A stretch of 64,000 nt of DNA from Candidatus Laterigemmans baculatus (GTDB lineage Bacteria; Planctomycetota; Planctomycetia; Pirellulales; Pirellulaceae). Under the pieces are notes generated by a model. It saw only the letters and a list, made by a program, of their open reading frames with translations. It ran no database searches and had not been told where the DNA came from. The stretch covers positions 1 to 64,000 of the forward strand of contig NZ_WRPR01000072.1 of the NCBI RefSeq assembly GCF_010367455.1. Reading direction: 5' to 3'. The translations under genes and the position numbers were made by a program. Positions within the stretch are counted from its first letter, which is position 1, and every line of letters starts with the position of its first letter. Of this stretch, positions 1-64,000 are shown one piece after another.

Positions 1-51
1 GGGGAAGCGGAAAGCCAATAATCGGTGTTAGCCTTGGTTCAGCTCCCCACC

Positions 52-272
52 TTTCCTTCGTGCTCTTCGTGTCCTTCGTGGTTTCCCCCATCGGGCGGCG
101 ATCCGCGGGCATCAGCTCGCGTAGGTAGATTCCGTTAGAGTCAGGAAATCTCAGATCTGGAATCCCCTAGTTCTAACGGAATCTCTGCGCGCACCGGGCC
201 GGGGAAACAACCACGAATCACACGAATTACACGAATGGTGGCCACGGAAGGACACGAAAAAACACGGAAAGG
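52..272. repeat. CACGAA-type dispersed simple repeats
   Basis: The first 340 bases hold no convincing gene. Two clusters of imperfect CACGAA/TTCGTG units face each other, one around 52-88 (TTCGTG form) and one around 210-272 (CACGAA form). Such runs are familiar spacer sequence in planctomycete and verrucomicrobial genomes; no function is established. Confidence 0.6.
127..184. repeat. 13-bp perfect inverted repeat
   Basis: Positions 127-139 and 172-184 are exact reverse complements, separated by 32 bases. The stem could form in DNA or RNA. It has no T-run, so a simple terminator is unlikely. It lies between the two CACGAA clusters. Confidence 0.55.
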
Positions 273-342
273 AAAGGGACCGCCGATAGCACGGAGAACG
301 CGGATAAAAGGGGAAGCGGGAAGCCCACGTCTCGCGGCAAGA

Positions 343-837
343 TCAGTCCGTACTTTCGCGGCGCATCACGGAGGTGGCCGCGATCTCGGGAACCGCCAGG
401 GTCAAGATCGAAGGCAGCCAGCTGACTTGTTCCGGAGCGATCCGGACGCGGACCAGGATGTCCGCACCCGGCTCGGCATTGGCGAGGATCTCCGGTTCAA
501 GCTCGATCGTCGCGGCCTCGACCGACATCAAACTCAGCTCCTCCATCACCCGCTTCCGCACCCCCGCTTCGGTAGCGCTCGGTAGCACGGCCATCCTCGC
601 TCCTTCGCGGGTGGCTTGAACGGCCGCATTCTTGACCATCATCAGCCGTGCGCTCTCGATCATCCCAAAGGTGAACAACAACATCAGCGGCGCGATCAAA
701 GCGAACTCGACCGCCGCAGCGCCTCGGCGGCGGCGTGTAGTTCGGTGGCGGCGTGCAGTTCGGCGGAGGGAGGGGGTCAGCGACATGGAAGTGATCCAGG
801 AAAGTTGAGTGGGCGATGAAAACATGCCGAAGCTCAC
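343..837 (-). CDS. TadE-like pilus assembly protein
   Basis: A 164-residue TadE-family pseudopilin-like protein of the tight-adherence (Flp pilus) type. After an Arg-rich basic stretch (about 24-38) comes Gly39 followed by AAAVEFAL, with Glu44 at the +5 position of a prepilin-like site, and one hydrophobic helix (about 41-60). The rest would be extracytoplasmic. The GTG start at 837 overlaps the TGA of the upstream TadG-like gene (GTGA), which implies coupled translation; an internal ATG at residue 18 is an alternative start. No Tad ATPase or secretin is in view, so the remaining machinery must lie elsewhere if it exists. Confidence 0.8.
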   Translation of the reverse strand: MSFGMFSSPTQLSWITSMSLTPSLRRTARRHRTTRRRRGAAAVEFALIAPLMLLFTFGMIESARLMMVKNAAVQATREGARMAVLPSATEAGVRKRVMEELSLMSVEAATIELEPEILANAEPGADILVRVRIAPEQVSWLPSILTLAVPEIAATSVMRRESTD

Positions 838-2051
838 TGGACGAGCCGCACGGGAGCGAACGCATAGTGGCTGTTGGTGGTCGCCGCGTTGGTCACCACC
901 GCCCCGCGAGCCAGCGTCATCGCCGGCTGAACGACCAGCCGCTTCTGCTTCATTGGACCCGTTAGCTTGACCTCCAGGATCCGCACCCCTTCAAAGCGGA
1001 TGATCGTGTAGTTGGCGTTGTTCCCGTTGCCGCTTACCGATTCAAAGATCGGAATCAGCCGCTTCTGGCCGATGATCGACGCCAGCTCATCTTTGATGCC
1101 CGCGCTGATCCCAGTGTCGCCATTGAGATAAAGCTTCCCGTAGTCGTCGAACATGAGAGGCTTGCCGAGGTCGATGAAATCCTGCCGTGAGATTCCGTGC
1201 AAGATCTGCCGCGAGAGGTCGGCGGTGCTATTGTTGCGGCCCCCGATATCGACCGTGCCCCGGTTGCCTGGTGAGCCGGTGCCCTGAGGGTAGAGATTGC
1301 ATTCATAGATTCCATCGCCACCCTTTTTTACCACGCCACCGACCACGCAGAAATCATCCGATGTGTTTTTGGCGATCGTCTCCTCCCAAGTTTCTCGATC
1401 GAGCGCGATCGGCAGCAAATTGATGTTGTGGTCTTCCGAAGGTGGAGTCCGAAAACCGCCGATCGACGCGGACATCGCAGCCGTCGACGAGCACTGCAGC
1501 CCCAGGCTGCCGCGCCCAAGCAGTTGCGAGAAGAACAACGGTACCTCGCCGTTGACCGCATCCTGACGCCGCAAGTGAACCCGCACCGCATTGAACTTGC
1601 TCGGGTCGCTCGTATCAAACAACGCGGGCGTTTCGCTGTTGTAATACCCGAGTTGCACGTCGCTGTACTCGTCGCTCAACAGTGGCGATTCGGTACAGAT
1701 CGTGTTTCTCGCAGCCACGTTCGAGGCGGCCACGGTGATCGCTTGCGCCAAATCGTGTTCGCCGGTGCCCTTGACTCGCTCGTCAAACAGCTGCCAGCAC
1801 GCAGCCATGGCCGCTGCGTCGGCCGAGCGACGAAGCTCGCCGCGGGCCACCGACACGTACCCCAAATCGATGCTGACCGCCATCAAAACGATCAGCGCAG
1901 TCGTTAAGAACAAGCCGAGTACGGCGGCCGCACCGCGACGATCACGGCTAGCTCTCCGCCCGGCCCTTTTCCGCGGAGCCAACCGGAGCTCCTTCGTTCG
2001 GCTGGGGCAGTTGGGAACAAGGGGATGCGATACTGGTAGAAATCTAGACAT
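834..2051 (-). CDS. TadG-like pilus assembly protein
   Basis: 405 residues. A basic N-terminus is followed by RRGAAAVLG and one transmembrane helix (about 44-66), then a region with DLGYVSVARGEL and SADAAAMAAC typical of the N-terminal domain of TadG/TadE-like proteins. The long C-terminal part is presumably periplasmic and shows no motif I recognise. First gene of a two-gene operon with the TadE-like gene, overlapping by 4 bases. No strong Shine-Dalgarno is visible at the ATG at 2051. Probable role: minor pilin or envelope anchor of a Tad-like system. Confidence 0.75.
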   Translation of the reverse strand: MSRFLPVSHPLVPNCPSRTKELRLAPRKRAGRRASRDRRGAAAVLGLFLTTALIVLMAVSIDLGYVSVARGELRRSADAAAMAACWQLFDERVKGTGEHDLAQAITVAASNVAARNTICTESPLLSDEYSDVQLGYYNSETPALFDTSDPSKFNAVRVHLRRQDAVNGEVPLFFSQLLGRGSLGLQCSSTAAMSASIGGFRTPPSEDHNINLLPIALDRETWEETIAKNTSDDFCVVGGVVKKGGDGIYECNLYPQGTGSPGNRGTVDIGGRNNSTADLSRQILHGISRQDFIDLGKPLMFDDYGKLYLNGDTGISAGIKDELASIIGQKRLIPIFESVSGNGNNANYTIIRFEGVRILEVKLTGPMKQKRLVVQPAMTLARGAVVTNAATTNSHYAFAPVRLVQ

Positions 2052-2120
2052 CGAAATGAACTCGCTGCACAGGATGGAATGATGCGTGGAAGCACAGGCA
2101 AGGCGGAATCCAAGACCCGA

Positions 2121-2762
2121 TTAGGGGCTACGGTTCACGCTGACTTGACTCACCGTTCCATCGGTTCGATACAGCCGCACATCCCTTAGCACCAGCGATT
2201 CGACTCGATTGCCGCCAAACCCAATGTCGATCATTTCCAGTGATTGCGAGGGATCGTAAGCATTGAAATGCAATGTCCCTTGCGCTGCCATTCGCACAGC
2301 AGTCCAATATCCACCAAAAGATCCCCAGTCCGCGGCGTACCCATCTTTGACGTGGTAATACACGCTGTCTCCATGGACGTTCATGACGCTCGTCCAGCGG
2401 ACCGTTTGAGCATGGGAGACGAGGGGCTGATACGTGCTACTGCGGAAGCTGTCGAGATGCTCAGAGCCGTCCGCGGCGACCACATGGAAGCCGCCCCCGG
2501 AGAACTCGTGATCGACCGCATGATTCAGTTGCAGCTGGAAGTAACGGTCGGGATCCGCCGGATTCGGGGGGAGGAAGAAGGTGAGTTGCGGAGAATGGAT
2601 CGACGAGTCGGGCTCGTTGATGACCATCTCCCAATCTTCTTCGATTCGATAGATGTCGGCAGCACGACTGGATTGGACTCCAATCGCACAAGCGATCAGC
2701 AGAAAGGCGGCGAGACCGGGCCATGGCCGAAAGAATCCGGCCGCATACGCAGAACGCACCAT
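2121..2762 (-). CDS. secreted protein of unknown function
   Basis: 213 residues from the ATG at 2762. That start is chosen because it gives a clean signal peptide: basic FRPWP, hydrophobic core LAAFLLIACAIG, then SSRA before the predicted cut. An upstream in-frame start at 2885 would bury the signal sequence. The mature part is rich in aromatic residues and beta-like segments, with nothing resembling an enzyme motif. I do not recognise the family. It stands alone, 69 bases beyond the TadG-like start, on the same strand. Confidence 0.65.
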   Translation of the reverse strand: MVRSAYAAGFFRPWPGLAAFLLIACAIGVQSSRAADIYRIEEDWEMVINEPDSSIHSPQLTFFLPPNPADPDRYFQLQLNHAVDHEFSGGGFHVVAADGSEHLDSFRSSTYQPLVSHAQTVRWTSVMNVHGDSVYYHVKDGYAADWGSFGGYWTAVRMAAQGTLHFNAYDPSQSLEMIDIGFGGNRVESLVLRDVRLYRTDGTVSQVSVNRSP

Positions 2763-3112
2763 GGTTACAGTTCCCAACGAGAAGAGAGATTCGAGGAGGC
2801 GCCACCAGCCGTCTCGATGCCTGCACTCAGCCCTTCGGCAGCCTGGCGATCCACCACACGGGGTGGACCCATAGCTTTGCGTCACGGCCTCACGACCGCT
2901 TTGCCCTTATCGATTGGATAAGCGAACAGGGGGAACATGCATCGACATCAGTGGGCGTTTGAAACCTAGGTTACGGTCGGAGGAGGTGCAGAAAAAAAGG
3001 TGAAAAAGCATCAAAATTTTGCGTGGCCCGAAGCACCCCCGCACCGCGCCCACCCTCTCCAGTTGCAATTGGATTATCATCGGGGGACTTGGAACCGCTC
3101 CGTCCAAAAATC

Positions 3113-3199
3113 CTGAGCCGACGGCGCTAGCCGCGGGTTCCCCTGAGCCGACGGCGCTAGCCGCGGGTTCCCCTGAGCCGACGGCGCTCGCCGCGGGTG
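3113..3199. repeat. three tandem 30-bp copies, CTGAGCCGACGG family
   Basis: Three head-to-tail copies with a 30-base period start near 3113, 3143 and 3173; each begins CTGAGCCGACGGCGCT and continues AGCCGCGGGTTCCC. The third copy has one base changed (CTCG for CTAG) and diverges at its end. Related sequence recurs at 51604-51769 and near 47730. Copies this short, without spacers, are not CRISPR. Confidence 0.85.
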
Positions 3200-3220
3200 C
3201 TGCACGCGGTTGGCGCTGAC

Positions 3221-3300
3221 ATCAGCCGCCACGCGCTAGCGTCCGGTTTCGCGGCGTTTGGGTAACCGCGGGTTCGCGCCCGGCGGCTGATGAATCATCC
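3221..3300. repeat. CTAGCG palindromic intergenic repeat, copy 1
   Basis: Imperfect inverted repeat that opens ATCAGCCGCC and closes GGCGGCTGAT. The centre carries GCTAGCGTCCGG and its degenerate partner. Sister copies lie at 6445-6517, 47606-47742, 52613-52697 and 60601-60705. Here it sits just upstream of the sulfatase gene. Confidence 0.8.
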
Positions 3301-3361
3301 GCGCTCGCCGCGGGTTTTCCGGCGGAGCTTTTGTATCTCGAACGCGAACGTGGAGAGCTGG

Positions 3362-4966
3362 ATGTTGCTGCAACGGAATTTTGTCCGGGGGGTGTTGCTG
3401 GTCGTGCTCGCGATGGCCGGTCCGGTTCATCGGGGGGCGGCGGCAGAGCAGCCGAATATCGTGTTCATCTTCAGCGATGACCATGCGCCGCACGCGATCG
3501 GAGCCTACGGCGGCCGCTACGACTCGCTCGATCCGACGCCGAACATCGACGCGCTCGCCAGGCAGGGGATGACGTTCCGCAATAGCTTTTGCACCAACAG
3601 CATCTGCGGACCGAGCCGGGCGGTGATCCTCACCGGCAAGCACAGCCACATCAACGGCTTCATGAACAACGGCAACCGCTTTGACGGCTCCCAGCCCACC
3701 TTCCCGAAGATGCTCCAACAGGCCGGGTATCAAACGGCGCTGTTCGGCAAATGGCACCTGCAGGGAGAGCCGCAGGGTTTCGATGCGTGGCGGATCCTGC
3801 CGGGGCAGGGGGAGTACTACAACCCCGTGATGATCGGCCCGGAAGGACGCGAACGGATCGAAGGCTACTGCACCGATGTGGTCACCGAGCTGTCGCTCGA
3901 GTGGCTCAAGCGAGGCCGCGACCAGGACAAGCCGTTTCTGCTGATGTGCCAACACAAGGCGCCGCACCGCAATTGGATGCCACCGCTGCGGTACCTCACC
4001 TTGTATGACGACGTCGATATTCCCGAACCCGAGACGCTATTCGACGACTACGAGGACAACGCCAGCCCGGCGCGGCATCAGGAGATGGAGATCGATCGCC
4101 ACATGGATCTGACCTTCGACCTGTTTGTCGATCTGACGGCCGATTCGGAGCAACCCGAAAAGCCCACCGACGTCTCGGCTCGCCGCAACATGCGGCACAT
4201 GACGCCCGAACAATTGGCCGCCTGGAATGCCGCCTTCGGCCCCAAGAACGAGGCCTTTCACAAAGCCAATCTGAAGGGGCGAGATCTGGTCCGCTGGAAG
4301 TACCAGCGGTACATGAAGAACTATCTGCGGTGCATCAAATCGGTTGACGACAGCGTCCAGCAATTGATGGCGCACCTCGAGGAGGCGGGGTTGGCCGAGA
4401 ACACGATCGTCGTCTACTCCTCTGACCAAGGGTTTTACCTCGGCGACCACGGCTGGTACGACAAGCGGTGGATGTACGAAGAGTCGTTGCGAATGCCGCT
4501 GATCGTTAAATGGCCAGGCGTAACCCAACCGGGCTCAACCGCCGATGCCATGGTCCAGAACCTGGACTACGCTGAGACCTTTCTCGATGCGGCGGGCGTG
4601 GAGATCCCAGACGACATGCAGGGGGCTTCACTCGTTCCGCTGCTCGAGGGGCAACAGCCCGACGATTGGCGGAATTCGATCTACTACCACTACTACGAAT
4701 ACCCGAGCGTCCACATGGTCGCCCGCCACAACGGGATTCGCACCGACCGCTACAAGCTGATCCAGTTCTATCAGTTTGGAGAGTGGGAGTTCTACGATCT
4801 CGAACAAGATCCCGACGAGTTGACCGACCAGTACGGCAATCCGGAGTACGCCGACGTGATCGCGGAGCTCAAGCAGCAACTCGAACAGCTGCGGCAGAAG
4901 TACGGCGACGAGACGGTCACCGAACCGCTCTCGCCGGAGGAGCAGGCGAAGATCCGCCGCCGCTAG
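3362..4966 (+). CDS. sulfatase, arylsulfatase A family, secreted
   Basis: 534 residues from the ATG at 3362, preceded by GGAGAG at good spacing; this start gives a signal peptide ending near HRGAAA. An upstream in-frame start at 3290 lacks these features. The protein carries the sulfatase hallmarks: metal-binding SDD at about 38-40, the formylglycine motif CGPSR with Cys82, then KWH and a late SDQG segment with metal and substrate ligands. Cys82 must be converted by a formylglycine-generating enzyme, not seen here. It would hydrolyse sulfate esters, probably of algal or other polysaccharides, outside the inner membrane. Planctomycetes carry many paralogues, so the substrate cannot be named. 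Confidence 0.93.
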
Positions 4967-5265
4967 GCGTGCGAATGGGGAACCGGCTGATGGGGCGGCA
5001 GGGATTTGTGCGGCGGCAGGGGTGAGGAGGGTGTGGCTCGCTCACTCGGCTCGGGAAAATCCTTGCCGCTGCGGGCCGGCATGGCCGTGACGACCCGCTC
5101 GATCTCGGCCGCCGACATGCCCCGCTCGGCCAGGGCGATCTTGAGTTCGACGTCCATCCGGTGCCTGCGGGCTTGACTGATCGCCTGCGCGACTGCCTGA
5201 ATCACGAGATAGGTGAAGGCGCCGAGGATCGCCACGACCGGGATCGCAAAGGGGCTGAAGAGCAT
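4963..5265 (-). CDS. small single-pass membrane protein
   Basis: 100 residues. An N-terminal hydrophobic helix (about 4-30) is followed by a charged helix ([21 protein letters not shown], split here as [10 protein letters not shown] and [11 protein letters not shown]) and a Pro/His-rich tail. A good Shine-Dalgarno, AAGGAA, precedes the ATG. The architecture recalls small envelope-stress proteins of the PspB type, but without enough similarity to name it. Its stop overlaps the convergent sulfatase stop by 4 bases. Function unknown. Confidence 0.6.
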
Positions 5266-5367
5266 TGGTCATTTCCTTGTCGATTCGTAGAATAAGCGAA
5301 CGCCACCGCGATTCCGTCTTCGCTCGTCCGCGCCCCCGACCTTCTCGCTCTCGGATTATTTTCTCGG

Positions 5368-6405
5368 ATGCCGGAAAAAGCCTTTCCTCCCCCGCCGCTC
5401 GAGATCGGCCCGCTGCGGATCGATCCTCCGATTCTACAGGCACCGATGGCGGGTTTCACCAACTACGCCTTTCGCCAAATCGTCCGTGGCTACGGCGGAG
5501 CCGGGCTGCAAGCGACCGAGATGGTCAACGCCCGCGGCTTCGTCTGGCTCGACGAGCACGAAGCGGAGCACCCGGATCGGCTGTGGGGCGTGGCCGAAGA
5601 AGCCCGTCCGCTAGCGGTGCAGATCTGGGACAACGATCCCGAGACGATGGCCAAAGTGGGTCGCCGGCTGGCCGAGGAGTATCGGGTCAGCGTCGTCGAC
5701 ATCAACTTTGGCTGTCCGGTCCGGCAGGTCACCGAGAAAGCTCACAGCGGCAGCTACTTGCTCCGCGATCCCGGTCGGATGCACGCGATTATTCGGCAAT
5801 TGGTCGAAGCCTGTGCGCCGACGCCGGTGACCGCCAAGATCCGCCTCGGCTGTACCCGCGATCACATCAATGCCAACGAGATCGCCCGCGTGGTCGAGGA
5901 AGCGGGGGCGGCGGCGCTGACGGTGCACGGGCGGACGGCGCAGGACTTTTTCAAAGGCTCGGCCGATTGGGACCGGATCAGCGAGATCAAGCAGCACCTG
6001 CGGAAGATCCCGCTGATCGGCAACGGCGACTTGGATTCCGCCGACGCGGTGGTCGAGGCCTTCCGTCGCTACGACGTCGACGGAGTGATGATCGCCCGCG
6101 CCTCGCTCGGACGCCCCTGGCTCTTTGCTCAAGCGGCCGCGGCGCTGCGCGGTGACCCGGTCCCGCCGGAACCGACGCTCGAGGAGCAGCGGCAGTGCAT
6201 GCTGCGGCATTACGAGCTGGTCGTCGAGCGTTTCGGTGAAGCGAAGGGGACGATGCTGATGCGGAAATACGCCTGCTGCTACGCCCAGGGCAAGCACGGG
6301 GCCCGCCACTTCCGCACCCACGTCGCGGGCGTCACCACGGGCGAGGAGTTCGCCCGTGTGGTGGAAGAGTACTTTCCCCGCGAGCCGCAGCCGGTCGCTT
6401 CCTGA
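5368..6405 (+). CDS. dusB: tRNA-dihydrouridine synthase, DusB type
   Basis: 345 residues, the usual length. This FMN-dependent enzyme reduces uridine to dihydrouridine in the D-loop of tRNA. Visible landmarks in order: the TIM-barrel start QAPMAGFTNYAFR (about 24-36), NFGCPV with catalytic Cys116, HGRTAQDFFKG with phosphate- and flavin-site residues, GNGD, and the helical C-terminal RKYACCYAQG region that binds tRNA. It stands alone; the ATG at 5368 has no strong Shine-Dalgarno. The subfamily assignment (DusB versus other Dus) rests on general resemblance. Confidence 0.92.
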   Translation: MPEKAFPPPPLEIGPLRIDPPILQAPMAGFTNYAFRQIVRGYGGAGLQATEMVNARGFVWLDEHEAEHPDRLWGVAEEARPLAVQIWDNDPETMAKVGRRLAEEYRVSVVDINFGCPVRQVTEKAHSGSYLLRDPGRMHAIIRQLVEACAPTPVTAKIRLGCTRDHINANEIARVVEEAGAAALTVHGRTAQDFFKGSADWDRISEIKQHLRKIPLIGNGDLDSADAVVEAFRRYDVDGVMIARASLGRPWLFAQAAAALRGDPVPPEPTLEEQRQCMLRHYELVVERFGEAKGTMLMRKYACCYAQGKHGARHFRTHVAGVTTGEEFARVVEEYFPREPQPVAS

Positions 6406-6444
6406 GGGCTGCCCTTAAACGCAATTCCGTTCGTTTTCCATCTC

Positions 6445-6517
6445 ATCAGCCGCCGGGCGCTAGCCCCTGGTTTCTGAAAACGCCGTGACAACCGGACGCT
6501 AGCGCGTGGCGGCTGAT
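6445..6517. repeat. CTAGCG palindromic intergenic repeat, copy 2
   Basis: Opens ATCAGCCGCCGGGCGCTAG and closes with the complementary arm ending GGCGGCTGAT; loop region GAAAACGCCGTGACAACC. It lies between the convergent ends of dusB and the symporter gene, where it could act as a two-way terminator. Confidence 0.8.
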
Positions 6518-6551
6518 TCTGCGACCGCCATGAAAATGAACGGTGCTGCCC

Positions 6552-8363
6552 CTAGACGGTGGGCGTTTCGGTCGCCGAAGTCTCGCTCGGAGGAGCGACC
6601 GCTCCGGGACCCGCATAGGGCTGAATCTCCCCGCTCTGGAGCCGGTCCCAGTAGTGGGTCAGGCGGCGGCGCACCAGTCCGCTGAGGATGAACACCCCGA
6701 GCAGGTTGGGGATGCACATCCCGAGGATCATCAAATCGCTAAAGGTGAGGATGTTGCCGCGGGTCACGACCGAGCCGAGGAACGTGAAGGTCAAGAAGAG
6801 CAGCTTATAGATCGGCGAGGTGTGCGCCCCGAACAACTCCGCCCAGCAGCGTTCCCCGTAGTAGGACCAGCTGATGCAGGTCGAGTAGGCGAACATCACG
6901 ACCGCGCCGTAAAGCATGTAGCGGAACCATTCGTGCCCTCCTTCGCTGAAGGCATACACGGTCAGCTTGGCCCCTTCCTTATCGGCGATCGCTCCGGCCA
7001 TTTCCGGCGCGTTGTAGGCTCCGGTGACGATCACCACCAAAGCGGTAATCGTGCAGACCACGACCGTGTCGACGAAAGGCTCCAGGAGCGCGACGATCCC
7101 TTCGCTGACCGGCTCATCCGTTTTGGCGGCGGAGTGGGCGATCGCCGCCGAACCGACTCCCGCTTCATTGCTGAACGCGGCCCGCGTGACCCCCACCACC
7201 AAGACCCCGAGGAAGCCTCCATAGATCGCGTCGGGCGAAAACGCCTTGCTGAAAATGGTGCCGAACGCTGCCGGAATTTCCGTGACGTGGAGGGCCAGAA
7301 TGTAGAGAGCCGAAAGGACGTAGGCGGCACACATGAAGGGAACGATCTTTCCAGCGACCGCTCCGATGCTCTTGATCCCACCGACAATCACCACCCCCAC
7401 GAGAACCGCCATCACCAGCCCGTACACCCAGGGATAGCTCTGCAGCAGCGGGACGTCGGCCCGGATCGCCTCGAGCGACTGACCGACCTGAAACGAGTTG
7501 CCCCCGCCCAAGCTGCCGCCGATGCAGAGGATCATGAAGGCGACCGCCAGAACGCGTCCCAGCCCCCCCATCCCTCGCTCGGCCAAGCCGTAGCGGAGAT
7601 ACCGCATCGGTCCCCCCAGCACATGCCCGTCCTCGTCCTGCACCCGATAGAGTTGGCCGAGGGTGCACTCGGAGAACTTCGACGACATCCCGATCAGCCC
7701 GACGAGCATGATCCAGAACGAGGCTCCGGGCCCCCCGGTGCCGATCGCAATCGCGACTCCCGCGATGTTCCCCAAGCCGACGGTCGCCGAAAGCGCCGCG
7801 GCGAGCGCCTGGAAGTGCGAGACCTCTCCCGGCTCGTTGGGATCGTCATAGTCCCCTCGGACCAGCCGCAGGGCATGCCCAAACCCGCGAACATTGATAA
7901 ACCCCATCCGCAACGTCAGGTACACGCCGCCGCCGAAGAGCCAGACGACGACGAACGGAACCGACGTCCCCAGCCAGTCTTTGGTGCCGAAGTCGTAGAA
8001 AATCACCGTCTCGATCGGCGTGACCACGTAGGAGCCAAAGAACGCATCGATCTGCCGCATCCAGCCCGCCGCCCGGCTCTCTTTCTTGGCTTCCCCCGGC
8101 ACTCCCTCGGCAGCCGCACCGTCGACGCCCGCTTCCGCTTCGGCCGCCGCCTCCGCAGCGGCGGGGTCGGCTGCGGGATCGCCAGCCGGTTCGAGCTGGG
8201 CGACCAAGACCGGTTCAGCGGCCCCCAGCGACTCAGCGGCCCCCAGAGGTTCAGCGGCCTGTAGAGGTTCAGCGGCCTGTAGAGGTGGGGCGGCCCGCAG
8301 GGAAGGGCTGCCCCAGAGCGATAGGAGCACGAAGAGGAGTGGCGCGGCGTTACGGAGCATCAT
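6552..8363 (-). CDS. sodium:amino acid symporter, AGCS family, N-terminally extended
   Basis: 603 residues. The core from about residue 105 matches alanine/glycine:cation symporters, with the signature LSATVGLGNIAGVA and GGPGASFW at about 191-217 and around ten hydrophobic helices. The family imports alanine or glycine with sodium. Oddly, the protein starts with a cleavable-looking signal peptide (about 1-24) and an Ala/Glu-rich linker containing four copies of a six-residue unit (LQAAEP, LQAAEP, LGAAES, LGAAEP), encoded by 18-bp tandem repeats near 8211-8279. The ATG at 8363 is followed at once by a second ATG; AAAGG upstream is a plausible ribosome site. Confidence 0.9.
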   Translation of the reverse strand: MMLRNAAPLLFVLLSLWGSPSLRAAPPLQAAEPLQAAEPLGAAESLGAAEPVLVAQLEPAGDPAADPAAAEAAAEAEAGVDGAAAEGVPGEAKKESRAAGWMRQIDAFFGSYVVTPIETVIFYDFGTKDWLGTSVPFVVVWLFGGGVYLTLRMGFINVRGFGHALRLVRGDYDDPNEPGEVSHFQALAAALSATVGLGNIAGVAIAIGTGGPGASFWIMLVGLIGMSSKFSECTLGQLYRVQDEDGHVLGGPMRYLRYGLAERGMGGLGRVLAVAFMILCIGGSLGGGNSFQVGQSLEAIRADVPLLQSYPWVYGLVMAVLVGVVIVGGIKSIGAVAGKIVPFMCAAYVLSALYILALHVTEIPAAFGTIFSKAFSPDAIYGGFLGVLVVGVTRAAFSNEAGVGSAAIAHSAAKTDEPVSEGIVALLEPFVDTVVVCTITALVVIVTGAYNAPEMAGAIADKEGAKLTVYAFSEGGHEWFRYMLYGAVVMFAYSTCISWSYYGERCWAELFGAHTSPIYKLLFLTFTFLGSVVTRGNILTFSDLMILGMCIPNLLGVFILSGLVRRRLTHYWDRLQSGEIQPYAGPGAVAPPSETSATETPTV

Positions 8364-8515
8364 AAGCTTCGTACCTTTGCGGTTAAAACGGACACGGATA
8401 AAAGGACAGTTAGGACCTGGAGGTCAGCTCATCGAGGTTAAACGCCCTCGCTGACTCCGTAAACCTCGGGTTTTCCGTTCTCGGCGGCCGTCTTGGCCGC
8501 TGCCCGCCGAGTATC

Positions 8516-11500
8516 TTAGCCGTTCGCCGCGACCGCCTCGTCGACAACCTGCACGATTGTTTCCGTCACGCCGTCGGGGTCGGCGTACCAGTCTTTAGCC
8601 AGCACGCGCGCCACTCGCCACCCGAACGCCTGCAGCAATCTCGGCCGCATCACGTCGCGTTCGACGAGATCGGTTTGCTCGTAGTAGGCTGCGGTGTCGA
8701 CGAGGATGCCGAGCCGATAGCGATCGTCTCCTTGGCGGTAGACGGCCAGATCGCAGCGGAAATGCGACTGCCCCACCGCGCGGTCGACCCGGTAGCCGCG
8801 GGCGGTCAGAGCCTCGGCCAGTCGTTCGGAGACGACGTCCGCAGCGGGTTCCTCGACGGCGCTTCCATCCCTCCACCGCGACAGGCCCTGCAGGATCCGC
8901 TCGACGGTCGCGGCGTCCCCGACCGACGCGGCTTCGGCGTACCGCAGATAGTTTTTGAGACAGCTCGCCCCATCGTTGTAGTCGTTGGTGATCTCGTTCG
9001 CAGTGATCGAACTGACGACCGCCATGTGGCGTTTGGCGCGTGAGAAGGCCACGTTCAGTCGCTTCTCGCCACCGCTTTTGTTGATCGGGCCAAAATTCAT
9101 CCGCATTCTGCCGTCGGGCGGGCGGCCGTAACAAATGCTGAGGATGATCAGATCCCGCTCGTCGCCCTGGATGTTTTCAAGGTTCTTCACGAGCAGCCCC
9201 ACGAACTGTCCCCCCTCCTCGCGTTCGTACTCCGCTTCGAGCGATTCGCGGAACGCTTTGTCTTCCTCACCGAGTCGAGCGAGCGCTTGCTCGATTTCAT
9301 CCTGCTGCGCTTCCGAGAAAGCGATGATCCCGATTGTCTGACGCTGCGGATCCTGCAACAACTCGCGAACCATCTCCGCGATGTACTCGGCCTCGCCGCG
9401 GTTTCGCCGTTTGTCGTAGACCGCGTAAGGCAGCCGGTGGAAGCTGATCGCGCGCCGCAGCGCCTCGGCACCGCCGAGCGCACCGTCGCCCGCCGCGCTG
9501 GTTTCGATCGCTGCCATTGCGACTCCCGGCAACGATTCCTCGGGCACGGTCAGCAATCGGCCGTCGTAGAACGCCCAGTTCGAGAAGCTGATCAGCGACT
9601 CGCTGCGGCTGCGATAGTGCCAGCCGAGCATCGTCGAGGGGAGCATCTTCGCCGCGTGGCTCAGGAAGCTGCCAGCGTCCAGATCGTACTGGACCCACTC
9701 GCCGTCCGATTCGACGAGCGTCGCTTCGTCTTCCTCGTCGGACGATTTGGCGGAGAAGAAGTCGGTCGGCGGCAACTGCATTTCATCGCCAACGACGATC
9801 GTCAGCGGCGCTCGGCAGAGCGCCGGCGCCGCGTCCTCCAAGGCGATCTGGCTGGCCTCGTCGAAGATCACCACGTCGATCCGCTCGGCGTCGAGGGGGA
9901 GCGTGTCGGAGACGCTCAGCGGGCTCATCAACCACACTGGTTTGAGATTGGCGACCACTTCGCCGGTCTCCCCGGCGGCCAAGTCGCGGATCGCCTTGTA
10001 CCGCATCTGTTTGCCGAATTCGTGTTCGAGCTCGCGGCGGCCTCGCGCGTAGCGTTTCTTGAACTCCTTCTGCTCCGCGGTCAGATTCGCCGCCGGTGCC
10101 TCCGAAAGGCTGAGGTTCTCCAAAAACCTCTGCCTCACCCGCCGCCGCACTTCCGCCGCGTTGGTCCCCAGCCATTGGTCGTAGTTCGCAGCGACTCGCT
10201 CCGCCGTTTCCCGCAATTGCACCGAGCCAAACCGCTCTACCTCGCGCTCCGCACGGAGGGCAGTCGTGAGGCAATGCTCGGCGACGGCCGCTTCGATCTG
10301 CCGCGGCGTGTAGGGAAGGCGTTGCAAGGCCCCGCGGACCGCGGCGGGAACCGTCTGCAACTCCTTCAACGCCTCGAGCACCTGCACGACCGACTCGGGA
10401 TTCGCCGTGATCGCGTGCAGCGACTCGCCGAGCTCCTCGAAGGTGAACCGCGAGACGTCGTCGGCCAGCTCGGCAATCGCCGCGTCGGCCTCAGCCAGTG
10501 GAGCGGCGGCTTGTTGGATGGCTTGTAGAGCTTCCTCTCCGCGGGCCGTGCCGGTCGCCGCGAGGAATTCCCCATGGATCTCCCGCAGCCAAGCGGGCAG
10601 CCGCGGCAGCCACTCCCGCAGCTCGCCGACTTCCCGCACGAAGTCGGCGACCTGCGCCGGCTCGATCTCCAGCGAATCAGCCGTGGCGTGGAGCTCTCGG
10701 TCGTAGCCGCGCCGGGCCGCATGCTCGTCGGCAAGCTGCTGCAGGATCCGCGACCAGGGAGGGCGAATCCGGTGACTGCTGAAGTCATAGCTGCGGCGGA
10801 GGACCGAGCGAAGACGCCACCACGCCGGCCGCAACCAAGCGAGGCTCGTCGCCTCCAGCGCCGTGGCCTGCTCGAGCGCCAACTCCGTCTCTTCGGGGCT
10901 GAGCTTTTCTCTCCAGTTCTGGTTCGCCTCAGCGGCAGCGGCGATGGCTCGCTCCGCGGCGGCAAACCGTTTGGAGACTTTCCCGTGCCACCGGCCGTCA
11001 GCTCCCTGGGTTCCTAACAGAGCCAACTTCTTCGCCGCCGCGACGTGCGCGAGCCGCGAGCCGTACTCGACCAACTGCCGCGCGTCGCCGAGGTGTTCCC
11101 AGTGTGCCGGGTTGATCCCCGACTGCGCGAGCGGTCGATGGACTTCGCCGAGCAATTTGGTGGCCCGGGCTGCCGCGGGAAGAACGGTCTGCAGCGGCCG
11201 CTCCTTGTCGGCGAGTCGGGCCGCAAGAATTCGCAGTGGGTGCTGTGCGAAAACCGCATCGTGCCCTCCCACCTCCCGCCATACCTGCTCGAACCGCTGC
11301 ACGGCATCACGGCTCGCAGACCACTCGGCCTCGCTCGGCAGAGATTCTTTGGCGACGGGGTCGAGCTCCGGCAAATCGTCGCGAAGCGTAATGCAGCGAT
11401 CGATCAGCCCGCGGACGGAAGTTGCCGCTCGATCGGGAGTCGACTGCATCAGACTATCGAATCGCTCAAGCGGTCGAAGCGCCCGATCCAGAGCGTCGAG

Positions 11501-13693
11501 AACCGTATGACGACCTTTGCCCCTCTTGCGATCGCTCTCGCCGGCGGAGATCCAATCTTCATAAGTTCGCTTGAGATCCATCACAAACGCTTTCTTGTCC
11601 GTTTGTGAATCGTGAATCAGGCAACACAGCTCATCCAAGCCGCACTGCTTGAGCCGTGCATAGACGACGTCGATCGCCGCTCGCTTTTCGCAAACGAAGA
11701 GCACGCGTTTACCCCGCGCCACAAAGTCGGCGATCAAGTTCGTGATCGTTTGAGATTTACCCGTCCCCGGCGGGCCTTGAATGATGTAACTCTTCCCATC
11801 CGCCGCTTCGGCAATCGCCATCGCCTGGGTGGGGTCGCAGGGCACCACATCGAACCGCTCGGCGAACGATCGCGGCTCGACGAGGTCGCGGCCCACGGGG
11901 CGCGGCGATAGAGAGAAGACGGCATCGAAAGCCGGATTCGGTTCGTCGCTAGCCAGCAGCGCTTCGTAGTCTCGGACCAGCGACATCCGCCGATACCGGA
12001 AGTTCGCCAGCGTCACGCTGCACAGGTCGAACGTCCATTCGTACGGGTTGGCCTCCGCGGCCGACTGCAGCGCGTAAAACTGCTTCTCCTTTTCGACCGT
12101 CGGCGCCTCGGGTTCCGGAGCGACGTATTGGCGAGGGCGGGGAGCCTGCTCGACGATTTCCCGCAGATGCGTCGCCGGAGGCCGAATTAAGGAGCTGAAA
12201 AGTTTAATGCCCAGCGGGTGGTAGTTCGCCGGATCGTAGCTGTAGTCGAGATCGAGAAATTTCCGCACTCCCCTGCCAGCCAACCTCGCCTTGCGGCGGA
12301 ATTGGTCGAGTCGGCGGCGAGCCTTTTCATGTATGAGTTGGATCCGCGGCCGCTCGATTTTGGTAAGTGCGACGGCCGCCTCGGAGGCTTGAATCTTTCG
12401 CGCCAGCTCGTCGCCGAAAGCGCTGAGCGAGGTTTTGGAGAGGTCGAGCGACTCGGGGAGATCGATGTTGTAGAGCTGTTTGAATTGGTGGCGCACGACC
12501 GGGTTGACTTCCGCCTCCGTGCCGGCCGGCTCCAAAGTATAGGTGTCGCGAATCCCTTTCTTCTTTTGGACCTCGACCGGCAGGAGCACGAGCGGCGACT
12601 GGTAGAACTCGACCGGTTTTTCTTTGAGGTTGGCCCAGTGCAGGAAGCAGGCGACCAATCGCAGCTGAGCGAAACCAAACTCGGCTCGATCGCGTCGCGT
12701 TTCGGCGATCAAGCGTTCCAACTGACTCGGCAGATAGAGCACTTCGGCGAAGTTCAGATAGCTGTTGAGCGACACCCGCTTGCTGCCGGTGAGGCTCCGC
12801 TCAAAAGTTCCGCTCCAGGTGAGGATCTGGTCGGGGCGAATGTTCTTGATGTCGAACGAAAGCGGCACCGAAGCATGGGTGAGATTGATACTCTGCATCG
12901 TCGGCTGGAAGTGGAGCAGACGATTGCGGCGAGAAATCTCAAACAGTCGCTCCCGCAGTTTCGTCAACACGACGGTGCGTTTGTCGCGCTTCGACCGCTG
13001 GGCAAAATTTTTGGTCGCCGCAAGATCCGTCTCCAGATCGACCGGCTGGTCACGGTAGTTCTCCAGCGAGCGGATCAGCGATTCAAGATCGGGCGCTCTC
13101 CGCTTGCGATGGATCTCGGTCATCCGGCCGATCACTCGGGCGACGACCGGGTGCAGGTTGTCGGTGATCGCAAAGAGATTGCGGCGGTGCGCGACAAACC
13201 TTTCCAGCGACTCGAGATTCCGGAAGTCGAGCCCACACGCCAGGCTGGCCAAGATCATCCCCAGGCTGAAGATGTCGGTCAGCGGATCATGGCAATCGCA
13301 GAGATGCTCCCACGACTGGTAGCCCGGCAGAAAGACGGGGCGCTGGATCGGTTGTTGGCCGTCACCGATCGCCAAGTCGATGACCCTCACCGCACCGTCG
13401 TCCACGTCCGTCGTGATCCGCGTCTCCGCGACGACATCGACGGCGGCTCGACTTTCGCGCTCGATCTTCTCGACCGCGGAAGACCGCCGAACGCTCCCTC
13501 GCTTCGCCTCCTCGAACCAGATCCGGACTCCCTCGACGCGCAAGTCATCGAGCCCAGCAAGCGGAGCGACGAAGCCGTCGGCATGAGCTTGGAGCGTCTC
13601 CCTGGCCAGCGGCAGAAAACTGGCGAGGGCGTCTTCGGTGCTGAAGCCTCCGGTCTCGAGCCGATCGCCGAGGAAATCCCCGAAAGCCGTCAT
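8516..13693 (-). CDS. pseudokinase-DUF4011-SF1 helicase-Vsr-like nuclease
   Basis: 1,725 residues. About 20-215 resembles a protein-kinase C-lobe: HADGFVAPL at the catalytic-loop position and DIFSLGMILASL like the kinase helix F, but no ATP-binding N-lobe and no HRD. A DUF4011-like region follows (about 240-600). Then an SF1 helicase/ATPase: Walker A GPPGTGKSQ at 640-648, a long helical insertion, Walker B VIFDEASQ at about 1275, VVGDEMQLPPT, and GDERD in motif V (about 1510). The C-terminus (about 1620-1700) looks like the MTES_1575/Vsr-type PD-(D/E)xK nuclease, keeping FRCDLAV, GWRVARV and the DW motif, but the usual IE.D reads ILVD. Similar single-protein DUF4011-helicase-Vsr systems (Hhe type) are antiphage. 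Start overlaps the protease stop (ATGA). Confidence 0.85.
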   Translation of the reverse strand: MTAFGDFLGDRLETGGFSTEDALASFLPLARETLQAHADGFVAPLAGLDDLRVEGVRIWFEEAKRGSVRRSSAVEKIERESRAAVDVVAETRITTDVDDGAVRVIDLAIGDGQQPIQRPVFLPGYQSWEHLCDCHDPLTDIFSLGMILASLACGLDFRNLESLERFVAHRRNLFAITDNLHPVVARVIGRMTEIHRKRRAPDLESLIRSLENYRDQPVDLETDLAATKNFAQRSKRDKRTVVLTKLRERLFEISRRNRLLHFQPTMQSINLTHASVPLSFDIKNIRPDQILTWSGTFERSLTGSKRVSLNSYLNFAEVLYLPSQLERLIAETRRDRAEFGFAQLRLVACFLHWANLKEKPVEFYQSPLVLLPVEVQKKKGIRDTYTLEPAGTEAEVNPVVRHQFKQLYNIDLPESLDLSKTSLSAFGDELARKIQASEAAVALTKIERPRIQLIHEKARRRLDQFRRKARLAGRGVRKFLDLDYSYDPANYHPLGIKLFSSLIRPPATHLREIVEQAPRPRQYVAPEPEAPTVEKEKQFYALQSAAEANPYEWTFDLCSVTLANFRYRRMSLVRDYEALLASDEPNPAFDAVFSLSPRPVGRDLVEPRSFAERFDVVPCDPTQAMAIAEAADGKSYIIQGPPGTGKSQTITNLIADFVARGKRVLFVCEKRAAIDVVYARLKQCGLDELCCLIHDSQTDKKAFVMDLKRTYEDWISAGESDRKRGKGRHTVLDALDRALRPLERFDSLMQSTPDRAATSVRGLIDRCITLRDDLPELDPVAKESLPSEAEWSASRDAVQRFEQVWREVGGHDAVFAQHPLRILAARLADKERPLQTVLPAAARATKLLGEVHRPLAQSGINPAHWEHLGDARQLVEYGSRLAHVAAAKKLALLGTQGADGRWHGKVSKRFAAAERAIAAAAEANQNWREKLSPEETELALEQATALEATSLAWLRPAWWRLRSVLRRSYDFSSHRIRPPWSRILQQLADEHAARRGYDRELHATADSLEIEPAQVADFVREVGELREWLPRLPAWLREIHGEFLAATGTARGEEALQAIQQAAAPLAEADAAIAELADDVSRFTFEELGESLHAITANPESVVQVLEALKELQTVPAAVRGALQRLPYTPRQIEAAVAEHCLTTALRAEREVERFGSVQLRETAERVAANYDQWLGTNAAEVRRRVRQRFLENLSLSEAPAANLTAEQKEFKKRYARGRRELEHEFGKQMRYKAIRDLAAGETGEVVANLKPVWLMSPLSVSDTLPLDAERIDVVIFDEASQIALEDAAPALCRAPLTIVVGDEMQLPPTDFFSAKSSDEEDEATLVESDGEWVQYDLDAGSFLSHAAKMLPSTMLGWHYRSRSESLISFSNWAFYDGRLLTVPEESLPGVAMAAIETSAAGDGALGGAEALRRAISFHRLPYAVYDKRRNRGEAEYIAEMVRELLQDPQRQTIGIIAFSEAQQDEIEQALARLGEEDKAFRESLEAEYEREEGGQFVGLLVKNLENIQGDERDLIILSICYGRPPDGRMRMNFGPINKSGGEKRLNVAFSRAKRHMAVVSSITANEITNDYNDGASCLKNYLRYAEAASVGDAATVERILQGLSRWRDGSAVEEPAADVVSERLAEALTARGYRVDRAVGQSHFRCDLAVYRQGDDRYRLGILVDTAAYYEQTDLVERDVMRPRLLQAFGWRVARVLAKDWYADPDGVTETIVQVVDEAVAANG

Positions 13694-14940
13694 GGCGAAG
13701 TCCCCAGTTTGGCCGCGTCAGCGATCAGCCGCTCCCGATCGGCCGCGATCTGTTCGAGCTGCTTTTTCCGCAGCCTGAGCTCCTTGGCTGCGATCTCTCC
13801 CATCCGTTTCTCGAGCCCCAGGCGGGCGGCGATGTCGAGCGCATGGGCCAGCGGTGCGGTTTCCAATTCGCGATCGGCCGAAGCGAAATCGAGCAGCACG
13901 TAGCAGCAGTAATCTTGGACCGAAGCGTGGGCCTCGGCAACGGGCGTCTGGAGCGCACCGAGCCGGGAATCGGACGCAGCCGATTTCGGCGAGGCGCTCG
14001 CGAGGGGAGGGGGCTGGTAGTCGTCAAAAAACAGCCGGCCGTGCGAAAGCAGCAAGTCGGTGCGAGCCCAGGCGGGTTCGAAAAACGCGTCGAGGAGCGA
14101 CCGCGTCCAAGCGTGCAGCCGCTGCTGGGCGATGAAGTCGAGCTCGTCGAGTGGTGGCTGGCCCTCGATCAGCTCCGCCAATCGCTGTGCCGCTTCGGCG
14201 GGCTGCTCCTGCCACAACTTGAGGACATGCGCCCGAAGGTAGGCCTCGGGATGCGTCAGCCCTTCGGAAGCAGCCGCCGGACTTCGGCCGAGAATCTCCT
14301 CGGCTTGCTTCAGATAGCCCTCGGGGTCCACGCGATCGAGGCCGGTAGAGATTTTCACCAGCATCGAGACGACGTCGTGCGGGTCGCCGATCACCCGCAG
14401 AGCAACGCGATCGCAAAAGACTTCGGTGTACAAGTCGAACAGCCGAGCGGTGGCGAAATGGGCCGCCGCGGCTCGGCGGTCGTGCGTCATCGCCGAGAGC
14501 ACTTGGGAAGCGATCAGCAGTTCCCCCTCCCAGCGTTCGTAGAGCATTACGTGGCCAAGCTCATGGGCGAACAGCGCTCGCAGCTCGGCTTCGTTCAGCT
14601 TCTCGGCGACCGGTCCGTGCAGCACGACGTGGGCTTCGCCGGGGAGGTAGGCGAGCGAGGCGTTAAGGCCTGCGGGTTGCTGGGCGTGGTAGACGGTGAC
14701 GGCGACTCCCGGAGCGACCCGGCCGGCCACTTCGTCGGCGATCCGGTACAGATCGCTCTGGCTTCCGCGATCGACGCGATACGTCTTCTTCAACAGCTCA
14801 AATCGGTTCGCCTCGGCATGCTCGGCTCGGACGCGGTTCAACGCGTACCACTGCCAGACCTCCGGCTCTTCCCGCTGCAGGTAATCGCGAACGGCCGCGT
14901 GATACGCAAGGGGCTCTTCAAGCGGTGCTGTTTCGCTCAT
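13690..14940 (-). CDS. M48-type zinc metalloprotease coupled to the DUF4011 helicase
   Basis: 416 residues from the ATG at 14940 (an upstream in-frame start at 15036 adds a low-complexity leader and is less likely). The zinc motif HELGH is at 126-130, and the third ligand is probably in the segment TEVFCDR downstream, as in M48/HtpX-like peptidases. There is no obvious membrane segment, so it is probably cytosolic. The C-terminal half is helical, with an Arg/Lys-rich end. Its stop codon is the start of the helicase gene, so the two are translationally coupled. A protease-helicase pair suggests proteolytic activation or an effector role; that is inference. Confidence 0.8.
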   Translation of the reverse strand: MSETAPLEEPLAYHAAVRDYLQREEPEVWQWYALNRVRAEHAEANRFELLKKTYRVDRGSQSDLYRIADEVAGRVAPGVAVTVYHAQQPAGLNASLAYLPGEAHVVLHGPVAEKLNEAELRALFAHELGHVMLYERWEGELLIASQVLSAMTHDRRAAAAHFATARLFDLYTEVFCDRVALRVIGDPHDVVSMLVKISTGLDRVDPEGYLKQAEEILGRSPAAASEGLTHPEAYLRAHVLKLWQEQPAEAAQRLAELIEGQPPLDELDFIAQQRLHAWTRSLLDAFFEPAWARTDLLLSHGRLFFDDYQPPPLASASPKSAASDSRLGALQTPVAEAHASVQDYCCYVLLDFASADRELETAPLAHALDIAARLGLEKRMGEIAAKELRLRKKQLEQIAADRERLIADAAKLGTSP

Positions 14941-15092
14941 CGGTCGGAAGCCTGGTTGCTCGCCGCGCTGATTTGGGGCTGGCCGCGCTGTTTTGGGGCT
15001 GGCCGCGCCTATCATAGGGTGGACGCGCCGCGGCACACAATTTTCACCACCGTTTTCGCCACTTGAGCGAGATTCTACGGGAGCGCCTAACG

Positions 15093-15419
15093 ATGCCTTA
15101 CGATCCGGTATATCACGAAGAGGGACCGACGCGGGAGGAGATCGACCAGTCGAGTGGGCCGATGGTGCTGGAGTTCGGAGCGAACTGGTGCGGCCACTGC
15201 CAATCGCTCTCTCCCACGGTCGAGGCGCTGCTCAGCAACGCCCCCGACGTGCGGCACGTGCGGATCGCCGACGGTCGCGGCAAAAAGCTCGGCCGCTCCT
15301 TCCGCGTCAAACTCTGGCCCACCCTCGTCTTCCTCCGCGACGGCCAAGTTGTCAGCCAGCTCGTCCGCCCCACCGACGCCGAAGCCCGCCGCGGTTTCGA
15401 GGAATTGATCGCGAGCTAG
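15093..15419 (+). CDS. thioredoxin-like protein
   Basis: 108 residues from the ATG at 15093, preceded by GGGAG; a TTG at 15063 is a possible longer start. Thioredoxin fold with active site WCGHC (Cys33, Cys36) and the cis-proline in KLWPTLVF. Cytosolic disulfide reductase or oxidoreductase; the CGHC site is more typical of PDI/TlpA-like relatives than of thioredoxin 1 (CGPC). It is divergent from the metalloprotease operon, and the 150-base gap between the two starts must hold both promoters. Confidence 0.88.
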   Translation: MPYDPVYHEEGPTREEIDQSSGPMVLEFGANWCGHCQSLSPTVEALLSNAPDVRHVRIADGRGKKLGRSFRVKLWPTLVFLRDGQVVSQLVRPTDAEARRGFEELIAS

Positions 15420-15575
15420 CCGGTCTCCGAGATCCTGGACATCACCCTCTCCCCGGGAGGGTGACGGTGGAATGCACTGATTTCGCCGGCCGGTTTTTGC
15501 TGCTTGTTGCCGTCAAACGTGCGGTAGACTGAGGGTCCGGGTCATTCTCCAGTCGCGAGCGTGGAGTGCGGGCAA

Positions 15576-17447
15576 ATGAGCAGCGATCTCGGCGAGCACT
15601 CGAAGCAAACAACTCCCGATCAAACAGTCACGGCCCACCCACCCACGCTCCGCCGCTGGGTCCTGTTCGCGCTGCTGACGCTGGCGGTCAGCTGCGGGCT
15701 GTACGTTTTGTTTGGCCCCAAGCCGCGGACGGCTGAAGGTGTCGTGGTCGCGACGGCCGACGAAGCCAAGGCGAGTGGTTACCGGCAGGAGGGAGAGATC
15801 TCGGACAGCTGGGGCGTGGAAGCGGCAGCAACGAAGCTCGAGTCCACCCGCAACGTCATGGCCGCGCACTCTTCGGCCAGCTCCGGCGGCGACCGGATGT
15901 TTGCCAGGACGCTGGCGATCTACAACCTCGACGACGACCTGCTGATGCAGCGCGTCGGGCTGGAGGTTTTCGAGCGGCTGCGGGATTCGGGCAAATTCGA
16001 GCGGGTCCAGTACCTGCCGGCCGGCAAACGGCTGCCCGATGGCGAGCGGCTTCCCGAGGCGTTCCTGACGCTCGACAAGCGTGAGTGGAACGAAAGCGGG
16101 CTGCCGGGAAATCGTCGCTTTGAAGGAAAGATCCTCGTCACCGCCAGCGATCGCTTCCAGCGGTCGAGCCATTCCTATCAAAACACACTTTCCCCGCCGC
16201 AGTTGTCTTATCGCTGGCGAGCCGAGATCGACTACACCGCCACGCAGCTCGGGATCGAAACCTCCGGCGCCCGCTATCAAGCGGTCAGCCGCGACTTGGC
16301 CAAAGAAATCACCGAGCGGCTCACGAAACTGCTCGACGAGAAGATCTCTGAGCACGGCGTTCCCGGCGAGCTTCCCGAACCGTTCTACCCCGAGTACGTC
16401 GAGCCGCCTGCCTTCGATTTTCTCGCCGAGCTCAAGGCCGAGAAATGGATCGATGGGCCTCTGTTCATGGCCCCCGTGGTCGCAGTGTGGCAGACGCCCG
16501 CCGTTCGGGTGCCGAGTGAAGTGCTCGCAATCGTCAGCCGCTCGCTCGCCGAAGCCGACTGGGACATTCCCGAGTCGATTTCCGAAGGCAACTATTTGCG
16601 GGCGACCAAGGGGAACCAAGTCTTCGAAGTCTTTCGCGAGAACGACGGTCACTACGTTGCCGGCGAAGATGCCGAGGCGCCGCGCTCGATGTATCTCGTC
16701 TACCACCGAGGGATGGGAGTGAAGGAACTGGACGAGGCGGTGCGACGACTGTTTGAGGAGCGGGCCGACGAGTCGGTGCTGGTGATGTTCCAGAACCACT
16801 GGTACCGGCACCAAGAGCTGGTGGAGGAGTACTTCAGCGATCAAGCTCCCACCACAGCCGAGAGTTGGTTGCAGCTGGCACGGTTCCGCAAAAAGCGTGA
16901 TCCGGACGCGGCCCGCGAGGCCCTTCTGCGGGCCAATGCCCTGCAGTGGGTGTTCCACCACAAGTCAGCCGACTCGTCGATGAAGAAGCTCGCCAAAGAC
17001 CTCGGCATCGAGCGGCTTCCCCAAGACATTTCTCCCGAGATGATGGAGGCGCTTGGGTTCAGCGATCTTCGCGAACCGGGCGAACTGGAGCTGACGGTGC
17101 GCGAGAACCAGCCGGCAGCGATTGGGCTTGGCGAAGACGACGAAGGACAGCGGTGGCTCCTGCTGACTCCCATTCGCCGGCACGGGGTTCACCCCGAGCG
17201 GTCGCTGCGGATTCAGATGCTCACCCTGCGGAAGGGAGGCTGGAGCCAGTCGGACCAGACGGGCGGCGATCTCACCAAGCACGATTCTCGGGCCTTGACC
17301 CACCGCCTCGGCGACGGCGACGAGCTTCAAGTCTTCAGCGACCCGCTCGACGACGACCGCTACCGCCTAACCCTCCAACGCACGGCCCCAGAACAAGATC
17401 CGGAGACCGATCCGGTTCCCAGCGCCAATCCTCCTGCAGCCGATTGA
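15576..17447 (+). CDS. membrane-anchored protein of unknown function
   Basis: 623 residues from the ATG at 15576, with GGAG 10 bases upstream. A single transmembrane helix (about 26-47) follows a short cytoplasmic end; the remainder is probably periplasmic and highly charged. It contains predicted alternating alpha/beta stretches and a tetratricopeptide-like part (AREALLRANALQW, near residue 450). No catalytic motif is seen and I do not recognise the family. The terminator at 17477-17513 lies just beyond its stop. Confidence 0.7.
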   Translation: MSSDLGEHSKQTTPDQTVTAHPPTLRRWVLFALLTLAVSCGLYVLFGPKPRTAEGVVVATADEAKASGYRQEGEISDSWGVEAAATKLESTRNVMAAHSSASSGGDRMFARTLAIYNLDDDLLMQRVGLEVFERLRDSGKFERVQYLPAGKRLPDGERLPEAFLTLDKREWNESGLPGNRRFEGKILVTASDRFQRSSHSYQNTLSPPQLSYRWRAEIDYTATQLGIETSGARYQAVSRDLAKEITERLTKLLDEKISEHGVPGELPEPFYPEYVEPPAFDFLAELKAEKWIDGPLFMAPVVAVWQTPAVRVPSEVLAIVSRSLAEADWDIPESISEGNYLRATKGNQVFEVFRENDGHYVAGEDAEAPRSMYLVYHRGMGVKELDEAVRRLFEERADESVLVMFQNHWYRHQELVEEYFSDQAPTTAESWLQLARFRKKRDPDAAREALLRANALQWVFHHKSADSSMKKLAKDLGIERLPQDISPEMMEALGFSDLREPGELELTVRENQPAAIGLGEDDEGQRWLLLTPIRRHGVHPERSLRIQMLTLRKGGWSQSDQTGGDLTKHDSRALTHRLGDGDELQVFSDPLDDDRYRLTLQRTAPEQDPETDPVPSANPPAAD

Positions 17448-17476
17448 GCATGGATGCGGCAGGACAAGGCGGATAC

Positions 17477-17513
17477 AAAAAAACCCCGGGAGACGCGAAG
17501 TCTACCGGGGTTT
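17477..17513. terminator. bidirectional hairpin terminator, left copy
   Basis: The stem AAACCCCGG/CCGGGGTTT encloses an inner AGAC/GTCT pair with loop GCGAA. A-run on one side and T-run on the other permit termination in both directions. It lies 30 bases after the preceding gene. A near-identical copy at 33382-33419 lies downstream of tRNA-Phe, so this one is part of the island's left repeat. Confidence 0.8.
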
Positions 17514-17572
17514 CTGCATTTCAGGAAAAGTGGTTGGGGCCGGGATTGAACCGGCGACACCTGCATTTTCAG
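17478..17572. repeat. left attachment repeat: 3' half of tRNA-Phe plus terminator
   Basis: Aligns without gaps to 33382-33476 with five differences that I count. Positions 17530-17572 are identical to the 3' half of tRNA-Phe from the anticodon loop to the discriminator base; beyond 17572 the similarity stops abruptly. A displaced tRNA 3' end of this kind is the signature of integration by a tyrosine integrase. It is not a functional tRNA. Confidence 0.9.
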
Positions 17573-17678
17573 GGAAGGGAACCGCGACCATTTCACCCCG
17601 TAAAACCCAGTGCGAAGCGCCGCCCCCGCAATCCGGTTGCTCCACTGGTTGCACCAGCGAACCGGAAAACAGCAACGG

Positions 17679-17975
17679 GTCCGATGCCCGATTTTTGAGG
17701 ACGGGACGTTCGTGTACGTACCGTTTCCGCGGAAGGCCGGAGAGCGCGACCCCCGCCCCTACCCGAGCTCGGCTTGGCCATTCACCAACGGCGTTCCCCA
17801 CTTCCAGACCCACGCCGATCCGGACTGGGAGAATCTGACCTACGGGGACAACTGTGCGAACGCTCGCGCCGGTAGCCTGGCGAAAGCCGTCCCCGGGGAC
17901 ATTCTCCTCTTCTGGTCGCTGCTGTGGACCAACAGCGGCGCTGCCACAGGGCCGAGACGCGACAACCTGAGCTAA
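17679..17975 (+). pseudogene. Nmad3-like DNA-modification protein remnant
   Basis: An open frame of about 98 codons reads PIFEDGTFVYVPFPRK, then PDWENLTYGDN and KAVPGDILLFWSLLW. This pattern (GPIF.DG.F.Y.P.P, ...TYGD..., ...GD.L.FY..L) matches my memory of the nucleotide-modification-associated domain 3 (Nmad3), linked to hypermodified phage and defence DNA. The family is about twice as long; the N-terminal start and the C-terminal half are missing and no ribosome site is present. It lies immediately inside the left attachment repeat, so integration or decay truncated it. Confidence 0.5.
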
Positions 17976-18322
17976 ACGGATTCGGAGATCCAGCGATACT
18001 CTCGGATCATGGGCCCTTCGCGAGTTTCGAACACTCGGGCATCTTCAGAGATCATCTGTTTCAACATCCACCCTCCGTCCTGTCCAGCGCTCTTCACCGG
18101 GTCGGCGCTTACCCCTTCGTGCTTCCTATATAGGGCGAATAACGGAGTTCCTTCCCAGTAGAAGTTATCGCCGCCCATCAGGTCTCTCAGCGAGAACCAC
18201 TCATCTCTCCTATTTTTACACCAGCAGTAGACGGCTCCCTGCAAAAAGATCCGGATCGAAATAGACTCTAGTTCCGTTAGTCCGGACACATTTCGCAAGT
18301 CGGAGTGCGGGGTCAGACTCAT
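17972..18322 (-). CDS. small protein downstream of reverse transcriptase, unknown
   Basis: 116 residues, rich in Trp, Tyr and Arg, with no transmembrane segment and no motif I recognise. It starts 64 bases after the reverse transcriptase stop on the same strand, so it is probably the last gene of the cassette. Retron operons often carry an effector beside the RT; an effector role is possible but unsupported by any motif. The Shine-Dalgarno is weak (GGAAAA). Its stop overlaps the Nmad3-like remnant's stop on the other strand. Confidence 0.55.
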   Translation of the reverse strand: MSLTPHSDLRNVSGLTELESISIRIFLQGAVYCWCKNRRDEWFSLRDLMGGDNFYWEGTPLFALYRKHEGVSADPVKSAGQDGGWMLKQMISEDARVFETREGPMIREYRWISESV

Positions 18323-18386
18323 CTTGTTGTTTTCCGTGCGGCATATGAGGCTGGAAAAAGAAGTCGGTGTGCGTCACGAAAGGCAG

Positions 18387-19400
18387 CTAACCGGGGGTAA
18401 ATACTCTCAACTGCGCCGCCGGCGTGGGATCGAGGCTCATCAGCCCGGTCTTGCTGGCGACTAGCCCGCGGTTGATTGCCTCCCGCCGATACTTTTCGCG
18501 CCCAATTGAGAATAAACGCCTCATCAGGTACGCCTTCCTGCCGGGATTCACCCATCCCACGAACTGCACCTTTCCTCGCAGTTGATTGAACGTCTGAAAC
18601 GGACCGTCGAAATGCGCTCCGTCCGCAAGCGACTTTGCGTCTTTAAGCTGCTGATCGAGCCTGTCAGCGTATTCACGGGTGACGTCGAGCTTGCTATCTC
18701 GCATACGGATCCCCGTGATCGCTAGATCCTCAAGACGCCCGAATGCTTCTTTTCCGGGATGGATTTCGAACCCATGATCTCCCAAAATCTTGCGGACGAT
18801 TGAGGCGACATTGCTCCGACGCAAGTCATACCGCGCAGACAGGGTGATGTCGTCAACGAAACGTGTATACACGACGCCGATGCTCTTACATGCTTCGGCG
18901 ATGCGGTTATCGATCGGACAAAGAATCTGATCGGCCAGTATCGGACTGCTCACTAACCCCAGTGCTAGGTGATGATTAAAGGTAGTGAGTGCCGTACAAG
19001 CGCGGGCCACATCAGCGGAACAATGCAGTCGGTCCGCGAACAAGCGGTAGACTCGGCGTCGGTGAATTGAGGGGTAGAAGTTCCGGATGTCGCTCTTGAA
19101 CGCGAATCGCGACCCGGCGTGGGCAATCACGTTTGATTTGATGCTTCTACCCCGGATTCCACCGTGGCTATTATGCGAAGGCCAAAGCCTTTGCAACAGG
19201 ACGCGCCGATAGAACCGCTCCTGTACCAAACGCAGATCTCCCGAAACGTCGATAACGCGACGTGGCCTCTTTTCTCCTGCAGGATCGCAGAGCAACAGCT
19301 CCTTTATGAACTTGCTGGGCGACTCAAGTGCCGATGCTAGTTTCTCAGGATCCGTCTTGAGTAGCCTACACAACTGGTCGAGACGCCACAGATTAAGCAT
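18387..19400 (-). CDS. retron-like reverse transcriptase
   Basis: 337 residues, typical of retron RTs, with no maturase or endonuclease domain. Motifs in order: GRSIKSNVIAHAG (about 84-96), like the retron N..H motif; SDIRNFYPSI with catalytic Asp104; LALGLVSSPILAD at motif B; YTRFVDDIT with FVDD at 181-184 in place of the usual YADD; and LAITGI (227-231) at the position of the retron VTG motif that recognises the RNA template. Both catalytic aspartates of FVDD are present. The start overlaps the HTH gene stop by 8 bases. Expected role: reverse transcription of a linked non-coding RNA in an antiphage system. Group II intron and DRT-type RTs are alternatives. Confidence 0.85.
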   Translation of the reverse strand: MLNLWRLDQLCRLLKTDPEKLASALESPSKFIKELLLCDPAGEKRPRRVIDVSGDLRLVQERFYRRVLLQRLWPSHNSHGGIRGRSIKSNVIAHAGSRFAFKSDIRNFYPSIHRRRVYRLFADRLHCSADVARACTALTTFNHHLALGLVSSPILADQILCPIDNRIAEACKSIGVVYTRFVDDITLSARYDLRRSNVASIVRKILGDHGFEIHPGKEAFGRLEDLAITGIRMRDSKLDVTREYADRLDQQLKDAKSLADGAHFDGPFQTFNQLRGKVQFVGWVNPGRKAYLMRRLFSIGREKYRREAINRGLVASKTGLMSLDPTPAAQLRVFTPG

Positions 19401-19719
19401 GTGCTCGCTGGTCCTCGCTTTTCTCCGTGGCTACTACGTGTTCAACGATGCCGCTCCAGACATTCCTCAGTTCGCCCGCTACCGCACGAACGGACGGCGG
19501 CAACTGGTCGCTGTTGGGCTCGTCACACCACGCCAACACGTAGAGATCGATGCCCCAAAGCTCTTGATATTTCGACAGCAGCTTAGGCGACGGTATCGCC
19601 TTGCCGTTTTCAATGTTGCTTAGATGCACAGCTGTTATGCCGAGTCGTTCAGCCATTGCAACCTGACTGTACTCAAGCCGTTGGCGAAATCGTCGAGCCG
19701 TTAATCCGAGATATTTCAT
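19393..19719 (-). CDS. XRE-family HTH regulator of the RT cassette
   Basis: 108 residues from the ATG at 19719; a TTG at 19737 would add six residues. The helix-turn-helix QVAMAERLGITAVHLSNIENGKAIPS is of the Cro/C1 type (written here as QVAMAERLGI then TAVHLSNIENG). The C-terminal half is likely a dimerisation or partner-binding segment. It overlaps the reverse transcriptase start by 8 bases. It could repress the cassette by binding the palindromes at 20131-20160, or be a functional retron component, since some retron types include an HTH protein. Confidence 0.82.
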   Translation of the reverse strand: MKYLGLTARRFRQRLEYSQVAMAERLGITAVHLSNIENGKAIPSPKLLSKYQELWGIDLYVLAWCDEPNSDQLPPSVRAVAGELRNVWSGIVEHVVATEKSEDQRAHA

Positions 19720-19755
19720 AAGGCCAATGCCTGTCAAATTTGGTTTTGGGAGACG

Positions 19756-20010
19756 TTAGAGGTCAATGCGGCCGAGAATCAAATCGAGTGCCCTTGCCGT
19801 TGCCGTTCTCGCACGCTGCAAGTCAGGCGGACGCAGGCTCAGGCAATCGGTAACTTCCCGCTCGATCGGCTCCAACGCCTCCCAGTTCGTTGTCCCGAGA
19901 TCCTCGCAGACGCGAAGCCGGTTCCAAAACTCGACTATCAATTCGAGTTCCTTTTCGGCTTGCGTCTTTGTTTCTCCCGGTGACGGCACGCTTCGTGACA
20001 AAGTTGCCAT
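19756..20010 (-). CDS. small acidic helical protein, first gene of RT cassette
   Basis: 84 residues with a good ribosome site (AGGAGAG five bases before the ATG). It has predicted helices throughout (KELELIVEFWNRLRV and later LQRARTATARALDLI) and no named domain. It is separated from the HTH gene by about 20-35 bases depending on the true HTH start, so the four genes on this strand (84 aa, HTH, RT, 116 aa) look like one transcript. I do not recognise the family. Confidence 0.6.
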   Translation of the reverse strand: MATLSRSVPSPGETKTQAEKELELIVEFWNRLRVCEDLGTTNWEALEPIEREVTDCLSLRPPDLQRARTATARALDLILGRIDL

Positions 20011-20037
20011 GATTGCTCTCCTAGTAGGCCAACGAAC

Positions 20038-20207
20038 GAGTCAAAGTGACTCCCAAACCACTCGCCGGCGCGTTCATCCTCTTGAGATGCCGTCCGTCGA
20101 AATTTTCAGCGTCCTGCGACGCCGGTTCAGGTCCCATATGGGACAACGTGACAATCACGTGCTTAGGAGAGCCGTACTGTCTGGCGAGCATTAAACCCGG
20201 AGTTTAA
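20038..20207 (-). other. palindrome-rich leader, possible structured RNA or operators
   Basis: Five perfect short inverted repeats lie in 170 bases upstream of the RT cassette: 20038-20052 (GAGTCA/TGACTC, 3-base loop), 20109-20122 (GCGTC/GACGC, 4-base loop), 20131-20144 (palindrome GTCCCATATGGGAC), 20146-20160 (ACGTGA/TCACGT, 3-base loop) and 20191-20207 (TTAAAC/GTTTAA, 5-base loop). In addition TGCTCGCC (20181-20188, minus strand) can pair with GGCGAGTG near 20058-20065 and would enclose the middle three. The stems differ in sequence, which favours an RNA fold such as retron msr over repeated operators, but no long msd stem is evident. Confidence 0.35.
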
Positions 20208-20434
20208 GGACCGCTCAAGTGGCAGTTCTCCTTTTTTGAGTCAAGTGTCGCCACTATCCCAAGTTCACTGGCATCCACGCGCCGCCGACAACCGCTTGCA
20301 TTCGGCCCCAAGAGTGCGCGATCTTTGTCACGCGTCGGTTGGATCGACCGGAGCATGGTGCGGGGGCTCAATTGGTCATTCTTCGAGCCTTAAGGATTTC
20401 AGCTCAGCACCTCTCCATAATGTCGCCGGCGCGA

Positions 20435-21136
20435 TTACACCCCCATCACCTCTCCGGCGTTTTCGGCTAGCCATTGCTTTTTCGTGGCGAAGTCGGGGAC
20501 GGCTCGGGCTAGGTGGGTCCAGAAGGCGGGGGTGTGGTGAGGCTCGCGGAGGTGGACCAGCTCGTGGGCGACGATGTATTCGACGATTCGCGAGGGCAGC
20601 AAGATCGTTCGCCAGTGGAAGTAGAGGCGGTTCCCCTTGCCGCACGAGCCCCAGCGGTAGCCGAGGTCCTGGACGGTGACGCCGGCGGATTGGACGCCCA
20701 GCCGGGTCTCGAGTCGCTCGACGCGGCCGGGGAGCCAGCGGCGGGCGTGTTCGGTGTACCAGCGGATCATGTGGCTCCGCCCGTCGGCCGCGTCGCTGCG
20801 GCGCATCCGGAACCGACCGTGCTCGAGCTTGAGCGGCACGTCCTGCTCGTCGACCAACTGCAGCCGGTAACTGCGGCCGAGGTACGGGAACCCCTCGCCG
20901 CTGACGTACTGCTTCGTCACCGCTGGCGGCCGAAGAGCCTCCTTCTCGGCCAGCTTCGTAAAGATCCAGAAACGCTTTTCGCGGACGAAGTCGTCGATCG
21001 CCGCCGCCGGGCAGCCCTCGGGGGCGTAGAGAACGAGCTCGCCGCCGCGATCGACGGTGATCTGCACGGTCTTCCGCCGCGTGCTGTGGCGGAGCTCAAA
21101 CCGCAGGTCGTCGACGGTGATCGTGCTTCCGTTCAC
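20435..21136 (-). CDS. DUF45/YgjP-type metallopeptidase
   Basis: 233 residues of the WLM/DUF45 (YgjP, SprT-like) family. The zinc site HELVHLREPHH is at 191-201, preceded by the typical YRWGSCGKGNRLYFHW segment (about 160-175). Likely cytosolic. The start overlaps the hsdR stop by 4 bases (ATGA), so it is the last gene of the restriction operon. Such peptidases often accompany type I systems; whether they trim or control HsdR is not established. The ATG at 21136 is preferred because of this overlap. Confidence 0.85.
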   Translation of the reverse strand: MNGSTITVDDLRFELRHSTRRKTVQITVDRGGELVLYAPEGCPAAAIDDFVREKRFWIFTKLAEKEALRPPAVTKQYVSGEGFPYLGRSYRLQLVDEQDVPLKLEHGRFRMRRSDAADGRSHMIRWYTEHARRWLPGRVERLETRLGVQSAGVTVQDLGYRWGSCGKGNRLYFHWRTILLPSRIVEYIVAHELVHLREPHHTPAFWTHLARAVPDFATKKQWLAENAGEVMGV

Positions 21137-24100
21137 TCGCTCTTTACCAGCTTGTCGTGGTTAGCCCGGCTCAATTCCATCAGCCGAGCCGTCGCGGCGT
21201 CCAGCCGGTCGAAATCAATAATCTCCGATTCGTCGAGGAACCGGAACAGTTGGCCGCGGAGCTCGTCCTGCCGCGTGGCGTTCTTCCAGAAGTCGACCAC
21301 GGCGATCGAGGGACGGATTAGGCGGTCGACCATCTCGACGGTCTGCTCGGCCAGCCGTGCCGCGTCGCCATCACCGACCAGCGTATCCCGCTCCCGTTCC
21401 TGCCGGAGCAGATCGAAGAAGGGAGCGTGCAGCTGCGGATCGAGCCCGCACCCGGCGTCGTCACCGCGCCCCTGAACCACCTCGTCGACAAAATCCTCCA
21501 AGGCGAGCGCCAGCTGCTTCCAGTCCTCGCCGAACTGATGGAGGATCTCCTCGAGCCGCTCGGAGAGCTTTTGGTAGTGGACCGGGTCCTCGTCGATCTT
21601 CTTGCGGATGTGGCTGCGGACCGCGTGCTCCATCTCCGACGCCTTGGCCCGGTCCGATACCTGTCGGCGAATGTGTTTGGCGAAGTTGCTGTCGGTGATC
21701 GCGATCGGCGGGATGCGAGGATCGATCCCGAGCGAAATCACGTGCTCGTCGATCAGCCGCTGGACCTTGCGTCCCACGTCCTTCCCGAGTTCAGCGAGAC
21801 CGATGCGATACTTCTTCCGAGCCAGCTCGTAAATCTCTCCAAGCTGCTCTGCATCCTTCACGAACGGCAGCCCCTCGGGCCGCGGCAGCACCAGGTCGAG
21901 CGTGGCCAGAAACTGCTTGAGCTTGACCGAGAATTCCGCCCGTAGCCGCTCGTCGGCGAGCAGATAGACGGCCGCGTCAGTGTCGGTGATGTCGTCCACC
22001 CCGTGGCTATGGAACAGGTCGACGACGCGAGCGTGACGGTCCCGGAGTGTCGGGATCTCGTCCTTCAAGCTCTGCAGCGCTCCTTCGATGTCCTCGGCGC
22101 TGTAGGCCGCAAGGGCGTCCCGAAGGTGCCCGGCAACGCCGTAGTAGTCGACCAGGATTCCGGCGCTCTTGCCGTGGCCAGTTCGGTTGACGCGAGCGAT
22201 CGCCTGCAGCAGCTCCGCCTCGCGGATCGGACGGTCGAGGTACATCACCCCTTCGATCGGCGCGTCGAAGCCGGTCAGCAGCATCGATTTGACGATCAGG
22301 AACGCCAGCGGGTCACTGTTGTCGCTCGCCCCGTCGGCCCGAGTCGCCGCACGCATCGGCAGCGTGGCCGGCACGTCGTAGTCCGGCTCCCCTTCGGCGA
22401 TCTTGCGGGTCGCGTCCGCCGCGGCGTCGGCCGCTCGACGCACATCCATCGGCGGCAGGGGTTTCTTGAACCGCGCGATCCGGCTTTCGATCTTCGCCGC
22501 GTCCGACCACTCGTTCAGCTCGGGCAACTGATTGTTTTCAGCGGAGATAATCGCAGCGAACTCGAGCCGCCGGAGCACGCCGAGCACCCGCCACGCCCTG
22601 ACGGCCGCACGCGTCGCCCGTGGCTTGCGATCGAGCTCCAAGTCGTCCAGCCGCCGCGTGGCTTCGTCGAGCTCCAGAGCCGCCTGCACGAGCTCGTCAC
22701 GGGCTTTGGTGAGCGCCGCCTGATACCGCACCGCCGCGCGTCGGCTGTAGGCGACCACCTGGGCTTTGAGGCCGCTCGGCAGGATGTTTTCGACGTAGTG
22801 CCAGAGCATGTCCCGGGCTTTGGCCTGGATCAGCTTCTCGGCTTCGAAGATCGATCCCCGCGTACCGTACTTGCGCTGGATCGCCTTCCGCTCCTCTTCG
22901 CTCCGCTCCTGAAACAGGTCCTCAAACAGCTCGTCCAGGTCGCGGCCGTCGGCGACGGCTCCCGAGACGGTGCGGCCTTCGTAGAGGATCGGCACCGTCG
23001 CCCCGTCCTGCTCGGCTTGGCGGATCGTGTAGCGGTCGAGGAACTCGCCAAAGATTTCGTGGGTCCGCTTCTTGGCCCCCATGATGATCGGCGTGCCGGT
23101 AAAGCCGATCCGGGCACAGTTGGGCAAAGCCTGCAGCAAGTGGCCGTGCAGGGCGCTGCTGTGGCTGCGGTGCGCTTCGTCGACCATCACCAGGATCGCC
23201 TCGTCGTCGTTCAGCAGCCCCAGGTCGCCGACCGCGTCGTCCGCTCCACTTGTCCCCTCGCCCGCTTGCGGGAGAGGGTTAGGGAGAGGGCGTTCCTCCA
23301 GGTCTCGGTCCTGGTACTTCTGGATCATCGCGAACACGATCCCCGGCCCTTTGCGGCGGAGCAGCGTTTTCACTTCACGGACCCTCCGCGCCCGCTCGAC
23401 CGTCTCACCGGTCAGCGTTGCGGTGTCCGACAGCTGACGCTCCAGGTCCTTGCGGTCGGTAACCACGACGATCTTGAACCGCCGCAGCTCGGAGAGCGAG
23501 CGCATCTTGCGGACCAGAAAAACCATCGTCAGGCTCTTTCCCGAGCCCTGGGTGTGCCAGACGATCCCGCCCCGCCGATCGTGCTCGCCGTCCTGCTGGC
23601 GCGTCTTGCCGTGCAGCAAGCGGTCGACTGCCGCGTGGACGGCGCGGAACTGCTGGTACCGGCACACGATCTTAACTGTCCGGCCGCCGCTCTGCTGGTA
23701 CAGCGTAAAGTGGCGGATGATGTCCAGCAGGTGGGCCGGCCGCAGCATGCCGGCAACCAGCGTGTGTTGGCTGCTGAGCCGCTCTTTCCCGAGCTCCCGC
23801 TGCACATCGGCCAGCGGCACCGGGGCCGTGTCCTTCCACTCCAGGTAGTACCTCGCCTCGGCTCCAATCGTGCCGACGCGGGCCTCGTCGTAGCTGGTCG
23901 CGATCAGAAACTGGTTAGTGTAGAAGAGCCGCTCGTTCCCCTCGTTCTCCTCGCACTCGCCAGCGTGCTTGCGGGCGTTGTGGTAGCGGCGGAGCTGATC
24001 GACCGCGGCGGTTACGGGCTCGGAGCTAGTCGGGCTTTTGCACTCGACGACAACGATCGGAATGCCGTTGACGAACAGTGTGACGTCAGGCCGGATGGAG

Positions 24101-24540
24101 CCTTTGGACTGGCCGCCCGGGCAATCGACCTTGAACTGGTTGACCGCTGTAAACGTGTTCCGCTCGGGGTGGTCCCAGTCGATGAAGTGGACCGTCTGGG
24201 CGCGGCCGCCGTCCCAGCCCGGCAGCCCCTCGACCTGGACGCCGCCGAGCAGCAAGTCGGTCGCTTCCTGGTTCGCCTCGATCAGCCGCCGGTGGCCGAT
24301 CCGCTCAAGCGAGCTGACCGCGTGCGAGACGCGGTCGTCGTCGAGCCACGGCTGGCCGTCGCGGAGGTTGATCCGGCGGATCGCCTCGCGGAGCTCGGTC
24401 CCGAGGAACACCTCGCGGAACGATTCGCGGCCGGTCACCGAGGGATCGCTGGCGCTGCCGCACAGCGTCCGCCAGCCCATCGCGGCGAGCTGGTCGAGTA
24501 GCGGCTGTTCAACGTCGGTCCACTCCGGTCCGCCGGTCAT
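21133..24540 (-). CDS. hsdR: type I restriction endonuclease, HsdR subunit
   Basis: 1,135 residues from the ATG at 24540, which has AGGA at proper spacing; another ATG two codons upstream sits too close to it. Motor-nuclease subunit that translocates and cuts unmodified DNA with HsdM and HsdS. In residue numbers counted from the upper ATG: PD-(D/E)xK nuclease with Asp154 and VVVECK (168-170), Walker A HTQGSGKS (331-338), DEAH 456-459, then the second RecA lobe with LLTGFDAP and QAIARVNRT, and a helical C-terminus. Odd: residues 419-431 read RPLPNPLPQAGEG, a dispersed DNA repeat inserted in frame (23254-23292) between the motor motifs. It is separated from hsdS by 920 bases. Confidence 0.95.
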   Translation of the reverse strand: MTGGPEWTDVEQPLLDQLAAMGWRTLCGSASDPSVTGRESFREVFLGTELREAIRRINLRDGQPWLDDDRVSHAVSSLERIGHRRLIEANQEATDLLLGGVQVEGLPGWDGGRAQTVHFIDWDHPERNTFTAVNQFKVDCPGGQSKGSIRPDVTLFVNGIPIVVVECKSPTSSEPVTAAVDQLRRYHNARKHAGECEENEGNERLFYTNQFLIATSYDEARVGTIGAEARYYLEWKDTAPVPLADVQRELGKERLSSQHTLVAGMLRPAHLLDIIRHFTLYQQSGGRTVKIVCRYQQFRAVHAAVDRLLHGKTRQQDGEHDRRGGIVWHTQGSGKSLTMVFLVRKMRSLSELRRFKIVVVTDRKDLERQLSDTATLTGETVERARRVREVKTLLRRKGPGIVFAMIQKYQDRDLEERPLPNPLPQAGEGTSGADDAVGDLGLLNDDEAILVMVDEAHRSHSSALHGHLLQALPNCARIGFTGTPIIMGAKKRTHEIFGEFLDRYTIRQAEQDGATVPILYEGRTVSGAVADGRDLDELFEDLFQERSEEERKAIQRKYGTRGSIFEAEKLIQAKARDMLWHYVENILPSGLKAQVVAYSRRAAVRYQAALTKARDELVQAALELDEATRRLDDLELDRKPRATRAAVRAWRVLGVLRRLEFAAIISAENNQLPELNEWSDAAKIESRIARFKKPLPPMDVRRAADAAADATRKIAEGEPDYDVPATLPMRAATRADGASDNSDPLAFLIVKSMLLTGFDAPIEGVMYLDRPIREAELLQAIARVNRTGHGKSAGILVDYYGVAGHLRDALAAYSAEDIEGALQSLKDEIPTLRDRHARVVDLFHSHGVDDITDTDAAVYLLADERLRAEFSVKLKQFLATLDLVLPRPEGLPFVKDAEQLGEIYELARKKYRIGLAELGKDVGRKVQRLIDEHVISLGIDPRIPPIAITDSNFAKHIRRQVSDRAKASEMEHAVRSHIRKKIDEDPVHYQKLSERLEEILHQFGEDWKQLALALEDFVDEVVQGRGDDAGCGLDPQLHAPFFDLLRQERERDTLVGDGDAARLAEQTVEMVDRLIRPSIAVVDFWKNATRQDELRGQLFRFLDESEIIDFDRLDAATARLMELSRANHDKLVKSE

Positions 24541-24560
24541 CGGCATCTTCCTCTTCGTAG

Positions 24561-24631
24561 GTCGACTCGTCCCAAGTCGACACCCCCTCGATGATGGCTC
24601 TATACGCGGTCTATACGCGGGGCGAGTATAG
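24561..24631. promoter_or_regulatory. repeat-containing control region of hsdR
   Basis: Upstream of hsdR lie two direct copies of CTATACGCGG (24600-24609 and 24611-24620), the second facing a GTATAG at 24626-24631, and a GTCGAC pair at 24561-24581. Direct plus inverted copies next to a start codon suggest a repressor or activator site. No matching regulator is identified. Confidence 0.4.
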
Positions 24632-24806
24632 CTCGGCTAGACCGCAAGGTGATGCAGCAAGGCGAGTTGCGGCGGATTCACGCAGCGTAGGGGCAGGTTC
24701 TATGCGCGGTTCTATGAACACTTTGGGTCATAGCGACTCCCGATCGCCGCACCGCGGTTAGCGACTCTCTGTCCATTCCAGAAGGGCCGGCTGCTACAAT
24801 CGCGGT

Positions 24807-25040
24807 ATGGAATCACTCGACGACATCATCGCGGCCGCCCAGTCCCTGCCGAGTTCGGATCGCGCGCGGCTGATCGCATTGCTCTGGGACGGCATGGCTC
24901 CCGAGGATTGGGATCGGCCCAGCGAGGAATGGATCCGCGAAGCGAACCGCCGCAGCGCGGAGATCGATGCGGGTACGCTGCAGACCGACTCCTGGGAAAA
25001 CGTCCGCCAGCGGGCCCGTCGCAGGGCGGGCCTGGTGTAG
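24807..25040 (+). CDS. addiction-module antitoxin, orphan
   Basis: 77 residues matching the putative addiction module component family (PF09720/TIGR02574 type): LPSSDRARLIALLWDGM near the start, then WIREANRRSAEIDAG and a basic C-terminus. Such proteins neutralise a RelE/ParE-like toxin encoded just downstream, but here the gene is followed by non-coding palindromes and then by hsdS on the other strand, so the toxin is missing. TACAAT at 24795-24800 looks like a -10 box only a few bases before the ATG, so the mRNA may be nearly leaderless. The gene sits on the opposite strand between hsdS and hsdR. Confidence 0.72.
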   Translation: MESLDDIIAAAQSLPSSDRARLIALLWDGMAPEDWDRPSEEWIREANRRSAEIDAGTLQTDSWENVRQRARRRAGLV

Positions 25041-25082
25041 GCAACTCCAGACGCACCAGCCGCGTAGCGGCGACATAAAATA

Positions 25083-25400
25083 GCCAGGGGCGTGAGCCCC
25101 TGGATCCGGTGCAATCCCCGCGCGAAAGCCCCAGCGGGGCGGCATAGCAAACCGCATTGCCTCAATGAATGCCTCTCGGAGCGACGAACGCGTATCGAAT
25201 CCGGAAACCCGGCCCCGAAATCCAATCTATATCGCCCCTACGGGGCTGGCACGCGTGTTGGCCCCGCGTCCCAGGGCTGACGCCCTGGGCTATTCTCTGT
25301 CGCCCCGCTGGGGCTGCGGCTCACGCTTCGGGGTGCGTGCGGAGGACGCCTGTCCCAGGGCGTCGCTCTACGGCTACGCCGCGACGCTCTGCCCTGGGCT
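25083..25400. repeat. REP-like palindrome cluster
   Basis: The 420-base gap 25041-25462 carries no gene. It is filled with GC-rich palindromes: CCAGGGGCGTGAGCCCCTGG at 25084-25103, CCCCAGCGGGGC near 25130, GCCCCTACGGGGC near 25235, CCCAGGGCTGACGCCCTGGG near 25270 and CCCCGCTGGGGC near 25302, with partial units to 25400. This resembles REP/BIME arrays found in several phyla. It may mark the DNA brought in with the antitoxin. Confidence 0.75.
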
Positions 25401-25462
25401 GACTTGTGAAAGCCCTCCAGGCCTGGTTCCGCGACGACGCGAGACCCTCTCTCCACCGCCGA

Positions 25463-26761
25463 TCACTGCGCCGTCTCCTGCAGGAGCTCCGTCACCCGGA
25501 CGCGCCCGGTGAGGAGGTCGTCCATGAGGCCCTGCTTGAGAAGGTGAAGTTTCGCGAGTTTCACGTCCTCCGCTCTAGACCGGTCGGTTGCTGCCCCTAG
25601 CCGATCGGCAATTTCATTAGCTTCATGGGCTGGCGGCAATGCGATTGGTACGCGTCGAAGGTCTCTAAGATTGATACCACGAACAGCGACGCCAACTGTA
25701 TGAGTTTCAATGAAGGACCGGGGGCCCGGCATATTTAGATATTCGCGGACGAAAAGGGGGTTGCATCGCACCAAAGCTACTCGAGCCGTATCTTGAGTGA
25801 TATTCGCCTGATCGAGTTGGGACGGAACAAATGCCATGCGGCCGACGGTGCCGCGAATTGTGAACAGTAGATCCCCCGGCGCAAGCCGAGACCGTCGATA
25901 TTCGAGATCAATCGCTGGGCTCGTTAGGAGCAGCTCGTTGAGGTTAATAGCACCTCCCTTAATGTCCTTGACCTTGACCACAGGCACTCCTCCCGGGAAT
26001 TCTAGCCCCGGCATCAGGATGCCGTACACGATCGGGCGCAGGCGATCGACCAGGTGCTCGAGCTCCTTAACCTCCCACACCTTCGGAATCCTTCCCAGTT
26101 CCGAATCCTTGAACTGCTCGGGGTGGCGGTCGGGGTCGCGGAGTTGGCCATTGTCGTCGATGCCGCGGGTGAGCAGGTCGTGCAACAGACCCTGCTTGAC
26201 CTGCTCCAGCTTGGCGATGATCTGCTCGGTCTTGCGGATTGCCTCGTCGACCGTATCGAGAATCTCCGCAATCAGCCGCTGCTCGGGGAGCGGAGGGAGA
26301 TTCAAAGGGAACCGCACGATGTCGCGTTGCGAAAGGCTCGCCTGATTTATTGCAGACTTGCACTCGCGTCGGGCATATGCCCTGCCATGATCCGCAGCAA
26401 GCACTGCGTGCAAAAACCACGGATTCGCTCTCTCCGGTAACGGCCTCAGCAACATTAGGTTCATGCCGTGAAAGAGCGCGTCCCCGCCCTCGTATATAGC
26501 CACCTTGCCCATGTGTGAAATGGAATTAATGTGGCTGTACAGGATGTCGCCAGGCTCCATTTTGTACTGCGAAACGGGTTTCGCTAAATGCCCGACACGC
26601 GACCAGTCGATCGTCCCGCTAGCGATAGTCTCGATTCGCGTGACAGGGAAGGCTGTCGTCTCACCCACCTGAGTCGCTGTAGTGCCGTTGCGGATTAGCG
26701 AAAGAACATCGCCGAGCTTTGTACGCTCCCATCCTGCAGGTGCATTCTCTCCCTCAGGCAT
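25463..26761 (-). CDS. hsdS: type I restriction-modification specificity subunit HsdS
   Basis: 432 residues from the ATG at 26761, which overlaps the hsdM stop by 8 bases and has GGGAGG at good spacing. Two target-recognition domains (about 1-150 and 225-375) are each followed by a conserved helix: [25 protein letters not shown] (written here as [16 protein letters not shown]) and the weaker [16 protein letters not shown]. This is the classic two-half layout that sets a bipartite DNA target. The second half keeps [15 protein letters not shown] at its end. The target sequence cannot be read from the protein. Confidence 0.92.
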
Positions 26762-29162
26762 ACCCCAGCCCTCCCAAAAACTCCCGCAGCTTGCTCGCCG
26801 CCTCGTCCCTCTCCTCCTCAATGCTGGTCAGCGTCACCCGGTACTTGTCCCACCAGTTTTCGAACGCGGCCACCATCTGCTGGCGGTGGTCGGCGACGTA
26901 GCGGTCGAGGATCGCGTCGAGATCGCTCCGTAGGATCGCCAGCGCCAGCTCCTGAGCGGCGCCCTCGTCGAGCCCCTCGCGGGCTTCACGGAGCCGCTTG
27001 GTGAAGTTGCCTTCTTTGGTCTTCAGCTTCTTCTTCGTCGCCGCCAGCTCCTGCTTCAGCGTTTTGAGCTCCTCGTCACTCAGCGGTTCGTCGCTGCCGC
27101 CATCGCCTTCCTCCTCCTCTTCGTCGCTCGCCGCGGTTGCTCCGCGGATCGTCGCGTCGAGCTCGGCCCGCTTCGCTTCCAACTCCGAGAGGTCGGCTAG
27201 GTACTCGGGGAGCAGCCGTTTGACCAGCCGGTGCTCGAGCGGGTTGTCCTTGCTCCGCTTATCCTCCATCGCGGTGAGAATGCTCACCTCCCAGGCTTCG
27301 ACCAGTCCGGTAAACCCGCGGGCGGTAATCGTCTTGAGGTCGTTCTGCACGTCCCCCCACCACGTCGCGATCACGCCGGTGACGCGAAAATGGTCGAGCA
27401 GCCCGATCTGCTCCAGCGTCCGCTGGAAGCTGGAGAGCAGCAGCGCCCGGAGGTTCATCAACCGCTGCGTCTCGGGGAGCGCGGCGATCGATTTGCGGTG
27501 GTGCGCCCACCAGGTTTCGACCTTCTCGGCCAGCTGGCGTTCTTTGGCCTGAACGCCCGCGTCGGCTTCGATCCGCTGTTTGAGGTCCGCTTTGTCGGCT
27601 AGGTCGCCGGCGAAGTCGTAGTAGCCCGCCTCGCGATCGACCAGCAGGTGCTGCGGGTCGAACCCGTGGGCCTCGAACAACGGCCGCCGAGCGTCGACCT
27701 CCCGCTGGGGCACACCGCCGAAGAGATGCGCGCGGACGTCGTGTGGCTCCGGCGGCGGGGCGTTGTCGGCGTAGCGGCGGATGTTCAGGTTATCGTCGTT
27801 CTCCCGCAGCTCGTCGCGGGTGACGACGCGGGCGAAGCCGTCGATCGTCTCAAAGTTCCGCCAGGCGCTGACGATCTTCTCGATGTGCTCGGGGTACAGA
27901 TAGTTCTGGGCCCGGCCCTCGTAGTATTCGCGGTCGGCGTTGATGAACAGCACTTTTTGTCGCCGCTCCTTGGGCTTGGCCCCGGGGGCTCGCAGCACCA
28001 GCAGGCAAGCCGGGATGCCGGTGCCGTAAAATAGGTTCGAGCCGAGTCCGATTACGGCGTCGAGTAGGTCGTCGTCGAGAATCCCGCTACGGATCTCTTT
28101 CTCCGCTCCGCCGCGGAACAGCACGCCGTGGGGCATGACCGTGACCACCATCCCGCCCGGCCGCAGCACCGAGATCATGTGCTGGACGAACATCAGGTCG
28201 GCCTTCTTGCCGCTCTCCGGGCAGAAGCCGAACCGGAACCGCTCGGGGAATGGCAGCCCATCGCGGGAGTAGTTCTGCGAAAAGGGCGGATTGGTGAGCA
28301 CGCGGTCGAACCGCATCAGCTCGCCCCCTTCGGTGTGCATCGGCTCGGCCAGCGTGTCGCCGTTCTGCATATTGGCGTCGGGGATGCCGTGCAGGAGCAT
28401 GTTCATCTTGCTGATCGCCCACACGCCACCGTTCGATTCTTGGCCGTACAGCCCGAGGTTCCGCGAATTCAGCCGCCGCTCGTCCAAGTATTCCTTGGCC
28501 AGCACCAGCATGCCGCCCGAACCCGAGCAGGGGTCGTAGATCCGCTGGCCCTCGTCCGGCTCGGCAATCTGGACCATCATCCGCACCACCGCCCGAGGCG
28601 TATAGAACTCGCCGCCCTTCTTACCGGCCGAGTCGGCGAAATCCCGGATCAGGTATTCGTAGGCCGCCCCGAGCAGGTCCGGGTACTCGAAATCCTCGTT
28701 CCGCAGCCGGTACTTGGAGAAGTGGGCGATCAGGTCTCGCAGCCGCTTATCGGGGATCTTGGACTGGCCGACCTTGCGGTTGAAGTCAATGTGGGCGAGC
28801 ACCCCCTCGAGGCTCGTATTCGCCTCCTCCAGGGCCGAGAGAGCCTTGTTCAGCCCATCACCGACGTTGTGGTGCACCTCGTCGCGGAGGTGCCCCCAGC
28901 GGGCCTGCTCGGGCACGAAGAAGTGCTCGCCGGCATAGTAGCTGGGGTGATTCGCCCGCTGCTGGGCCTGCTCCGCCGAGCGGCCCCGGTCGAGCTCCTG
29001 GGCCACGACCGCCTCGAACCGCTCCTCAAAAACGTCCGAGCAACGCTTCAAAAACAGGACGCCGAAGATGTATTCCTTGAACTCCGAGGCGTCCATCTTC
29101 CCGCGAAGAATATCCGCGGCAGCAAACAGGTGGCGTTCCAGCTGGGGCAAAGTCAGGGGCAT
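26754..29162 (-). CDS. hsdM: type I DNA methyltransferase HsdM
   Basis: 802 residues, longer than the usual 500-550. N6-adenine methyltransferase with an N-terminal helical HsdM domain (about 8-150), SAM-binding DPCSGSGGM at 210-218 and catalytic NPPF at 291-294. The C-terminal 300 residues are an extra helical region with an acidic run ([10 protein letters not shown] near residue 690) and coiled-coil-like ends. It protects host DNA at the HsdS-defined target. First gene of the operon; hsdS follows with an 8-base overlap. Confidence 0.94.
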
Positions 29163-29503
29163 CGGAGATCCATGGCGACGTCAACCGAGGCGAGCGCCAC
29201 AATCCAAGGGCCCAACCAGCCCAAAAGCACCCGCCTCGTCAATGAGGGGCCCAGCAGCATAGCCCACCGCCGCCACCCGCAACCAGATCGGCCTCAGACG
29301 CAGCGGTCTCGGCTCAGGCTGACGGATCCGAAAAGGCGGACAAACGTCACGCGATGGAACTGGAGGCGGGGGCGTAGGGGAGACGACACGATAAGAGCCG
29401 CCGGCCCACTATGCTGTCGCCGGCATCGATTCTCTTCGTGGCAATCCGGTCCAGGGACGGTAGAAGCCTCGGAGCTTTCCCATAGCCCAGCATGTGAAGA
29501 ACA
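29163..29503. other. intergenic stretch, nothing recognised
   Basis: About 340 bases between the divergent hsdM and HTH starts. It must contain the promoters of both, but I see no clear -35/-10 pair, repeat or small gene with a ribosome site. Confidence 0.5.
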
Positions 29504-29743
29504 GTGACTACGGCACAAAAGACTCGGTGGCCCGGCCTGATGGACAAGCCGACGGCGGCTGAGTACCTGTGCATCAGCGAGCGGACCATCACCAAGCTGG
29601 TGTCCGGCAAACAGATCCCATCTCGCACAGTAGGACCAAAGCTCATTCGGTTCTGCAAGGAGGAGCTGGACGAGTGGATGCGAGCGCTACCCACCGGCCA
29701 GACAGCCAGAGAGAAGGAAGCCAGGCGTCCTAAGACCGGGTGA
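29504..29743 (+). CDS. excisionase-like HTH protein
   Basis: 79 residues from the GTG at 29504 (weak GAAGA upstream), or 67 from the ATG at 29540. It has the winged-helix pattern of excisionase/HTH_17 proteins: KPTAAEYLCISERTITKLV, then IPSRTVGPKLIRFCKEELDEW (written here as IPSRTVGPKLIRF and KEELDEW). Such proteins direct integrase toward excision or act as small regulators. In an island with a dead integrase this is probably its recombination directionality factor, although it lies 3 kb from the integrase remnant. Confidence 0.75.
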   Translation: MTTAQKTRWPGLMDKPTAAEYLCISERTITKLVSGKQIPSRTVGPKLIRFCKEELDEWMRALPTGQTAREKEARRPKTG

Positions 29744-29846
29744 TAAAGAGAATTCGCCCCGTGGTCCGCTGCAGACTGTCGGTCGCCTATGATGATCGCC
29801 GGCGGCTTTACGATATGGCCGGTGTTCGTTGACATTCGGAGTTTTC

Positions 29847-30677
29847 ATGAAGACGCTGCGTTCACAGATAGTTGCAACCACAGAGCTCGACCGACACGGA
29901 GACACCATTCCTCGGTACGTGCTTGAGCACATGTACAGCCAGATACCAGATCCATGGCTCATGATGGACAATCACGATCCATCACTGCCTGCAATTGCTC
30001 GCGGCTACAACAAGCAGTTCGTCCAGCTCGATAATGGGCACTGGGCGATTCGTGCGGATGTCGAGGTTTTCGACGAATCGAAACTCGCCAAGTATGGCGG
30101 TTTCAGTATGACGTTTTCGGGGAAACGATATTCGCTGAATCTCAGTCGTGTGGCAGATGTCACCTTGGAATTCAACCCAAGAGTATTCGAGGCAAGAAAG
30201 ATCCTTGAGATTTGCTCTGCGTCCAACGGCGGCCTACAAGTAGACGCCCTGGAGATACACCAAAAGGGGATGGGAGAGTATGTCGCCCTGGGCCTCTCAT
30301 TCGGGTCTGCTGCAATACTTTCAGGATTTCTACAAGAAGCCGGCAAGGATAGCTACACTGCCCTCAAGAAGAAAATCCTTGAGTTGGCCAAGGCGCAACG
30401 GGACGAGGAAAGTCAGGGATTGAAGTGCCAAATGGCATTCACCTTCGAGCGACACGGAGGACAAACGGAGGTTCTCGTTTCGGTAGATGCTGAAGACCTT
30501 GAGTACCTTGAGGCAAAAGGGCTCGACGCCCAGTACGTCATCGAACGAGTGAACGAGGCCGTGGGCCCCTTAGACGTGAGAAAGGTCGTTCTTAAGGCCG
30601 TTCGAGATTCGCCGATCGTCTCGGTGACCTACTTCATCGATCGAGACGAGAACCTGCACGAAGCCGAAAATGGATAG
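29847..30677 (+). CDS. unknown protein of a two-gene island module
   Basis: 276 residues from the ATG at 29847 with GGAG six bases upstream; an in-frame TTG at 29829 is less likely. The N-terminus reads TTELDRHGDTIPR, then MMDNHDPSLPAIARG, faintly like phage prohead proteases of the HK97 (S78) type, where an Asp..Gly-Asp and a catalytic His in NHD occur. A Ser partner is not obvious, so an enzymatic role is unproven. A middle helical part (about 175-200) and a beta-rich C-terminus follow. It overlaps the next gene by 8 bases. Confidence 0.6.
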   Translation: MKTLRSQIVATTELDRHGDTIPRYVLEHMYSQIPDPWLMMDNHDPSLPAIARGYNKQFVQLDNGHWAIRADVEVFDESKLAKYGGFSMTFSGKRYSLNLSRVADVTLEFNPRVFEARKILEICSASNGGLQVDALEIHQKGMGEYVALGLSFGSAAILSGFLQEAGKDSYTALKKKILELAKAQRDEESQGLKCQMAFTFERHGGQTEVLVSVDAEDLEYLEAKGLDAQYVIERVNEAVGPLDVRKVVLKAVRDSPIVSVTYFIDRDENLHEAENG

Positions 30678-30921
30678 TACCATCGCCACGACCGCCTTAA
30701 CCGACCAGCAGCTCGCCGACGCTCTCCTATCGATCGCACTAGCGATCCCCAGCGATGTTCCACTGAACGTCCTCGCTGCTCACGGGATGCCGCGGGTAAT
30801 CCTCTGCGACTCCCCGGAGAAAGCAGACGCGGAAATTCTGGAAGCAGCCGCCCAAAGCTTCGGGCCGCTCCTGGCCACTTCGATGGATCACTTCGACCAG
30901 TTCAGGCGGTTGGGGCTATGA
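30670..30921 (+). CDS. small partner protein of the two-gene module
   Basis: 83 residues, acidic, helical at the start (TDQQLADALLSIALAI) and without a known domain. Its ATG lies inside the last codons of the preceding gene (8-base overlap), so the two proteins are made together in a coupled way. I do not recognise it. Short partner proteins of this kind often act as immunity or regulatory subunits; no sequence evidence decides this here. Confidence 0.55.
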   Translation: MDSTIATTALTDQQLADALLSIALAIPSDVPLNVLAAHGMPRVILCDSPEKADAEILEAAAQSFGPLLATSMDHFDQFRRLGL

Positions 30922-31085
30922 TCTGCACCCCTCCCGGGCGCGATCAAGAGTAGGTCGCCAACGAACTGCGAGCGGCCTACACCATCGCGACCGCCGCGGA
31001 AGACGCGGCGTGCCGAGCCGGCGCGTTCGGAGCGGGCAAGAAATCTCCCGCTTTTCTCCGGGCTCTATACTTATCAAATAGTTAG
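30918..31085 (+). pseudogene. short coupled reading frame broken by an amber stop
   Basis: An ATG at 30918 overlaps the preceding stop (ATGA), but the frame meets TAG after 11 codons (30951-30953). Past it the frame stays open for 43 codons with codon use like that of the neighbours (ANELRAAYTIATAAED). It may be the remains of a third gene of the module, or chance. Confidence 0.3.
31031..31055 (+). terminator. weak intrinsic terminator
   Basis: AGCGGG (31031-31036) pairs with CCCGCT (31047-31052) and is followed by TTT. It would end the two-gene module transcript. The stem is short, so efficiency is doubtful. Confidence 0.4.
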
Positions 31086-31203
31086 AAAAATGGGCGAGCG
31101 TTGCACGCAACCACCCGGTGCTGTCGACCGATAGGAAGCGAGGTGGTGTGGGGAGGGCGGTCAGCAATGGCCGCCCTTACCCGATTTCGGCGGCTGCGCC
31201 CAC

Positions 31204-31827
31204 TCAAAGAACCTGTTGCCAAATGTGTGTATAGTTGATGTCCGAGTCTTGCCCAGCAGGCGGATTCAAGAGTCGATCCGCCAAGGTGCCGTGCGCAGCC
31301 CAAATTTTGGCAGTATTCAGCATCTCGCTCGTCTGCTCGATCAGCGGGATGAGTTGTGCCTCTGTAAACGGGGCCAAGTATGCCGCGTCCTGACGTGACA
31401 ATGCCGTTTGCATCGTGCGACCAGCCGCGTGTATCTCGACAACTGCTGCCACGATCGCGTCATTGTTCGCGAGCTGGGTCAGTGCGGTACGCACATTTTG
31501 GGCGTGGGTTTGGTGGTCGAAGAGTTGGCCCGCGTGCCCTTGCCTCTCTATTGCTCGCTTTCCCTCTGCCAAAGTGCCGGCAAGCGCAACCTTTGCGAGC
31601 GCATTGGCATCTGGGGTAAGTCGCGCGAAGTCTGTTCCACCACCCCAGCCGCAGTGTGCTTGAACGATCCAAGCCCGGCTCAAGCTGTCCCAACCGTTCT
31701 CGAATGTGCCGATGAGAGCATGCCCAACCTCGTGGTCAGCCGCTGCCTCGCGATCTCCAATAAGTGCTTCCATGAGTTCCTCTGCTTTCTCGACCGGGCG
31801 AGCGTCCACTTCTGTCGCCGAATTCAT
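31204..31827 (-). CDS. stand-alone M41-like metallopeptidase domain
   Basis: 207 residues. HEVGHALIG (His32, Glu33, His36) matches the HEAGHA motif of FtsH-type (M41) peptidases, followed by a GGGTDFARLTPDANALAKVALAGTLAEG segment (here split: GGGTDFARLTP and ALAKVALAGTLAEG) in the place where FtsH has its helical core and third ligand. There is no AAA ATPase and no membrane helix, unlike FtsH. The Shine-Dalgarno is weak. It is the last intact gene before the integrase remnant. Such lone M41-like domains occur in mobile DNA; the target is unknown. Confidence 0.6.
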   Translation of the reverse strand: MNSATEVDARPVEKAEELMEALIGDREAAADHEVGHALIGTFENGWDSLSRAWIVQAHCGWGGGTDFARLTPDANALAKVALAGTLAEGKRAIERQGHAGQLFDHQTHAQNVRTALTQLANNDAIVAAVVEIHAAGRTMQTALSRQDAAYLAPFTEAQLIPLIEQTSEMLNTAKIWAAHGTLADRLLNPPAGQDSDINYTHIWQQVL

Positions 31828-32648
31828 TTATCATCGGTCGAAACGGCGAGATCGTCGCGCAAGAGGCAATTCTCGCCGGTTCGGATCGCTGTTCTCGCCC
31901 CTTGGCGAGATCGTGTCGGCCGGTAATCTCGCCGATTCCTGGAGTCGGGTCCATCACAAAAGGGGCGGGCTGGCTTAGTCCGCTCCGGCTCCCCACGATC
32001 GGGCCCCGCGGTCCAGCCTCCCTCGATCGACGCCCCCCGCCGGGAACAATCGCTTGGGCAGGGTTGATCCACGATAGGACCGACGGCCGGTCTCGCCGAC
32101 GGCTGCGAGGTGACGAGTCCGGAAGCCCGTCTTCGTCGTCTTTCGGGGGGCGTTGTCGCCGTGGCCCTGCGCCAAGCGGCACTGGCACTGGCGTCCCCAC
32201 GGGCATGAGGCGGAACGTGTGGTACCAGCACAACAAAGGCGATCTTCGGACTCGGTCGGGCGCCCGCATTGCTGCGACTACTCGATCAATCGCCCAGCGG
32301 GTGTGTGTCACGGTATTAAGTTTCCGCCCCGCACATCCCCGGGGCATCCTGCCGATCCGACGGACCGACCGGACCAGACGCAACCGCATGGCGCTCGTGC
32401 AGCGAGATCCCGTGCTGATCCAGTTGGCGACGAGGACCGGGGAGAACGGACAACCCACCACCGCCCCCGGTCGATCACACCGGCAGGTGGCGGGGGGGGC
32501 GCCGCGGGGACTGCTTCCCGGGCTCGCGTCAATTGCTGCTGGCGTATACTCGCATTCTCCGCGGCTAGGTTAGCTCCCGAACGCTAGATTCCCCGATCCG
32601 GCTCGCCGTGTTTTCTTTCTCTCGGGGCAACCACGGGGAGGTTGGCCA
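31828..32648. other. 820-base stretch without a supported gene
   Basis: Open frames exist on both strands, but their composition is Arg/Pro/Gly-rich, with no start context or motif. Repeated GGCGAGATCGT words and the hairpin CTCGCC-CCTT-GGCGAG (31893-31908) occur near the start. It may hold the M41-like gene's promoter, a degraded gene or a non-coding RNA; I cannot tell. Confidence 0.4.
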
Positions 32649-33381
32649 ATGGCCAGCGTGTTCAAGAAGAAGACCACGCGCCCGCTGCCGGAAGGGGCGG
32701 AGATCGTCACGCGGAAGGGCGAGCGAATCGCCCGCTGGAAGCTCCGCAACGGCAAGACTCGGACGGCGCCGGTGACAGTCGGGAAGGATGGTACGGAGCG
32801 GATTACCACCGAGGCGGCGACGTACACCGCCAAGTACCGCGACGGGGACGACATCGTTCGCGAAGTCGCCACCGGCTGCCGGGACAAGCAAGCGGCCTAG
32901 GCCAAGCTGGCGGAACTGGTCGCCCGGACCAAGAAAATCCGCGTCGGGGTCTTCACCGGGGACGAGAGCACGGTTGCTGACCACCAACTGCTGCCGCTCG
33001 ATACGCACATCGACGCGCACATCGACTACCTGCGGAGCCGAAAGAAGAATGCCGACCGAATCGAGACAACGAAGCGACGCCTGAAGGAATCGGCCAAGGC
33101 GTGTGGATTCCGGCGGCTCGCCGACCTTCGCGCAGACACGCTCCGCAAGTACCTCGACGCGCAGACCGCGGCCGGGCGGTCCGTCTCGGTCGTCAACGGC
33201 TACGCAGCCGCCTGGACGGCTTTCGGCTACTGGTGCATCGGGAAGCGGATGCACGGCCGGCGGTCAAGCATGAACGGCGACAAGCGGCTGATCGTCAACC
33301 CGTTCGCCGGCATCGGCCTGCTCGATCCCAAGTTGGACCGGCGCCGCATCGCTCGGCCGCTGACCGAGCGGTCCAGACACG
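32649..33381 (+). pseudogene. tyrosine integrase, broken and truncated
   Basis: It begins MASVFKKKTTRPLPEGAE, the arm-binding start typical of planctomycete phage-type integrases. After CRDKQAA comes an in-frame TAG (32898-32900); the frame then continues as AKLAELVARTKK through the SAM-like core-binding domain (RLKESAKACGFRRLADLRADTL) to RRRIARPLTERSR. There the right attachment repeat begins, so the whole catalytic domain with its Arg-His-Arg-Tyr residues is missing. It is adjacent to the intact tRNA-Phe, as expected for the element's own integrase. Not functional as it stands. Confidence 0.85.
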
Positions 33382-33419
33382 AAAAAACCCCGGGAGACGC
33401 GAAGTCTATCGGGGTTTTT
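33382..33419 (-). terminator. tRNA-Phe terminator
   Basis: Hairpin CCCCGG.../CGGGG with a T-run on the minus strand, 15 bases beyond the tRNA 3' end. One stem base differs from the left copy. Confidence 0.8.
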
Positions 33420-33476
33420 GGATTTCAGGAGGAGTGGTTGGGGCCGGGATTGAACCGGCGACACCTGCATTTTCAG
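33382..33476. repeat. right attachment repeat
   Basis: Gap-free match to 17478-17572. It spans the tRNA-Phe terminator and the 3' half of the tRNA up to the anticodon loop. It cuts into the integrase frame at its left side. Confidence 0.9.
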
Positions 33477-33507
33477 TGCAGTGCTCTACCAACTGAGCTA
33501 CCCAACC
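33435..33507 (-). tRNA. tRNA-Phe(GAA)
   Basis: 73 nucleotides fold into a complete cloverleaf: acceptor GGTTGGG/CCCAACC with discriminator A, D-arm GCTC/GAGC, anticodon arm CTGCA/TGCAG with loop CTGAAAA (anticodon GAA), five-base variable loop, and T-arm GCCGG/CCGGC with TTCAATC. CCA is not encoded. It serves as the integration site of the island to its left. Confidence 0.97.
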
Positions 33508-33563
33508 AGCCGCAGCGGCGATTCGTGCCCGGCGAGCGGACGAAGAACCATCGCATGGCAGGA

Positions 33564-33593
33564 ATCGTAGAAGGCAGGGCAGAGGAATGTCAA
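33564..33593 (-). promoter_or_regulatory. sigma70-type promoter of tRNA-Phe
   Basis: On the minus strand TTGACA (33588-33593), an 18-base spacer and TACGAT (33564-33569) form a near-consensus promoter about 57 bases upstream of the tRNA 5' end. Confidence 0.75.
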
Positions 33594-33689
33594 TCGGAGG
33601 CTTTGCGGTTTTTCGACCGCACCCCAATTTTCATCGCCCCCGCTCCAGATGTACCGATGGTGCGGATGGCGCCATCGTCGCCCATCGTT

Positions 33690-33748
33690 GCCTTCCGCTC
33701 CGCGAAAGTTGCGCATGTCACGCTTCTTTCGCGGAGCGAAAGGCGACT
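33690..33748. repeat. CTCCGCGAAAG hairpin repeat, copy 1
   Basis: Inverted arms: CCGCTCCGCGAAAG on the left and CTTTCGCGGAGCG on the right, followed by an AT-rich TATTATATTATT stretch. Related copies lie at 46308-46371 and 52476-52611. It sits in the leader of the ExbB/ExbD operon, where the AT-rich stretch could help form the promoter. Confidence 0.75.
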
Positions 33749-33830
33749 ATTATATTATTGCGTCGGGATGTCTTCCGCTGGGGCGCGGAATGAGACGAGT
33801 CGAGGGTATTGCCGGAGCTGAAGCGAACAG

Positions 33831-35630
33831 ATGCGACACCTGCAAGCGGTCCGCGGATCGTTATCCCCCTCGCTGGAAGGATCCACGCCGCTGAGATCTT
33901 CGCCACGGGAGCTTTCGCGACGGGAGCTTTCGCCGCTGCCGCGTCATCCGCTGGGTGCAGGGTCGGTCGCGCGGCGAAGGGTGGGGCTGCTCGGTGTTGG
34001 CCTCGGTTTGTGGCTGGCTCTGGCCGCCGCCCCGGCACTGGCTTACACGCCGGAGGACCCGGTCGTCCTGCAGATGGTCGAGCGGGGGATCGGTTTTCTC
34101 GAGGCCGTGGAGGCTGGAAAGTTCGAAGACGCGGCCCGGACGTACCGTCACGGCGGCGTCATTCTCGCGGCTTACGCGCACCACAAAGTCCGCCAGGACG
34201 CGACGAACCCGGTCGTCCAAAAAGGGCTCGAGGCGGCGCTCGAAGAGGCTCGCGAGGCGATGCAGGGCAAGCTCTCGAACAGCTCCAAGGTGACCTACGA
34301 GACCTCGGTCGCTCTGCTGCTGATGATGGATGTCGATCCGACGAAGTACGCCAAGGAGATCCAAGCCTTGGGGGACGCCTTGTTCGCGGCCCAAAAATCC
34401 CATGGCGGCTTTGGCTATCTCTCGGAGGAGGATGGCGACACTTCGCAGACGCAGTACGTCGTGCTGGCGATGTGGACGATGGACCAGATGAACTTCAAGG
34501 TCCCGCCGGAAGTCATGGCTCGGGCGGTCCACTACCTGTTGCGGACGCAGGACCCGACCGGCCAGTGGGGCTACAAAGGGGTCGACTCCGGGAGCATTGG
34601 CAAGCTGGTCCCGCAGGACAATCGCAAGGGTCACTCGCTGACGACCGCTGGCGGCGGCAGCGTGTTGATCGGCGGCGATTACTTCGGGCTGTGGCGGAAG
34701 ACCAAACAGATCAAGAACAACGTCACCGGATTGCCGGCGGCGCTCAAGGAACAGAAGCCGGAAGAAAAGGCTGAAGAGAAGCGGACCGGCCTGTCGGTCC
34801 CCGCAGCCGGGCTGATGCAGTTCGTCGGGCGGACCGAAAACTGGCTCACGGCGAACCCCTATCGTCGGACCACCGGCCTCTCGTGGCATTACTACTACCT
34901 CTACACGCTCGAGCGGTACGAGAGCTTTTTGGAGATCGCCGCGGGGCGTCAGGAGAAGGAGCCCGACTGGTACAACGCGGGGGTCGAAGCCCTCCAGAGT
35001 GCGCAGTCGAAAGATGGCGGCTGGGCTCATCAGGCGTCTGACGCGGCGCACTCCTCGCCTCAGATCGCGACCTCGTTCGCAATCCTGTTCCTGATCCGCA
35101 GCACCAAGAAGGCGATCGGGGAGATGAGCGAGGGGATGCTCGCGGGCGGTTACGAATTGCCCAAAGACACCACCGACATTCGGGTCGAAGGGACGCAGAT
35201 CAAAGGCAAGCCGGTCGCCACGGCGGTGACCGATCTGCTCAGCTTGCTCGAAGACGAAGAGGCGAGCGTCGAGACCGGTTCGATCCCCGAGGATCTGAAG
35301 CTGGCCGAGGATCCGGAGGAGCGGAAGCAGCAGCTCGCGCGGCTCGAGCGGCTGGCCCGCGGCAGCGAGTCGTATCAGTCCCGCCGCGTGGCGGTCCGCC
35401 TGCTCGCTCAGAGCGATGAATTGAAGGTCGTGCCGACGCTGATCTACGCGCTCAGCGATCCCGACTCGGTCGTCAAACGATACGCCCGCGATGGGCTACG
35501 GTTTATCAGCCGCCGCTTCGATGGTTTTGGGACGCCCGACGCCCCCTCGCAGCGAGAGGCCGAGCAGGCCGCCAAGGCGTGGCGGTCGTGGTACAACGAG
35601 CTCGACCCTGGCTACGTGTTTCTGGATTGA
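33831..35630 (+). CDS. secreted prenyltransferase/squalene-oxidase-fold protein
   Basis: 599 residues. A basic leader is followed by a hydrophobic signal segment (LLGVGLGLWLALAAAPALA) that probably targets the envelope. The mature part has alpha-alpha-toroid repeats like terpene cyclases and prenyltransferases: HGGFGYLSEEDGDTSQTQYV, QDPTGQWGY and SKDGGWAHQ, each with a G-G-W/F turn. The catalytic DxDD of squalene cyclases is absent, so it is probably a binding or scaffold protein. HEAT-like helices end the protein. First gene of an eight-gene operon; its stop overlaps the next start (TGATG). Confidence 0.8.
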   Translation: MRHLQAVRGSLSPSLEGSTPLRSSPRELSRRELSPLPRHPLGAGSVARRRVGLLGVGLGLWLALAAAPALAYTPEDPVVLQMVERGIGFLEAVEAGKFEDAARTYRHGGVILAAYAHHKVRQDATNPVVQKGLEAALEEAREAMQGKLSNSSKVTYETSVALLLMMDVDPTKYAKEIQALGDALFAAQKSHGGFGYLSEEDGDTSQTQYVVLAMWTMDQMNFKVPPEVMARAVHYLLRTQDPTGQWGYKGVDSGSIGKLVPQDNRKGHSLTTAGGGSVLIGGDYFGLWRKTKQIKNNVTGLPAALKEQKPEEKAEEKRTGLSVPAAGLMQFVGRTENWLTANPYRRTTGLSWHYYYLYTLERYESFLEIAAGRQEKEPDWYNAGVEALQSAQSKDGGWAHQASDAAHSSPQIATSFAILFLIRSTKKAIGEMSEGMLAGGYELPKDTTDIRVEGTQIKGKPVATAVTDLLSLLEDEEASVETGSIPEDLKLAEDPEERKQQLARLERLARGSESYQSRRVAVRLLAQSDELKVVPTLIYALSDPDSVVKRYARDGLRFISRRFDGFGTPDAPSQREAEQAAKAWRSWYNELDPGYVFLD

Positions 35631-36592
35631 TGTCGATGCCCCAAGCTCCGTCCCCCCCTCGCCCCGCCAAGCCGTCGACTGCTGCGGCGTCCGATCCTGC
35701 GCTTCCGGCGGCCGGTCCGAAGCAGGTCGTCCGCCAGGAGCTGAAGGTCTCGCGGTTCGACCAGGTCAGCTCATTCCTGCTGGCCTTCGCGATGTTCATC
35801 GGGATCCTGGTCGGATTGCTGTTTCTGCTGTGGGTCACCAGCGGCGGAAAAGTGGTCACCGAGGTGATGCCGCCGATCGCCGAGAACCCGGCGGGTCGCG
35901 GCGAGAACGCGGAAGGGTTCGAGCGCGATTTTGAACCGCCGGGAGCCGAGGAGGTCGAGGATCTGCTCGAGCCGACGATGGAGGAGACGCTGACCGCCGT
36001 GACCGACGCGGTCAGCACGGTCGCCGCTTCGCTCGATTCGGTCGACTCCAACGCCACGGCGACGACGCAGGGGAGCGGGGCGGGGGACAGCCGCCAAGCG
36101 GGTCCGGAAGGGGAAGGGGACGACATCGTTCCCCGCTTTGAACGCTGGAAGCTGAAGTTCGCTGCCAAAAACCTCGTCGCCTACGCCACCCAGCTCGACT
36201 ACTACGGGATCGAACTGGCGGCGATCGGCGGCCAGATCCAGGGAGTCGACTACGCGAAGAATTTGGCCGCCGCTCCGCAGACGCGGCGTGGCGAGAGCGA
36301 GACCGAAAAGCGGCTGTACTTCATGTGGACCGTCGCCGGGCCGCTGATGCAGTACGACCGTCAGTTGCTGCAAAAGGCGGGAATCCCGCTCAACGGTCGG
36401 CAGATGCTCAAATTCGTTCCCCCGGAACTCGAAAACCGGCTCGCCGCGGCGGAACTGGAGTATGCTCGCGGGCAGGGTCACCAGAGCGTCACCGAGATCG
36501 CCCAGACCGTGTTCGAATCGCAGCCGGCCGACGGCGGTTACACTTTCGTCGTCATCGAACAACGTTACCGCGTGCCCAAGACGCAGAAGTAG
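35630..36592 (+). CDS. single-pass membrane protein, possible TonB/TolA-like partner
   Basis: 320 residues from the ATG at 35630, which overlaps the upstream stop; the longer in-frame start upstream lies inside the previous gene. A Pro/Ala-rich cytoplasmic end, one transmembrane helix (about 50-72) and a periplasmic part with an acidic linker and a compact C-terminal domain. This layout, directly before ExbB and ExbD, resembles the energised arm of TonB or TolA systems, but no TonB signature is evident. The role is inferred from context and topology. Confidence 0.6.
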   Translation: MSMPQAPSPPRPAKPSTAAASDPALPAAGPKQVVRQELKVSRFDQVSSFLLAFAMFIGILVGLLFLLWVTSGGKVVTEVMPPIAENPAGRGENAEGFERDFEPPGAEEVEDLLEPTMEETLTAVTDAVSTVAASLDSVDSNATATTQGSGAGDSRQAGPEGEGDDIVPRFERWKLKFAAKNLVAYATQLDYYGIELAAIGGQIQGVDYAKNLAAAPQTRRGESETEKRLYFMWTVAGPLMQYDRQLLQKAGIPLNGRQMLKFVPPELENRLAAAELEYARGQGHQSVTEIAQTVFESQPADGGYTFVVIEQRYRVPKTQK

Positions 36593-36639
36593 GGCGACCG
36601 GCGGTACTCCCATTCTCCTCTCCGCATAGGAATTGATGC

Positions 36640-37311
36640 ATGTTGCTCCTGGGGATGTCGGTCTTCGACATCATCGCGAACTCGATCTACTTCGCGCTGG
36701 CTGCCGTCGCGATCTGGGGTTTGTTCTGCATCGTCGTCGTCTGGAGTCGCGTCAAACAGAAGCGATTCAAAACCGAGGCTGCTCAGGAAGAATTCCTCGA
36801 GCAGATCGAAGGGGCGGTCGCGGCGGGCAAGTTCGATCTCGCCGCCGAAGCCTGCCACGACGATGATCGGGCTCTGCCGCAGATGATCGAGCTGGCGCTG
36901 GCGAACCGAGCTCTGGGCTACGCGCGGGTTCGGCAGCTGATCCTCGACCGCTTCCAGCGCGACGTGCTGGCCGACCTCGAGCACCGCTTGAGCTGGGTCA
37001 ACACGGTCATCAAGAGCGCTCCGATGATCGGGCTGTTCGGGACGGTGTTCGGAATGATGGGGGCGTTCCAGACGCTCGCCTCGGGCGGCGAGGCGATGGA
37101 CCCCTCGAAGCTGGCCAACGACATCAACATCGCGCTGCGGACGACCGCTTGCGGATTGGCGATCGCCGTGCCGCTGATCCTGCTGATCGCCAGCGTCAAT
37201 ATTCGGATCGAAAAGATGGAAGACTTGGTGGGAGCCGGACTGACGCGGTTCCTCGAAGCCTTCAAAGTCGGTTTGGACCGGACCTCGTCGGCCTACCGCC
37301 AGGGGGCTTGA
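36640..37311 (+). CDS. MotA/TolQ/ExbB proton channel protein
   Basis: 223 residues with three transmembrane segments (about 7-30, 118-140 and 160-185). The MotA/TolQ/ExbB region reads SAPMIGLFGTVFGMMGAF, then NDINIALRTTACGLAIAVPL, the conserved channel core. With the two ExbD proteins that follow, it forms a proton channel that transmits the proton-motive force to a periplasmic partner. AGGA precedes the ATG at 36640. Confidence 0.92.
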   Translation: MLLLGMSVFDIIANSIYFALAAVAIWGLFCIVVVWSRVKQKRFKTEAAQEEFLEQIEGAVAAGKFDLAAEACHDDDRALPQMIELALANRALGYARVRQLILDRFQRDVLADLEHRLSWVNTVIKSAPMIGLFGTVFGMMGAFQTLASGGEAMDPSKLANDINIALRTTACGLAIAVPLILLIASVNIRIEKMEDLVGAGLTRFLEAFKVGLDRTSSAYRQGA

Positions 37312-37315
37312 GCCG

Positions 37316-37789
37316 ATGGCTTTCACCGTCTCCACGACCGGCGACTCGGAACCGCCACTGGAACTCGCTGCGAAGAAGCGGGTCGATGACGAGATCGACA
37401 TCACGCCGATGATCGACATCGTGTTTTTGCTGCTGATCTTCTTCGTCGTCGCTTCCAAAATGGATCCGACGCAGACTGCGGCGGTTCCGGCAGCCACCCA
37501 TGGAACGTCGGTCTCGAGCAAGGACTCGGCGGTGATCTTCATGCGGCGGGGAGGGGGCGATCAGGCCGAAGTGCTCCGCGGCGACGAGTCGCCGTTTAGC
37601 GACGATGAGGAAGCCCAGCGGTCGGAGATCGTCGACTACGTCACCCAGCAGCTCGACCTCGGGAAACAGCAGGTGATGATCCTCGGTGAGAAAGACGTCT
37701 CGGTCGGCGAGGTCGCCCGAGTGCAGCGGGTCATCGGCGACGCGTTCGAGAGCCTCGGTTCCACCTACATCGCCGTGAAGGAGGAATGA
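37316..37789 (+). CDS. ExbD/TolR-type protein
   Basis: 157 residues. DEIDITPMIDIVFLLLIFFVVAS contains the single transmembrane helix with the proton-carrying Asp of the ExbD/TolR family (written here as DITPMIDIVFLLLIFF). A periplasmic domain ends in IMILGEKDV...VQRVIGDAF, as in TolR. Only four bases separate it from the ExbB gene. Confidence 0.92.
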   Translation: MAFTVSTTGDSEPPLELAAKKRVDDEIDITPMIDIVFLLLIFFVVASKMDPTQTAAVPAATHGTSVSSKDSAVIFMRRGGGDQAEVLRGDESPFSDDEEAQRSEIVDYVTQQLDLGKQQVMILGEKDVSVGEVARVQRVIGDAFESLGSTYIAVKEE

Positions 37790-37822
37790 GTCGCCGCGCC
37801 CGATGAAGGACGCGGTCGATCG

Positions 37823-38608
37823 ATGGTGATGAGCATCAAAATTCAATGTCCGAACTGCGGCAAACGGTCCAGCGTCCACCAGCGGATGGTGGGCCGCCAG
37901 ATGCGGTGCCCCAGCTGCGAAGAGCTGATCCAGATCCCCACCGCCGAGCAGATTGAAGAGGCTCGGCGGCGGAAGCGGGCGGCCGCCGAATCCGCCGCGG
38001 CGGGCGTGACACTGCCGCACGGTGGGAATCAGAGCGGCGCTTCGGCAGCCCTCGCCTCGGCCGAAGAAATTCCCTGGGCCGCCGCGATTCCCGTCGCCTC
38101 GCAGCCGGCAGGGCAGGGGAGCGAGCTCGAGGGCCGCTCCGACGATTCCGGCTTCGAACCGTTGCCGATCGGTGGCCGAGGCAAGCGGGAAGAGACCGAG
38201 ATGGACATGACGCCGATGGTCGACGTCACCTTCCTGCTGTTGATCTTCTTCATGGTGACCGCTTCGTTCGCCCTGCAAAAATCGATCGCGATGCCCCGGC
38301 AACAGAGCGACGCGCCGAGCAGCCAACCGGTCGAAGAACCGCAGGATGAGTTGGATCAAGTCACGGTGCAGATCGACGAGTTCGGAGCTTTCCTGGTGCT
38401 GGCCGCTACTTGGGAACGCGAAGTCGCTGGCAAACCGTCGCTGGTCAGCGCGCTTCGCGAAGCGCAGCCGTCGAGCGGCGGCGGAGCTCGGCTGGTGATC
38501 GAATGCCACGAAGCGGCCAAACTCCAGAGCCTGGTCGACGCCATGGATGCCGGGACGATCAGCGGCTACGGGGAGCTGCAAGTGACCCAGGTCGATGGAT
38601 TCAACTGA
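37823..38608 (+). CDS. zinc-ribbon/ExbD fusion protein
   Basis: 261 residues. An N-terminal treble-clef or zinc ribbon, with CPNC (Cys9, Cys12) and CPSC (Cys29, Cys32), is fused through an Ala/Glu linker to an ExbD/TolR domain: DMTPMVDVTFLLLIFF (about 127-142) with the proton-carrying Asp and a short periplasmic domain. The zinc module would face the cytoplasm and could sense metal or bind nucleic acid or protein. Standard ExbD proteins lack it. The second ExbD in the operon suggests a heteromeric channel. Confidence 0.88.
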   Translation: MVMSIKIQCPNCGKRSSVHQRMVGRQMRCPSCEELIQIPTAEQIEEARRRKRAAAESAAAGVTLPHGGNQSGASAALASAEEIPWAAAIPVASQPAGQGSELEGRSDDSGFEPLPIGGRGKREETEMDMTPMVDVTFLLLIFFMVTASFALQKSIAMPRQQSDAPSSQPVEEPQDELDQVTVQIDEFGAFLVLAATWEREVAGKPSLVSALREAQPSSGGGARLVIECHEAAKLQSLVDAMDAGTISGYGELQVTQVDGFN

Positions 38609-38679
38609 GCAATCCCTTAAGCTCCCGCCACCTACTCTTCCAATCTGATTACGCCCCCAAACGTCCTGTTTGAACGCAT

Positions 38680-41600
38680 ATGCTGGTTCGCGAATTGATC
38701 GACCGCCTGGAAACGGGTGGCCTGCTAGATCAGGAAATCATCGAAGCGCTCCGCCAACAGTTGGAGGAGAGCGGTGCACGCGTCACCCCCGAGGCGGTCG
38801 CTAAACTGCTGGTCGACAACGGCCACCTGACCCGCTTCCAAGCCACGAAGCTGATCGGGGAACTGCGGAGTTCCGGGTTCAGCGAGGGGGGCGGCGACGA
38901 GCGAGCTGCCGAGGCGGCCTCGAGCCAGGGCGAATTGTCGCTGGCCGACGAAGCAGCGGCTCCCAAAGGCGGCCCCCCCACGGCGATGGTGCTCGATGAC
39001 GACGAGGCCGACGAGTTGGCGGCCGACGACGCCGAGTTCGCCGAAGCGGCGATCATCGACGAAGAGGCTGGCGACGACGAGCTCGTCGAAGCGGAGCCCT
39101 GGGACGAAGGCGAAGAGATCGCCGAAGCCGAAGCAATCGAGGAGGGCGAAGCGGTCGAGGACATGGCCTCGCTCGCCCCGCACCCGGTCGTCCCGGTCGG
39201 CGACCGCCGCAAATCGCACAAGAACGTCTGGGATTCGATCTGGATCTACGGCACGGTCGGCGTGATCGCCGTCCTGCTCGCCACCGGTGCCGCGCTTTAC
39301 TACGTGCTCGACCGGACCAGCTCCGAAGAGTTCATCGCCCGCGCCGATGGGCTCTACAGCCAACAAAACTTTCCTAAAGCCCAAGAGGTCTATCGCGACT
39401 TCCTCGATGCCTACGGCGACGTCGACGAGAAGTCCTCGATGGCCAAAGTCCGGATCGGGCTGTCCGACATCTTCATCGCCAAACAATCCGCCTCGGATCC
39501 CACCCAGGCCCTCGTCAAAGCACAGGAGATCCTGCCGACGATCGAGAACGAGCCGGCCTTCGAAGACGAACGCACCGACGTGGCTGGCTTGCTGGTCGAC
39601 ATCGGTTCGCAGATCGCCCAAAAAGCCGACTCGCTGACGGTCGCCGACGACAAGCAAGCGACGCTCGGCCAGCTCGACGAGCTGCTCGCCCTGATGCAAA
39701 ACCCGCTGTATGTCAGCACCAGTTTGCGTCAGACGCTCGGTCCGCGGATCGCAGGAATCGAAGAAACGCGAGCTCGCGTGCAGCGGGACATCAACCGCGA
39801 CCGCGATTTGGCCGAGGCGATTGCGGCGATCGAATCGGCGCTCAAAGCCCAAGAGACGAAAAAAGCCTACGACGTCCGCACTTCGCTGGTCCGTCGCTAC
39901 CCACGCCTCCGAGACGATGCGCGGTTGTCCGAACTGGTGCTCGAGGCGAGCCGCATCCAGCAATCGCTCGTCAAGCCGCTCGAGTCGCTCCCGGCGGTCA
40001 GCCGCGAGCCGGTTGCCGGAAGCGAATTCCGCTCGGTGCTGCTGGCCAACCGCACCGGGAGCGGTGTTCCGGAGCTGGCCGATCGCGTGGTCTACATTCG
40101 GGCCCGCGGTTCGGTGCTGGCGCTGGCCGCCGATGACGGCCGAGTCCTCTGGCGGCGGTTTGTCGGCTACGAAAACGACAACGCTCCACTGCCACTCGGC
40201 GAATCGGCCGCCGACGGCGTGCTGTTGAGCGACGGCCGCGACGGCGAGCTGCAGCGGATCGCGGAGAACGAGGTGCAGTGGCGGTCGCAAATTGGCGAAC
40301 CGTTCACCCAGGCGGTGGTCGACGACGAAACGATCTACACCTCGACCACCTCGGGCCGGCTGCTCGCCCTCGACGCCGAGAGCGGTGAAGCAAAGTGGGG
40401 GCGCCAGATCCCGCAACCGCTCGAGGTCAGTCCTGGGAAATCCGATCGTGGCGGGCACCTCTTCCTGCCAGCCGAACACAGCAACCTGTACGTGCTCGAG
40501 AGTGGCGACGGCCAGTGCCTGCAGTCGTACTACATCGGCCACGAAGCGGGAACGATCCGCGTCCCCCCGGTTCCCTTGCTCGGACACTTGTTCGTGATCG
40601 AGAACGCGGGGAGCGATTATGCACTCGTCCACATCCTTCGCGTTGACGAGCAAACGGGGAAGGTCGAACGAGCGCAAGGCAACTTCCGCTTGACCGGCAA
40701 CGTCACCGTCTCGCCCGAAGTGCAAGGGCGGCGGCTGATCGTGCTGACCGACCGCGGCCAAGTCGCCGTGTTCGATGTCGAGCCGAGCGCCGAACGGGAC
40801 AAGGTCTCGCGGGTGGCCGAACAGGTCGCGACCTACGATCGGCCGACCGAGACGCAGATGACCGTGGGCCGCAATCAGATGTGGGTCACCGGGACGCGGA
40901 TCGGTCGCTTCGAACTGCAGATCAACACCGGCAAAGTCGTCCGCGACTGGGTTCGCCACGAAGGAGACCGGTTCATCGCCAAGCCGATCCTGATGGGTCA
41001 AACGCTGATCCACGCTCGACAGCTGCGGGGCACGCAAGGCGTGCGGATCACCGCCTCGCGGCCCGAAGATGCCCAAATGCTTTGGCAGACCGACGTCGGC
41101 GTTCCGACGGCGATGATCACGGCCGATCGAGCCACGCAGTCGATCTACGCGATCACCTCGCAGGCGGCGCTCTACCATCTCGACAGCGAAGCTCTGGAAA
41201 ACGAGACCACAGCCGGTCCGGTCGAAAATCCAGGCGGGGCAGGGGTGGCAATGCGGTTCGAGGATCCGCTCGACGCCGACAACGGCCGCTACATCTTGAC
41301 CAATCAAGAATCGGCCGAGCAGATCGTCCTCTTCGATCCGGCCCGCTCGAGCGAAAAGCTGCGGTTGGTGACGCTCTCGATGCCCCCGGGCAACTCCGAG
41401 GCGGACCCGATCCTGGTCGCCGGCGGGCTGCTGATGCCGCTCGATACCGGCCGAATCGTGCTGATGAACTGGCAGACCGGGATGCCGCTGGGGAGCCCCT
41501 TCCAGCCTCCCGCCAAGCCGGGCGAGAAAGTCCGCTGGACGACCCCGGTCACCAGTCCGGCCGATCCCGACCAGGTGCTGATCGGAGACAGCCGCGGGAT

Positions 41601-42117
41601 GCTCTATCGGCTCCGCGCGGGCGAGCAAGTCCGCGAGCTGAGCAGCAAGGAAGTCACGCACCAGTTCGTCGGTCCCGCCGCGGCGATCCAAGGAAGCTGG
41701 ATGGCCGCGGTCACCGGGGCCGCCGGAGATACGCTGGTCACGTTCAGCACGACCAGTTTGGAGGAGTCGCATCAACGGATGATGGGCGGGCGGATCGTCT
41801 TCGGGCCGGTGGCCGTCGGAGATGCCGTGCTGCTGCAGACCGAGGACGGCAAGCTACGGCGGGTCGACCAGGCGGCTGAAGAGATGTGGTCGCTCCAGTT
41901 GCCCGGCGGTCAACCGGTCGCGACGCCTCAAATCGTCGATGGCCGCTTGCTGGTCGCCGGTGCCGAAGGCTGGCTCGTGGCGATCGATCCCTCGAGCGGT
42001 GAAGAGACCGGGCGAGTCGAAATCGGCCAGCCCCTCTCGGGCAATCCGCTCCCACTCGGTTCGCGTTTACTGGTCCCCGGTTCCGAGGGAATCGTCTTCA
42101 TCGTCGAGATGCCCTGA
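38680..42117 (+). CDS. membrane-anchored PQQ-like beta-propeller protein
   Basis: 1,145 residues. The N-terminal helical domain (LVRELIDRLETGGLL ... LLVDNGHLTRFQATKLI, about 1-62) is the one seen at the start of planctomycete Ser/Thr kinases, here without a kinase. An acidic linker follows, one transmembrane helix (about 188-210), TPR-like helices (YSQQNFPKAQEVYRDFL), then PQQ-type propeller blades (RLLALDAESGEAKWGRQ and similar). The propeller would be periplasmic, the N-terminal domain cytoplasmic. The blades lack the residues needed to bind PQQ, so a scaffold role is likely. Confidence 0.82.
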   Translation: MLVRELIDRLETGGLLDQEIIEALRQQLEESGARVTPEAVAKLLVDNGHLTRFQATKLIGELRSSGFSEGGGDERAAEAASSQGELSLADEAAAPKGGPPTAMVLDDDEADELAADDAEFAEAAIIDEEAGDDELVEAEPWDEGEEIAEAEAIEEGEAVEDMASLAPHPVVPVGDRRKSHKNVWDSIWIYGTVGVIAVLLATGAALYYVLDRTSSEEFIARADGLYSQQNFPKAQEVYRDFLDAYGDVDEKSSMAKVRIGLSDIFIAKQSASDPTQALVKAQEILPTIENEPAFEDERTDVAGLLVDIGSQIAQKADSLTVADDKQATLGQLDELLALMQNPLYVSTSLRQTLGPRIAGIEETRARVQRDINRDRDLAEAIAAIESALKAQETKKAYDVRTSLVRRYPRLRDDARLSELVLEASRIQQSLVKPLESLPAVSREPVAGSEFRSVLLANRTGSGVPELADRVVYIRARGSVLALAADDGRVLWRRFVGYENDNAPLPLGESAADGVLLSDGRDGELQRIAENEVQWRSQIGEPFTQAVVDDETIYTSTTSGRLLALDAESGEAKWGRQIPQPLEVSPGKSDRGGHLFLPAEHSNLYVLESGDGQCLQSYYIGHEAGTIRVPPVPLLGHLFVIENAGSDYALVHILRVDEQTGKVERAQGNFRLTGNVTVSPEVQGRRLIVLTDRGQVAVFDVEPSAERDKVSRVAEQVATYDRPTETQMTVGRNQMWVTGTRIGRFELQINTGKVVRDWVRHEGDRFIAKPILMGQTLIHARQLRGTQGVRITASRPEDAQMLWQTDVGVPTAMITADRATQSIYAITSQAALYHLDSEALENETTAGPVENPGGAGVAMRFEDPLDADNGRYILTNQESAEQIVLFDPARSSEKLRLVTLSMPPGNSEADPILVAGGLLMPLDTGRIVLMNWQTGMPLGSPFQPPAKPGEKVRWTTPVTSPADPDQVLIGDSRGMLYRLRAGEQVRELSSKEVTHQFVGPAAAIQGSWMAAVTGAAGDTLVTFSTTSLEESHQRMMGGRIVFGPVAVGDAVLLQTEDGKLRRVDQAAEEMWSLQLPGGQPVATPQIVDGRLLVAGAEGWLVAIDPSSGEETGRVEIGQPLSGNPLPLGSRLLVPGSEGIVFIVEMP

Positions 42118-42135
42118 GGTCTGAGGAAACCCGAG

Positions 42136-44538
42136 ATGAGTTTGTTTCGATCGATGAACCGCGACTGGACCGCCCAACGGCTCGGCTTATCCCAGCTGCT
42201 CGGCGTAACCCAGCTGCTCGGCCTCGCTCTGCTGGTCGGCGGTTGCCTGCTCGACAGCCGTTCGGCGTTCGCCCAGATCACCGCGAACTACGCCACCGAA
42301 GGGGAACCGGAGCAGGAAGGGATCGAGCTGCTGCAGACCGAGCCGTACGACCTGATTCGGTTTACCGAGAGGTCCGGAGGCGGCTGGGCGAAGGTAATGC
42401 CGATCGACTTCCCCGGGCGCAAAATCCCTCGAGACCCCAAAGGGACTCTGGCGGTCAGCGTGCTCGGCCTGCCTGGCAAAACCTACGAGGCCCAGTGGAC
42501 CTCCATCGAATCGATCGAGCTCTGGGAGGATCGGCTGCTCAAGGAAGCCGAGCGGCTGATGGCGGCCGGAGAGTTTGGTGCCGCTTATCCGTTCCTGTCG
42601 GTGCTGTATCGCGACAATCCGAATCTGCCGAAGGTCGGGGAGCTGCGGAAGGAGTACCTGCTGAAAAACGCCGCGGCGGAATACACCGACGGCGACGCCC
42701 GCAAGACGTTGGCGATCCTCGAATCGCTGCGTGCCTTCGCTCCCGAATATCGCACCGACCAAGTCCTCCGCGCGATCAGCCAGATCACCGATCGCTTGAT
42801 GCAGTCGATGCAGGACGCGGGGCGTTTGCAGGATGCCCAGCAGTTGCTCGCCCGCCTCAAAGAGGACTACCGCCCCGAAGAGGTCGAATCGATTCCGATC
42901 TGGGACGCCAAGTTCCTGAAGCTGGCCGAGGAAAAACGCGAGGAGGCGCTCGCCGCCCGCGATGCGAACCGCTGGCGGGAAGCCCGGCGTTTGGCGCTTG
43001 ACAGCTACCACCTCTATCCGGCGATTCCCGGCGGCCGGGAGCTGGTCCGAGAGATTGAACAGGCCTATCCGCTGGTCAACGTCGGAGTCCTGCAGACCGC
43101 GACGGTGCTCGACCCGACCCGGATCGACAACTGGCCCGCCCGCCGCTCCGGCAGCCTGGTGTACCGCGCGCTGTTCGAAATGCGGAACGCCGGCTCCGAG
43201 GGGGGCGAGTACGAATTCCTGTTTGGCGACAGCAGCCAATCGCCCGACCGCCTGGAGCTGAATCTGGAGTTCCGCCCGGAACGGCTCGAGGGTCCGCTGT
43301 CGGCGATCAGCTCGTTCTCGGTGGCCGACCGGCTCACGTCGCTGGCTCTCCGCGACTCGTCCGACTACCGCCCCGCTTGGGCCGGCGTCGTCGACTCGCT
43401 GGCGGTTCCCGGACCGAAGCGGCTCGACATCTTTCTGCGTCGCCCGCACGTCCTCCCGCAGTCGTTGCTGCAGGTCAAAGTCGATGGCAGCTGGGTGGGT
43501 CTTCCGGAGAACTCGCCAACCGGCGCCTACCGAGTGGCCGACGAGCAGTACGAAGAAGGCGTCACCCGCTACCTGCTGGCCGAGGACCTTCCCTACGAAG
43601 GAGGACGGCCGCGAGAGGTTGCCGAAGTCCAGCAAGACGACGCGGCCGGTGGAGTCGCTTCGCTCCTGCGAGGCGACCTGGATGTGCTCGACCACTTGTT
43701 TCCAGCCGATGCGGCGAGACTCCGCGATGCTCCCAACATCCGCGTGGAAAATTACCCGCTGCCCACGGTCCATTTGCTGATCCCGACCTCGGACCATCCG
43801 TACTTGAGCGAGCGGACGTTCCGCCGGGCACTCGTCTACGGCATCAACCGCCAAGACATTTTGAAGGGCGAGCTGCTCGGCAACACGTCGCTTCCTGGTT
43901 GCCGGGTGATCTCCGGGCCATTCCCGGCTGGAGTCACGCCGGATGATCCGCTGGCGTATGCCTACGACGAATCGATCGCCGCCCGCACCTACCAGCCGCG
44001 GCTGGCCAAGCTGCTCTCGACGATGACCGAGCAACGCCTGAAGGGGGAAGCGGATCGAGCCAAAACCACCCCGCCCGAGCTGACGCCGCTGCGGATCGCC
44101 CACCCGCAAGACGACCTGGCGCGGATCGCCTGCCAAGCGATCAAACAGCAGCTGACGATGCTGGAAATCCCGGTCGAGTTGGTCGAATTGCCGACCGGCG
44201 TGTCGCAGCCCGAGGCGGGGACCGCTGACCTGGTCTACATGACGGTCGCGCTGTGGGAGCCGATCACCGACGCCCGCCGCGTCCTCGGTCCGGAGGGGCT
44301 GGCCCATAGCCAAGACCAGTTGATCGGGCTCGGGCTGCGGCGGCTCGAATCGGCTCGCAATTGGCGAGAGGTTCGCGAGCGGCTGTTCGATCTGCACAGC
44401 ATCGTGCATCACGAGTTGCCGGTGATCCCGCTGTGGCAATTGGTGGACTCCTACGCCTACCGCAGCGAGCTCTCGGGAGTCGGAACGAATATCGTGTCGC
44501 TGTACCAGAACGTCGATCGCTGGAGGTTGGCGCGATGA
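42136..44538 (+). CDS. family 5 solute-binding protein, SBP_bac_5
   Basis: 800 residues. A signal peptide or lipobox-like segment (LLVGGCLL, about 33-40) leads into an extra N-terminal region of about 430 residues with TPR-like helices, then a peptide/nickel-binding ABC-type domain (PYLSERTFRRALVYGINRQDI, split: PYLSERTFRRALVYGI, NRQDI) typical of DppA/OppA relatives. No ABC permease or ATPase is nearby, so it may serve the ExbB/ExbD machine rather than an importer. It overlaps the next gene by four bases (ATGA). Confidence 0.82.
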   Translation: MSLFRSMNRDWTAQRLGLSQLLGVTQLLGLALLVGGCLLDSRSAFAQITANYATEGEPEQEGIELLQTEPYDLIRFTERSGGGWAKVMPIDFPGRKIPRDPKGTLAVSVLGLPGKTYEAQWTSIESIELWEDRLLKEAERLMAAGEFGAAYPFLSVLYRDNPNLPKVGELRKEYLLKNAAAEYTDGDARKTLAILESLRAFAPEYRTDQVLRAISQITDRLMQSMQDAGRLQDAQQLLARLKEDYRPEEVESIPIWDAKFLKLAEEKREEALAARDANRWREARRLALDSYHLYPAIPGGRELVREIEQAYPLVNVGVLQTATVLDPTRIDNWPARRSGSLVYRALFEMRNAGSEGGEYEFLFGDSSQSPDRLELNLEFRPERLEGPLSAISSFSVADRLTSLALRDSSDYRPAWAGVVDSLAVPGPKRLDIFLRRPHVLPQSLLQVKVDGSWVGLPENSPTGAYRVADEQYEEGVTRYLLAEDLPYEGGRPREVAEVQQDDAAGGVASLLRGDLDVLDHLFPADAARLRDAPNIRVENYPLPTVHLLIPTSDHPYLSERTFRRALVYGINRQDILKGELLGNTSLPGCRVISGPFPAGVTPDDPLAYAYDESIAARTYQPRLAKLLSTMTEQRLKGEADRAKTTPPELTPLRIAHPQDDLARIACQAIKQQLTMLEIPVELVELPTGVSQPEAGTADLVYMTVALWEPITDARRVLGPEGLAHSQDQLIGLGLRRLESARNWREVRERLFDLHSIVHHELPVIPLWQLVDSYAYRSELSGVGTNIVSLYQNVDRWRLAR

Positions 44539-46310
44539 ACCGCACTCTTTGGATCCTGTCCGTTCTCTGCTTCCTGCTGCTCACGCCTCGCTCGAGCCGC
44601 GCCGATGAGCAGCCCGAGTTGCCTTGGGATTACGATCCCTACCGGGTGATGATCTGGATCGCCGGCGCCGACACCGCGCGCGTCGAGGAACACTTGCGGG
44701 AGCCGCTGCTGGAGTTTCTCGATCGCGATTTTGCCGCTCTGTGGCGGACTGACGTGGCGGCCGCACCGCGTGGTTTGACCGCCATGGCCCGCCGCGATCT
44801 GACTTCGATCACCTACGACTCTCTGACGGCGAACGATCCGGTGATCGCCCTCAAACGCGATCACGAGAACGCCGCCCGAATTCGCTTTCCGAGCGATCTG
44901 GCGGAAAAGGTCCAGCGAATCCGCGTCGCCGCCGAGCACGCCGCCGAAGTGGCCGAGCGAGGCAAAGCAGCGAGCAACCCCACGCTGCACGGGGCGGTCG
45001 CTCGGTTCGAAGCGGTCGAGGGCGATCTGCTGACGGTCCAGTCGCTGTGGTCCGAGGAAGCGACCGAGGCTGTCCTGTTGCCGCGAGGGATGGCGATCGG
45101 CTTGGAACCCGAACCCAAGCTGATCGAACTGGAGGTCGAGGGACGCGTCGGAGCGATGCTGGAGAACTACGACAAGTTCTTCTTCGTCTCGCTCGAAGAC
45201 CGTGGCATGGGAGCCGATGTCGCGGCTCGCGAACTCGATTGCCTGATGCGTTATCCGGGGCCCGAGATTCGCGAAATCGCCGGCGACGCGGAGGAGATCC
45301 CCGCAGCGATCGCTCGCGCGGTTTCGAACGCCTTTGCCCCCATGGTGCGAGTCGAAGATGTCGGCAGCCGGGAGGGTCAGGGACGCGTGCGGGCCGGGAG
45401 CCTGATCACCGCCAAGAACTCTCCTGCCGCGATCACCGTCGGCGACTATCTGCAGCCGATGATCCGCAAGAACGACCGCATGGGCGAGCCGATGTTCCTG
45501 CAGGTCATCGATTGGACCTACCTGGCCGTCACCGAGCAGAGCGACTCGAAGGTCTCGATGCAGATCCACTCCGGGCGGGCCGGAGCGCTGGCCGGTCGTC
45601 GCAACAGCCGCACCGAACGGATCGCTCTGAAAGTCCGCACCACGCGTCCTGCCACGACGCTCCGGCTGCATGCCAAGGGTGATCCCGAGTCGCCGCTCGT
45701 TGGCTACGACGTGTATGAACGCGACCTGGAGTCCGACGAGATGCGGCTGATCGGCCACACCGACTGGGACGGTCGATTGCGGGTCGAGAAAGCCGACTCT
45801 CCGATGCGGTTGCTGTACGTCAAAAACGGGGGAGCCGTCCTGGCTCGCCTGCCGCTGGTCCCGGGGCTGACCGAAATGGAGACCGCGGATCTGGTCGGAG
45901 ACGACATTCGCCTCCAGGCCGAAGCCTACATCCGAGGCGTCCAGAACGCGATCATCGACTTGGTCGCGATCCGCAGCCTGCTCGCCGCCCGCATCCGCTT
46001 GCGGCTGGAGAATGGCGAAATCGACGAAGCGACCGAATTACTCGAGGCGCTCCGCCAAGAGCCGAGCTACGAAAAGATCGCCAACGACATGGCGGTCGCC
46101 CAAACCGTGATCAAGTCGAGCAACCGCAGCGAGCAGCGGAAGATCGACACGATGTTCGGCGAGACGCGGACGCTGCTGGTCAAGCACATCAGCCCCTCGC
46201 TGATCCGCACGCTCGAAACCGAAGTGGCGGCAGCCAAAAAGAAGCCCCCTAAGGACGAGCCAGCCCCCAAAGCCGAGCCGGCTCCCAAGGACGAGGCGGA
46301 GGAAGCATAG
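44535..46310 (+). CDS. secreted protein of unknown function, operon end
   Basis: 591 residues from the ATG at 44535, which overlaps the stop of the upstream gene (ATGA); a longer in-frame start would lie inside that gene. A clear signal peptide (LWILSVLCFLLLTPRSSRA) precedes a mixed alpha/beta protein, ending in a Lys/Pro/Glu-rich tail with repeated EPAPK units. No motif I recognise. Its stop codon lies inside the hairpin repeat at 46308-46371. Confidence 0.75.
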   Translation: MNRTLWILSVLCFLLLTPRSSRADEQPELPWDYDPYRVMIWIAGADTARVEEHLREPLLEFLDRDFAALWRTDVAAAPRGLTAMARRDLTSITYDSLTANDPVIALKRDHENAARIRFPSDLAEKVQRIRVAAEHAAEVAERGKAASNPTLHGAVARFEAVEGDLLTVQSLWSEEATEAVLLPRGMAIGLEPEPKLIELEVEGRVGAMLENYDKFFFVSLEDRGMGADVAARELDCLMRYPGPEIREIAGDAEEIPAAIARAVSNAFAPMVRVEDVGSREGQGRVRAGSLITAKNSPAAITVGDYLQPMIRKNDRMGEPMFLQVIDWTYLAVTEQSDSKVSMQIHSGRAGALAGRRNSRTERIALKVRTTRPATTLRLHAKGDPESPLVGYDVYERDLESDEMRLIGHTDWDGRLRVEKADSPMRLLYVKNGGAVLARLPLVPGLTEMETADLVGDDIRLQAEAYIRGVQNAIIDLVAIRSLLAARIRLRLENGEIDEATELLEALRQEPSYEKIANDMAVAQTVIKSSNRSEQRKIDTMFGETRTLLVKHISPSLIRTLETEVAAAKKKPPKDEPAPKAEPAPKDEAEEA

Positions 46311-46371
46311 TCGCCTTTCGCTCCGCGAAAGTAGCGCGGAATCGCTACTTTCGCGGAGCGAAAGGCGACTA
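46308..46371. terminator. 29-bp perfect hairpin, CTCCGCGAAAG repeat copy 2
   Basis: Arms 46308-46336 and 46343-46371 are exact complements around the loop CGGAAT. The stop codon of the preceding gene is the first part of the left arm. It is the cleanest copy of this repeat family and is well placed to end the eight-gene operon, although no T-run follows. Confidence 0.75.
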
Positions 46372-46439
46372 AGGGTCTCCTATTCGCGGGTCAAACCCAT
46401 CGCACCCTCCCGGCGGGAGGGTGATCTCTTATCGCCCGT

Positions 46440-46808
46440 TCACTCGGGCTTGCGTCGCCAGGCGGGTTTCTTTTGCCGCGCCTTCGGATGGTGCTGGACC
46501 TGCAAGTGGGGGGCGCTTTTGGCGAGCAGCTTGGCTCCCTCGGGGCGACTGGTGCCGCGGACGACGAGGGCCCGCAGCTTGCCTTCGGCGCGCCGATAGA
46601 GCTCGTCGATCTCGAACTCGACGAACTGCCCTTTGCGTGGCGTCGCGTCGCGAGGTCCGGCAGGCTCCCACTTGGTCACGTGAAAGAAGACGTCCTCGCG
46701 GTAGTCCTCCGCTTCGATGAAGCCGTACTTGCCGCTTTCGTCGATGTGCCGGATCCGTCCCAGCCGACGACGCTGGAGGATAAAGGGCTCAGTGTTCTTT
46801 TCGGTCAT
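46440..46808 (-). CDS. cold-shock domain protein
   Basis: 122 residues. The cold-shock domain (about 15-75) has GRIRHIDESGKYGFIEAE and EDVFFHVTKW, corresponding to RNP1 (GKYGFI for K-G-F-G-F-I) and RNP2 (VFFHV). It binds single-stranded RNA or DNA and probably acts as an RNA chaperone. The C-terminal tail is basic (HHPKARQKKPAWRRK). The gene follows yqgE with a 1-base gap on the same strand, so the two form an operon. Confidence 0.85.
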   Translation of the reverse strand: MTEKNTEPFILQRRRLGRIRHIDESGKYGFIEAEDYREDVFFHVTKWEPAGPRDATPRKGQFVEFEIDELYRRAEGKLRALVVRGTSRPEGAKLLAKSAPHLQVQHHPKARQKKPAWRRKPE

Positions 46809-46809
46809 A

Positions 46810-47394
46810 TCAGTTCAGGTGAGGGTCGCACTCAGTATCGTCGACTCCGACCCAAGACGCTAGGGAATGACCGACTCCGCTGCGAACCAGATGGGGCCAC
46901 ATCGATTCATCCGCCTCAAAGACGCGATCGGCGGTGGCCGGCAGCAGGTACCAAGCCCCGGCAGCAATCTCCTTTTCCAATTGCCCGCTCTGCCACGCAG
47001 CGTGCCCGATGATCAACCGCATCGGACCGTCGGCGGTGTGCGAGACGAGTTCCTGCAGATGCTCCTTTTGAGCCGCGACATAGACGCCCGAGCCGGTCTC
47101 GGCTTCCGCCAATTTCTGCTGGGCGTGCAACGCGACGACGGGCCCCGCCATCGGCCCCCCAAAATGGATACTGCGGTTATTCGGCCGCGGAATCCGCGAT
47201 TCGCCCGCATCGAGCAGCTTCCAGAGCTCTTCCGGGCCCGGCTGCAAGGGCCGGTTGAGCAAGACGCCAATCGCCCCATCTTCATCGTGATGCATGACCA
47301 AACAGACCGATCGACCGAACAAGGGGTCGACCATGCTGGGCGACGCAACGAGCAATTTCCCCGTGAAGGAATCGGACATGGGAAGGTTTGCCAT
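46810..47394 (-). CDS. yqgE: YqgE/AlgH family protein
   Basis: 194 residues from the ATG at 47394; an ATG at 47379 gives a start closer to E. coli YqgE and is a fair alternative. UPF0301 features: FTGKLLVASPSMVDPLFGRSV, AIGVLLNRPL and FGGPM. Function is not settled in the family; AlgH has been linked to regulation in pseudomonads. First gene of a two-gene operon with the cold-shock protein. Confidence 0.9.
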   Translation of the reverse strand: MANLPMSDSFTGKLLVASPSMVDPLFGRSVCLVMHHDEDGAIGVLLNRPLQPGPEELWKLLDAGESRIPRPNNRSIHFGGPMAGPVVALHAQQKLAEAETGSGVYVAAQKEHLQELVSHTADGPMRLIIGHAAWQSGQLEKEIAAGAWYLLPATADRVFEADESMWPHLVRSGVGHSLASWVGVDDTECDPHLN

Positions 47395-47605
47395 CAAAAC
47401 CTAAAGGTAAGAGGGAAAGCACTGCCAAACTGACAGACCAAACCAATCAGTCCCTAGGAAAATCGCAAGTTGCGGACCAATGGTTGCGGCCGAGGGGACG
47501 CCACAGACGAAAAACTTTTCCCCGTCGCACCCAAATCCGCACGATTGCGCAAACCGCCAAAACCGGGCCCCGGAAAGTCCGAGCAGGTCACAGTTAAATC
47601 AGCTA

Positions 47606-47742
47606 AATCAGCCGCCACGCGATAGCCCGAATTATTCATCAGCCGCCGGGCGCTAGCCCCCGGTTCCCGAAAACGCCGTGACAACCGGACGCTAGCGCGT
47701 TGCGGCTGATGAACAATTCGCGCTGGCGCCGTCGGCTCAGGG
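47606..47742. repeat. CTAGCG palindromic repeat, copy 3, with CGGCGCTAGCC partner
   Basis: Two left-arm units (47608 and 47640) precede the complete hairpin ending TGCGGCTGATG near 47712; a CTGAGCCGACGG unit in reverse (near 47728-47742) joins on. The gap between the heat-shock genes and yqgE is thus filled by repeats and carries no gene. Confidence 0.75.
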
Positions 47743-47782
47743 TTTTTCGACCGAGCCTGACGTACCCCGCGCGCGTGCTCTT

Positions 47783-48265
47783 CTACTCGGCCTTCACCGA
47801 AATCCGTTTCGCTTGGCTGCTCTCGGACTTCGGGAGCCGCAGTTCGAGCACGCCATTGTGGTAGCGCGCATCGATCTCTTCCTCCCGCACGTTCTGCGGC
47901 AGCGTGAACGACTCGTAGAAACGACCGTACCGGCGGTAACCGTTATCTCCCTCTTTTTGCTCTTCGCGATGCTCCGCCGTCATCGTGAGCACGTTGCCGG
48001 CGAGCTTGACGTCGATTTCATCGGGTTCGAACCCCGGCAGTTCCGCCCGCACGAGGTACTCGTTCTCCTGATCGTCCCACTCGACCTGGCCGCCGATCAA
48101 CGACTGATCACCGGGGAAGCCGAGACCGGTCGCTCCTTCTTCGAGGAAGCGATCCCAGAGCTCATCGAAATCGCGGCGAAAGCGAGCCAGGGGATGGCTC
48201 TCTTCCTGCCGCCGCTTGAGCCCGCCCTGCTGTTGTTGCCGGTGCGGGAGTAATTTCTCGAACAT
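47783..48265 (-). CDS. small heat-shock protein, Hsp20 family
   Basis: 160 residues. The alpha-crystallin domain (about 58-155) contains LVRAELPGFEPDEIDV and ends with NGVLELRLPK and the typical C-terminal beta-strand; the C-terminal I-x-I anchor appears as RISVKAE. ATP-independent chaperone that holds unfolding proteins. A strong Shine-Dalgarno (AGGAGGTAA) precedes the ATG. Third and last gene of a tandem of three, likely co-transcribed. Confidence 0.92.
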   Translation of the reverse strand: MFEKLLPHRQQQQGGLKRRQEESHPLARFRRDFDELWDRFLEEGATGLGFPGDQSLIGGQVEWDDQENEYLVRAELPGFEPDEIDVKLAGNVLTMTAEHREEQKEGDNGYRRYGRFYESFTLPQNVREEEIDARYHNGVLELRLPKSESSQAKRISVKAE

Positions 48266-48322
48266 GGTTCATTACCTCCTGAACAGTTCCACAAAAGGAC
48301 ACCTTCCCCCCTCGGCGAGCCG

Positions 48323-48715
48323 TTATTCGGCTCGCACCTCAATCCGCCTCGGTCTGGCTTTCTCCGATTTCGGCAAATGGATCGTCAGCACACCGTGACG
48401 CATTTCGGCACAGATTTTCTCGACGTCGATCGACTCGCCAACGGCAAAGGTGCGGTGGTAATCTCCCACTCCATATTCCCGATAGAGAAAACTCACATTC
48501 TGCTGCCGCGGAGCCACCTTTCCATGGATCGACAACTCGCCATTTTCAAAACGAATGTCGATATCCTCTGGACCGACGCCTGGCATATCTCCGTAGAGCA
48601 CCAATCCCTCGTCCATTTCTTGGATATCGAACTGGGGCATGTACGTCGCTTGGCGAGTCGCTTCGCGCTGCGGCTTGTCTCCTCCCACTTGGGCTCGGGT
48701 CATCGCTGTAGTCAT
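48323..48715 (-). CDS. small heat-shock protein, Hsp20 family
   Basis: 130 residues. Alpha-crystallin domain with LVLYGDMPGVGPEDIDI and HGVLTIHLPKSEKARPRRIEV (split here as HGVLTIHLPKSEKARP and RRIEV). Very strong ribosome site (AGGAGGAT). Middle gene of the tandem; it is closest in layout to its upstream neighbour, which suggests duplication. Confidence 0.92.
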   Translation of the reverse strand: MTTAMTRAQVGGDKPQREATRQATYMPQFDIQEMDEGLVLYGDMPGVGPEDIDIRFENGELSIHGKVAPRQQNVSFLYREYGVGDYHRTFAVGESIDVEKICAEMRHGVLTIHLPKSEKARPRRIEVRAE

Positions 48716-48756
48716 CGCAAAATCCTCCTATATATTTTTTTAACCGAAAGTAGACT

Positions 48757-49194
48757 TTACTCCGCTTTCACCGTGATCCGCCGCGGCTTCACCTCGGGAC
48801 TCTTCGGCAAGGTTAAAGTCAGCACACCATGGCGAAATTCGGCGGAAACGTGTTCGCTGTCGACTCGGCAGGGGAGCTCAAGCATTCGGCTGTAGCTGCC
48901 TTCCTCGCGTTCTTGGCGATGCCACGTTCCCTGCGGAGTTTCGGGACGTTTCCGCTGCCCTTTAAGGCTTAGCTGATTGCCTCCCGTGACATAGATCTCG
49001 AGATCCTCGGGGCCGACGCCTGGCAACTCCGCTTCTAAGAACAAGTTGTCGTCGTCTTCCCAAAGGTTCATGGGGGGATAGGCCGGGGCCGCCAGCGGCG
49101 ATGAACGCCGATCTCCATAGCGACCAAAGACGCGGTCCATTTCATTCCGCAGCCGATTCACTTCCGCCAACGGCTCCCATCGCATCGATGCCAT
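48757..49194 (-). CDS. small heat-shock protein, Hsp20 family
   Basis: 145 residues. Alpha-crystallin domain with LEAELPGVGPEDLEI and HGVLTLTLPKSPEVKPRR. AAGGAG eight bases before the ATG. First gene of the tandem; the 180-base gap upstream to the diadenylate cyclase gene should hold the heat-responsive promoter. I see no CIRCE element there. Confidence 0.92.
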   Translation of the reverse strand: MASMRWEPLAEVNRLRNEMDRVFGRYGDRRSSPLAAPAYPPMNLWEDDDNLFLEAELPGVGPEDLEIYVTGGNQLSLKGQRKRPETPQGTWHRQEREEGSYSRMLELPCRVDSEHVSAEFRHGVLTLTLPKSPEVKPRRITVKAE

Positions 49195-49378
49195 CGCAGT
49201 CGCTCCTTAGGATCAAGGTACGGAAACCAATTGTGAGATTTTGTACGTGTGGTGCCCCACTCCTGGGTGTCACTGCAAAATTGACAGCCCGAAGGACGCT
49301 AAAGGAGAAAATAGCAAGCAGCGCGCCACTCGCTTACGAGCACCCCATCATGGTGGTTAGATTGTCAACCGCAACTGC

Positions 49379-50287
49379 TCAGAACTCCCGCCGTCGCGGA
49401 TTCCTGGGCTTTTCGATTTCGGTGACGATTTGTCCATGGCGAAAGATCGTCACCGTACCGGTCGACTCGCTGACGGTGATCGCGATCGCATTGGTCACCG
49501 AGGTGATTGCGGCGGCGGCGTGGTGGCGGGCGCCGAGCCCGTGGGGCAGGATGCACTCGACCTGCTGGGGCCCGGTTTTGAGGAGGCTGCCGCAGGTGAC
49601 GATGACGCCGTCTCCTTCGATGATGAACGCTCCGTCGATGGCCGACAGTTCCTTAGTCGTCTCCTCCAGGTTGGGGTCGAGCAGATTCCGCTCTTCGGCG
49701 GGATAACCGCGGAACGGATTGATGATCATCTGCTTGGAGAGCCGGATGACGTTGGGCGTGTCGCCGACGACGAACAAGGCGCCGACCGGCTTGCCTTCCC
49801 GCCCTTCGCTGCCGAGCTCCGCCGCGATGTCGATCACCCGCTCGATAACCTGCGGCATCACGTCGGCCGGCAGCCGCTCGTCACCATGGGTGCTGAGGCC
49901 TTCCATTCCCCATCCGACTTCGGCCACGACGATCGTGTCGAGCCGGCCGCTGTCGGAAGCTCCGGTCACACAGATGACCGTGTCGCCGCGGCGGACGACG
50001 CCGTGCGACCAGGTGAGAAACACACCCATCTTCACCAGCCCGATGCGTGTGAGATTGACGTTCGGGATCCGAATAATCCGCGCCGGGTCGAGGGCTCCGG
50101 CCGGGCTTCCCGCCCGACAGATGTAGTAAGCCTTGCTGGCCAACTCCGGGGGCAAAGGAAGCGGCTCGCAACCGAGCGCATCGGAATAGATAAAGACGGC
50201 TTGACCGCCACAAGCCTCGAAGATTGCCGAGAGGTATTGAACCAGAGCCGTGGTGATTCGCTTGGAGGTCGTTTGGCGGTCTTCCAT
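49379..50287 (-). CDS. CdaZ-type diadenylate cyclase
   Basis: 302 residues. The C-terminal DAC domain has DGA (218-220) and LGARHHAAAA (252-260), where the usual RHR triad reads RHH. The N-terminal half (about 70-190) resembles the C-terminal domain of pyruvate kinase (HGVVRRGDTVICVTGASDSG), which is the layout of CdaZ/DacZ enzymes best known from archaea. It would make c-di-AMP from two ATP. Strong ribosome site (GAGGGATGT). It lies 51 bases after a DHH/DHHA1 gene on the same strand. Confidence 0.88.
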   Translation of the reverse strand: MEDRQTTSKRITTALVQYLSAIFEACGGQAVFIYSDALGCEPLPLPPELASKAYYICRAGSPAGALDPARIIRIPNVNLTRIGLVKMGVFLTWSHGVVRRGDTVICVTGASDSGRLDTIVVAEVGWGMEGLSTHGDERLPADVMPQVIERVIDIAAELGSEGREGKPVGALFVVGDTPNVIRLSKQMIINPFRGYPAEERNLLDPNLEETTKELSAIDGAFIIEGDGVIVTCGSLLKTGPQQVECILPHGLGARHHAAAAITSVTNAIAITVSESTGTVTIFRHGQIVTEIEKPRNPRRREF

Positions 50288-50338
50288 ACATCCCTCGGGA
50301 AGAGCCTTGCTCCTCCGGGCTGCATCTTCGGGCCGCTC

Positions 50339-51481
50339 CTAGACGAGATTCCCGATGATGGCGTTTCGATCGATTAGCCGCTGCTCGCCGTCCTCGCCGC
50401 TGACCCCGCAGGCCCGCAGCCACCGCCTCCGCAGCTGGTCCTGGATGGCGGTTGGCACGCGATGGCCGGCGGCAGTGGCTGCCAATTTGCCGCCGGCTCG
50501 ATGCAGATGACCTCCCCCGTGGCCGAGGCCGCGGATCGTCTCCTGCAGCAGCAGCGTCGCGTTTCCAGCGTCGCGGGCCGTTCGTGCCGAGAGGAGTACG
50601 TCGGCGTTGAACACGGCCCCGCACAGCACTCGTTGAATTCCCTCGCAACGGATCAGCAAATCGCCCAACTCGCCAACCGTTTCGGGCCCTTCGGCGTGGG
50701 GCAGCATGCAGAACGCCGCATCGCCATAGACGAACGTGTTCTGTAAGCCCAGGACAAGGTCGCTGAAGTAGCCGCGCGTCAGCGGGGCCTCCTCGATCTC
50801 GGCCAGCACGCTAGGGTCCCCCAGCCGCGTCAACCAGGGAAGGACCGCCCGATCGATGCGTGAATACCCCCACTCGCTGCCCCGAGTCTCGGTGCGAATC
50901 GCATACAGCAGCGCCGTCGCCAAATCGCTTGGCGGCTCCAAACCCTGTTCGCGCAGGTACGTAGCCGCAATCGTGGCAGACGCCGCCACGTGCGGACGGA
51001 CGTCGAAGAACACTCGCGGCGGCTGGCCCTGCTCACCTCGATGGCCCTGCTCACCCCGGCGGCCCTTCGTCCGCCGCGAGCGATGGGCGGGGGGGTGCCC
51101 CTCCAGGGGCGCGTGGTGGTCGATCACCGCCACTGGCCGAATCGCGGCACTGCCGAGCAGGTGGTTCGTCGCTTCGAGACCACAATCGACGAGAATCGCC
51201 GCAGTTCGCTCGTCGGTACGCAGCTCGTCGAGCAACTCGATCGGCGGGCTCAGCAGCTTCACCATCTGGCGGTTCTCGGCCCGCACGATCGCCCCGCCAC
51301 CGATCAGCCGCACTGGTTTGTTGGTGCGGTTCTCGAGCAGGTACTTGATCGCCCAGCCGCTTGCAATCGCATCGGGATCAGGGTTGTCGTGCATCACCAC
51401 GACGGCGCCGCAAAACGGTTCGAGGACCGTCAACAGTTTCGCCGAGCGTTTGGTCTTCGCACCCATCGTTGCTGCGATCAT
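50339..51481 (-). CDS. DHH/DHHA1 phosphodiesterase, likely for c-di-AMP/pApA
   Basis: 380 residues from the ATG at 51481 with AGGAGG seven bases upstream; a longer in-frame start at 51544 lacks this. DHH domain with HDNPDPDAIAS and VIDHHAP, and DHHA1 with the GGGHLHRAGG signature near the C-terminus; NrnA/GdpP-like enzymes cleave oligo- or cyclic dinucleotides. Paired with the cyclase gene, it probably degrades c-di-AMP or its product pApA. Between the two domains is an insertion with collagen-like GEQGHRGEQG repeats (DNA near 51022-51082). Confidence 0.88.
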   Translation of the reverse strand: MIAATMGAKTKRSAKLLTVLEPFCGAVVVMHDNPDPDAIASGWAIKYLLENRTNKPVRLIGGGAIVRAENRQMVKLLSPPIELLDELRTDERTAAILVDCGLEATNHLLGSAAIRPVAVIDHHAPLEGHPPAHRSRRTKGRRGEQGHRGEQGQPPRVFFDVRPHVAASATIAATYLREQGLEPPSDLATALLYAIRTETRGSEWGYSRIDRAVLPWLTRLGDPSVLAEIEEAPLTRGYFSDLVLGLQNTFVYGDAAFCMLPHAEGPETVGELGDLLIRCEGIQRVLCGAVFNADVLLSARTARDAGNATLLLQETIRGLGHGGGHLHRAGGKLAATAAGHRVPTAIQDQLRRRWLRACGVSGEDGEQRLIDRNAIIGNLV

Positions 51482-51603
51482 GTGTTGTCCTCCTCGTCCC
51501 CCTTGGCAAGCTTCGATGCTTTGCCCCCTAAAGTGGCAAAGCATGTGCCACCGCTCCCCCGGAAACGTCTACGATTAGGCGACGCGAGGCTGTGGCAGAA
51601 AAT

Positions 51604-51769
51604 CCTGAGCCGACGGCGCTGGGCTCTGTCAGAAAATCTTGAGCCGACGGCGCTAGCCGCGGGTGCTGCAGCGAAAATTCCGGGCCAGCGAGGCCCGAGG
51701 CTAGCGCCTACGGCTCAAAAGACTGAAATCACTCGGTTTTCGGACAGAGGCTAGCGCCGACGGCTCAAC
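51604..51769. repeat. CTGAGCCGACGG/AGCCGTCGGCG repeat cluster
   Basis: The 330-base gap between the DHH gene and pdxH contains direct copies of GAGCCGACGGCGCT near 51607 and 51651 and inverted relatives (GGCTAGCGCC-ACGGCTC) near 51699 and 51749. Same family as the tandem at 3113-3199. No gene lies in this gap. Confidence 0.75.
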
Positions 51770-51811
51770 AGACCTCACAAAATCACGGCAAAACCTTGAG
51801 CGACGGGAACG

Positions 51812-52465
51812 ATGGCGCGGAACTACGAAGAGATGCGACGGATCTACATGAGCGGCGGAATCGACGAAGCGGAGGTCGCCGCCGACCCGGCCGAGCAGTT
51901 CCATCGCTGGTTCGCCGAAGCGCTCGACTCGTCGCCGGGGGACTGGTTCGAAGCAAACGCGATGACGCTGGCGACCTCCGACTCCTTGGGACGAGTCGCC
52001 GCCCGGATCGTGCTGCTCAAAGGCTTTGAGGGCGACTCCCCCCTCTTCTACACCAGCTACGACTCCGACAAGGGCCGGCAGCTGGCCGAGAACCCCGCGG
52101 CGGCAGTCTGTTTTTACTGGTCCCATCTGGAACGCCAGATCCGCATCGAGGGGCGCGTCGAAAAGGTCGATCCGGAACTCAGCGATCGCTACTTCCAAAG
52201 CCGCCCGCGAGGCAGCCAGCTCGGTGCCCTGGCGAGCCAGCAATCGGCGGTCGTCGCCAGCCGTCAGGTGCTCGAGGACCGCGTCGCCGAACTGGATGCC
52301 CTGTACCAAGGGCAAGAGGTTCCGCGGCCGGAGAGCTGGGGCGGCTATCGACTCCTGACCCACCGCTACGAATTCTGGCAAGGCCGCCCAGACCGAGTTC
52401 ACGATCGGATCGTGTACCTCCGCGAAGACGCCGGCGGCTGGCAGCGGAAGCGGCTCTCCCCCTAG
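51812..52465 (+). CDS. pdxH: pyridoxamine 5'-phosphate oxidase
   Basis: 217 residues, the expected length. FMN-dependent enzyme that makes pyridoxal 5'-phosphate from the pyridoxine or pyridoxamine phosphate. Family segments in order: ARIVLLKGF, FYTSYDSDKGRQLAENP, QIRIEGRVEKV, SRPRGSQLGALASQQS, and YEFWQGRPDRVHDR with the C-terminal substrate and FMN-binding arginines. A GGGA lies upstream of the ATG. Monocistronic. Confidence 0.95.
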   Translation: MARNYEEMRRIYMSGGIDEAEVAADPAEQFHRWFAEALDSSPGDWFEANAMTLATSDSLGRVAARIVLLKGFEGDSPLFYTSYDSDKGRQLAENPAAAVCFYWSHLERQIRIEGRVEKVDPELSDRYFQSRPRGSQLGALASQQSAVVASRQVLEDRVAELDALYQGQEVPRPESWGGYRLLTHRYEFWQGRPDRVHDRIVYLREDAGGWQRKRLSP

Positions 52466-52475
52466 CTCTCGCGGC

Positions 52476-52611
52476 CATAGTCGCCTTTCACTCCGCGAAA
52501 GTTGCAGTGCATAGTCGCCTTTCGCTCCGCGAAAGTTGCGGTGCATAGTCGCCTTTCGCTCCGCGAAAGTTGCGGGCCTGCGCTACTTTCGCGGAGCGAA
52601 AGGCGACTATG
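52476..52611. repeat. CTCCGCGAAAG hairpin with three tandem left arms
   Basis: The left arm (CATAGTCGCCTTTCG...GTTGC) is repeated three times with a 34-base period starting at 52476, 52510 and 52544. A single right arm follows (52580-52611). Copy 1 differs by A for G in two places. This looks like slippage expansion of the hairpin repeat found at 46308-46371. Confidence 0.85.
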
Positions 52612-52612
52612 G

Positions 52613-52697
52613 GAGCGTCCGGTTCTCACGGCATTTTCGAGAACCGGGGGCTAGCGCCCGGCGGCTGATGAATAATCCGGTCGAGCGAGTGGCGGCT
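52613..52697. repeat. CTAGCG palindromic repeat, copy 4
   Basis: Begins GCGTCCGGTTCTC directly after the preceding repeat, so its left arm is truncated; the right arm GCTAGCGCCCGGCGGCTGATG is complete. The two repeat families abut without a gap. Confidence 0.75.
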
Positions 52698-52801
52698 GGT
52701 AATCGGAGGGGCACGCCCGAACCAGCGATGAGCGACAACGGTGCTCCGGAACCCGGTACACTGTCGCCTTTCGTTTCCTGCCCCCCTGGGAGAGCTTCAC
52801 G

Positions 52802-54313
52802 ATGCTTCAGCGTTTCCGGCACATCGCGGCCGCCGTCCTGATCACCTCGCTCCTGGCCGCACCGGCCAGCGCCGACGTGCAACTGCCAAATGTGTTCAGC
52901 AGTTCGATGGTCTTGCAGCAGAAGCAACAGAACAAAGTCTGGGGCAAAGCGGAGCCAGGTGAGGCGGTCACTGTCACGATCGATTCCCAGACCCATCAAG
53001 CGAAAGCCGACGACCAAGGTCGCTGGCACGTGATGCTCGAACCGCTCAAGGTCGGCGGTCCCTACACGCTCGTCGTGCAAGGCAACAACAAGGTCCAGTT
53101 CGACGACGTGCTGGTCGGAGAAGTGTGGGTCTGCTCCGGCCAGTCGAACATGGCCTGGACCGTGGATCGTTCGACCAACCCCGACCTCGAACGGCTGGCG
53201 GCCCATTACCCACAGATCCGGATGATCAACTTCCCCCAAGTGGGTTCGCAGGAGCCGATCTGGACGCACGACGTGCAGTGGCAGGTGTGTTCGCCGGAGA
53301 CGGTCGGAAACTTCTCGGCCGTCGGATACTTTTTCGCCCGCCAGCTCCATGAAACATTGGACGTCCCGGTCGGGATGATCAACAACGCCTGGGGCGGCTC
53401 GGCGGCGGAAGCCTGGGTCGATCGCAAGACGCTCGCAGAGGACGGGCGGTTCGACGGGCTGATGGAACGCTGGAAGTCGATGGAAGATCGTTATGCCGAG
53501 CTCTCCGGTCGCGATGATCTGGATGCGAACCAGAAGAAAGAGCTGACGAATCTGATGCGGGCGATGGGAGGCAACCAGCGGCCGGCAAACATCTATAACG
53601 GCGTCCTCGAATCTCACCTCGGCTACGGGATCCGCGGCGCCATCTGGTACCAGGGCGAATCGAACGCCGGTCGGGCTTACCAGTACCGCGACCTCTTCCC
53701 GCTGATGATCTCCCGGTGGCGGGAGGAATGGGGCCAAGGCGACTTCCCGTTCTACTGGGTTCAGCTAGCCGACTTCCGCGCCGAAACGGCCGAGCCGCAG
53801 GAAAGCGATTGGGCCGAGCTCCGCGAAGCGCAGACGATGACGATGGACAAGCTGCCCCACACGGGGGAAGCGGTGATCATCGACATTGGTGAAGGCAAGG
53901 ACATCCACCCCCGCAACAAGTACGACGTCGCGCTGCGGCTGGCTCGCTGGGCCTTGGCGAACCAGTACGGGATCGAGATTCCCTTCCAGAGCCCGCGGTT
54001 CAAATCGATGGAGATCGAGGGCTCCAAAGCGATCCTTAGCTTCGATCACGTCGGTCCCGGCTGGCGTCCGTTCGACGTCCCGCAGCCGCGCGGCTTTGCG
54101 ATCGCCGGCGAAGACCGCAAGTTCGTCTGGGCCGATGCTAAGATTCTCCCCGACGGGCGGATCGAGGTCTCGAGCAGCGAAGTCTCCGAGCCGGTCGCCG
54201 TGCGCTACGGCTGGGCCGATAACCCGGTCGTCAACATGTACAGCCAGACCGACCTGCCGCTGACCCCGTTCCGGACCGACGACTGGGACGGAGTCACCAA
54301 GGGCAAGCAGTAA
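52802..54313 (+). CDS. sialate O-acetylesterase-like secreted esterase
   Basis: 503 residues. Signal peptide (AAAVLITSLLAAPASA), then a SASA/SGNH-hydrolase domain: VCSGQSNM with nucleophile Ser115, and IWYQGESNAG as the block with Gln and the oxyanion site; a C-terminal His/Asp pair should lie near DIGEGKDIHP. It removes O-acetyl groups from sialic acids or other polysaccharides outside the inner membrane. The gene is preceded by a stack of hairpin repeats and followed by another at 54351. Confidence 0.9.
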   Translation: MLQRFRHIAAAVLITSLLAAPASADVQLPNVFSSSMVLQQKQQNKVWGKAEPGEAVTVTIDSQTHQAKADDQGRWHVMLEPLKVGGPYTLVVQGNNKVQFDDVLVGEVWVCSGQSNMAWTVDRSTNPDLERLAAHYPQIRMINFPQVGSQEPIWTHDVQWQVCSPETVGNFSAVGYFFARQLHETLDVPVGMINNAWGGSAAEAWVDRKTLAEDGRFDGLMERWKSMEDRYAELSGRDDLDANQKKELTNLMRAMGGNQRPANIYNGVLESHLGYGIRGAIWYQGESNAGRAYQYRDLFPLMISRWREEWGQGDFPFYWVQLADFRAETAEPQESDWAELREAQTMTMDKLPHTGEAVIIDIGEGKDIHPRNKYDVALRLARWALANQYGIEIPFQSPRFKSMEIEGSKAILSFDHVGPGWRPFDVPQPRGFAIAGEDRKFVWADAKILPDGRIEVSSSEVSEPVAVRYGWADNPVVNMYSQTDLPLTPFRTDDWDGVTKGKQ

Positions 54314-54350
54314 TTAGTACGTCAGCAGCAGACGGCGGTTTGTGACACAG

Positions 54351-54418
54351 TCGTTTAACGGCAAGCCGAAGGCGACTGTGTTTTAAAAAGCAGTCGCCTG
54401 CGGCTTGCCGTTAAACGA
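54351..54418. repeat. GTTTAACGGCAAGCCG hairpin repeat, copy 1
   Basis: Arms 54351-54378 and 54391-54418 pair over about 28 bases with one mismatch; loop TGTTTTAAAAAG. It lies between the convergent ends of the esterase gene and priA, where it could terminate both. A near-identical copy flanks priA on the other side. Confidence 0.85.
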
Positions 54419-54434
54419 TTCGCCTGCCGGGCGG

Positions 54435-56915
54435 CTACAGCATGTCCATCGGATCGATGTCGATCACGAACTGGATATCGGACTTGGGAGGCGGCTTGAG
54501 ATCGGCCGCGGCGCGGCGGATCACGCCTCCCAAGACGGCCGCGTCGCCGCACTGCAGTAAGACGTGAAAGCGAAACTTGCCGCGGAGTCGGGAGATGGGC
54601 GGCGGAGCGGGACCGAGGATCCGCACGTCGGCTCCCTTGAGCGTCCGGACCGCTTCAAGGCGTTCGACGAGCGATTCGGAAAACGCTTCGGTGGCCCGCT
54701 CGTCGGAGCCGCGGATGATGATCCGCGCGACTCGGCCGTGGGGCGGGTAAGAGTACTTCCGTCGCTGCTCGAGTTCCTCCTTGGCGAAGGTTTCGTAGTC
54801 GTGTCGCGCGGCCGCTTGGATCGCCGGGTGCTCGGGGGTGTAGGTCTGGACCAGCACGCGGCCGCCGCGGTCGCCGCGCCCGGTGCGACCAGCGACTTGC
54901 GTGACTAACTGGAACGTCCGCTCGGCGGCGCGGAAGTCGGGAAAGTGCAAGGCGGTGTCGGCATTGATCACGCCGACAAGCAAGACGTTGGGGAAGTCGA
55001 GCCCTTTGGCGATCATCTGCGTGCCCAGCAAAATCTGGAGCTCGCCACGGCGGAAGGCCGAGAGGACCCGCTCGTGGCTCCCCGGCTTCCGCATCGTGTC
55101 GCTGTCCATGCGAGCCAGGTGGGCTTCGGGAAAGCGGGCCTTGACCTCGGCTTCGAGCCGCTGGGTGCCGAGCCCTCCATAACGGATCCCGTCGAACTTG
55201 CACTCCGGGCACCACGGCGGCGTGGGGATCTGGTAGTCGCAGTAATGGCAGATCGCTTTGCTGCCGTCGCGGTGGTGGGTCAGCGGCATGTCGCAGTCGG
55301 GGCAGCCGACGACGTGGCCGCAGGCTGGGCACTGGATCGAGGTCGCGAAGCCGCGGCGGTTGAGCAGCAGGATGACTTGGCCTTGGTCGCGAATCGTCTG
55401 CTGGATCGCCTGGTGCAGCGGGCGGCTGATCGATCCGCTGCTCCGCTGGTCCTTCATCCGTAGATCGACGAGCTGGACATCGGGCAGCGGGCGGTTCTCG
55501 ACCCGGTGCGTCATCTGGACCAGCGTGGCTCGCCCACTCTTAGTCGCGTTCCACGACTCGAGCGAGGGGGTCGCCGAGCCGAGCACCAGCGGAAAGCCGC
55601 CGATCGCCGCTCGCCGCCGGGCGACGTCGCGGGCGTGATAGCGGGGGACGGTGTCTTGTTTGAACGAGGCGTCGTGCTCTTCATCGATCACGATCAGCCC
55701 CAGGTTCGGCAGCGGGGCGAAGACGGCGCTGCGGGGCCCGACGACCACGTGCACTTCGCCCGCGGTGATCCGCTGCCAGTGGTAATGCCGCTCGGACGGC
55801 GACATCTGGCTGTGCAGGACGGCGACCGATTCAAAGCGGTCCTCGAACCGCTGCCGCGTCTGCGGCGTCAGGCTGATCTCCGGGACCAGCACGATCGCTT
55901 GCCGGCCGAGCCGCCGAAGGTGTTCGATCGCGCGGATGTAGACCTCGGTCTTGCCGCTGCCGGTGACGCCGTGGATCAGCAGATTGTGAGCCCCGCCCGC
56001 GTCGATCGCCGCATTGATCCGCGCCAGCCCCATCCGCTGCTGGTCGGTCAACTCGAGGCGAGGCAGCGCGGCGGCAGGGCGGGGCGGGGCAAGCGCGCCG
56101 CCGGTTTCCATCACGCGTTTGACTTCGGCCGTCAAAAAACCTTTCTTCCGCAACCGCCGGATCGGATCCTCGGTGCACTCGGCGAGCGTCGCCAATTGGC
56201 TGGTCGTCAGCGGCCGGGCCGCGGCGATCAAATGCCGCAGCGCCGATCGCTGCTTGACCGGCAAGGCGTCGACCACCGCGTCGTCGAGCGCTTGGGGCGT
56301 CGGTTTGACGAAGGTCCGCTCGCGAGTTCCCGCCCCGCCGCGGACTCCCGCCGGGATCAGCGCATCGAAGACCTGTCCCGGCGGCGCCTGGTAGTAGTGG
56401 CTCATCCAGAGCACCAAGTTGACCATCTGCGGACTGCACAGCGGGTCGTCGTCGACGAGCTCGGCGACATCCTTCATCGATCGCGCCGGGCGGAGTCCCG
56501 CTCCGACCTCGGTGCACCAGCCGAGGACCGTGCGATTGCTGCGGCCGAGCGGTACGCGGACCCGCATCCCGGGAGCGAGCGAGTCGACCAACCGCGGCGG
56601 GACCCGATAGTGAAACGGCCCGTGCGGGGCTTCGGAAAAGACGACTCCCGCAGCCACCGTCGCGTCGTCCGCTTCGATTTCCCACGGCGGCGCATCGCGC
56701 TCGAACAACTCTCCCTGCTGGACTTCCTCGCCCGCTCGATCTTCGTTCGCCGCTCGATCTTCGTTCGCCGCTCGGGGATTATTCGGAGAGGGAGCCATGA
56801 GCAGCGGGGGCAGCGCAGGAGGAGAAGTCACCACGGGAGCTCCTAGGATAACGTCCGCCGCCGGAATTGCCGAAGCACCCAGTTGCTGGGGAGGAGTCGC
56901 TGAAGGAGCTGACAT
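54435..56915 (-). CDS. priA: primosomal replication restart helicase
   Basis: 826 residues from the ATG at 56915, preceded by GAGGA; a start at 56798 is also possible. The 3'-5' helicase that restarts collapsed replication forks. An N-terminal 3'-DNA-binding part (FSEAPHGPFHYRVP) is followed by Walker A GVTGSGKTE, DEEH (VIDEEHDASFKQD), the zinc-binding cysteine cluster (CPACGHVVGCPDCDMPL, then CHYC and CPEC), and conserved RecA-like motifs to the end. A short N-terminal tandem RAANED unit is seen. It is flanked on both sides by the same hairpin repeat. Confidence 0.95.
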   Translation of the reverse strand: MSAPSATPPQQLGASAIPAADVILGAPVVTSPPALPPLLMAPSPNNPRAANEDRAANEDRAGEEVQQGELFERDAPPWEIEADDATVAAGVVFSEAPHGPFHYRVPPRLVDSLAPGMRVRVPLGRSNRTVLGWCTEVGAGLRPARSMKDVAELVDDDPLCSPQMVNLVLWMSHYYQAPPGQVFDALIPAGVRGGAGTRERTFVKPTPQALDDAVVDALPVKQRSALRHLIAAARPLTTSQLATLAECTEDPIRRLRKKGFLTAEVKRVMETGGALAPPRPAAALPRLELTDQQRMGLARINAAIDAGGAHNLLIHGVTGSGKTEVYIRAIEHLRRLGRQAIVLVPEISLTPQTRQRFEDRFESVAVLHSQMSPSERHYHWQRITAGEVHVVVGPRSAVFAPLPNLGLIVIDEEHDASFKQDTVPRYHARDVARRRAAIGGFPLVLGSATPSLESWNATKSGRATLVQMTHRVENRPLPDVQLVDLRMKDQRSSGSISRPLHQAIQQTIRDQGQVILLLNRRGFATSIQCPACGHVVGCPDCDMPLTHHRDGSKAICHYCDYQIPTPPWCPECKFDGIRYGGLGTQRLEAEVKARFPEAHLARMDSDTMRKPGSHERVLSAFRRGELQILLGTQMIAKGLDFPNVLLVGVINADTALHFPDFRAAERTFQLVTQVAGRTGRGDRGGRVLVQTYTPEHPAIQAAARHDYETFAKEELEQRRKYSYPPHGRVARIIIRGSDERATEAFSESLVERLEAVRTLKGADVRILGPAPPPISRLRGKFRFHVLLQCGDAAVLGGVIRRAAADLKPPPKSDIQFVIDIDPMDML

Positions 56916-57063
56916 CGCTCTGGTCCTCAGGATCGAATCGCCGAAACCGATCCGCCGCAACGCCGGGGGATCTGCTGAGGATTATCCGCCCGGCGAGTGA
57001 CACCTTTGGTCAAAGCGGCAAGGAAAAATCGGCAAAAACGCAGCAAGACCGCGCGCGGAAAAA

Positions 57064-57131
57064 TCGTTTAACGGCAAGCCGAAGGCGACGGTGTTTCAAA
57101 AAGCAGTCGCCTTCGGCTTGCCGTTAAACGA
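57064..57131. repeat. GTTTAACGGCAAGCCG hairpin repeat, copy 2
   Basis: Perfect 26-base arms 57064-57089 and 57106-57131 around a 16-base loop. It lies between the divergent starts of priA and nadD, so it cannot be a terminator for either. Confidence 0.85.
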
Positions 57132-57253
57132 CTGTGTGACTGAACTGCTCGAATGCCCGAGGGGGAGGGTGACGTAATACACCGGCCCAGTGGAGAATGG
57201 GCGACGCAGCGAGGGGGAATTGACGCCGAGAGCGGGAGGGGGACTTCGAGACG

Positions 57254-57871
57254 ATGGGGTTGCGGATTGGGATTTTTGGCGGGTCGTTTGATCCGATCCA
57301 CGTGGGCCATCTGATCTTGGCCGATACATGCCGCGAGCAATTGGAGCTCGACCGCGTGCTGCTGGTCCCCACGGCCACGTCGCCGCTGAAGCTCTCGGGG
57401 CCGCGAGCCAGCGACGCGGCGCGGAGCGAGATGGTTCGCTTGGCGATCGCCGGAACCGAGACGCTCGAGCTCGAGACGCTGGAGATTGAGCGGGGCGGGG
57501 TCAGCTACACGATCGAGACGGTCGCCGCCCTCGAGCAGCGGTGGCCGGGCGATGAGCTGGTGTTATTGATGGGAGCCGACGCGATCGCCACGCTTGAGCT
57601 GTGGCACCAACCGGCGGAACTTCTGCGGCGCGTTCCGCTGGGCGTGGTCCTCCGCGGTGGCGAACCGGCCCCCGATTTCGCCCGTGCCGCCGAGCTGCTC
57701 GACGAGCCCGAGCGGGCGGGCTTCAGCCCGCGGCTGGTTCCGATGCCCGAGATCCGCCTGAGCAGCACCGAACTGCGGCAGCGGATCGCCGCCGGCCGCA
57801 GCATCCGCTTCCGGACCCCGCGGGCGGTCGAAGAGTACATCGCCGCCAACGGGCTCTACCGCGGCGGATAA
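57254..57871 (+). CDS. nadD: nicotinate-nucleotide adenylyltransferase
   Basis: 205 residues. It adenylylates nicotinate mononucleotide in NAD synthesis. The nucleotidyltransferase motif GGSFDPIHVGHL (about 9-20) holds the (T/H)xGH site, and LSSTELRQRI near the C-terminus carries the ISSTxxR pattern. The family's GADA stretch (LMGADAIATLELW) is also present. Monocistronic, 120 bases after the hairpin repeat. Confidence 0.95.
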   Translation: MGLRIGIFGGSFDPIHVGHLILADTCREQLELDRVLLVPTATSPLKLSGPRASDAARSEMVRLAIAGTETLELETLEIERGGVSYTIETVAALEQRWPGDELVLLMGADAIATLELWHQPAELLRRVPLGVVLRGGEPAPDFARAAELLDEPERAGFSPRLVPMPEIRLSSTELRQRIAAGRSIRFRTPRAVEEYIAANGLYRGG

Positions 57872-57881
57872 CGCCGTACGG

Positions 57882-57923
57882 AGTACTCAGTACTCAGGAC
57901 TCAGGACTCAGGACTCAGTACTC
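57882..57923. repeat. short ACTCAGG tandem repeat
   Basis: About 42 bases made of ACTCAGGACTCAGG units bounded by AGTACT. It covers the last codons and stop of the gene on the minus strand and the 3' flank of nadD. Length changes here could alter the C-terminus of the minus-strand protein. Confidence 0.7.
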
Positions 57924-58604
57924 CACATCCATCCCCAAGCGGGAGCGGAGGACGTCGAATTCGCGGGCGAACCGTTCGCTGCTACTGTGAACGTGTTCGG
58001 CTTCGGTGATGAAGCGGATATCGGGCGAGGGATAGACGTCGTGCTCGATCAGCCGGGCTTCGAATTCTTGCAGCGGTTCGCCGTAGGCAATCAGCAGCTT
58101 GTGTTCGTCGAGCTGAACTTCCTGACGGCGGCGCGGATTGACGATCGCGATTCCGCAGCAGCCATCGTTGAGCAGCAGATCTTCGAAGTCGACCAGCACG
58201 CTCTGGAGCACTGGCATGTCGATGTGCTCGCGGTAGTAATCGCGATGACCGTGACCTCCTTGATGGCTACTTTCGAGCACCACGTCGACCACGGGGCCGA
58301 GCGTCTCCATCAGATCCATCAATACGTCGAGCAGAAAGTCGCGGCTGGCCGCGGCCATCACGACCGGGATCCGATCGCCACTCGCTTCGTCGCAGTACTC
58401 GTCGTGACGGAATCCTTGCCGCGGTACCACCTGCAGGTCGTAGGAGGGGCGAACCGCTTCGGTCAGCTCGAACGAGCCGTACCGATCGATGCCCATGTGT
58501 GCCTGCAACTCTTCGTCGCTGAGCTGATCGAAGCTGTTCGCAGTACCCAAACGCATGGACCCTTCTGGTCCAGTGCTACGGAGGATCCGTTTGAGAAAAC
58601 CCAT
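57915..58604 (-). CDS. conserved protein of unknown function
   Basis: 229 residues, acidic, cytosolic by composition. Segments such as DGCCGIAIVNPRRRQEVQLDEHK and DVYPSPDIRFI hint at an ordered alpha/beta protein (the first is quoted here as DGCCGIAIVNP and RRRQEVQLDEHK). I recall similar proteins only from planctomycetes and cannot assign a function. The stop codon lies within the ACTCAGG tandem repeat. Convergent with nadD. Confidence 0.7.
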   Translation of the reverse strand: MGFLKRILRSTGPEGSMRLGTANSFDQLSDEELQAHMGIDRYGSFELTEAVRPSYDLQVVPRQGFRHDEYCDEASGDRIPVVMAAASRDFLLDVLMDLMETLGPVVDVVLESSHQGGHGHRDYYREHIDMPVLQSVLVDFEDLLLNDGCCGIAIVNPRRRQEVQLDEHKLLIAYGEPLQEFEARLIEHDVYPSPDIRFITEAEHVHSSSERFAREFDVLRSRLGMDVEY

Positions 58605-58920
58605 GTTTGCTCTCGGTCGGTTTCAAATCATCTCGGCTCCGCTCGCCCACTTTGCAGAGGGGGGGCGGCCGATTGCGGGGACACGCCAAGTCGATCGTTT
58701 CGATCAACACCCAACGCTAGGTCACAATCGCAAGGGCAGACCGACCGGGAGGAAGAGAACTGGGCCGAGTCGGCGCGGCACCCCCCAGTAAATCCCGCCC
58801 GACCGGCACAACACGACCGCCAGCCCCCCGCTGCAGGCGATTCGTACCAACTCGACTGGAGCTTCGGGTATAAAGAATCTGGTCGCGCCTCGTTTCCTCT
58901 CCCCGCCTCGCTCGGATGCC
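58605..58920. other. divergent spacer with a possible promoter
   Basis: 316 bases between two divergent genes and without a gene of its own. A TATAAAGAAT box near 58871 could be the -10 of the transglutaminase gene; no clean -35 accompanies it. Confidence 0.4.
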
Positions 58921-60585
58921 ATGATTCACCGCTTGGAAGCCCCCACGCCTCAGCCCACTCCAGCGATCGCTCGCCTCGCCGCCGGCTCCTGGTGGCTCTG
59001 CGGGCTGCTGCTGCTCGGCCTCGGGTGCGACCGGCCGCCACGGCCCCAAGTTGAGCACGTGGCTCCCGAACGGCCGCGGGTACCCTCTCCGCCGCCAGCC
59101 CCGCCGTCGCTCCCCAGCGGGTTGCCGACCAGCGGCAAGCCGCTTGTGTTTGCCCTCGAGGCGCCCTTCGATCTGTGGGATGCGTACTTCCTCAGCGGCG
59201 AACAGATCGGTTACAGCCACATCCACGCCGAACCGACAGCCAAGGACGACGAAATCCGCTACCAGGTGACCGAGCGGATGCGGCTTCGCCGAGGCGACTC
59301 GATCCTGGACCAGCACCTCCAGCAGACCAGCTACGAAACGCTCGACGGCCGCCTGCTGCGGTTCGAAGCGCTGCTCGACGTCAATGGCGAGCGAACCGAG
59401 ACGCGGGGCGAAGTCCGAGGCGACGAGCTGGTGATCGAGACCCAGCGGGCAGGGCAAGCCGAACCGCAAGTGCAGGAGCGGCGGATCGAGTGGGAGCGGT
59501 CGATCGGTGGGCTGCTGGCCCTGCAGCAATCGCTCAAGGAAAAACCGCTCGCTGCAGGCGAGCAACGGCGAATCCAAGCCCTGGCCCCGATGTTCTACGA
59601 GGTCGGCGTGCTCGACGTCCGCGGCGCCGGCCTCACCGCGGTCCCGCTGCTCAGCGCCGAACCGGAACAGCTCTTGGAGGCCGAATCGATCTCCTCGATC
59701 GAGGGCAACCCGCTACTGAAAATGCACCTCTGGTTTGACGCTGAGGGAAACGTGCTGAAGTCGTACGCCCCGAGCCTCGGGCTGAGTATTTTCCGCACGG
59801 ACGAACAGACGGCAAAGCAGTTCGCGACGCCCGAGATCGACTTGATGGTCCAGTCGCGGATCCCGCTCGAGGCGCCGATCGAGCGGCCGCGCGAGCTTCG
59901 CGAGACGGTCTTTGCGGTCCAGACTCAAGATCCCCAGCTGGCCTCGCGGTTTCTTCAGGACGCTCCGGGCCAGCGGGTTCGCCAGGCGGAGGGCGAGGTC
60001 TTTGAAGTGACCGTGGAGCAGGGGCTCGATCGCCAGTTCGCAGGCTTGCCGCCGAGCGAAGAGGACCGCCGCAGCAATCCGCTGATCGAAAGCACCAATC
60101 GCGGTGTCCAGGAACTGGCGGCAATCCCCGAAGCGACCGACGAGGTCGCACTCGCCAAAGAGCTTGCGAGGCTCGTCTACACCACGATCAGCGAAAAGAA
60201 TCTCGAGAGCGGCTTTTCCTCAGCCGCCGAAGTCGCCGCGAGCCGCCAAGGCGACTGCACCGAACATGCGGTGTTGCTCGCTGCGATGTGCCGGGCCCGC
60301 GACATCCCAGCCCGCGTCGCGGCAGGTTTGATGTACGTCGACTCGACCGAGGGCCCCGCGATGGCCTTCCACATGTGGACGCTCGCTCACGTCGATGGCG
60401 GCTGGCTGCCGCTCGACGGTACGATGCAAGACGGCCTGGCCGCGGCCGATCGGATCACCCTGGTCAGCGACAATTTGGCGAGCGGCACCGAGTACGCGAT
60501 GGTCGCTCCGGTGATGCAGAGCCTCGGACAACTGGAGATCCAAGTCCGCTCCACACGGCATGCCGAGACCCCGAGCGAGCAGTAG
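58921..60585 (+). CDS. transglutaminase-like lipoprotein
   Basis: 554 residues. A hydrophobic leader ends in the lipobox LGLGC, with Cys36 as the lipidation site. A beta-rich middle part leads to a transglutaminase/protease-like domain with QGDCTEHA (Cys446), AFHMWTLAHV (His484) and PLDGT (Asp499), in the right order and spacing for a Cys-His-Asp triad. It may act on peptides or peptidoglycan at the outer face. It lies upstream of the ubiquitin-like operon on the same strand, separated by a 217-base spacer that holds a repeat. Confidence 0.82.
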   Translation: MIHRLEAPTPQPTPAIARLAAGSWWLCGLLLLGLGCDRPPRPQVEHVAPERPRVPSPPPAPPSLPSGLPTSGKPLVFALEAPFDLWDAYFLSGEQIGYSHIHAEPTAKDDEIRYQVTERMRLRRGDSILDQHLQQTSYETLDGRLLRFEALLDVNGERTETRGEVRGDELVIETQRAGQAEPQVQERRIEWERSIGGLLALQQSLKEKPLAAGEQRRIQALAPMFYEVGVLDVRGAGLTAVPLLSAEPEQLLEAESISSIEGNPLLKMHLWFDAEGNVLKSYAPSLGLSIFRTDEQTAKQFATPEIDLMVQSRIPLEAPIERPRELRETVFAVQTQDPQLASRFLQDAPGQRVRQAEGEVFEVTVEQGLDRQFAGLPPSEEDRRSNPLIESTNRGVQELAAIPEATDEVALAKELARLVYTTISEKNLESGFSSAAEVAASRQGDCTEHAVLLAAMCRARDIPARVAAGLMYVDSTEGPAMAFHMWTLAHVDGGWLPLDGTMQDGLAAADRITLVSDNLASGTEYAMVAPVMQSLGQLEIQVRSTRHAETPSEQ

Positions 60586-60600
60586 GCACCGGTCAATAAA

Positions 60601-60705
60601 ATCAGCCGCCACGCGCTAGCGTCCGGTTCTTGCGGCGTTTTCGAGAACCGGGGGCTAGCGCCCGGCGGCTGATGAATAATCCGGGCTAGCGCTCGGCGGC
60701 TGATG
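60601..60705. repeat. CTAGCG palindromic repeat, copy 5
   Basis: Complete hairpin: ATCAGCCGCCACGCGCTAG on the left, GCTAGCGCCCGGCGGCTGATG on the right, with a further half unit to 60705. It lies between the transglutaminase and the ubiquitin-like genes and argues that they are separate transcripts. Confidence 0.8.
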
Positions 60706-60802
60706 CAATTCGGGCCACTCCCCGGCGACTCTGGTTACCAAGAATCCGCCCCGGCTGACGAATCACCACGATCCCCTGTCCCTCCTACGCGAAAGGTCGA
60801 GC

Positions 60803-61147
60803 ATGGTTTCCAGCGATCCTCCACGCGACGCACCTCCCGGCGTTCGCGTGACGTTTCTCGACCAGACCGGTGCGAAATCGGTGGAGGCGATGATTGCCCC
60901 TTCGGTCACCGTGGCCCGCATCGTCCCGAATCTAATTACCAAGCTGAACCTGCCCGTCACCGGCCCCGACGGCCAGCCGATGACCTATAGCCTCGACCAC
61001 AAGGAAGGGGGACGGCGGCTGCGCGAGGACGAGTCGCTGGTCGAAGCGGGAGTCGCGACTGGCGATCACTTGATCATCTACCCGGAGATCGTCGCTGGGG
61101 CGGGCCCGGCGCTCCCGACTTTACGGATCCCGTGGAGCCCTCGATGA
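60803..61147 (+). CDS. ubiquitin-like protein, first gene of a Ubl-E2-E1-JAB operon
   Basis: 114 residues. A beta-grasp fold is suggested by VRVTFLDQTGAKSVEAMI, a central helix (VTVARIVPNLITKLNL) and YSLDHKEGGRRLREDESLVEAGVATGDHLII near the end (quoted in pieces: YSLDHKEGGRRL and LVEAGVATGDHLII), close to YukD/EsaB and other bacterial Ubls. The C-terminus ends AGAGPALPTLRIPWSPR, not in the Gly-Gly of conjugated Ubls. It may be trimmed after the AGAG by the JAMM peptidase, or act without conjugation. Its stop overlaps the E2-like start (ATGA). Confidence 0.8.
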   Translation: MVSSDPPRDAPPGVRVTFLDQTGAKSVEAMIAPSVTVARIVPNLITKLNLPVTGPDGQPMTYSLDHKEGGRRLREDESLVEAGVATGDHLIIYPEIVAGAGPALPTLRIPWSPR

Positions 61148-61725
61148 CCACGCTCGGCCCTCGCCAGCGGCGGCTGGCTAGCGATCGCCAGCGGCTCGAA
61201 GCGCTCGCCGAGCAGAGCACGATCTTCAGCTTCACGACGCCCGCTCCGCTTCCGCGAGACGGCGCGGCGGAAGTCTACCGCGTCCGCTTTCGCGGTCCGA
61301 GCTTGCAGGCCAGCTCGCACCGCGGCCAGCTCGAGGTCCGGGGGATCGACGAGCATGAAGTGCTGATTCAGTTGGTCGCCGAGTATCCGCGGAGCGCTCC
61401 GCACATGCGGTGGCTCACCCCGCTGTTCCATCCTAACGTGAGCGCTGCCGGTGCGGTCTGCCTGGGTGGCTGGGGCACCCACTGGGCTCCGAGCCTGCAG
61501 CTCGATCGGCTCTGCGAGATGCTCTGGGACATGCTCCGGTTCGCCAACTACGACACCCGCAGCCCCTACAACCAGCAGGCCGCGGCGTGGCTGCTCGCCC
61601 AGCGAACCTACCGCTTGCCGCTCGACCCGCGGGAGCTTCGCGATTCCGCCTCGCGGACTGCCGGCCCTGCGAGCGCCGACGCCGCTCGAATCGCACCGCC
61701 CCCCGATATCCTCTTTCTCGACTGA
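61144..61725 (+). CDS. E2-like ubiquitin-conjugating protein
   Basis: 193 residues from the ATG at 61144 that overlaps the Ubl stop; an in-frame start at 61132 is possible. UBC-fold features: YPRSAPHMRWLTPLFHPNV with the HPN signature (about 96-98), GAVCLGGWG with catalytic Cys106, then WAPSLQLDRLCEMLWDML as the crossover helix. It would accept the Ubl from the E1 as a thioester and pass it to a target. Short bacterial-type E2, without the eukaryotic active-site loop details. Confidence 0.85.
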   Translation: MTTLGPRQRRLASDRQRLEALAEQSTIFSFTTPAPLPRDGAAEVYRVRFRGPSLQASSHRGQLEVRGIDEHEVLIQLVAEYPRSAPHMRWLTPLFHPNVSAAGAVCLGGWGTHWAPSLQLDRLCEMLWDMLRFANYDTRSPYNQQAAAWLLAQRTYRLPLDPRELRDSASRTAGPASADAARIAPPPDILFLD

Positions 61726-61730
61726 ATGCC

Positions 61731-62966
61731 TTGAACGACGCCGCTCCCGAGCTGCTGCGAATCGACGATGGCGACCGCTTTGAATCGCTGCGGCTGATCC
61801 CTTGGTGGGACCAGGAGCGGCTGTCCCGAACGCGGATCCTGGTGGTCGGCGCCGGGGCGCTCGGCAATGAAGCGATCAAGAATCTCGCGCTGCTCGGCGT
61901 GGGGCACCTGGCCGTGGTCGACATGGATACGGTCGAGTCCTCGAACCTCTCCCGCTCGGTCCTGTTTCGCGCCTCCGACGCGGGGCGACGGAAAGCCGAA
62001 GTCGCGGCCGAGCGGGCGGCAGAGATCAATCCGCAGATCCAGATCACTCCGCTAGCGAGCGATGTGCTCAGCGGGGTTGGACTCGGCTGGTTTGCCGATG
62101 CCGACATCGTCCTCGGCTGCCTCGACAATCGCGAAGCCCGGCTATGGGTCAACCGCTGCTGCTGGCACGTGGGAACACCTTGGATCGACGCGGGAATCCA
62201 GGAGATCAGCGGCGTCGTGCAAGTGTTCGTGCCGCCCGACGGCACCTGCTATGAATGCGGGATGAAGCAAGCCGATTACCGCTTGATCAACCTCCGCTAC
62301 TCCTGCCCGCTGCTTCGCCAGGAAGATGTGCGGCGGGGACGCGTTCCCACGACTCCCACCATCGCCTCGATCATGGCCGGTTGGCAAGTCCAGGAAGCGC
62401 TCAAGCTGGTGCACGCCCAGTCGACGTCGGCCTCCTCGGCGATGGTCTTTCACGGGATGACCAATCACGTCTATCGCACCAACCTGCCGCGCCACGAAGC
62501 GTGCCTCAGCCACGATCCGTGGGATCCGGCCGAGCGATTGCCCGAAGTCACCGCCGAGTCGACCGCTGCCGAGCTGTTCGCCGCAGCCGCCCGAGCGGTG
62601 AACGATGCCCCGCTTCGCCTGCGACTCCATCGCGACCTCGTCCGAGGGTTCGCCTGTGGTGGGTGCGGCCACGAGCAAACGCTGCTGCAAGGGTTATTGG
62701 CAACGCGCGCGAGCGAAGCGGTCTGCCCGAGCTGCGGAGCGACGATGACCGCGGAGATCGTCGGCGACGTCGCCACCAGTGCGGCGGAGCTGAGCGAGAA
62801 AAAGCTCTCGGAGCTGGGGATTCCAGCGGCGGACATCGTGACGCTCGAGTTCGCTGCCGGCCCACGGCGGTTCCGGCTCGCCGACCCGACGTTCGCTCCC
62901 ACGGGCTCTCTTCCGGGCGCTCCCTCGGAGGAGGCGGCCTCGCGGTCCGGGGAGGCGGAGCCATGA
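61731..62966 (+). CDS. E1-like ThiF/MoeB-fold activating protein with zinc sites
   Basis: 411 residues from a TTG at 61731, five bases after the E2 stop; other starts (CTG at 61722) are possible. The nucleotide-binding loop GAGALGNEA (about 40-48), Arg in NLSRS and Lys in GRRKAE are those of E1/ThiF enzymes that adenylate a Ubl C-terminus. Zinc-type pairs CYEC and CGGC/CPSC (about 330-370) are visible; the usual catalytic Cys segment reads RVPTTPTIASIMAG and lacks Cys, so the thioester Cys may be elsewhere. Its stop overlaps the JAMM gene start (ATGA). Confidence 0.85.
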   Translation: MNDAAPELLRIDDGDRFESLRLIPWWDQERLSRTRILVVGAGALGNEAIKNLALLGVGHLAVVDMDTVESSNLSRSVLFRASDAGRRKAEVAAERAAEINPQIQITPLASDVLSGVGLGWFADADIVLGCLDNREARLWVNRCCWHVGTPWIDAGIQEISGVVQVFVPPDGTCYECGMKQADYRLINLRYSCPLLRQEDVRRGRVPTTPTIASIMAGWQVQEALKLVHAQSTSASSAMVFHGMTNHVYRTNLPRHEACLSHDPWDPAERLPEVTAESTAAELFAAAARAVNDAPLRLRLHRDLVRGFACGGCGHEQTLLQGLLATRASEAVCPSCGATMTAEIVGDVATSAAELSEKKLSELGIPAADIVTLEFAAGPRRFRLADPTFAPTGSLPGAPSEEAASRSGEAEP

Positions 62967-64000
62967 GCGGCTCGACCGACGATCTCGAGTTTGGGGAAGT
63001 GCAAGAACACCTCCCCGAACCGCCTCCGCTGGCTCCGGATCGCAACGGCCACCTGGCGACCGCCGCGATCGTGCGGACTCTCCCTACGCAAGAACCAGCC
63101 TCACCAGCCCCCCCGGCGACCCACGTCTCGATCGCCCTCGAAGCTTTTCTCGACATGCAGCAACACGCTGCAGAGAACACCAGCATCGAGCTCGGGGGGC
63201 TGCTGCTCGGTCGCCGCGGTCAGCACCCCGACGGGACTCCCTGGGTGATGATCGTCGATTCGCTCCGCGCTCGGCACTACCGGGCCACTCGCGGCAGCTT
63301 CCGCTTCACGCACGAGACCTGGGCCGATCTGAACGCCCGGCGAGCCGAACTTCCCGAGTCGACGGAAATCGTCGGCTGGTATCACACCCATCCGGGCTGG
63401 GGCGTGTTCCTCAGCGACCAAGACATCTTCATCTGCGACCATTTCTTTGCCCATCCCGACGACGTGGCGCTGGTGATCGATCCGACCAGCGGCGACACCG
63501 GGCTGTTCGTGCGCCGCGGCAGTCCTCGCGACCGCCCGCCCCAACGGCTCGACGTGTACCAGCTGTACGCGCACCGCCGGCGCGAGACCGAACTGGCCGC
63601 CTGGGCCGCCTACTTCTCCGGAGTTGGAACCATGTCCCCTGCCTCCTCCATTCCCGAACGCCCTCTCGGATCGAACCGCACGGCCGCGTTCCCCTCGCTC
63701 CAAACGCCACCGATAATCGTGACGACCGGAGGCGACGCGTCTGGACCCACTCGCGGCTGGATGGCTCTGGCCGCGGGACTGCTCGGGGGCCAGCTGGCGA
63801 TCCTGCTCGCGATCCTGGTCGCCCTCTCGAGCCGTCCCGATCCCGCACCGCTCGCGGCCGATCCGGAACCGTCCCCCTCGGAAGCGATCCGGATTCGCGA
63901 AGCCGTGGTCGACGAGCTGATCGGAAAGATCGCCAGCGACGGCCCCACAGAGGCTGCCCAGTCGTGGCGCGAGACGGCGCTGGCGAACGAACAACTTCGG
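62963..64000 (+). CDS. membrane-anchored JAMM/MPN isopeptidase, partial
   Basis: 346 residues, still open at the window end. An intact JAMM zinc site: Glu76 in IELGGLLLG, then WYHTHPGWGVFLSDQDIF with His141, His143, Ser151 and Asp154. Such JAB peptidases remove Ubl from targets or process Ubl precursors. After the domain come a Ser/Thr/Pro-rich linker and a transmembrane helix (about 265-290, WMALAAGLLGG...LAILVAL), so it is probably tethered to the membrane. The ATG at 62963 overlaps the E1 stop. Confidence 0.88.
   Translation, partial: MSGSTDDLEFGEVQEHLPEPPPLAPDRNGHLATAAIVRTLPTQEPASPAPPATHVSIALEAFLDMQQHAAENTSIELGGLLLGRRGQHPDGTPWVMIVDSLRARHYRATRGSFRFTHETWADLNARRAELPESTEIVGWYHTHPGWGVFLSDQDIFICDHFFAHPDDVALVIDPTSGDTGLFVRRGSPRDRPPQRLDVYQLYAHRRRETELAAWAAYFSGVGTMSPASSIPERPLGSNRTAAFPSLQTPPIIVTTGGDASGPTRGWMALAAGLLGGQLAILLAILVALSSRPDPAPLAADPEPSPSEAIRIREAVVDELIGKIASDGPTEAAQSWRETALANEQLR

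Follow-up and report, generated by a model that had tools for sequence, protein, structure and literature searches.

Organization of the operon

The window, by which we mean the whole stretch of 64,000 nucleotides that was analysed, ends inside an operon of five adjacent genes that lie on one strand (+) in the order Ubl-E2-E1-JAMM-RING. The Ubl gene (60803..61147, +) encodes a YukD-type beta-grasp modifier of 114 amino acids including its tail (PF08817, E=9.9e-16), the E2 gene (61144..61725, +) a protein with the UBC fold (Pfam UQ_con, E=4.4e-14), and the E1 gene (61731..62966, +), which starts with TTG, an adenylating enzyme of the ThiF/MoeB type (ThiF, E=7.9e-60). The JAMM gene (62963..64453, +, with 62963..64000 inside the window) encodes a predicted membrane JAMM/JAB protease of 496 amino acids (JAB, E=1.9e-8). 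The Ubl/E2 and E1/JAMM junctions are 4-base ATGA overlaps and a 5-base gap separates E2 from E1. The preliminary description had recognized a four-gene Ubl-E2-E1-JAMM operon, and its order, overlaps, gap and protein identities hold, Pfam giving YukD, UQ_con and ThiF for the Ubl, E2 and E1 whose folds it had proposed, but the operon has a fifth gene beyond the window. The contig continues to position 71887, and extending the sequence past 64,000, as had been suggested, located the end of the JAMM gene at 64453 and, after a spacing of 68 bases, the RING gene at 64522-65265 (L005:8523-9266, +), whose product matches Prok-RING_1 (E=2e-7) and bears a hydrophobic segment at its N-terminal end. The interval 60400-61000 yielded no promoter-like site.

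The Ubl and its likely conjugation end

The Ubl is a single YukD-type domain (residues 14-92 of 114), on which the PF08817 profile scores 58.7 bits compared to a Pfam cut-off of 27; a search of solved structures with the Ubl profile gave no convincing match (best E 0.11). It had been noted earlier that this protein lacks a Gly-Gly end. That statement holds to the letter, yet the family's conserved terminus lies inside the protein, at Gly99 (codon 61097..61099, +) in PEIVAG, and is followed by a tail of 15 codons (61100..61144, +) of a kind that occurs elsewhere in the family. The G99 column is invariant in a 20-row Ubl alignment and VAG is present in 83 of the 84 distinct Ubl orthologues listed. 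These 84 loci are 101 rows from partial or capped sets (best 80 of 105) minus duplicates with the same Ubl sequence, and records labelled Wallbacteria (L139) and Abditibacteriales (L136), possibly mis-binned, were retained. The Gly is the last residue in 45 of them, is followed by a tail of 1-21 residues in 34, the longest of which (L136) reaches its contig end, and by one of 68 residues in a single case; in 3 closely related Ubls the frame runs on into E2 directly after the terminal Gly, and the sole Arg-ended Ubl (L129) has no enzyme genes alongside. Going by this conservation, Gly99 is likely the conjugation residue. It is C-terminal only once the tail is removed, a step that we infer, and the 15-residue tail is likely a pro-peptide that the JAMM protease takes off. 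A single C-terminal Gly is sufficient in Atg8/LC3 and in CBASS cGAS, and changing Gly to Arg in the latter abolishes conjugation, according to the excerpt of PMC10097602. In Caldiarchaeum subterraneum the JAMM protease cuts off a 9-residue tail from pro-ubiquitin (excerpt of PMC5654768).

Membership of the YukD family leads to the question whether the protein could instead be an assembly factor for type VII secretion with the enzymes as mere neighbours. Bacillus subtilis YukD, of the same Pfam family PF08817, is a type VII secretion component reported to be unconjugated (excerpt of PMC1779556), which counts against a conjugation reading, the secretion of YukE in B. subtilis needs yukD (excerpt of PMC3701619), and the present genome does hold a WXG100 match. 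However, that match is the only one in the genome and lies on contig C24, no WXG100 gene being next to the Ubl gene, and the genome's only YukD match is this locus. Together with the conserved terminal Gly and the linkage to E1 and E2 over the 84 distinct loci listed, this makes the secretion explanation very improbable.

The E1 and E2 enzymes

The putative catalytic Cys106 of E2 (codon 61459..61461, +) lies in VCLGG, its column is invariant in a 21-row E2 alignment, and an alignment of the E2 profile to UBE2D2 and to yeast Ubc4 extends through HPN and the active Cys. The protein ends in an acidic-hydrophobic tail, DILFLD (61705..61722, +), a motif common in E2a, which we take to be SIM-like. 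The strict tail pattern was present in 58 of 81 E2a and in 13 of the 22 copies of a Cys-less second E2 (E2b) that many relatives have in addition, along with a second JAMM. When the pattern was loosened, which was done only after misses were seen, it was found in the last 14 residues of 79 of 80 full-length E2a compared to 6.3% of control windows, and in 17 of 22 E2b compared to 13.4%. The E2b model is partly circular, having been built on 16 rows picked for the absent Cys, and with 14 of those rows included in the 22 E2b, only 8 are independent. A quick E1 tree (76 rows, less than a careful search and with a long-branch warning) gave 10 changes for the E2b label and is not used to infer gain or loss of E2b.

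The preliminary description had found no Cys in the E1 loop where one is usual. This was mistaken, as Cys192 (codon 62304..62306, +) lies in the crossover loop in RYSC, is invariant in a 20-row E1 alignment and is a candidate thioester Cys; all other invariant Cys residues belong to the presumed zinc sets. The pattern CYEC-x(10-18)-C was found in 77 of 80 E1 frames, the remaining 3 being truncated or split, and the crossover-loop Cys in 18 of 18 E1s from further loci. The extra zinc pairs that had been noted are indeed present as the CxxC pairs Cys309/312/332/335 of a C-terminal zinc ribbon (62655..62735, +), with columns invariant in the E1 alignment; Zn_ribbon_8 matched with E=4.6e-5, yet under the Pfam cut-off. 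The predicted E1 structure (pLDDT 84.1) aligned with MoeB over residues 7-262 (Z 31.6) and with SAE2 (9dqb_B) over 17-386 (Z 28.1). Against whole eukaryotic E1s the alignment reaches about residue 386, whereas several SAE2 and most UBA3 alignments end at residues 263-302, and the whole-length alignments have rmsd values of 4.8-8.8. On the evidence of this model the C-terminal domain is probably UFD-like. The E1 core fold is nearest to MoeB and ThiF, which would also fit a sulphur-carrier pathway of the ThiS/MoaD kind in which E1 would activate the Ubl so that a thiocarboxylate can form. The MoeB and ThiF alignments, however, stop at about residue 262 and leave the extra C-terminal domain of E1 uncovered, and the genes linked to E1 encode a RING protein, a JAMM protein and an E2 that has its Cys, so that we regard a sulphur carrier as extremely improbable.

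The JAMM and RING proteins

The JAMM motif HTHPGWGVFLSDQD (residues 141-154; 63383..63424, +), with Glu76 upstream in ELGG, was present in 67 of 70 JAB2 frames; the other 3 are truncated or split. The transmembrane anchor that had been noted on this protein stands, as a first predicted segment at residues 268-286 (63764..63820, +; hydropathy 2.32) is followed by a second hydrophobic segment that starts at residue 434, beyond the window. By hydropathy only, two such segments were found in 55 of 70 JAMM frames and one in 62 of 71 RING frames, by a scan that gives false calls, 25 of 80 E1 frames also being flagged. Both proteins are thus predicted to be membrane-anchored. All eight RING zinc ligands were found in 68 of 71 RING frames, with His (45) or Cys (23) as the fifth, the pattern having been relaxed to allow Cys there after misses were seen; the strict C4HC3 pattern occurs in 45 of 71. 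Foldseek with the RING-protein model gave no match at E<=0.001. A VIA-align comparison, which barely covered the RING part, matched residues about 19-185 to TtfA (Z 10.0, rmsd 4.4 over 142 aligned residues) and to type III secretion chaperones such as SycT (Z 9.0, rmsd 2.7 over 111), which is a lead only.

Conservation and chromosomal site

The same gene order, which it had been proposed to look for in other planctomycetes, recurs in many Pirellulaceae, and Isosphaeraceae have it with RING first. Among 54 well-flanked distinct loci, for which the sequence reaches 6 kb or more downstream and 2.5 kb or more upstream, E2 was found in 53, E1 in 52, the long JAMM in 49 and RING in 44; one or more of the four went undetected in 12 loci, RING in 10 of them. 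In the 84 distinct loci listed, each partner family found has a copy on the Ubl's strand. Orthologues of all five components are present in Singulisphaera acidiphila DSM 18658 and Tautonia sociabilis, and Aquisphaera insulae has orthologues with no RING found in the stretch examined. In a 22-genome set the Ubl was the most conserved component, with a median pairwise identity of 80.9%, followed by E1 (59.2%), E2 (52.0%), the membrane JAMM (39.8%) and RING (25.9%); these medians exclude the outgroup-like loci L053 and L057, and that of the Ubl also L044 and L050. The E1 and JAMM of the window are divergent, with medians of 51.2% and 31.1% to the others and a long branch. The zinc pairs, the anchor and the lack of a Gly-Gly end had been taken as specific to this copy, but the zinc pairs, the anchor and the single Gly are common to the orthologues. 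Of the earlier idea of a variant that works at the membrane, the Ubl pathway and the membrane setting are supported, the RING protein also being predicted to be anchored and both anchors being family traits, but the specificity to this copy is not.

E2 is missing from 38 of 60 relatives, the own genome being counted among the 60, and therefore the pathway is dispensable. Of the 22 relatives with E2, 14 have the cluster close to a common set of flanking genes, and PII and GlnD are also at this shared site in many; the other 8, among them the single-contig genome G041, have neither flanking gene near the cluster, and in G041 the 229-residue flanking gene is about 620 kb away. In eight E2-less relatives the shared site was examined and holds no cluster, one of them retaining a lone RING gene. 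This shared neighbourhood in many Pirellulaceae, with losses there, suggests a mostly inherited cellular role, and the best reading is that the pathway was largely inherited and often lost. The patchy presence with losses, and the different place in some genomes such as G041, would also fit a Bil- or Bub-like operon for defence against phage or stress that tags phage or host proteins upon infection. Bil and CBASS contain the same enzyme classes, and the excerpt of PMC13373217 describes Bub operons as abundant and as frequently associated with DNA-damage regulators, while also stating that phage protection by them is not shown. Against defence stands the shared site itself, and so do the PADLOC results, in which the Ubl and RING proteins had no match, E2 (E=0.036) and JAMM (1.9e-4) matched weakly, and the only clear match was to the common ThiF core of E1. 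We consider a defence operon rather unlikely.

A proposed pathway at the membrane

The explanation that we favour, and think probable, is that the operon encodes a complete and reversible pathway of Ubl conjugation at the inner membrane. In this pathway the membrane JAMM would trim the Ubl tail and expose Gly99, E1 would adenylate Gly99 and then hold the Ubl as a thioester on Cys192, and its C-terminal domain would pass the Ubl to Cys106 of E2. The membrane-anchored RING protein would bring the charged E2 to membrane targets and the membrane JAMM would take the Ubl off again, a possible role being the marking of membrane or envelope proteins. If this is right, bacteria can have an E1-E2-RING-JAMM system as a cellular trait that is largely inherited and not as a mobile defence island, both the E3 and the remover would be in the membrane, and many relatives would pair a catalytically dead E2 with the active one. 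As the named isolates carry orthologues, the role of a bacterial Ubl system outside defence would be testable in culture.

A more elaborate proposal, which we regard as unlikely, is a membrane-surveillance system built like the membrane-bound ubiquitin ligases of eukaryotes. In such a system the membrane RING protein, with a chaperone-like middle domain, may mark substrates with the single-Gly Ubl, the membrane JAMM, whose two predicted membrane helices are separated by a long segment, may edit the marks, and in the extended clusters the Cys-less E2 partner, for which Ubc13-Mms2 is the comparison, may shape chains that the SIM-like E2 tails may read. In a bolder version the acceptor may, by analogy with Atg8, be a membrane lipid.

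Comparison with known systems

An operon of this kind was already predicted in 2011 and the present one is a well-conserved example. Burroughs, Iyer and Aravind reportedly predicted bacterial E1-E2-RING-JAB-Ubl operons in that year and are said to have proposed YukD-like Ubls. Those operons are related to the one here, with five components and in the same phylum, and the present locus has the five adjacent genes, the conserved Gly that trimming would make C-terminal, the catalytic residues and the RING zinc ligands. The 2011 operons are cited for Planctomycetes in the excerpt of PMC4197634.

The Bil system (BilABCD), to which the preliminary description had likened the operon, likewise combines Ubl, E2, JAB and E1 genes within a single operon. 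Membership of Bil was not supported, as BilA has two Ubl domains (excerpt of PMC11354881) whereas the Ubl here has a single YukD-type domain and is accompanied by a RING gene. The PADLOC BilD model PDLC03847 did match E1, at 36.5 bits, ranked behind 13 models named E1-E2. Type II CBASS (Cap2/Cap3) resembles the present operon in its modifier with a single C-terminal Gly, its E1 and E2 chemistry and its JAB remover, but there the modifier is a cGAS-like enzyme and the E1 and E2 domains are in one protein; the same excerpt (PMC10097602) states that bacterial immune systems had not yielded any E3-like ligase. The operon of C. subterraneum has, as here, a pro-form modifier, E1, E2, RING and a JAMM that both trims and removes; its ubiquitin has a di-glycine and the 9-residue tail whereas the Ubl here is of the single-Gly YukD type, and its proteins were studied purified in vitro whereas the JAMM and RING proteins here have predicted membrane segments (excerpt of PMC5654768).

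Gene content and layout of the operon

The contig is 71,887 bases long, of which the window covers bases 1-64,000. The preliminary description had placed four genes, for a ubiquitin-like protein (Ubl), an E2, an E1 and a long JAMM protein, at its end, and these positions were borne out, as were the ATGA overlaps of Ubl with E2 and of E1 with JAMM and the 5-base gap between E2 and E1. When the sequence was extended past 64,000, as had been proposed there, the JAMM gene was completed, ending at 64453, and a fifth gene was found at 64522-65265, which starts 68 bases after it and whose product has a Prok-RING_1 domain and, at its N terminus, a hydrophobic segment. The order at this site is PriA, NadD, a gene for a 229-aa protein, transglutaminase, the operon, NUDIX, PII and GlnD. 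The transglutaminase-like protein (58921-60585) also has an N-terminal hydrophobic segment. Between its gene and that of the Ubl, at 60600-60707, lies a REP-like repeat around GGGCTAGCGCCCGGCGGCTGATG, a type with 286 genome matches at up to 2 mismatches and 0 for the pattern read backward. Two 68-nt palindromes flank the PriA gene (54351-54418 and 57064-57131; arms 91% complementary, the copies 96% alike) and may represent a small repeat of mobile or structural nature.

Distribution and gene order in relatives

E2 was found in 22 of 60 relatives and, among 392 genomes from the phylum, the Ubl profile matched 30, the own genome being included in both counts. Nearly all relatives in which the Ubl was found (genome collection, best 80 of 105 named loci) carried a planctomycete label. 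A search for the same gene order in relatives, another check proposed earlier, gave Ubl-E2-E1-JAMM-RING as the commonest arrangement, in 23 of 105 loci with duplicates included, and 4 of the 105, the window being one of these, combine this order with a transglutaminase gene upstream. Many relatives have Ubl-E2-JAB1-E1-JAMM-E2b-RING, with a second JAMM protein (JAB1), a second E2 (E2b) and one to three RING genes, and in Isosphaeraceae loci RING is mostly first. When identical Ubls were collapsed 84 loci remained, 54 of them with enough flank; among these 54, E2 was present in 53, E1 in 52, long JAMM in 49, RING in 44, JAB1 in 21 and E2b in 19, and 12 were without one or more of E2, E1, long JAMM and RING. 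The transglutaminase-like gene accompanies the operon in 19 of the 84 loci. The most conserved component is the Ubl, with a median identity of 80.9%, followed by E1 (59.2%), E2 (52.0%), JAB1 (51.8%), JAMM (39.8%), E2b (35.5%) and RING (25.9%).

Properties of the encoded proteins

In Pfam the Ubl matched YukD (E=9.9e-16), E2 matched UQ_con (E=4.4e-14), E1 matched ThiF (E=7.9e-60), JAMM matched JAB (E=1.9e-8) and the product of the fifth gene matched Prok-RING_1 (E=2e-7; score 31.3 bits, cut-off 29.1). The conserved Ubl end ...VAG was kept in 83 of 84 distinct Ubls. It forms the last residues in 45, is followed by 1-21 residues in 34 (L136 is cut by a contig end) and by 68 residues in one, and in three closely related loci (L050, L108, L110) the Ubl is fused in frame to E2 directly past the conserved Gly; the window Ubl has 15 residues past VAG. 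In a further set of 20 loci out of 31 other Ubl-profile matches Ala-Gly was kept in 18, L175 having Ala-Ala and L177 neither. Rearranged orders were seen in other planctomycete families, namely Ubl-E1-JAB-...-RING-E2 with the Ubl end PEITAG (L161-L166, L169, L173, L174) and E1-Ubl-E2-JAB with FVAG (L167, L168, L178).

In the 20-row E1 alignment the invariant Cys 173/176 with 258 (and His261), and 309/312/332/335, are zinc-ligand-like, and Cys192 is the only invariant Cys outside these presumed zinc sets. Of 80 E1 frames, 77 have CYEC followed by the equivalent of Cys192 and three are truncated or split; the Cys was also present in 18 of 18 E1s from the further set. When the MoeB-like protein of the same genome was aligned, Cys192 fell only loosely at the crossover loop, and confidence of the predicted E1 model (pLDDT 84.1 overall) is low around it. 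MoeB matched residues 7-262 of this model (Z 31.6, rmsd 1.9, 235 aligned). The SUMO E1 entry 9dqb_B (Z 28.1, rmsd 4.8, 304 aligned), the UBA3 entry 2nvu_B (rmsd 8.8) and Uba1, UBA6 and UBA7 (rmsd 6.4-8.0) reached about 384-386, and these alignments extend into the C-terminal region of the matched proteins, their E2-binding ubiquitin-fold domain (UFD). The remaining UBA3 and SAE2 rows end at 262-345, and taken together the alignments make the C-terminal domain of the window E1 a probable but unproven UFD.

UBE2D2 and yeast Ubc4 align with the E2 profile through HPN and the active Cys. This Cys is present in 80 of 81 first E2s (E2a; L088, with VCMGG, is counted and L075 is truncated), and an acidic-hydrophobic C-terminal tail occurs in 79 of 80 full-length E2a compared to 6.3% of control windows. 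In E2b the HPN region is kept and the Cys is absent in 22 of 22, although the class is partly defined by this absence and only 8 of the 22 rows are independent of it.

By hydropathy, candidate membrane segments numbered two in 55, one in 11 and none in 4 of 70 JAMM frames, some of which are split or truncated at a contig end. Of 71 RING frames, 62 have one such segment, 3 have two and 6 have none. None were found in JAB1 or E2b, nor, bar one frame each, in E2a and Ubl. The scan does give false calls, because it marks 25 of 80 E1 frames and E1 is a soluble fold.

Chromosomal site and probable loss of the operon

Within the examined stretches of the 84 loci the 229-aa gene was seen in 45, NUDIX in 24, PII in 21 and GlnD in 19; in Isosphaeraceae loci these flank genes were not seen within the stretches examined. 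The 229-aa gene or NUDIX lies within 20 kb of E2 in 14 of 22 E2-bearing genomes and neither does in eight (G008, G009, G016, G020, G024, G029, G033, G041), in most of which contig ends may hide them. In G041, a single contig, some 620 kb separate the operon from the 229-aa gene, and in G019 the cluster is broken up and lies at different places on the chromosome. All 60 relatives have the 229-aa gene and 40 of them have NUDIX; in 11 of the 38 without E2 the two are no more than about 3 kb apart. Eight of these 11, picked for the close pair, were examined as empty sites. At seven the 229-aa gene, transglutaminase and NUDIX stand in a row, one (L155) having a lone membrane RING gene (4196-5119) between the last two, and at the eighth (L158) transglutaminase is absent as well. 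Profile search and tblastn found no remnants of Ubl, E2, E1 or JAMM at the eight sites. In a single case, L129, the flanking genes are kept and E1, E2, JAMM and RING are absent; its Ubl, the only one of the 84 without VAG, ends in Arg. The empty sites and L129 together point to loss of the operon in place. Repeated gain at one site is a possible alternative.

Comparison with known systems

No experimental study of a planctomycete case was noticed among the open-licence papers listed by the searches, which is weak evidence of absence. According to a review that cites Burroughs 2011, relatives of the C. subterraneum five-gene ubiquitin cluster occur as operons in Actinobacteria, Planctomycetes and Acidobacteria (PMC4197634). 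Another review describes the pattern of prokaryotic RING domains as C4HC3, the last insertion being longer (PMC11354881), and the RING protein of this operon is like them in both respects.
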